Source: Akkermansiaceae bacterium
Lineage (GTDB): Bacteria; Verrucomicrobiota; Verrucomicrobiia; Verrucomicrobiales; Akkermansiaceae
Direction: 5' to 3'
Length of the DNA stretch: 32,241 nucleotides
Assembly (NCBI GenBank): GCA_903934285.1
Contig: CAIZNN010000091.1
Span: forward strand, 1-32,241
The notes under the pieces were generated by a model. The model saw only the letters and a list, made by a program, of their open reading frames with translations. It made no database searches and was not told the origin of the DNA. The position numbers and the translations under genes are program-made. Positions 1-32,241 of this stretch are shown here, one piece after another (position 1 is the stretch's first letter; each line of letters opens with the position of its first letter).

Positions 1-80
1 AATGCCAGGCATTATCTTGTTGACGGGAAGCATCTTGACGGCCGGCCTAATGGCGGGTAGGTTGGAACTGGGAATTATGG

Positions 81-110
81 GCAGTTGTGAGCAGTTGTGG
101 GCAGTTGTCT
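81..110. repeat. three 10-bp tandem direct repeats upstream of pcm
   Basis: Three head-to-tail copies of GCAGTTGTGR occupy 81-90, 91-100 and 101-110; the last ends in CT instead of GR. The 10-bp period places each copy on nearly the same face of the helix, which would suit a protein-binding array. The array lies about 145 bp before the methyltransferase start. Apart from it, positions 1-253 show no convincing gene. Function is unknown. Confidence 0.6.
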
Positions 111-253
111 GATCCAATGCCATGCGGTTTGGAGTGTGGGGATGAGGGGGCGTGCCTTCGGTCCTCCAAGCTGCCGGGGTGCTGTTGGCCCGCGTGCCAA
201 GGCACCGCTGGCGCCGCTGGCAGCGGGGGCGCGACCGGTTAATTTTCAGAGCC

Positions 254-994
254 ATGAACAAAATCCTTGGGTATCTCGTAGTGGCGGCCGCACTGAGCGG
301 CTGCGATTCCAACCAACTCGCCGACATGAAAACGCTTGAGACGGCGGATGACGGTTTCGCGGCGGCGCGCAAACAAATGGTCGCCGAGCAGCTTGCCGTG
401 CCCTGCCGCGGCATCACCAATCGCCGGGTCCTGCAGGCCATGACAACCGTGCCGCGGCACGAATTCGTGCCCGCAGCGCAACGCCACTGGGCCTACGAAG
501 ACGGCCCGTTGCCAATTGGCTTCGGGCAGACGATTTCGCAGCCGTACATTGTGGCCTTGATGACCCAGGTGCTCGATCCGCAACCCGGCGACCGGGTGTT
601 GGAGGTGGGCACCGGTTCCGGTTATCAGGCCGCCGTGCTCGCGCAGTTGGTCAAGGAAGTCTATTCGATTGAGATCGTCGAAGCGCTGGCCATGCGTGCC
701 ACCCATGACCTGCGGCGCTTGGGTTACACCAATGTGTTTGTCCGCGCCGGCGATGGCTACAAGGGCTGGCCGGACAAGGCTCCATTCGACTCGATCATCG
801 TCACTTGCGCGCCGCAACACATCCCGCAACCGCTGGTGGAGCAACTCAAGGACGGCGGCCGCATGGTCATCCCGGTCGGTCCCGCCATGAACCAAGAACT
901 CTACCTGCTTGAAAAACGCGGCGGCGAAATCCACCAACGCGACGTGCTGGCTGTGCGCTTCGTGCCGATGACCGGCGAAGAACAGGAGCGTTGA
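254..994 (+). CDS. pcm: protein-L-isoaspartate O-methyltransferase with lipoprotein-type leader
   Basis: The 246-residue product belongs to the PCMT family, which uses S-adenosylmethionine to methylate L-isoaspartyl residues in aged proteins. The SAM-binding motif VLEVGTGSGYQ is at about 115-125, and the family motif GQTISQP is at about 91-97 after a PLPIGF stretch. AAARKQMVAEQL near residue 36 is a typical PCMT beginning. The chosen start gives a hydrophobic leader ending in the lipobox LSGC (Cys17), as in signal peptidase II substrates. An internal ATG at 326 would give a leaderless protein of about 222 residues, the usual cytosolic PCMT size. Neither start has a strong ribosome binding site. 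The family is certain; cellular location is not. It converges on carB with a 16-bp gap. Confidence 0.9.
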   Translation: MNKILGYLVVAAALSGCDSNQLADMKTLETADDGFAAARKQMVAEQLAVPCRGITNRRVLQAMTTVPRHEFVPAAQRHWAYEDGPLPIGFGQTISQPYIVALMTQVLDPQPGDRVLEVGTGSGYQAAVLAQLVKEVYSIEIVEALAMRATHDLRRLGYTNVFVRAGDGYKGWPDKAPFDSIIVTCAPQHIPQPLVEQLKDGGRMVIPVGPAMNQELYLLEKRGGEIHQRDVLAVRFVPMTGEEQER

Positions 995-1010
995 GCAGAC
1001 GGCAGCTGGC

Positions 1011-4000
1011 TCACGCGTGATATTCCTGGATGCTCATGACGGTCAGTTCGCGTTGCTTGAGCGAGCGGATGGCTTTGACGGAGGCCACGGCGGCGGCGAG
1101 GTTGGTGGCGTGGGAGATTTTCTGGGCGATGGCGGTGGCGCGGATTTTGACCTCATCCTCGCGGGCTTCGTGGCTACTCGGGGTATTGACCACAAATTGG
1201 ATCTCGCGGTTTTTCATCATGTCGATGACGTTGGGGCGGGCTTGTTCGGCGAGTTTGTAGACGCGGGTGCACGGGATGCCCCCGGCCAGCAGGTGGGCAT
1301 GAGTGCCGCCGGTGGAAAAGATCTTGAAGCCGAGTTCGACCAAGTCACTGGCGAGCGCGACGATGCGGTCCTTGTCGAGATCGGCCACCGATAAGAACAC
1401 ATTGCCGGAGATGGGCAGCGGGTTGAAGGCCGATATCTGCGCCTTGGCGTAGGCCATGCCCCAGTCCGGATCGATGCCCATGACCTCGCCGGTGGATTTC
1501 ATTTCCGGGCCGAGGATGATGTCGATGCCCGGGAAGCGGTTCCACGGGAACACCGCCTCCTTGACCGAAAAATGTGCCGGAACGATCGTCTCGGTGAAGC
1601 CGAGGTCCTTGAGCTTGGCTCCGACCATCACCTTGGCGGCAAGCTTGGCCAGCGACACACCAGTGGCTTTGCCGACAAACGGCACGGTGCGCGATGCGCG
1701 CGGATTGACCTCAATGACATACAATTGCTCGTCCTTGACCGCAAACTGGATGTTCATCAGCCCCTTGACCTTGAGCTCGCGGGCCAAATCCATCGCGGCA
1801 CGGGTGATTTCCGCCTTGATCGAATCCGACAGCGAAAAACTCGGAATCACACAGGCCGAATCGCCCGAGTGAATGCCGGCCTGCTCGATGTGCTCCATGA
1901 TCGCCCCGATGACGGACGTTTCGCCATCGCTGATGCAATCGACATCCACCTCGGTGGCGTTGTCGAGGAAGCGATCCACCAGCACCGGCCGCTCGGGCGA
2001 GGCGGTGACCGCTTCGCGCATGTAGCGGGACAATTCGGCATCGCTGTAGACAATCATCATGGCGCGCCCGCCCAGGACGAAGGACGGCCTAACAAGAACC
2101 GGGTAGCCGATGCGGTTGGCCACCACCAGCGCTTCGGCCTCGGTGGTGGCGGTGCCCGCCTCGGCCTGCTTGAGGTTGAGCCTGTCTAACAAAGCCGAGA
2201 AGAACTTGCGGTCCTCGGCCTGTTCGATCGACTTGGGCGAGGTGCCGATGATTGGCACGCCGTGGCGTTCGAGGTCGGCGGCGAGGTTGAGCGGGGTTTG
2301 GCCGCCGAACTGGACGATGACGCCATGCGGTTGTTCCTGATCGCAGATATTGAGGACGTCCTCGAGGGTGAGCGGCTCGAAGAAGAGTTTGTCCGAGGTG
2401 TCGTAGTCGGTGGACACCGTTTCGGGGTTGGAGTTGACCATGATGGTTTCATAGCCGAGTTCCCTCAGGGCAAAGGCGGCATGCACGCAGCAATAGTCGA
2501 ACTCGATGCCCTGGCCGATCCGGTTAGGTCCGCCGCCGAGGATGATGATTTTCTTCTTGTCGGATTGGCGGGCCTCGTTTTCGTCGCCGTAGGTTGAATA
2601 GAAATACGGGGTGGCGGCTTCGAACTCGGCGGCGCAGGTGTCGACCAGGCGGTAGGTCGGGATGATGCCGGCGGCTTTGCGCTGGGCGCGGATGGCGTCT
2701 TCGGTGGTGCCGCGGGCCAGGGCGATCTGGCGGTCGGAGAAGCCGAGTTGTTTGAGGCGGCGGAGGTTATCAAGGAGCGCGGGCGTCTCGCCCGCGTTAG
2801 AAGATTGACTCGTGGGCGGGACGCCCACGCTCCTTGATCCTTCCTCGGCGATTTGTTGGAGATGGCGCAGGAACCAGGGGTCGATCTGGGTGGCGGCGTG
2901 GACTTCGGCGATGGACCAGCCGTGGGTGAAGGCGGATTGCAGCCAGAAGATGCGTTCGGCGTTGGGGATTTGGAGTTTGCGGGTGATTTCGTCGCGGGTC
3001 GGGTTGGGCGCGTCCTTCTTGTCGAAGCCAAACCCCCAGCGGCTGGTTTCCAGCGAGCGCAGGCATTTTTGTATGCTTTCCTTGAAGGTGCGGCCGATGG
3101 CCATCGCCTCGCCCACTGATTTCATCGAGGTGGTGAGGACCGGATTGGCGGTGGGGAATTTTTCGAAGGTGAAGCGCGGCACTTTGGTGACCACATAATC
3201 GATGGTCGGCTCGAAGGAGGCCGGGGTTTCGCGGGTGATGTCGTTAGGGAGTTCGTCGAGGGTGTAGCCGACGGCGAGTTTGGCGGCGATTTTGGCGATC
3301 GGGAAGCCGGTGGCTTTGGACGCCAGCGCCGACGAGCGTGACACGCGCGGGTTCATTTCGATGACGATCATGCGGCCGGATTTCGGGTCGGTGGCGAACT
3401 GGATGTTGGAGCCGCCGGTTTCGACGCCGATTTCGCGGATGCAGGCGAAGGAGGCATCGCGCATGAGTTGGTATTCGCGATCGGTGAGGGTTTGGATGGG
3501 GGCGACGGTGATGGAATCGCCGGTGTGCACGCCCATGGGATCGAGGTTCTCGATCGAGCAGATGACCACGCAATTGTCATTGCGGTCGCGCATGACTTCC
3601 ATTTCGAATTCTTTCCAACCGAGGAGCGATTCCTCGATGAGCACTTCCGAGACGGGCGAGAGGTCGAGGCCGCAGGTGACGATTTCCTCGAACTCCTCGC
3701 GGTTGTAGGCGATGCCGCCGCCCTGGCCGCCGAGGGTGAAGGCCGGGCGGATGATGAGTGGCATGCTGCCGATTTGTTCGGCGACTTTTTTGCCTTCCTC
3801 GAGGGTGTGGGCGGTGCCGGAGCGCGGCAGGTCGAGGCCGATTTTGAGCATGGCATCCTTGAAGCGCTGGCGGTCTTCGCCCTTGTCGATGGCCTCGGCA
3901 TTGGCGCCGATCATTTTGACGTGATAGCGGTCGAGCACGCCGGACTTGAACAACGCCATCGAGGTGTTGAGAGCGGTTTGGCCGCCGAGGGTCGGCAGCA

Positions 4001-4256
4001 ACGCGTCGGGCCGTTCGCGGGCGATGATTTTTTCGACCACCTCCGGGGTGATGGGTTCGATGTAGGTGCGATCGGCAAACTCCGGGTCGGTCATGATGGT
4101 GGCCGGATTGGAGTTGACCAAGACCACCTCGTAGCCTTCCTCCTTGAGCGCCTTGCAGGCTTGGACGCCCGAATAATCGAACTCACAGCCCTGGCCGATG
4201 ACGATGGGGCCGGAGCCGATGACGAGGATTTTGTGGATGGAGGTGTCTTTGGGCAT
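1011..4256 (-). CDS. carB: carbamoyl-phosphate synthase large subunit
   Basis: This 1081-residue protein is the synthetase subunit that makes carbamoyl phosphate from bicarbonate, glutamine-derived ammonia and two ATP for arginine and pyrimidine synthesis. The order is complete. The first ATP-grasp half starts with [22 protein letters not shown]. The helical oligomerisation region follows at about 400-560. The second half starts with [22 protein letters not shown], and a C-terminal MGS-like regulatory domain contains [10 protein letters not shown]. Glycine-rich ATP-grasp segments such as [12 protein letters not shown] and [11 protein letters not shown] are present in both halves. Length is close to E. 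coli CarB (1073). Residues about 473-496 are encoded by a palindromic repeat, described separately. No carA is in view. The 5' leader contains a 7-bp stem at 4296-4315 of unknown role. Confidence 0.97.
2770..2838. repeat. 69-bp palindromic element inserted in frame in carB
   Basis: The element is bounded by a perfect 10-bp inverted repeat, TCAAGGAGCG (2770-2779) and CGCTCCTTGA (2829-2838). Inside are two perfect 8-bp stems with 3-nt loops: CGCGGGCG-TCT-CGCCCGCG (2778-2796) and CGTGGGCG-GGA-CGCCCACG (2811-2829). The length is 23 codons, so the CarB frame stays open. The element encodes a peptide including VGVPPT and AGETPALL, placed between QQIAEEG and [13 protein letters not shown], in the helical domain between the two synthetase halves. 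A related two-hairpin element lies at 19451-19496. No target duplication was recognised. Confidence 0.85.
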
Positions 4257-4492
4257 GATCGTGAGTCGGATGAGGTGGCGGCAAGGCGGCTAAATTCCCT
4301 GCGATGTGGCAGGGATTGACCGACTTGTAAAGACCAGGCTGACTCAGGAAGCGAACTTCATGATTTTTTTGGCGGGGTGTGGTTGCCCGAAAACGGCAGA
4401 TGGTAACGGCTGCGACGGCATTTTCAAGGAGCGGCGGGCCGAAAGATCGGGCTTGATTGTTGAGGGATTGGTCCCTAGGTCAGGGGCCGCAA

Positions 4493-5089
4493 ATGCATCC
4501 CTACGAACGAATCCCATTATTTGCCGCCGGTCTGGTGCTGGCGGCCTGGCTGATCGGCTGGCACCTGTTGATGCTGGCCAAGCCCGCGATGGTGCAGGGG
4601 TTCTTGCACAAATTCCCGCGCCACCCCTGGCTCGGCCAAGTCATTCTCGGCATCGGTCTGGCTTGGTTTTGGTTGCTTATCGCCCCGGATGGCATGGGCA
4701 CTCTCAGCGCGCTGGCCATGGACCTCGGCGAATTCAACAAGGCCAAACCGGTGTTGCGGTTGCTGGTGCCCGTGGCGCTGGTATTGGTGACCATCAGCGT
4801 GCGGGATTTCCTCGCGGTGCGCGCCCTTGGCTTGCTCGGCCTGATGGTGGCTTCGCCGTTGCTGGAGGCGGCCTTTCTCAAGGATCCCACCTCGCGGTTG
4901 TTGGTGCCGCTCTACGCCTACGCCTTGCTCACCATGTCGATGTTCTGGGTGGGCATGCCGTATTTGTTCCGGAATGCGGTGACCTGGGCGACCGCCACGC
5001 CACAGCGGTGGACGGCCTTGGCCATGGCCGGGCTGGGCTACGGCCTGGCCACGCTGATCTGCGCGCTGGCGTTCTGGCGCGACTATTGA
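4493..5089 (+). CDS. integral membrane protein of unknown function
   Basis: The 198-residue product starts MHPYERIPLFAAG and consists largely of hydrophobic stretches: about residues 8-28, 45-65, 78-98, 101-120, 135-155 and 173-193, so roughly six membrane segments. No catalytic or transport motif was recognised. The ATG at 4493 was chosen over an upstream in-frame ATG at 4457 because a GGGG purine run lies just before it and the upstream 12 residues are hydrophilic and unlike a membrane-protein start. The gene is isolated, divergent from carB and convergent with uvrA, and gives no contextual clue. The frame is well supported by composition; the function is not assigned. Confidence 0.75.
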   Translation: MHPYERIPLFAAGLVLAAWLIGWHLLMLAKPAMVQGFLHKFPRHPWLGQVILGIGLAWFWLLIAPDGMGTLSALAMDLGEFNKAKPVLRLLVPVALVLVTISVRDFLAVRALGLLGLMVASPLLEAAFLKDPTSRLLVPLYAYALLTMSMFWVGMPYLFRNAVTWATATPQRWTALAMAGLGYGLATLICALAFWRDY

Positions 5090-5095
5090 GGCCAA

Positions 5096-5139
5096 CCGCC
5101 GACGCGGCGGATTCCGCGGGGCATCCGCGGGGGGATTTT
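5096..5139. terminator. paired GC hairpins between convergent genes
   Basis: Two short stems lie between the membrane-protein stop and the uvrA stop: CCGCCG-ACG-CGGCGG (5096-5110) and CCGCGG-GGCAT-CCGCGG (5114-5130). The second is followed by GGGGATTTT, a short T run on the + strand. Position and structure suit a terminator for the + strand gene, but the T tract is short. Confidence 0.4.
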
Positions 5140-5172
5140 CTGAAACTGGCCGTATCGGCGGTCGGTCTGGCG

Positions 5173-10857
<5,685 letters not shown>

Positions 10858-10915
10858 GCGCAGAGCTTAACCGAGAATCGCAGGTCCGCCAGCGCAAGAA
10901 TCCGCGCGGTTGCAG

Positions 10916-12778
10916 TTAGGGTTTGGCGTCGGTCTTGGCGTTGGCCTCGGCGGACGGCTCTTTAGGCGCATCCGGGTCGATGCCGCGCATGCGCTGGGTG
11001 AAGTAGTGGGCCTTGTCCTGAGTGGTGCTGATTTCGGTGCGAATCAGGGCGACCGCAGGGGCCTCGTTGGGATCGGTGAGTCGTTCGATCTGCCGGGTGA
11101 GACCGAGGATATAGTTGGCGGAGAGATCGAGCATCGCCACTTCGAGTGCCTCATCGAGTTTGATCTGCTTGGCCAGGAATTTTTCGTGGATATCGATGAC
11201 TTTGTTGACAAAGTCTTTTTCCTGATCGGCTTTGTTGCGGAGGGGAGGGTGCCGCGTGCCGGGTTTTTCCGGTTTGATGTCGAGAACCTTGAGGGTTTCG
11301 GGCACGCGCTTGCCTGCGGTGCGCCAGGTTTCGAACGCCTTGTCGACCCGCTTCTCGATGGGGGGGCGTTTGTCCCGATCGATCAGGCGCAGTTTATAGG
11401 TGATCTGGCGTTCGAAGGCCTCGTAGTTTTTTTCAATTCCAGTTGCGTGAGCCGCGAAGATGGGGGTGGCCTTTTGGCGCATCAGGTCGCGCACCCGGTC
11501 GAAAAACCCGGGCACATCAAAGGTGGGTGCCGTCGCCGGCACCGGCGTGACGGCCACTGGCGGCGGCGGGACCGGTTCGGTCTTGGCGACTTCGGGTTGG
11601 GGCTCGGGCTTGGGCGCGGGCGCGGGCGCGGCGGCGACCGGTTCCGGCGCGGGTTTGGGGGTGGGTTTGGGAGCTTGATCCACCGTCGGCGGGGCTGGCT
11701 GAGGTGGCAGCGGCGCCGGGGGGGCTGCCACAACTGGGTGGGTGCCGGTCAGCGGCGGTTCCTGCCGTTTCAGAATGACCAGGACGCCGGCGAGCAACGC
11801 CGCGGCCACCCCGATGACTGCCAGAATGACCACGCCGCTGGATGACTTGGATGGTGCCGCCAGCATTCTGCGGACCGGCGCGCCGCGCTTGCCGGAGGGG
11901 GCGGTGGTGCGCAGTTTGGCCAGCGGAGTGGCGGCCGCGGTGGTGATGGCACCGAGGTCCCGCGCCATCTCCGCGGCACTGGTGTAGCGGAGGTCCGGGG
12001 AGGGATGGGTGGCGCGGCGGATGATCGCATCCAAGCGGTGATCGCATCCACAGATTGCCGAGGGGGGGCGGGGGTCGTCGGCCGGCAGTCGCCCGGTCAG
12101 CAACTCATGCAGCACCACCCCAACGGAAAAAATGTCGGCGCGGGCGCCGACGGAATTGGGATACTTGATGACTTCCGGCGCGGTGTAATGGGGCGTGCCG
12201 AAGATGGTTTCGCCATCCGCGACGGCAGTGTCCATGGGCCGGGCCAAGCCGAAGTCGCCGATTTTGGGGCGGGCTTGTTGGTCGAGCAGGATGTTGCCGG
12301 GTTTGATATCGCGATGGAGGATGCCGTGCTCGTGGGCGTGGGCGAGTCCCAGGCACACCTCGATGACGAGGGGCACCGCGGCATCGGCGGCGATGGCAAT
12401 GCCGTGCGCCGAGTGAAACAGCGTCTTGCCCGCCACGAACTCCATGACGATGAAGAGCATGCCCGCCACCTCGCCAAAGTCATAGACGCCGATGAGATTG
12501 GGGTGATTGAGCCGCGCCATGGCCATGGCCTCGGCTTCAAAATTGGCCCGGAACGAGGCGTCCTCGCCAAATTCGCGGGGCAGGATTTTGATGGCGACGG
12601 GACGATCCAGCGACAGTTGCACCGCTTTGTAAACCGCGCCCATGCCGCCCATGGCAATGAGGTACTCGATCGCGTAACCCGGAAATAGCGGGGCGAGATG
12701 GGCTGGGTCGGGTGCTTCGAAAGCAGCAATGGGGTCAGCGTCACTCATTAGATGGGGCAAGCCAAGTTTGTCCGACAT
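10916..12778 (-). CDS. transmembrane serine/threonine protein kinase
   Basis: The 620-residue product is a Hanks-type (PknB-like) kinase. The cytoplasmic catalytic domain (about 35-275) has the glycine loop AMGGMGAVYKA, VAIK with Lys64, the catalytic loop HRDIKPGNILL (about 155-165), DFGLA (175-179) and the APE-like TAPEV. One membrane helix (about 315-336) follows a basic stretch. A long Pro/Ala/Lys linker (about 340-420) then leads to a charged, helix-rich outer domain of about 200 residues. The outer domain has no PASTA repeats or other sensor fold that I recognise, and ends in a Lys/Ala-rich tail. An alternative start is the ATG at 12748 (MSDADPIAAF). Being upstream of uvrA on the same strand suggests possible co-transcription but no proven link. 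The kinase call is firm; the signal sensed is unknown. Confidence 0.93.
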   Translation of the reverse strand: MSDKLGLPHLMSDADPIAAFEAPDPAHLAPLFPGYAIEYLIAMGGMGAVYKAVQLSLDRPVAIKILPREFGEDASFRANFEAEAMAMARLNHPNLIGVYDFGEVAGMLFIVMEFVAGKTLFHSAHGIAIAADAAVPLVIEVCLGLAHAHEHGILHRDIKPGNILLDQQARPKIGDFGLARPMDTAVADGETIFGTPHYTAPEVIKYPNSVGARADIFSVGVVLHELLTGRLPADDPRPPSAICGCDHRLDAIIRRATHPSPDLRYTSAAEMARDLGAITTAAATPLAKLRTTAPSGKRGAPVRRMLAAPSKSSSGVVILAVIGVAAALLAGVLVILKRQEPPLTGTHPVVAAPPAPLPPQPAPPTVDQAPKPTPKPAPEPVAAAPAPAPKPEPQPEVAKTEPVPPPPVAVTPVPATAPTFDVPGFFDRVRDLMRQKATPIFAAHATGIEKNYEAFERQITYKLRLIDRDKRPPIEKRVDKAFETWRTAGKRVPETLKVLDIKPEKPGTRHPPLRNKADQEKDFVNKVIDIHEKFLAKQIKLDEALEVAMLDLSANYILGLTRQIERLTDPNEAPAVALIRTEISTTQDKAHYFTQRMRGIDPDAPKEPSAEANAKTDAKP

Positions 12779-12950
12779 TCGTTTATCTTCAAGTAAAATC
12801 CCTCACAGTACGGGGGGAGCGGGGTGGAATAGTCAGCAATCTCCGCCGATTCTCCAACAGTTAAACACGGTCGGCAGGAAAAGTTGCAAACACAACGCGG
12901 TCCGGAACTCCGGCCATGGCTGCGCGGGGCGGCGGGAGGGGGCGGGGAGT

Positions 12951-13339
12951 GCCGCTCCCCTGTAAGCCGGATTCTGTCCGCCCCGCTCGCGCGGGGTTGG
13001 ACGGTCATTTCTCTCACTCCGCCGGAGCGGAGCGCCCCGCTTGCGCGGGATGCGACTAGTACCCGGAGAGTAACGGGCGGGCCGCCCTTCCCCTGTTATG
13101 TCTTGCACCACGCGGGGTTTGCCGTGCCGCCTTGGTTACCCGTGGCGCGGTGGGCTCTTACCCCACCCTTTCACCCTTACCTGTGCCCTTGCGGGCCATC
13201 GGCGGTATGCTCTCTGTTGCACTTTCCGTCCGGCAGTCTCGCGACTGCCGTCCCTTGCTTTCACAAGGCGCGTTGCCCTATGGTGTCCGGACTTTCCTCA
13301 ACCGTGCTTGCGCGCGATTGCGACCGTCCGGGGAGCGGC
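12951..13339 (-). ncRNA. rnpB: RNase P RNA (bacterial type A)
   Basis: This is the catalytic RNA of RNase P, which trims tRNA 5' leaders. On the minus strand the conserved 5' core GAGGAAAGTCCGGAC corresponds to 13285-13299 and the conserved 3' core AGAATCCGGCTTAC to 12962-12975; together they form the P4 region. Also present are ACAGAGAGCA (complement of 13208-13217) and GGTAAGGGTGAAAGGGTG (complement near 13160-13180), closely matching the E. coli P10-P12 region. The ends were set by a perfect 10-bp P1 helix, GCCGCTCCCC at the 5' end (13339-13330) with GGGGAGCGGC at the 3' end (12960-12951). Length is about 389 nt. No good sigma-70 promoter was found upstream. Confidence 0.96.
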
Positions 13340-13418
13340 ATGGCCAAGCTGGTCTGGATTGGCCCACATGCCAAGCAAAACTTTAGCCGGGTGGGCGAAA
13401 GGGCTGGCGAGGTTGGGG

Positions 13419-13447
13419 TTGACATGGCGGGTGCCGTCCATTACAGG
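13419..13447 (+). promoter_or_regulatory. candidate sigma-70 promoter for the ygiB-ygiC pair
   Basis: TTGACA (13419-13424) is a perfect -35 box, followed by a 17-bp spacer and TACAGG (13442-13447) as a weak -10 box. Initiation about 7 bp downstream would leave only a few bases before the GTG start at 13458, so the transcript would be nearly leaderless. The -10 match is partial. Confidence 0.35.
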
Positions 13448-13457
13448 TTGCGGCGTT

Positions 13458-14252
13458 GTGAAAAAGCGCAGTTTCTTAGCTTCGATCCGTCCCGGCGGCG
13501 TTCTCGGTTGGTCCACCGCCTGCATTGTGGCGGGCGGCATGGTCGGCCTGACCGGCTGTGAGCGCAAATATGTGGCCACCGCGCAGGACGAAAACATGGC
13601 CAAGCTCCAAGCCAAGATCGATGCCTTGGATGCGCAGAAGGGGAAGTTGATGAACGGCGAGGTGGAGAATAACTTCAACCTGCCGGGGGTCGGGTATTAT
13701 CATGCCGAAGCGTGCGAGTTTTTCGAACACCCGTATGGGTATGAGCAGGACGGGCGCTGGTTTGCCAATGGCAAGTGGCAGGAACACGCGGTCGCGCAAA
13801 CGACGGTGCCCGCCAGCCGGCCCACCGTGGAGGCCCTGACCAAAGTGGAGGCGGCGCTGAATCGTGAGCAACAACTCCTTGCCAGTCAGGGCAAGGGCGC
13901 GCCCGACACTGCTGGCAACAGCGCGTCCGACACCGCGCCCGCCACCACCGGCACCACGAGCAACAACCACCAGGGAGGGGGCGGGGTCGGCTCGGCGCTG
14001 ATGATGTATTGGTTGCTTGCCGGCAATCGCGGCAGCTACGCTCCGGGCATGGGATTCCAGCGCGCCGGGGCCCAGGTGGACAGCTGGCAACGCGGCGTGG
14101 ACGACCAGCGCCGCAGCGTGAGTGCCCATGCCGCCGCCAATCCTGGCTACAGCCGGATGGTCGCGCAAAGCCACAGCACGGGCACTGCCGTCAAGGCCGG
14201 CCAATCGGTGCGCGGCGGCTTCGGCCGCAGCAGCAGTCCCTCCGCCAGTTGA
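13458..14252 (+). CDS. ygiB: YgiB-like (DUF1190-type) lipoprotein
   Basis: The 264-residue product starts at a GTG (MKKRSFLASIRPGG), has a hydrophobic leader and a lipobox LTGC (Cys33), and so should be a lipoprotein. A coiled-coil-like segment (MAKLQAKIDALDAQKGKL) follows, then a YxxxxxCEFFEHPYG region. A low-complexity Ala/Ser/Thr/Gly part comes next, and the C-terminus contains the VRGGFGRSSS motif. The GG-rich stretch before ALMMYWLLAG and the terminal RGGFG motif resemble E. coli YgiB. The identification is strengthened because the next gene, 10 bp downstream, is a clear YgiC. An upstream extension in the same frame would run through rnpB and was not used. The molecular function of YgiB is not established. 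Confidence 0.72.
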   Translation: MKKRSFLASIRPGGVLGWSTACIVAGGMVGLTGCERKYVATAQDENMAKLQAKIDALDAQKGKLMNGEVENNFNLPGVGYYHAEACEFFEHPYGYEQDGRWFANGKWQEHAVAQTTVPASRPTVEALTKVEAALNREQQLLASQGKGAPDTAGNSASDTAPATTGTTSNNHQGGGGVGSALMMYWLLAGNRGSYAPGMGFQRAGAQVDSWQRGVDDQRRSVSAHAAANPGYSRMVAQSHSTGTAVKAGQSVRGGFGRSSSPSAS

Positions 14253-14262
14253 TCGCCGACCG

Positions 14263-15408
14263 ATGTCAGCTAACATTCGCCTCGCATCCCGCATCCCGCG
14301 CCCGGGTTGGAAACAACGCGTCGAGGCGGCCGGTCTCATCTGGCATGGCGCGGGCGGGGTGCCCTATTGGAATGAGAACCAGCATTTGGTGCTCACCTTG
14401 GAAGCCGCCGAGGTGTTGGAGGATGCCGCCAGCGAATTGCATGCCATGTGCCTGGAAGCCTGTGAGCAGGTCATGCGCCGCGAGTGGTGGGCGCGGCTGG
14501 CGATCCCGGAATCGGCCATCGGCCTGGTCCAGACTTCATGGCTGGCCACCGATTTTTCACTCTATGGGCGCTTCGACCTGGCCTGGAACGGCAGCGGCCC
14601 GCCCAAGTTGTTAGAATACAATGCCGACACGCCCACCTCATTGCTGGAAGCGGCGGTGATCCAATGGCAATGGCTGGAAGACACGTTTCCCGAGAGCGAC
14701 CAACTCAACTCGATCCACGAGGCGTTGGTTGAGCGTTGGCGCGCGGTGCCCGAGCCGAGCGTGCATTTTGCCTGTGTCTGGGACCAATTGGAAGATCGCC
14801 AAACCATCGCGTACCTCGCCGAAACCGCCGAGCAGGCCGGCAAATCCGTGGTGCTCATGGATATGCAAGAAATCGGTTTCTCGCCGGAGGGCCGCTTCAC
14901 TGATGCCGCTGAGCAGCCGATCGACAAGCTCTTCAAGCTCTACCCGTGGGAATGGATGGCCCAGGAGCCGTTTTTCACCGAGATCGCGCAAGAACGCAGC
15001 CGGTTCATCGAGCCGGCGTGGAAGATGATGTTGTCTAACAAAGGATTGCTGCCCATCCTGTGGGAACTCAACCCCGGCCATCCGTTGTTGTTGCCCGCCT
15101 CGCTGTCGCGCGAGGCACTCTGCTCACAGGGCGTCTCGCGCTGGGTGGAAAAGCCGCTGTTGGGACGCGAGGGGGCGGGGGTTGCGCTGTGGGAAAATGG
15201 CAACCGGCTGGCGCAGGGCGCCGCCGGGCATCACGGCGAGCCGTTGGTCTATCAGCAATGCGCGGAACTTTTCAGCGCCGAGCGCAAGCACTTCGTGTGG
15301 GGCTTGTGGATGGTCGGCGACGAATGCCGCGGCCTCTCGGTGCGTGGCGACGCCTCGCCGGTCACCGGCAATCTCAGCCAGTTTTTTCCGCACCGCATCG
15401 AGGGCTAG
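14263..15408 (+). CDS. ygiC: YgiC-type glutathionylspermidine synthase-like ATP-grasp protein
   Basis: The 381-residue product matches E. coli YgiC (386 residues) almost from end to end by eye. Matching blocks include PYWNEN near the N-terminus, SLYGRFDLAWNGSG followed by LLEYNADTPTSL (about 116-127), LFKLYPWEWM, and IEPAWKMMLSNKGLLPILWE. The C-terminal ATP-grasp part has VEKPLLGREGAGV. The family is the C-terminal synthetase domain of glutathionylspermidine synthase, an ATP-dependent C-N ligase fold. The true substrate of YgiC proteins is not established and there is no amidase domain here. The ATG at 14263 follows the lipoprotein stop by 10 bp, so the pair is almost certainly one operon. 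The protein has no signal peptide. Confidence 0.93.
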   Translation: MSANIRLASRIPRPGWKQRVEAAGLIWHGAGGVPYWNENQHLVLTLEAAEVLEDAASELHAMCLEACEQVMRREWWARLAIPESAIGLVQTSWLATDFSLYGRFDLAWNGSGPPKLLEYNADTPTSLLEAAVIQWQWLEDTFPESDQLNSIHEALVERWRAVPEPSVHFACVWDQLEDRQTIAYLAETAEQAGKSVVLMDMQEIGFSPEGRFTDAAEQPIDKLFKLYPWEWMAQEPFFTEIAQERSRFIEPAWKMMLSNKGLLPILWELNPGHPLLLPASLSREALCSQGVSRWVEKPLLGREGAGVALWENGNRLAQGAAGHHGEPLVYQQCAELFSAERKHFVWGLWMVGDECRGLSVRGDASPVTGNLSQFFPHRIEG

Positions 15409-15785
15409 CGCGGCTGCGATTGCGAGGAAACTGCTTTCGGGGTGACTCACGACGAGCGTGGCTTCCGCAGCTTCCGCTTTGCCGCGAAACGCCACTTCCA
15501 ACTTACCCTGCAAGAAGAACACACCGAGGAGAGGTGCCCAGCCCCCGTAGTCGTTCCCGCTTTGGATTGATGATTGTCGATTCCCGCTGGCTGATTTTTT
15601 GCTGTCAGCTTGAAGGTGGTTGCGTTTTTGAGTTCGCGGGATAAGTTGGCGCCAGGCGACCCGGCGCGAGACGCACCGGGCACGGATTGCGGGTGGAAAC
15701 CGCAGCCGCGAATGCCGGTAAAATACTCCCCGCAAAAATCCGTGAAAGATTCGACCGCAGCGGCGCGTAGCCGTTTTTCAATTTT
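15409..15785. other. 377-bp gap without a recognised gene
   Basis: No reading frame here has convincing coding character. Open frames on the minus strand extend into ygiC and are Arg/Ser-rich shadows. A short direct repeat GCTTCCGC-A-GCTTCCGC lies near 15452-15469. The segment 15550-15750 is less GC-rich than its surroundings and would hold the promoter of the oxidoreductase gene. It may contain a decayed dispersed repeat, which I cannot confirm from one copy. Confidence 0.5.
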
Positions 15786-17054
15786 ATGATGATCACCCGT
15801 CGCCAAACCCTCAAAGCCCTCGCCGCCATGGCGACGGTGCAAATCGTGCCGAGCCGCGTGCTTGGCCTCAGCGGTCAAACCCCGCCATCACAAGTGCTCA
15901 CCCGCGGCATCATCGGCTGCGGTGGCATCAGCGCGTCCCACCTCACCATGCCCGGCAAGCTCCTCGCCCTCTGCGATGTGGACCGGAATCATCTCGCCAC
16001 CCGCATGCAGGACGCCGGCAGCGAGGCCAACGGCATCAAGGGCTACCACGATTTCCGGGAATTGATCGCACGCGACGATATCGACATCATCCACGTCGCC
16101 ACGCCGCCGCACTGGCACGCCCTGATGGCCATCGCGGCGGCCAAGGCCGGCAAGGACGTGTGGTGTGAAAAGCCGATGAGCCGCACGATCGGCGAAGGCC
16201 AGGCGATGGTGCGGGCGGTGGAACAACACAAACGCATCTTCCGTCTCAACACTTGGTTCCGGTTTCAAAGCGGGTTTTACGACATGCGGGTGCCGGTGAA
16301 GATGCTCAAGAAGGCAGCTCTCAACGATTTGCTCGGCTGGCCGTTGAAAATCACCGTCTCCGGCGTCACTGGCTTCGATTGGAAGTTGGGCACCTGGGTG
16401 GGTAAACCCGGCCTCCAACCCGAACCGGTTCCGCCCGAACTCGACTACGACTTGTGGCTGGGCCCCGCCCCTAACAAGCCATACAACAGCCACCGTATCC
16501 ATAGCACCTTCCGCGGCTACTGGGATTATGATGGCGGCGGCCTTGGCGATATGGGCCAACATTATCTCGACCCGGTCCAATACATCCTCAACAAGGACGA
16601 TCAGGCGCCGATTTCCGTCGAGATCGATGCCGACCCGCAGGACGCCGAAGCCGTCGGCACCTGGCGGCGCATCGAGTACACCTATGCCGATGGTTGCAAG
16701 GTCATCCTCGATGGGGCCAACCGCGAGCAGGACGCCAAATACATGGAAGGGCCGAAAGGCTGGATTTCCAAGGGGCTTGAATCCAACATTCCAGACCTCC
16801 GCAAAACCCTCGACGCCCTGCCGGATCCCGAGGCGCAACTCATCGACTTCCACGAGTGCGTGCGCACCCGCAAGAAGTTCGCCCTCAACGAGCAGAACGG
16901 TTTCTGGTCGTGCACCATGGTCAACATGGGCATCACCGCCCATCACTTGAACAAAAACCTCAAGTTTGATTCCAAGACCCTCAAGTTCGACGATCCCGCC
17001 GCCAACGCGCTGAACCAGCAGCCGATGCGCGCGCCGTGGCAACTCGACGCCTGA
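15786..17054 (+). CDS. Tat-exported Gfo/Idh/MocA family oxidoreductase
   Basis: The 422-residue protein has a twin-arginine leader ([21 protein letters not shown]), so export in folded form with its nucleotide is likely. The Rossmann fold follows, with GIIGCGGIS (about 41-49) for NAD(P) binding, ALCDVD (61-66) and the family motif CEKPM (127-131). The C-terminal part has the [13 protein letters not shown] region typical of secreted family members in Verrucomicrobiota, Planctomycetota and Bacteroidota. Such enzymes act on sugars or sugar derivatives; the substrate cannot be read here. Two adjacent ATGs (15786, 15789) could both serve as start. It stands 55 bp ahead of the HAD gene on the same strand, but no pathway link is evident. 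Confidence 0.92.
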
Positions 17055-17109
17055 AAATCCGATTTGCTGCTTGTCGCCAGTGGCTGGGCTTGATTGGCTG
17101 GTGCCTCCA

Positions 17110-17991
17110 ATGGCCACTCCCCAAAACATCATCGCGCTGATCTACGATTACGATCAGACGCTCAGCCCGCGCTACATGCAGGATGACGTGCTGTTGCCCG
17201 AGTTCGGGATTGATCCGGCGCAGTTTTGGGCCCGCTGCAACCTGCTGGTGCGCGACCAGCAGTGGGATGGCGAGCTGGCGTACATGAAATGCCTGCTCGA
17301 TTACCTCGGCATGGATCATGTGACCAACGCGCGGCTCACCGGGCTGGGGGCGGGGCTGCGGTTTTTCCCCGGGGTGCCGGAATTGTTTGAAGCGTTGCCG
17401 GCCAAGAGCCTCAGCGCCGAACATGAGGCGGCCGGCATCAAGGTGGAACACTATATCATCTCCTCCGGCCTCAAGACCTTGCTCGATGGCTCCCGCCTCA
17501 AGCCATACGTCAAGGCGATCTTCGGCTGTGAGTTCGGCGAGGATGCCGAGGGCCGCATCAGTTTCCCGAAACGGGCGATTTCCCACACCACCAAGACCCA
17601 GTTTTTGTTCCGCATCAACAAGGGCATGCTCAGCTACGAGCAGGACGTCAACGACCACATGCCGCTGGAGTTGCGCCCCATTCCGTTTGAAAACATGGTG
17701 TACGTGGGCGACGGCCCGACCGATGTGCCCTGCTTCACGGTGATGAACCACAATGGCGGCCACGGCATCGCGGTGTACAATCCGGATGACGCCACTGGCC
17801 GCTCGTTCCGCAAGTGCTTCCAACTCTGCTCCCATGCCGGGCGCGTCAAACACATCGCCCCGGCCGATTACCGCGAAGGCTCGCACTTGTGGCTGCTGCT
17901 CTCCGAAATGGTGCGCGAAATCGCCGAGCGCATCTTGCGCCGCCGCCTCGATGAGCGCGACCACGCCACCGTGCCCGCCCCCACCTTTTGA
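17110..17991 (+). CDS. HAD-superfamily hydrolase
   Basis: The 293-residue product has the four haloacid-dehalogenase motifs: DYDQT (13-17, with Asp13 as predicted nucleophile and Asp15 as acid/base), ISSG (117-120), a candidate motif III Lys in HTTKTQ (about 162), and GDGPTD (200-205). It is therefore probably a Mg2+-dependent phosphatase. The cap region between motifs I and II is about 100 residues. The substrate is unknown. The ATG at 17110 was preferred over 17071 because the domain begins at once with [11 protein letters not shown]. Its TGA stop lies 11 bp before the mpl ATG, so the two are probably co-transcribed, but a role in murein metabolism is only suggested by position. Confidence 0.88.
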
Positions 17992-18002
17992 TCCAGCACC
18001 TC

Positions 18003-19394
18003 ATGTCTGACAAGACCCGCTTCCACTTCACCGGCATCTGTGGCACCGCCATGGGTGCGGTCGCCGCCGCGATGAAACAACGCGGCTTCACCGTCACCGG
18101 CTCGGACGCCGGGGTCTATCCACCGATGTCGGATTTCCTGCGCCGCGAGGGCATCACGCTGAGCGAAGGGTACCGCGAGGACAATATCCCGGCCGATACC
18201 GATGTGGTCATCATTGGCAATGCCATCTCGCGCGGTAATCCGGAGGCCGAGGCCGCGCTCGAGCGCAAGTTGCTCTATCAATCGCTGCCCGAGGTGCTGA
18301 AAGAGTTTTTCCTGCGCGGCAAACGCAACTTGGTGGTCAGCGGCACCCATGGCAAAACCACCACCGCCTCGATGCTGGCGTGGCTGCTGCGCCAGGCCGG
18401 GCGCGACCCCGGGTTTGTGATCGGCGGCTTGCCTAACAACCTTGGCTGCGGCGCGCATTTCGCCCAGTCCGCATTCAACGTGCTGGAGGGCGATGAATAC
18501 GACAGCGCGTTTTTCGACAAGCGCTCGAAGTTTTTGCACTATCTGCCCGAGTGCGTCATCATCAATAACATCGAGTTCGATCACGCTGATATCTATAACT
18601 CGCTTGACGAGATCAAGCTGAGCTTCCGGCGGCTGCTCAACATCGTGCCGCGCGGCGGCCGGGCGTTCATCAACGGCGATGATGCCAGTTGTCTGGAGGT
18701 GGCCGCCGGCGCGCCCTGTCCGGTCACCAGCGTGGGGTTTGCCGGGACCTGCGACCTGCGGCTCGGAAACCTCAACTACGAGACGGATCGTAGTTCCTTC
18801 ACCCTTGACGGGGTGGCATATTCGCTGCGTATGACCGGTGAGTTCAATGTGCGCAATGCCGCAATGGCGGTGGCGGCCGCGGGTTTCGCCGGGTTGGATG
18901 CCGCGGAGATCCGCGCCGGGCTCGAGGGATTTGACGGGGTGGCGCGGCGCCAGGAACTGCGCGGCGAGGTCAATGGCATCCGCGTCATCGACGACTTCGC
19001 CCATCACCCCACGGCGATCCGGTTGGCCGTGCAGAGCCTGCGCCAGCGCTATCCCGGGGCGCGGGTGTGGGTGTTGTTCGAGCCGCGCTCTAACACGACG
19101 CGCCGCGCCGTGTTTCAAACCGAACTGGCCGAGGCGCTGGCCACCGCCGAGTTTGCCATCGTGTCGGCCATCCACGATTCGCACAAACTTCCAGCCAACG
19201 ACCGGCTTGATCCGATCAGACTCGCGGCGGAGATCACCCGCCATGGCGGCCAAGGTTGGTACATGACCGGCATCGATGAGATCGTTAGCCATGTCACCGC
19301 CGCCGCCCGGCCCGGCGACGTCATCGCCGTGCTGACCAATGGCGGCTTTGGCGGGATTCATCAGAAATTGCTCACCGCGCTCGAACCGGAGTGA
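18003..19394 (+). CDS. mpl: UDP-N-acetylmuramate:L-alanyl-gamma-D-glutamyl-meso-diaminopimelate ligase
   Basis: The 463-residue protein is a Mur-ligase family member of the Mpl type, which attaches the recycled tripeptide L-Ala-gamma-D-Glu-meso-DAP to UDP-MurNAc using ATP. It starts RFHFTGICGTAMGAVA, the Mpl version of the Mur N-terminal Rossmann motif. VSGTHGKTTTASML (about 112-125) is the ATP-binding loop. LEGDEYDSAFFDKRSKF and the C-terminal DDFAHHPTAI are family signatures. Length agrees with E. coli Mpl (457). A TTG at 17988 is a possible alternative start; the ATG fits the family N-terminus better. Its presence implies meso-DAP peptidoglycan and murein recycling. Confidence 0.95.
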   Translation: MSDKTRFHFTGICGTAMGAVAAAMKQRGFTVTGSDAGVYPPMSDFLRREGITLSEGYREDNIPADTDVVIIGNAISRGNPEAEAALERKLLYQSLPEVLKEFFLRGKRNLVVSGTHGKTTTASMLAWLLRQAGRDPGFVIGGLPNNLGCGAHFAQSAFNVLEGDEYDSAFFDKRSKFLHYLPECVIINNIEFDHADIYNSLDEIKLSFRRLLNIVPRGGRAFINGDDASCLEVAAGAPCPVTSVGFAGTCDLRLGNLNYETDRSSFTLDGVAYSLRMTGEFNVRNAAMAVAAAGFAGLDAAEIRAGLEGFDGVARRQELRGEVNGIRVIDDFAHHPTAIRLAVQSLRQRYPGARVWVLFEPRSNTTRRAVFQTELAEALATAEFAIVSAIHDSHKLPANDRLDPIRLAAEITRHGGQGWYMTGIDEIVSHVTAAARPGDVIAVLTNGGFGGIHQKLLTALEPE

Positions 19395-19450
19395 GTGCAT
19401 GGCACGGGCGCAATTCGATTGCTGGATTCGCGCTACACACGCGCTGAAGA

Positions 19451-19496
19451 GTGTTCGGCAGGATGCCGAACACTGCCGGCGGGACGCCGGCGCTCC
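19451..19496. repeat. two-hairpin palindromic repeat downstream of mpl
   Basis: Two adjacent perfect hairpins with GGA loops: GTGTTCGGCA-GGA-TGCCGAACAC (19451-19473) and GCCGGCG-GGA-CGCCGGC (19475-19491), followed by GCTCC. The arrangement GGCG-GGA-CGCC...CGCTCC matches the second half of the element inside carB, while the stem sequences differ by compensating changes. It sits between mpl and the permease gene, where it may also act as a transcription terminator. Confidence 0.7.
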
Positions 19497-19527
19497 CCAC
19501 TTCCAAGACCGTCTCTAACGCAATACC

Positions 19528-20727
19528 ATGTCCTCCTGCTGTTCCACGCCATCCCCACCGCCGCCGGACGATGAGCGCGCGCGCCGCGCGCTGCGCCGCG
19601 CGTTGCTGCAAATGACGCCACCGCCGGCGGCGAGCCAGCTGCCGGCGGAGTTGCCGGAGGTCCGTTCATGTTGCGCGCAGCCAGCGGCGGCGGCTGGGGC
19701 TTGCTGCGGCGGCGGGGCGGGGCGGCGGCGGCCTGACTGGTTGTTGTGGCTTTCGGCCGCGTTGTTTTTGTCAGGGCTGGGCGTCCATCTATTGGCGGGC
19801 GGGCCTGGCTGGTGGCACGTGTTTGGCCACACTTGTTATGAATTGTTGGCGCGGGCGTGGTGGGGGGTGGCGTTTGGGATTGTGGCGGTGGCGGTGATCG
19901 GGCGGGTGCCCGGCGAGTTGGTGGCGGCGGTGCTGGGGCGCGGCGGCAGTCATGCCGGGTTGTGGCGGGCGGTGGGGGCTGGGGTGGCGCTGGATTTGTG
20001 CAACCATGGGATTTTGATGGTGGGCATGAGTTTATACAAGCGGGGCGCGTCGCTGGGCCAGACGCTGGCGTTTCTCATTGCCAGCCCGTGGAATTCGCTG
20101 TCCCTCACCCTCATCCTTGCCGCCTTGATCGGCTGGGGCTGGATGGCCTTGTTCATCGCCTTGTCGGTGGTGGTGGCGCTCATCACCGGTTGGGTCGCCG
20201 ACCGCTTGGTGGACGCCGGCAAACTCCCGGCCAATCCCAACGCGGTGAATTTGCCCGTCGGTTACCGCATCGGGCCGGCGCTGCGCGGGGTGCTGCGGTC
20301 GTTGCGGCCGGGCGTGGCGAACTACGCCAGTCTTGTTAGGGAGGGGGTGGCCGGTTCGCGGATGGTGCTGCGCTGGATTCTGTTCGGCTTTGTTCTAACA
20401 GGATTGATCCGCGCCTTGGTGCCGGAGTTGGTGTTTGAGCAGACATTTGGTCCGACGCTGGCCGGCTTGTTGTTGACGTTGCTGGCGACCACGCTGCTGG
20501 AGGTTTGCTCGGAAGGCTCGTCGCCGATTGCGGCGGATTTGTTGACGCGGGCGCATGCTCCCGGCAATGCCTTTGTGTTTTTGATGGCTGGCGCGGCCAC
20601 CGATTACACCGAGATTCTGAGTCTGCGGGCCACCACCCGCTCCTGGAAGGCGAGCCTGGCCCTGCCGTTGATCTCGACGCCACAAGTGTTGCTGCTCGGG
20701 TGGTTGATCCATTACTACAGCCGGTGA
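19528..20727 (+). CDS. DUF318/UPF0718-type permease with Cys-rich N-terminus, probable metal efflux
   Basis: The 399-residue protein has an N-terminal cytoplasmic-like tail with three Cys pairs (Cys4-5, Cys48-49, Cys59-60), then about eight to ten membrane segments. The segments containing LDLCNHGILMVGMSLYKRGA and ASPWNSLSLT, and the conserved end CSEGSSPIAADLL...APGNAFVFLM...TDYTEI, match the DUF318 permease group. That group includes transporters annotated as SO_0444-family Cu/Zn efflux and as ArsP-like. Export of a soft metal or metalloid is thus likely, with the Cys pairs as possible metal-binding sites. The specificity cannot be read from sequence. No metal-responsive regulator is adjacent. 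Confidence 0.8.
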   Translation: MSSCCSTPSPPPPDDERARRALRRALLQMTPPPAASQLPAELPEVRSCCAQPAAAAGACCGGGAGRRRPDWLLWLSAALFLSGLGVHLLAGGPGWWHVFGHTCYELLARAWWGVAFGIVAVAVIGRVPGELVAAVLGRGGSHAGLWRAVGAGVALDLCNHGILMVGMSLYKRGASLGQTLAFLIASPWNSLSLTLILAALIGWGWMALFIALSVVVALITGWVADRLVDAGKLPANPNAVNLPVGYRIGPALRGVLRSLRPGVANYASLVREGVAGSRMVLRWILFGFVLTGLIRALVPELVFEQTFGPTLAGLLLTLLATTLLEVCSEGSSPIAADLLTRAHAPGNAFVFLMAGAATDYTEILSLRATTRSWKASLALPLISTPQVLLLGWLIHYYSR

Positions 20728-20788
20728 GTTTTCGCGTTTGAGTCTTGCGTGGCGGCCCATCCGGCTGAATCCTGTGGCGAGCCACGCC

Positions 20789-22540
20789 ATGCCTGATACC
20801 CCGACTCCCTCCCGCTTTGCGGCGTTTCTGCAAAAATTCACCGTGCTGCGCAGTGCGCCGCGGGAGTTCTGGATCATCTTGTGCGCCTATGTGCTGGAGA
20901 ATGTGGCCTACAAGTTGAGTTCGGGTTCGGTGCTGCCCTTGTGGTTGGCGCACGAGTTGGGGATGAGCGACCACAACAAGGGACTAACGATCGGGATCTG
21001 GTCCGCGCTGCTGACCTTTTGCACGGTCATGGTGGGCTCGTTCACCGATGTGGTGGGCATCCGGCGCACCTTTATCCTGGGTTTTATCGTGTGTGGGTTG
21101 GCGCGCATGGGGATGTTGTTGAGCGCGCCGGCGATGCTGCCGCTGGGGCTTGGGCTGCTGCCTCTGGCGCTGGGCTTGGCACTGATGTCGCCGGTGATGA
21201 CCGCGGCGATGAAGCGCTACTCCACGGCGGCCCAGCGCTCGGTGGCATTTTCGCTTTACTATGCGCTGATGAACCTGGGTTTCGCCATTGGCGACCGGAT
21301 GTTTGATCATTTCCGCCACGTCATGGGTGAGTACGGCTCGTGGGCCGTGCCGTGGCTCGGGGTGGGGCTGAGCACCTATCAGGTGATGATTCTGTGGAGC
21401 GTGATTCTAACGCTGCCCGGGTTGCTGCTGGTGTGGTTTTTCCTGCGCGAAGGCGTGGAGATGACTGAAAACGGGGTGACCATCACCCCCTTGGAACGAA
21501 CCAGGCGGTCGGAGGCTGGTCTTGGCACCCGGGTGAAGCAGTGGGTCCAATTGCGCTGGACCGGCATGGGTCGGGCGCTGTGCGAATCGGCGCGGCGGAA
21601 ACGGTTGTGGAAGGTGGTCGTGGCGACCGCATTGCTCGGGTTGGGGGTCTGGCTGGCCGCCATGTGGCTCAAGCAGGCGACCGGTGTGGTGGATCTCAAT
21701 GGGTCCGACCTTTGGCAACGCCACCTCGTTTTCTGGGGGTACATGCTGGCGGGAGCGCTGGCGGGTGGCTGTGCGCTGGTGATTGTCCGGGACGTGGCTG
21801 CCCACACTTCCGTGTCCGGCGCCAAGACCGTGGAACTCTTCGAAAGCTTGTGGCCGCAACGTGCCTTTCACCGGTTCTTGCTTTTCATGGCCTTGGTGGT
21901 CGGGGTGCGGATGATTTTCTATCACATGAACTACACCCTGCCAGACTTCGCCATCCGCGAACTCGGCAAGGGCGCGCCCTTTGCGCAAGTGTGCAACATG
22001 CTCAATTCCCTCATGATTTTGGTGTTGGTTCCGATCTGCGGGGCACTGTCCGGGCGGTTCAGTGCCTACCGCATGGTGATGGTGGGCAGCTTGATCTCCG
22101 CCTTGTCCGTGTTCATTCTGGCGCTGCCGCCGGGCTGGTTCCTGCCGCTGGCAAATGGGTGGCTGGGGGATTGGGTCGTGCACCGCTGGCTCGGGGTGCC
22201 CGGGGTGGTCAATCCGCTCTATCTATCAATCTTTTTCTTCACGGTGGTGCTGTCGGTGGGCGAGGCGATTTGGTCGCCGCGCCTATATGAATATGCGGCG
22301 GCCATCGCTCCCAAAGGGCAGGAAGCCTCTTACATGGCACTGTCGGTGTTGCCCTATTTCTTCGCGAAATTCGCGGCGGGCTCGCTCTCCGGTTGGTTGC
22401 TGGCCCGCTATTGCCCGCAATCCGGCACCCGCGATATCGCCACCATGTGGGCGTTGGTCGGCGGCATGGCGCTGATCACCCCGGTGGGGGCCTACTTGTT
22501 CCGCAAATCGATCCAAGTGCACGAGGAGGGCCGCGACTAG
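20789..22540 (+). CDS. major facilitator superfamily transporter
   Basis: The 583-residue protein has about 12 to 14 hydrophobic segments. The MFS loop 2-3 motif occurs as GSFTDVVGIRRT (about 83-94), immediately after the second helix. YALMNLGFAIGDRMF is reminiscent of the proton-coupled oligopeptide (POT/PTR2) branch, but I cannot assign a substrate. A central hydrophilic loop (about 220-270) is Arg-rich, and an extra pair of hydrophobic segments follows it. The ATG at 20789 was chosen over a TTG at 20738 because the latter adds only an unlikely Arg/Pro-rich leader. It lies 61 bp after the permease on the same strand. Confidence 0.85.
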   Translation: MPDTPTPSRFAAFLQKFTVLRSAPREFWIILCAYVLENVAYKLSSGSVLPLWLAHELGMSDHNKGLTIGIWSALLTFCTVMVGSFTDVVGIRRTFILGFIVCGLARMGMLLSAPAMLPLGLGLLPLALGLALMSPVMTAAMKRYSTAAQRSVAFSLYYALMNLGFAIGDRMFDHFRHVMGEYGSWAVPWLGVGLSTYQVMILWSVILTLPGLLLVWFFLREGVEMTENGVTITPLERTRRSEAGLGTRVKQWVQLRWTGMGRALCESARRKRLWKVVVATALLGLGVWLAAMWLKQATGVVDLNGSDLWQRHLVFWGYMLAGALAGGCALVIVRDVAAHTSVSGAKTVELFESLWPQRAFHRFLLFMALVVGVRMIFYHMNYTLPDFAIRELGKGAPFAQVCNMLNSLMILVLVPICGALSGRFSAYRMVMVGSLISALSVFILALPPGWFLPLANGWLGDWVVHRWLGVPGVVNPLYLSIFFFTVVLSVGEAIWSPRLYEYAAAIAPKGQEASYMALSVLPYFFAKFAAGSLSGWLLARYCPQSGTRDIATMWALVGGMALITPVGAYLFRKSIQVHEEGRD

Positions 22541-22639
22541 CAGGGCGCGGCGCGGGTGGGGCGGTCCCCTGCCTACCTGCCACCCCCGGCGCGCAAATCG
22601 CGGGTTGCCAGGCGCTTGCAGGCATGCTACGCAGTGCCC

Positions 22640-24454
22640 ATGCGCGCACTGATGTATGGATTGGCAATGGCATGGATGGCGGCCTGGGGCTTGTTAGCCG
22701 CGGAGGCGCCCCCTGCGGGTGAGGCGGAGAAAGTCGCGGCGGTCAAGCCGCTCATTGCGGTGTACGATCTTGAAGGGAAGCTGGCCGAGGGCGGGCCGAG
22801 TCAAGCATCGCTGCTGGATTTGGATGCGACGCGGCCGCTCACGTTGTTTGATGTGACGCGCAGCCTGGGCCGGGCGTTGACGGATGCCGCGGTCAAGGCG
22901 GTGGTGCTCGACGCGGACGGGGCCGAGTTTGACCTGTCGCAGATTCAGGAAATCCGCCGGCATCTGCTGGCGCTGCGTGAGGCGGGCAAGGATGTCTGGC
23001 TATATAGTGAGCATCTGACAAACGGCATCGCCCTGCTTGGCAGCGCGGCCAATCACTTCACCCTGATGCGCGAGGCGGATTGCGCCTTCAACGGCATCTA
23101 TGCGGAATCGATGTACTACAAAGGCTTGCTCGACAAGCTTGGCGTGCAGGCCGATGTGATTCACATCGGCGATTTCAAGAGTTATGGCGAAATGTTTTAC
23201 CGCACCGGGCCGAGTGATTATGCCAGGCAGCAGGAGGAAACCCTCATCAACTCGATCTTCGAGCAAATCGTCGATGCCGTCGCCAGCGGCCGCAAACTGG
23301 CACCCGACAAAGTGCGCGCCCTCATCGATGACGGCGGGTTGACCGCCACAGGCGTGGTTGCGGCCGGGCTCGCCGATGAGGTCCTGCATCGCAGCGGGTT
23401 TGTGCAGAAGCTGCGCGAGACCTACGGCAAGGAGGCGAAGTTCGACCGTGCCTATCAACTGCCCGATCTCGACGGGCCGGAAATCAGCGGGTTGATGGAT
23501 GTGTTTCATCTGATGTTTGACAAGTCCGACTCGGCCAAGCCCAAGAAGGACTACGTGGCGGTGGTCGCGCTGGACGGCGATATTTCCGATGAGTCGGTGG
23601 CCCCCGTGCGCGCGCAGATCCTCAAGTTGAGCAAAGACGAGCGTGCCAAGGCCTTGGTGTTGCGGGTCAATTCCCCCGGCGGTTCGGCGCTGGCCAGTGA
23701 GGTGCTGTGGGAAGCGCTCGACGAGTGGAAACAATCCGCCCGCCCGCTGGTGGTCTCGATGGGTGGGGTGGCGGCCAGCGGCGGCTATTATGTGGCCAGT
23801 CCCGCCGATCGGATCTTCGCGGAGGCGGGCACCATCACCGGATCCATCGGGGTGGTCGGCATGAAGTTCGTCGTCGCCGGCGCCATGGAAAAACTCGGCA
23901 TCACCACCCATGCCACCCAGCGCGGGAAAAGCGCCGGCTCCCTGAGCATGTCCCGCGGCTATTCCAAGGACGAGGCCGAGACGGTGCGCAAATCCATGGC
24001 GGTGGTGTATGAAACTTTCAAGCAACGCGTCACCGCGGGCCGCGGCAAGGCGCTGAAAGGCGAGTTGGAGCCGCTCGCCGGCGGGCGCGTCTACAGCGGC
24101 AAGGATGCGCTGGCCATCGGCTTGGTGGATGAAATCGGCGGCTTGCGCGAAGCCATCATCCATGCCAAGCAAGCGAGCAAGTTATCGAAACTCGAGGTGA
24201 AATTGCTGCCGGAGCCCAAGAGCCCGCTGGAAGGCCTCTTTGCCAAACCGGACAAAGACACAACCGAGATCATCCGTGCCGGCAGCACCCCGGCGGCAGG
24301 CCTGCGGCTGCGCCGCTTGCTCGCCAGCACCGGTGTCCTCGAGGCGTTGCCGGAGTCGGCACGGGCCGGGGTGGCACGGCTGGCGAAACGCATCGAGGCA
24401 TTTAACAACACACCGATTCTGTTGTTAGGTCCGGAGCTGGATTTGCGCTGGTGA
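22640..24454 (+). CDS. sppA: signal peptide peptidase SppA, 67-kDa type
   Basis: The 604-residue protein has a hydrophobic N-terminal signal or anchor (about 1-21) and two tandem S49 peptidase domains, as in E. coli SppA (618 residues). The catalytic Lys is in HIGDFKSYGEMF (Lys180) in the first domain and the catalytic Ser in SMGGVAASGGYYV (Ser380) in the second, the known split dyad of long SppA. LRVNSPGGSALASE and GTITGSIGV are further family blocks. It is a membrane-associated serine protease that degrades cleaved signal peptides. The ATG at 22640 was preferred over 22556, since it places the hydrophobic leader at the N-terminus. Confidence 0.94.
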   Translation: MRALMYGLAMAWMAAWGLLAAEAPPAGEAEKVAAVKPLIAVYDLEGKLAEGGPSQASLLDLDATRPLTLFDVTRSLGRALTDAAVKAVVLDADGAEFDLSQIQEIRRHLLALREAGKDVWLYSEHLTNGIALLGSAANHFTLMREADCAFNGIYAESMYYKGLLDKLGVQADVIHIGDFKSYGEMFYRTGPSDYARQQEETLINSIFEQIVDAVASGRKLAPDKVRALIDDGGLTATGVVAAGLADEVLHRSGFVQKLRETYGKEAKFDRAYQLPDLDGPEISGLMDVFHLMFDKSDSAKPKKDYVAVVALDGDISDESVAPVRAQILKLSKDERAKALVLRVNSPGGSALASEVLWEALDEWKQSARPLVVSMGGVAASGGYYVASPADRIFAEAGTITGSIGVVGMKFVVAGAMEKLGITTHATQRGKSAGSLSMSRGYSKDEAETVRKSMAVVYETFKQRVTAGRGKALKGELEPLAGGRVYSGKDALAIGLVDEIGGLREAIIHAKQASKLSKLEVKLLPEPKSPLEGLFAKPDKDTTEIIRAGSTPAAGLRLRRLLASTGVLEALPESARAGVARLAKRIEAFNNTPILLLGPELDLRW

Positions 24455-24540
24455 CTGGGCGCAACTGGTTCGGGTATGCTGACAAAATCCCGAAAATTGG
24501 GCTTGACGCCTGGGCGGGCTGGGGGCAGCGTCGGCGGGTG

Positions 24541-24981
24541 ATGAAAACGTACGCACTGCTCCTTGGGCTGGTTTCGATGGTATTATTGGCCCCCATCTCC
24601 GCCGGCTTCGGTGAAAAACAACTTGAGATGACCAAGAAGACTGCGGCCGTGAAAGGCAAAGTGATCGTGTTCATCTTCGAGCAGGCCTACTATGACCCGA
24701 ATTGCCCGAAGTGCATTGCCGAGGTCAATGCTAACAACAGCGCCATGCGGCGCGAGTTGCCCCGCAAAAGCGCCTGTGTCATCAAGATCGATGGCGTCGA
24801 AACCCGCCGCAGCGTGGAGTCGTTGCCGCAGTGCGTTAAGGACGCCGTGAAAGACGCCCCGCAATTGATTGCCACCGATGCGGCCTGTGAAAAGGTGATC
24901 GCCACCTTGGATCGCACGGCGAGCCGCCAACAAGCCGACGACTTCGCCAAGGCGGTTGCCGCCGCGGCCACGTCAAAGTGA
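24541..24981 (+). CDS. small secreted protein with CPKC motif, unknown function
   Basis: The 146-residue product has a clear cleavable-type signal peptide (MKTYALLLGLVSMVLLAPIS, cut near AGFG). The mature part contains VIVFIFEQ followed by NCPKC (Cys55, Cys58), the layout of a thioredoxin-like strand followed by a CxxC active site. Three further Cys occur at about 79, 98 and 116. The match to thioredoxin is limited: there is no recognisable cis-Pro block. It may be a disulfide or metal-handling periplasmic protein, but this is inference. It lies 86 bp after sppA and 52 bp before coaE-rho on the same strand. I do not recognise the family. Confidence 0.75.
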   Translation: MKTYALLLGLVSMVLLAPISAGFGEKQLEMTKKTAAVKGKVIVFIFEQAYYDPNCPKCIAEVNANNSAMRRELPRKSACVIKIDGVETRRSVESLPQCVKDAVKDAPQLIATDAACEKVIATLDRTASRQQADDFAKAVAAAATSK

Positions 24982-25033
24982 GGCTTGGGATTCTGCGCTT
25001 GCATCTTGCGGCGGGCCTGCTGATGTTGCCGTC

Positions 25034-26974
25034 ATGCGCGTGATGGCACTTACAGGAGGAATCGCTTCAGGAAAATCCACGGTATGCCGCTTGCTTCGCG
25101 AGTGCCTGCCCTCGGTGGTCATTTTTGATTGTGATGCGGCGGTGCGGCGGATGCTTGAGAGCGACGCGGAGATCATCGCCGTGGTTAGCGCCTGCTTTGG
25201 TGCCATGGCGGTGGACGCCCACGGTCGCGTCGACCGTCATTTCCTGCGTGGGCGGGTGTTTGCTGATGATGCGGCCCGCGGCCAGCTCGAAACCATCATT
25301 CATCCCAGGGTGTTGCAAGAATGTCTTGCGTCCCTCACCCAGGCCGCACAGAGTGGCGCGACGCTTTTCGTCGCTGACATCCCGCTCTTCTTTGAAAAGG
25401 GACTCGATTTCGGACAGGAGCAGGTGATTGTGGTCGCCTCTTCCCGTGCCACCCAGATCCAGCGGCTCAAGGCGCGCAGCGGCTTCGATCCCTCCATGAT
25501 CGACGCCATTCTCGCGGTGCAACTGCCCACCGACGCGAAGATCCGGCGTGCGGATGTGGTGTTTTGGAACGAAGGTCCGCCTGTCGTTCTCAAGGCGCAA
25601 ATCCGCCGTTTTTCCCAATCTCATCTCATGACCCTGCCCACCGCCTCCGAGGTTTCGGACCCCAACACCCCCAGCACTCCCAGCACTCCCAGCGCCGCCG
25701 CGGAGTTCCCGTCAGTGCCGGTATCGATTGATATCAACCAGTTCCGGCTCAAATCCCTCGCCGAGTTGCAGGCGTTGGCCGAGACCATCCCTGCCCGCAT
25801 CCCCGGCGGCTTGGCCAAAAGTCATTTGGTATACGAATTGTTGTGCTTCTACGCCCGCGAAGGCACCGGGCTGGTTTGCGAGGGCATCCTCGAGTTGGCC
25901 AAAGACAACTTTGCCATGCTGCGCGATCCGCGGCGCAGTTTCCGCCCCAGCCAGGACGATATCCATCTGGCCGCCAGCCTGGTGCGTGAGCACGGCCTGC
26001 GCGTCGGCCAGCGCATCAAGGTGCGGGCGCGCGCACCGCGCGAACGCGATAAATTCCTGATGGGGGTGGAGATTGTCGAGGTCGAAGGCATGGCGGTGGC
26101 CGAATACCGGGCACCGAAGGAATTCGACAGCCTGACGCCGTTGTTTCCGAATGAACGGATCCATCTGGAAGGGGACGGCCCGGACTTTTTGGGCGTGCGC
26201 GTGATTGATCTCATCGCCCCGCTCGGCAAGGGCCAGCGTGGCATCATCGTCGCCCCGCCGCGCGGTGGCAAAACCATTTTGCTCAAGCAAATCGCCCGCT
26301 CCATCCACCTCAACCATCCGGACATGGAGTTGATCATCTTGTTGTTAGATGAGCGGCCCGAGGAGGTCACTGATTTTGAGGAAACCGTGGGTGCGGAAGT
26401 GTTTTCCTCCACCTTCGACGAAGCTCCCAAGCGCCATGCGCAAGTCGCCGACCTCGTCATCGAGCGCGCCAAACGCCTCGTCGAAATGGGCAGGGATGTG
26501 ATTCTGTTGCTCGATAGCCTCACCCGGCTCGCCCGCGGCCACAACTCGGCAATGCAGGGCGGCCCGATCGGCTCCGGCGGGGTTAGCCCCGCGGCCTTGC
26601 AAAAAAGCCGCAAGTTCTTCGCCACCGCCCGCAATGTCGAGGAAGGCGGCTCGCTGACCGTGCTCGCCACTGCGCTGATAGAAACCGAAAGCCGGATGGA
26701 CGACGTGGTTTTCGAGGAATTCAAAGGCACCGGCAACATGGAAGTGCGCCTCGACCGCGAACTGGCCGAGCGCCGCGTCTTCCCCGCCATTCACATCCCG
26801 CAATCCGGCACCCGCAATGACGACCGGCTCTATCATCCCGACGAATTCCTCCGCGTCGTCGACATCCGCAAGCAACTCGCGCAATTGCCCATCGGCGATG
26901 CGATCTCCACCCTTCTAACAAACCTGAAGGCCACCAAGAGCAACGCCGAGTTGCTGCTGCGCGGGATGCGCTAG
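25034..26974 (+). CDS. coaE-rho: dephospho-CoA kinase fused in frame to transcription termination factor Rho
   Basis: One uninterrupted 646-codon frame encodes two complete enzymes. Residues 1-198 are CoaE, the last step of coenzyme A synthesis: P-loop TGGIASGKST, FDCDAAVRR, IIHPRV and IPLFFEKG. Residues 199-646 are Rho, the RNA-dependent helicase that ends transcription: an N-terminal helix bundle, the RNA-binding region with DDIHLAASLVREHGLRVGQ, Walker A APPRGGKT (407-414), LLLDERPEEVTD, the Q-loop segment GGVSPAAL and EEFKGTGNMEVRL. No stop codon separates them. A Met at residue 199 (ATG 25628) could be an internal Rho start, but it has no ribosome binding site. The linker is short and Pro/Thr/Ser-rich. 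In Chlamydiae coaE and rho are adjacent separate genes. Whether one or two proteins are made cannot be decided from sequence. Confidence 0.93.
   Translation: MRVMALTGGIASGKSTVCRLLRECLPSVVIFDCDAAVRRMLESDAEIIAVVSACFGAMAVDAHGRVDRHFLRGRVFADDAARGQLETIIHPRVLQECLASLTQAAQSGATLFVADIPLFFEKGLDFGQEQVIVVASSRATQIQRLKARSGFDPSMIDAILAVQLPTDAKIRRADVVFWNEGPPVVLKAQIRRFSQSHLMTLPTASEVSDPNTPSTPSTPSAAAEFPSVPVSIDINQFRLKSLAELQALAETIPARIPGGLAKSHLVYELLCFYAREGTGLVCEGILELAKDNFAMLRDPRRSFRPSQDDIHLAASLVREHGLRVGQRIKVRARAPRERDKFLMGVEIVEVEGMAVAEYRAPKEFDSLTPLFPNERIHLEGDGPDFLGVRVIDLIAPLGKGQRGIIVAPPRGGKTILLKQIARSIHLNHPDMELIILLLDERPEEVTDFEETVGAEVFSSTFDEAPKRHAQVADLVIERAKRLVEMGRDVILLLDSLTRLARGHNSAMQGGPIGSGGVSPAALQKSRKFFATARNVEEGGSLTVLATALIETESRMDDVVFEEFKGTGNMEVRLDRELAERRVFPAIHIPQSGTRNDDRLYHPDEFLRVVDIRKQLAQLPIGDAISTLLTNLKATKSNAELLLRGMR
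25672..25689 (+). repeat. 9-bp tandem repeat in the CoaE-Rho linker
   Basis: Two perfect tandem copies of CAGCACTCC, flanked by partial copies, encode the (TPS) repeats in the linker between the CoaE and Rho parts. Slippage here would change linker length in steps of three residues without breaking the frame. Confidence 0.7.
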
Positions 26975-26976
26975 CT

Positions 26977-26999
26977 GGCGCGGCAGGTCCCGCCGCGCC
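26977..26999. terminator. GC hairpin just after rho
   Basis: GGCGCGGC (26977-26984) and GCCGCGCC (26992-26999) form a perfect 8-bp stem with a 7-nt loop, 2 bp after the coaE-rho stop codon. No T tract follows. It lies before the converging toxin gene, so a terminator or transcript-end stabiliser is plausible. Confidence 0.4.
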
Positions 27000-27097
27000 G
27001 GTGCCCATGTCGAGCCCATGAGCCGGGAAACTCCGCCTTCCATTGGCGCCTCACGGGCGGGGGCGATGCGGGACTCGCCCCTGCTGATGCCCGTGGC

Positions 27098-27484
27098 TCA
27101 CCGCGGCACGCACGAGCGTTCCAGCCACGCGGCGTAGGCGGCGGCATCCAACTCGCCCGCCGCCAGCGCCAGCGTCTGCAGCACGGCTTCTGCCTCGGGG
27201 GCCTGGAACACCCAGCCATTCAACTCCAGAAACAACGCGGCGGCCATCAGCCCGGAGCGCTTGTTGCCATCCAGAAACGGGTGGTTTTTCACAATGCCGT
27301 GGGCGTAGGCCGCAGCCAGATCGAAGTGACTCGGGCTGCCGTAATGGAGCAGGTGCAGCGGGCGGTTGAGCGCCGAGTCTAGCAAGCCTTCGTCGCGCAG
27401 TCCGTCCAAACCACCAAAGCGGGCCACCAACTCACCGTGGAAGCCAAGGCAATCCGCTTTTTCAATCCAAATCGGCTCGTTCAT
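27098..27484 (-). CDS. doc: Doc-type (death-on-curing) Fic-family toxin
   Basis: The 128-residue protein has the Fic/Doc core motif HPFLDGNKR (68-76), matching HxFx[D/N]xNKR, and the family length (about 126 residues for P1 Doc). Doc toxins phosphorylate and inactivate EF-Tu; most Fic proteins instead AMPylate. The short length, lack of a Fic inhibitory helix and pairing with an antitoxin favour the Doc type. Its ATG overlaps the antitoxin TGA (ATGA at 27481-27484), indicating translational coupling. All core residues are intact, so the toxin looks functional. Confidence 0.9.
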   Translation of the reverse strand: MNEPIWIEKADCLGFHGELVARFGGLDGLRDEGLLDSALNRPLHLLHYGSPSHFDLAAAYAHGIVKNHPFLDGNKRSGLMAAALFLELNGWVFQAPEAEAVLQTLALAAGELDAAAYAAWLERSCVPR

Positions 27485-27711
27485 TTGGCGAGTTCGCGAA
27501 AGGCGTTGCGATAGCGGTTCATGAGGCTGCCTGCCAGCTCCATTTTCGCCTCAAACCCCGGCCGCTCCGGCGTGATGCGCAGCGAGCCTTCCGGCGCTTC
27601 GGTTAGATAAAGCACGTCCCCCTCGCTCACTTTGAGCGTTTGCAGGGCCTCCTTGGACAGCACGATGCCGAGGGAGTTGCCGATTTTGCGGACCTTGGTT
27701 TGGATGGGCAT
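27481..27711 (-). CDS. AbrB/MazE-type antitoxin
   Basis: The 76-residue protein begins MPIQTKVRKIGNSLGIVL, the swapped-hairpin AbrB/SpoVT/MazE DNA-binding signature, followed by SKEALQTLKVSEGDVLYL. The C-terminal half (about 48-76) should bind and neutralise the toxin. It is the first gene of a two-gene operon with the Doc toxin. Antitoxins of this fold usually repress their own promoter; an imperfect palindrome GGCTTG-TC-AAGCC near 27737-27749, just upstream, is a candidate operator. P1 Doc is paired with Phd, a different fold, so this is a hybrid module of a kind seen in many bacteria. Confidence 0.88.
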   Translation of the reverse strand: MPIQTKVRKIGNSLGIVLSKEALQTLKVSEGDVLYLTEAPEGSLRITPERPGFEAKMELAGSLMNRYRNAFRELAK

Positions 27712-27786
27712 GGAATAACCATCGTTGCCACGGCGGGCTTGTCAAGCCAGCAGGTTGGCGCAAGCGAAATTTCCCTATCTGGCGCA

Positions 27787-27814
27787 TTGACAACGGGCTG
27801 CCAATGGCTAGCCT
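27787..27814 (+). promoter_or_regulatory. candidate sigma-70 promoter for ppdK
   Basis: TTGACA (27787-27792) is a perfect -35 box, followed by a 16-bp spacer and the weak -10 box TAGCCT (27809-27814). It lies about 80 bp before the ppdK start in the divergent region shared with the toxin-antitoxin operon. Confidence 0.3.
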
Positions 27815-27895
27815 GCGGCCCCGCCGGTGCGGGTGGAGAGAGACTTTTTCCACCGTTCGGCTTTTCCTTACCCACAACCTGATCCTAACACCACG

Positions 27896-30805
27896 ATGGC
27901 CACCAAGAAACCGGCAGTCAAAGCCACTGCCAAGAAAAGCGCTCCGCCAGCCGCCAAGTCGGCAGCCAAGAAATCCGCAGCCAAGAAAAGCGCAACCAAG
28001 CAAAGCGCTCCGCCAGCTGCCAAGAAATCCGCAGCCAGGAAAGCCGCCGCCGCCAAGCCGGTGGCCACGCCCAAAGCGCCCAAAGCGACCAAATACGTAT
28101 ATACCTGGGGCGCGGGCAAGGCTGACGGCAATGGCAGCATGAAACCGCTGCTGGGCGGCAAGGGTGCCAATCTCGCCGAGATGACGCGCATCGCGCTGCC
28201 GGTGCCACCCGGCTTCACCATCACCACCGAGGTGTGCAGCTACTACTACGCCAACAAGCGCAGCTACCCGGCGGTGTTGGATGCCCAAGTCAAGGCCGGC
28301 ATCCACAACATGGAAAAAATCATGGGATACAAATTTGGCGACGCCAAGGGTTTTCCGCTATTGGTGGCGGTGCGCTCCGGGGCACGCGATTCGATGCCCG
28401 GCATGATGGATACCATTCTCAACCTCGGCCTCAACGACGACACCGTCCAGGCCCTGGCCGCCGCCACCAACAACGAGCGCTTTGCCTGGGATTGCTACCG
28501 CCGGTTCATTCAAATGTACGGTGACGTGGTCATGGGCGTGCAAAAGCGCGAAGGTGAGGAACACGAACCGTTTGAAACCATCATCGAGGATTTCAAGCAC
28601 GAGCATCACGGCGAGAACATCATCGATAGCGAACTGTCGGCCGCCAACAACCAAGAGCTGGTCAAGCGGTTCAAGGCGATGGTGAAGAAGCGCACTGGCA
28701 AGTCGTTCCCCACCGATCCATGGGAACAACTCATGGGTGCCTCCGGTGCTGTGTTCGGCTCATGGATGAACGACCGTGCCATCGTCTATCGCCGCAAGTA
28801 CAACATTCCCGCCGAGTGGGGCACCGCCGTCAACGTGCAAGCCATGGTCTATGGCAACACCGGCGAGACCTCCGGTTCCGGCGTGGCGTTCACCCGCAAT
28901 CCGGCCAACGGCACCAATGAATTCTACGGTGAATTCCTCATCAACGCCCAAGGCGAAGATGTCGTCGCCGGTGTCCGCACTCCCGAGCCGGTGCTCGATT
29001 TGAAAAAGCAGATGCCCAAGTCCTATGCCGAACTGCTCAAGGTGCGCAAGACCCTGGAGCAGCATTTCAAGGATGTGCAAGACGTCGAGTTCACCATTCA
29101 GGAAGGCAAACTCTTCATGTTGCAAACCCGCAATGGCAAACGCACCGCCGCGGCCGCCCTCAAGTTCTCCATGGACATGGTCAAGGAAAAGCTCATCGAC
29201 TGGGAAACCGCCGTGTTGCGCAATCCCGCCGACCAGCTCGACCAGCTCCTCGCCCCGATTTTCGATGTGGTCGAAACCAAGAAAGCCAAGGCGCTGGCCA
29301 AGGGGCTGCCTGCCGGCCCCGGTGCCGCCTCCGGCAAGATCTATTTCAATGCCGAGCGTGCCGTGGTCGCCGAGGATGCCGGTGAAAAGGTGCTGTTGGT
29401 CCGCAACGAAACCTCGCCCGAAGACCTCCGCGGCATGATCGCGGCGGAAGGGATTCTAACCGCCACCGGGGGCGTCTCGTCGCACGCCGCGCTCGTCGCC
29501 CGCCAAATGGGCAAGGTCTGCATCTGCGGCGCCAGCGCCGTGAACATCGACTATGACAAACGCACCGTCACCATCTCCGGCGAAACCTACAAGGAAGGCG
29601 ACTTCCTCAGCATCGATGGCACCAGCGGCATCGTCTATGGCGGCAAACTCAAGACTGCCCCCTCGGAAATTGTCACCGGCCTGCTCCACGGCGACAAGGC
29701 CGCGCAGAAGACCGAGAAATACAAGAACTTCCTCCAGCTCATGCAATGGTGCGCCAAGGCCACCCGCATGCAGGTGCGCACCAATGCCGACGATCCGGAA
29801 CAAACCGCCAACGCCCTGGCCTTCGGCGCCACCGGCATCGGGCTGACCCGCACCGAGCACATGTTCTTCGAGGGTGATCGCATCGATTCGATGCGGGAGA
29901 TGATTCTGGCCACCAACGAAGCTGACCGCCGCAAGGCGCTGGCCAAGCTGCTGCCCTATCAACGTGCCGACTTCACCGGCATTTTCAAGGCGCTCAAGGG
30001 GTATCCGGCCACCATCCGCTTGCTCGATCCGCCGCTCCATGAGTTCCTGCCCCACGCCAAGGAACAACAACTCGATCTATCCAAAAAACTCGGCATCAGC
30101 GTCGAGTCCATCCAACAGCGCGTCGCCCAACTCCACGAGTTCAACCCGATGCTCGGCCACCGCGGCTGCCGCCTCGGCATCGCCTATCCCGAGATCACCG
30201 AAATGCAGGCCCGCGCCATCTTCGAGGCCGCGGCCGATGTCGCCAAACTCAAGATCAAGGTCAAACCCGAAGTGATGGTGCCGCTGGTCGGCTTCAAGAA
30301 GGAACTCGACCTGCAGGTCGACATCATCCATCGCGTCGCCCGCGAGGTCATGGCCGAGAAGAACATCAAGTTCGCCTATCAAGTCGGCACCATGATCGAG
30401 ATCCCGCGCGGTGCCCTCACCGCCGATGAAATCGCCCAGACCGCCGAGTTCTTCAGCTTTGGCACCAACGACCTGACCCAGACCGCGCTGGGCATCAGCC
30501 GTGACGACATGGGCTCGTTCCTGATGCCCTACATCGAAAACGAGGTCTTCAAGAAAAACCCGTTTGCCTCGCTCGACACCACGGGTGTGGGCCAGTTGAT
30601 GGAGATTGCGGTGACCAAGGGCCGCAAGACCCGCCCGGACATCAAGCTCGGCATCTGCGGCGAACACGGTGGCGACCCGGACTCCGTCAAGTTCTGCCAC
30701 AAGCTCGGCCTCGCCTATGTGAGTTGCTCGCCGTACCGCGTCCCGGTCGCCCGCCTCGCCGCCGCCCAGGCCGCCATCGAGGAAAAACGCGCCGCCAAGA
30801 AGTAA
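27896..30805 (+). CDS. ppdK: pyruvate, phosphate dikinase with histone-H1-like N-terminal tail
   Basis: Residues about 65-969 are a complete PPDK, which interconverts pyruvate, ATP and phosphate with phosphoenolpyruvate, AMP and pyrophosphate. The ATP-grasp part starts KYVYTWG and has [12 protein letters not shown]. The phosphohistidine domain has [16 protein letters not shown] (His530), and the PEP/pyruvate barrel ends with ICGEHGGDP (Cys921). Residues 1-64 are an extra tail made of repeats such as [11 protein letters not shown], rich in Lys, Ala, Ser and Pro. It contains an internal 66-bp duplication (AGCGCTCCGCCAGC at 27938 and 28004). PPDK normally starts near KYVY. An in-frame GTG near 28062 could bypass the tail, but it lacks a ribosome binding site. 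A PEP-gluconeogenic or pyrophosphate-linked glycolytic role is inferred from the family. Confidence 0.95.
27938..28017 (+). repeat. internal duplication encoding the H1-like tail of PPDK
   Basis: AGCGCTCCGCCAGC occurs at 27938-27951 and again at 28004-28017, 66 bp (22 codons) apart, within a tract of repeated GCAGCCAAGAAA-type units. The repeats preserve the reading frame and produce the KKSA/APPAAK pattern. Confidence 0.75.
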
Positions 30806-30820
30806 ATCCATGGATCTAAC

Positions 30821-30845
30821 CGACCCGGGGCGGCGCCCCGGGTCG
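30821..30845. terminator. strong hairpin after ppdK
   Basis: CGACCCGGGG (30821-30830) and CCCCGGGTCG (30836-30845) form a perfect 10-bp stem with the loop CGGCG, 15 bp after the ppdK stop. There is no T tract. It probably ends or protects the ppdK transcript. Confidence 0.55.
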
Positions 30846-31062
30846 CTTGCCTTGCTCAGGCCGCTCCGGGTTGCTCCGGGGCGGCTTGTTTGTTCACGCC
30901 GGGCGCCCGGCGAACCGCCCGCTTGATAGAAGGTCGGCCAGGCAAATCGCCTTTCTTCATCGTTCCTGATCCCGGTGGAAAATGCTTTGGCACCTTTGCG
31001 CGCGCTTCCCGGGCATGAATGGTAATGCGGGACGAAGATGACCACGGATGAAGAAGAAGACG

Positions 31063-31148
31063 CAAGACTACAAGACCCAAGACGCAAGACTCAAGAGAAG
31101 AGAGCGCAGCGCTTCTGCATCTGCTCTTCTCTTGAGTCTTGCGTCTTG
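31063..31148. repeat. CAAGACN heptad array forming a 25-bp inverted repeat
   Basis: A perfect 25-bp inverted repeat has arms at 31078-31102 and 31124-31148 with a 21-nt loop. The arms are built of near-tandem heptamers CAAGACN: 31063, 31071, 31078, 31085, with a degenerate copy at 31092. The reverse complement of the right arm shows the same unit. It ends 20 bp before the yicC stop codon, between convergent ppdK and yicC. The rest of 30846-31062 holds no gene I can support; it includes a 16-bp perfect GC palindrome at 30897-30912. Confidence 0.85.
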
Positions 31149-31167
31149 CGTCTTCAAGTCTTGGGTC

Positions 31168-32043
31168 CTACTCCACATTCTGCACTTGCTCGCGGATTTT
31201 CTCGAGTTCGGTTTTGGCTTCGACGATGGTCTGGGCGATGGCGGCGTCGTTGGCCTTGGAGCCGATGGTGTTGAACTCGCGGAAAATCTCCTGGCAGAGG
31301 AAGTCGAGGGCGCGGCCCGGCGCGGCGGTGGCGGCCATGTATTCGCGGAACTTGGCGTAATGGGAATTGAGCCGGGTGAGTTCCTCGGTGATGTCACAGC
31401 GGTCCGCAAACAATGCCAACTCTTTGACCACCCGCTCATCGGCCGGATCCAACTCCAGGCCGGCTTCCCGCAAGCGCTTCACTAACAATTCACGCTGGCG
31501 CAGCGGGCGCTCCGCCGCGCCGTGTGCCAGCCGCCGCGTGAGCGCGTCGAGCGTGGCCAGGCGGGCCGCGAAGTCGGCCAGCAGATCGGCGCCCTCGCGG
31601 GTGCGCATGGTGGTGAGTTGGGTGAGCGCGTCGTGGAGTGCCGGTTCGACGGCCGCCCAGGCGGATTCCGCATCGATTTCGCGTGAGCCGACGGCGAGCA
31701 CGCCGGGTTGGCGGAGGAAATCGGCCGCGCATGGCAAGACCGGGCGGCCGAGCAGCGCGCCAAGTTGTGCAAAGGCCGCCTCAAAGGCGCGGGCCAGTGG
31801 CGCATCCACGCGCACGGTGGTGGATTCATCCTGGGCGTGTTCGAGGTTGACGCTCACTTGCACCCGGCCGCGGGAAACGGTGGTTTGCACATGTTTGCGA
31901 ATGCGGCCATCCATCTCCGCCAGTTCGCGCGGCAATTGCACGACCACTTCCGCCTGCTTGCGGTTGACGGTGCTGAGTTCTACCTTTGCGAGCCACACGC
32001 CGGTCACCGCGCTGCCCCTGCCAAAACCTGTCATTGATTGCAT
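31168..32043 (-). CDS. yicC: YicC/YloC-family endoribonuclease
   Basis: The 291-residue protein starts MQSMTGFGRG, the standard YicC beginning, and ends EKIREQVQNVE, the standard YicC end. RELAEMDGRIRKHV, SRGRVQVSV and the C-terminal block containing EELTRLNSHYAKF and GRALDFLCQEIFREFNTIGSKAND are family signatures. YicC is reported to be an endoribonuclease involved in RNA turnover. The start at 32043 was chosen over 32061 because the family begins at this Met. YicC often precedes gmk, but here it is followed by the heptad repeat and convergent ppdK. Confidence 0.94.
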   Translation of the reverse strand: MQSMTGFGRGSAVTGVWLAKVELSTVNRKQAEVVVQLPRELAEMDGRIRKHVQTTVSRGRVQVSVNLEHAQDESTTVRVDAPLARAFEAAFAQLGALLGRPVLPCAADFLRQPGVLAVGSREIDAESAWAAVEPALHDALTQLTTMRTREGADLLADFAARLATLDALTRRLAHGAAERPLRQRELLVKRLREAGLELDPADERVVKELALFADRCDITEELTRLNSHYAKFREYMAATAAPGRALDFLCQEIFREFNTIGSKANDAAIAQTIVEAKTELEKIREQVQNVE

Positions 32044-32180
32044 GGGCCAAGCGTGGCTCATTCCCGCCCACCCGCCAAGCCAAACCCATCGCCGCAGCCA
32101 GTTAGCCCAAGTTTCTTATCATGAGGCTGTAGGCCTTGATTTTGCAGGGATTCGCTTCGAAAGGCACTACAAAGTCGGTT

Positions 32181-32241
32181 TCATTTCATGATGAATTTTC
32201 TGGCGGGGCAGGCCTGCTTCCAATCGATGCCGAGGCGTTGG
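32181..32241 (-). CDS. possible C-terminal end of a gene running off the window
   Basis: On the minus strand a frame entering from the right edge reads QRLGIDWKQACPARKFIMK and then stops at 32181-32183 (TGA). The mixed, protein-like composition suggests a real C-terminus of a gene upstream of yicC. Only 19 codons are visible, no family is recognised, and other frames are also open over this length. Confidence 0.3.
   Translation of the reverse strand, partial: QRLGIDWKQACPARKFIMK

Follow-up and report, generated by a model that had tools for sequence, protein, structure and literature searches.

Lys/Ala/Pro-rich tails that resemble histone tails have been described in bacteria on proteins that organise DNA or granules. 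The locus described here raises the question of why such a tail should precede pyruvate phosphate dikinase (PPDK), an enzyme of central carbon metabolism; the sort of tail is known, while the protein that bears it is unexpected. Among the matches listed for the open-access literature, no title or abstract opening described a lysine-rich tail on PPDK. Judged from its sequence, the tail suggests that the enzyme may be anchored to a negatively charged polymer such as nucleic acid.

A complete PPDK behind a polycationic tail

The window, by which we mean the whole stretch of DNA analysed (32,241 nucleotides), is contig C91 of a 4.8-Mb genome. The relatives of its PPDK place the source genome in Verrucomicrobiota, and the closest named match over the full PPDK length is an Akkermansiaceae MAG (L036). 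An ATG at position 27896 opens a translated frame of 969 amino acids on the forward strand (27896..30805, stop included), which was identified as PPDK by the NCBIfam model TIGR01828 and by Foldseek. TIGR01828 gave a full-length match to residues 66-961 that scored 1272.8 bits (curated cut-off 843.45), and the predicted structure retrieved 1kbl as its top Foldseek match (E 8.8e-92). The catalytic histidine of the swivelling domain was identified as H530 and is invariant across 41 aligned PPDK rows. Its reference is a TSH motif (PMC9009071, excerpt), and in the window protein S528-S529 directly precede H530 instead of the T-S of that motif. The PPDK core downstream of the tail is a complete enzyme. 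The structures 1kbl (Clostridium symbiosum), 1vbg and 5jvj (plant chloroplast) and 2x0s (Trypanosoma brucei) represent the same enzyme and fold; the C. symbiosum and plant chains have at most seven residues before the core match and therefore no room for a tail, with the proviso that the plant constructs may be trimmed.

Residues 1-64 (27896..28087, forward strand) consist mainly of Lys, Ala, Ser, Thr and Pro, carry a net charge of +18 and lie entirely ahead of the core. The original prediction of a 64-residue Lys/Ala/Ser/Pro tail fused in frame to PPDK was borne out by the translation and by the start of the TIGR01828 match at residue 66; its presence at the proposed place stands, and only the end point shifts, as the tail stops at 28087 and the proposed 28090 takes in residue 65. 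In an AlphaFold2 model built from 41 sequences, pLDDT stayed below 50 for residues 1-62, while the core was confident (mean 83.0), and the tail is probably disordered according to this model. One end of a folded protein thus bears a Lys/Ala/Pro-rich stretch of disordered type, as read from the sequence and from pLDDT, which is a prediction only.

The label "H1-like" holds for composition and does not extend to family membership. PF07382, NF038053 and NF038052 scored 12.9, 13.8 and 10.7 on the window protein against curated cut-offs of 40, 80 and 135, and we rejected membership of the H1/Hc2 families on these values. Both composition and variation in repeat length recall chlamydial Hc2 and the bacterial H1-like proteins, and Hc2 itself varies in size by lysine-rich pentamers (PMC2848022, excerpt); the PPDK tail differs from these families in its scores and in being fused to an enzyme.

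The tail contains a 15-bp tandem repeat (27962..28008, forward strand; 3.1 copies, 87% matches) and a 29-nt repeat in two copies of 93% identity (27930..27958 and 27996..28024, both forward strand). An internal 66-bp duplication had been put forward as a demonstration of ongoing expansion. Neither the duplication nor that use of it survived comparison, given that the real match is the 29-nt block and the 66-nt units compared in full agree at 38/66 bases. Expansion of the tail by repeats is plausible all the same, and a spread of 33-67 residues among close relatives (L007-L011, L015, L016, L019) indicates that tail length is labile. Of the two repeats, the 15-bp period is clearer than the 29-nt block.

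Translation start and leader

We counted as an N-tail any N-terminal extension of at least 15 amino acids with a charge of at least +5. In the genus of the window, 50 of 60 other genomes had a PPDK match, giving 51 genes with the window's own. Comparison of these N-termini found the tail in all 51 and in no case missing from a near relative; lengths ranged from 15 to 67 residues and charges from +5 to +19, with medians of 32 residues and +11. The tail ATG is the first in-frame ATG/GTG/TTG in 30 of the 51 genes and the sole one ahead of the core in 25, and a stop codon lies within ten codons upstream of it in 18. With such counts, many PPDK genes of the genus must start translation at the tail, and the annotated start at the tail ATG is correct so far as sequence can tell. 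An in-frame GTG within the window's tail (residue 56) would be a possible beginning of a protein that starts near residue 56-65 and leaves the tail untranslated, a reading that we find barely credible and have rejected in view of the 25 genes that offer no start before the core except the tail ATG, and of the codon-level constraint within the tail.

The leader adjoining the ATG (27874..27895, forward strand) lacks a Shine-Dalgarno-like 4-mer, and AGGA, GGAG, GAGG and AAGG occurred between -22 and -5 in 0/51 genus leaders. Base frequencies in the final 22 nt of these 51 leaders are A 0.42, C 0.36, G 0.09 and T 0.13. Among 62 distinct tails beginning M[AP]TK, AAA or AAG occupies codon 4 in 62/62, codon 5 in 53 and codon 6 in 52. 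Such a leader, rich in A and C and with 9% G, followed by A-rich first codons, may boost initiation, and the peptide itself would then be idle. This expression device would account for the first codons at most, leaving unexplained tails of up to 67 residues, long C-terminal tails and the absence of Asp/Glu, and we consider it improbable as the reason for the tail.

Distribution of the tail

By the same yardstick, the N-tail was present in 9/9 PPDKs of Verrucomicrobiota family f9, 8/11 of f2, 5/10 of f3 and 3/4 of f5 and f6 combined; it was found in 0/12 of f4 and in 0/13 of g21, a genus presumed from kinship to be Akkermansia (12 of its N-termini were readable by script and that of L284, MKLVYHFG, was read by eye). 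None of the seven g21 C-termini read bore a C-tail. Further families of the same class (e.g. L280, L283, L301-L306) lie outside these counts. In other classes of the phylum, 2/35 readable PPDKs had an N-tail, in a sample of 36 genomes, about one per genus, drawn from 72 with a PPDK match. Six named Planctomycetota rows are also tailed, with charges of +6 to +13 (L094, L096, L098, L102, L111, L115), and Zavarzinella (L074) is without a tail. Three loci whose frames reach a contig end (L047, L090, L097) were left out of our first tail table. Presence in other Verrucomicrobiota families and in some Planctomycetota shows that the tail is no local accident. Placing the N-tail label on a core tree of 41 rows requires seven changes or more, and shuffled labels scored as low in 115 of 500 trials; the N-tail is thus widespread and easily lost or gained, with clustering no greater than for shuffled labels.

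Constraint on tail composition

The 138 distinct tails with 15 or more residues contain 3833 codons, of which 1243 are for Lys, in a mixture of AAA and AAG, 120 for Arg, 24 for Glu and 11 for Asp. The K+R fraction stayed at 0.345 (s.d. 0.068) over a GC3 range of 0.36-0.98, and the correlations of tail residues with GC3 were weak and uncorrected for kinship (R -0.26, A +0.23, D+E -0.26, K -0.16 with p 0.057). At the Lys-consensus columns of the 62 distinct M[AP]TK tails, the 85 non-Lys residues included 42 Ala, 13 Gln, 10 Thr, 8 Pro and 3 Arg along with others, with 0 Asp or Glu, even though a single transition turns a Lys codon into one for Glu. Part of the Ala replacements at these columns are expected register shifts. 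The pN/pS ratio of the tail ranged from 0.24 in 67 equal-length pairs, a value biased downward because pairs below 60% amino-acid identity were excluded, to 0.40 in codons 2-14; the core values are 0.09 and 0.21. As far as these comparisons reach, the tail is constrained, yet more loosely than the enzyme core, and it is the composition that appears to be held, rather than the exact sequence or the length. Selection may accordingly be maintaining charge and low complexity and not a particular order of residues.

A nearly neutral origin would make the tail a low-complexity product of slippage in Lys/Ala repeats, with selection removing only harmful acidic or hydrophobic variants. The range of 15-67 residues within one genus, the 15-bp repeats, the several losses or gains that the tree implies and the relaxed pN/pS relative to the core all fit such an origin, while retention in 51/51 genus PPDKs and a stable K+R fraction over so wide a GC3 range do not. 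The original prediction had allowed for a neutral product of repeat expansion, and of this the length variation agrees with our data, whereas the lack of acidic replacements and the retention of the tail tell against it; we regard neutral expansion as distinctly unlikely.

Arginine-rich tails occur in rows L086-L089 and L095, and they favour charge over lysine as such. They bear on a further reading, in which the lysines would be handles for acetylation or for a ubiquitin-like tag that controls turnover or activity. Pup and UBact are ubiquitin-like tagging systems, the tail is dense in lysine and predicted to be exposed, and PF03618, the usual family of PPDK regulators, was not found in the window's own genome, which makes another form of PPDK control conceivable. 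With the arginine-rich tails pointing to charge instead of lysine, we consider a modification handle very improbable.

Other tail carriers in the same genomes

Within 403 kb sampled from the window's genome (the window itself and 371 kb of further stretches), such runs occurred in only two other ORFs of at least 60 amino acids, both on contigs chosen after a pattern-search match to them. In a 400-kb stretch chosen to include PPDK, taken from a congener with a complete genome, a run was found only in PPDK and in one RRM protein. The rarity of such runs among the ORFs of the sampled sequence indicates that the tail is more than chance, and it also argues against neutral expansion, since slippage is no general habit here. 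A protein search of the window's own genome for copies of the tail returned nothing better than E 0.3 beyond PPDK.

Scanning six genus genomes with the pattern KKxAxKK yielded 63 matches, and with the reversed control pattern five; the frames of all 63 were inspected. We set aside six frames shorter than 60 amino acids, the internal matches L232, L243, L250 and L264 and the chance-like L253 and L270, and left out proteins without a Pfam family (L237, L242, L262, L269, L271 and those of MGQQSNK type). The carriers with a family were Rho, a BlaI-type repressor with an H1-like C-terminus, topoisomerase I, ribosomal proteins L17 and L22, DksA-like zinc-finger proteins, Ku, an SNF2 helicase and a LacI regulator, as judged from a Pfam scan of one representative of most carriers and two DksA-like proteins, with further copies recognised by eye. 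The runs are short in the SNF2, LacI and topoisomerase I carriers, and a protein kinase (L256) ends in seven such residues. The search for other proteins with the tail, which the original prediction had proposed, thus uncovered further carriers among nucleic-acid, transcription or ribosome proteins, and PPDK was the only clear metabolic enzyme among the KKxAxKK carriers of the six genomes. Its own match was found in five of the six, at the N-terminus in the window's gene and L128 and at the C-terminus in L384, L235 and L204. The sixth genome, G018, has a PPDK tail (L012) that lacks the exact motif, which means that a scan with one motif misses some tails.

A putative tether to a polyanion

We lean, with modest assurance, towards reading the tail as a genuine polycationic extension, probably disordered, which serves as a tether to a polyanion, most likely nucleic acid. 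The tail would act as a non-specific electrostatic tether and would hold PPDK on nucleoid DNA, or on RNA or ribosomes. What we infer comprises polyanion binding, nucleic acid as the main partner and a resulting localisation or regulation of PPDK; nucleic acid is named as the likeliest partner in view of the other identified carriers, which work with nucleic acid, in transcription or in the ribosome.

The closest precedent may be in Actinobacteria, where HupB, Ku and topoisomerase I bear PAKK/KAAK tails and HupB without its tail binds DNA more weakly (PMC5676037, excerpt). As in PPDK, these Lys/Ala/Pro repeats sit on one end of a folded protein, and topoisomerase I and Ku of the window's genus also have Lys/Ala ends, as their actinobacterial counterparts do. 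However, HupB, topoisomerase I and Ku already act on DNA and bear their tails at the C-terminus, whereas PPDK is metabolic and its tail in the window is N-terminal.

Polyphosphate is the polyanion of the main rival explanation, in which the tail would dock PPDK on polyphosphate granules, close to phosphate and PPi chemistry. PPDK produces or consumes PPi. AlgP and PhaF of Pseudomonas, which belong to polyphosphate and PHA granules, have an H1-like Lys/Ala/Pro tail like that on PPDK; the tail of AlgP, which localises to polyphosphate granules, is thought to serve as a tether (PMC9239181, excerpt). These tails are C-terminal KPAA repeats on non-metabolic proteins, while residues 1-64 of the window protein contain no KPAA unit and are of AAKKSA type. 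The window's own genome encodes the polyphosphate kinase PPK1 (PF02503), as do 44 of 45 genomes searched; the kinase is also present in tail-less genomes (8/8 g21 searched) and so does not track the tail. We therefore rejected a link between the tail and PF02503, and the presence of PPK1 regardless of the tail speaks neither for nor against a polyphosphate tether. With the other identified carriers again on the side of nucleic acid, transcription and the ribosome, docking on polyphosphate seems unlikely to us, if less so than neutral expansion.

For a nucleic-acid tether, a possible purpose is suggested by analogy with Bacillus subtilis PykA, a PEP/pyruvate enzyme acting at DNA as a replication regulator. 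PPDK contains a domain homologous to the PEPut domain of this pyruvate kinase; PykA differs in being recruited by DnaE on primed DNA, with no basic tail (PMC9009071, PMC10143966, excerpts). A DNA role of the PykA type was not reported for PPDK among the literature matches listed. If the tether is real, retention of such a tail on a single central-carbon enzyme throughout a large group of bacteria would tie metabolism directly to the nucleoid (or to polyphosphate or RNA). Such PPDK N-termini are real in any event, and annotation should not trim them.

We also considered whether the tail goes with PPDK as the sole enzyme from PEP to pyruvate. Pyruvate kinase (PF00224) was found in 39 of 45 genomes and was missing from the tailed G006 and from the tail-less G103, G166, G202 (g21), G144 and G162. 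Its absence from 1/29 tailed against 5/16 tail-less genomes, a weak association uncorrected for kinship, runs opposite to that idea, which we rejected without altering our weighing of the explanations.

C-terminal tails and a candidate nested gene in family f4

In family f4 the N-tails of PPDK are short (11-17 residues), and the C-tail has a charge of +9 to +35 in all ten PPDKs whose C-terminus was read (L370 has a masked or unread stretch). The family prompted the idea of a trade-off between N- and C-tails, which was rejected over 111 rows (rho -0.01, p 0.88). A charge of +5 or more is reached by 85 of these rows at one end or both, and 26 stay below it at each end, with the rows being partly non-independent, as some genomes are represented twice, e.g. 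L062 and L377/L014 with identical tails. L347 was dropped, its N-terminus (L284) being unreadable by script.

The H1-like part opens at an in-frame ATG in nine of the ten f4 C-tails and in the named L037. Over the seven codons that follow this internal ATG, third positions agree by 93% on average, and two of the seven are identical in all ten, against 75% agreement in a core control that rests on 3 loci instead of 10. The 30 nt before the ATG contain A at 0.54 and C at 0.30, with 2-7 G+T compared with a mean of 15.2 in 150 control windows from 3 loci, and an SD-like 4-mer lies ahead of it in 8/10. Leader composition and third-position agreement resemble those of an internal translation start, which points to a possible nested H1-like gene inside the f4 PPDK gene.

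A wider picture, which we hold as doubtful and slightly less so than polyphosphate docking, would have PPDK tethered to nucleic acid in much of Verrucomicrobiota and linking replication or transcription of the chromosome to PEP/pyruvate and ATP/AMP/PPi status in a PykA-like manner, the H1-like module moving between N- and C-terminus and f4 probably also making a free histone-like protein from the internal start.

The window's own PPDK ends in a short C-terminal extension of 11 residues with a net charge of +2 (30770..30802, forward strand), which sits where family f4 has its long tail.

H1-like tails and probable internal start codons

Examination of the 3' ends of the pyruvate phosphate dikinase (PPDK) genes that carry the histone H1-like tail at the C-terminus, in nine genomes of the related family f4 and one further record, revealed an in-frame ATG that opens the tail at all 10 loci (L037, L357, L358, and L365-L371). 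This internal ATG is preceded by an A/C-rich stretch, and an SD-like 4-mer is found at 8 of the 10. The PPDK C-tail in L037 and the nine f4 genomes probably represents a nested histone-like gene that has a start of its own. At five loci the frame of a BlaI-type repressor also continues into a long H1-like Lys/Ala tail, namely L195, in the genome that holds the window (contig C248, positions 12550-13377; PF03965 was detected in L195), L227, L229, L247, and L258. In all five, the repressor/tail junction falls at a Met that is preceded by A/C-rich sequence, and the repressor's tail is perhaps a nested H1-like gene too.

Lys/Ala-rich ends of the PPDK-tail kind were also seen on Ku, an SNF2 helicase, and a LacI regulator (L273 on G009:C11, L233 on G018:C4, and L265 on G049:C1). 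Small proteins at four further loci (L176, L246, L255, and L266) begin with MGQQSNK(I/V)IKR(R/K)RR, and also contain a stretch of Lys/Ala and terminate in acidic residues; the single one scanned, L246, had no Pfam match at E 1e-5.

PPDK motif, copies, and gene neighborhood

All 41 aligned PPDKs possess Ser-Ser-His instead of Thr-Ser-His in the swivelling domain (residues 528-530 in the window copy, positions 29477-29485), and a search of the window's own genome detected no member of PF03618, the PPDK regulator family. Genome G006 holds a second, diverged PPDK copy (L156, contig C130; 74% in the N-terminal part), which also bears a basic N-tail. Across 45 genomes, no pyruvate kinase (PF00224) was detected in 5 of the 16 whose PPDK lacks a tail, versus only 1 of the 29 whose PPDK has one, a weak association that is uncorrected for kinship, with three of those five belonging to one genus. 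The PPDKs encountered among the verrucomicrobial ones include those of MAG records whose titles read Klebsiella pneumoniae, Akkermansia muciniphila, Acidobacteria, and Pseudomonadales (L103, L041, L064, and L114); either incorrect titles or foreign contigs may account for this.

In the window, a Fic/Doc-type gene (PF02661; 27098-27484, minus strand) and an adjoining small minus-strand frame (about 27485-27711), read by eye as a putative AbrB/MazE-like antitoxin, are divergent from PPDK and likely constitute a toxin-antitoxin pair. Downstream of PPDK, a YicC-like endoribonuclease gene (31168-32061, minus strand) is convergent with it.
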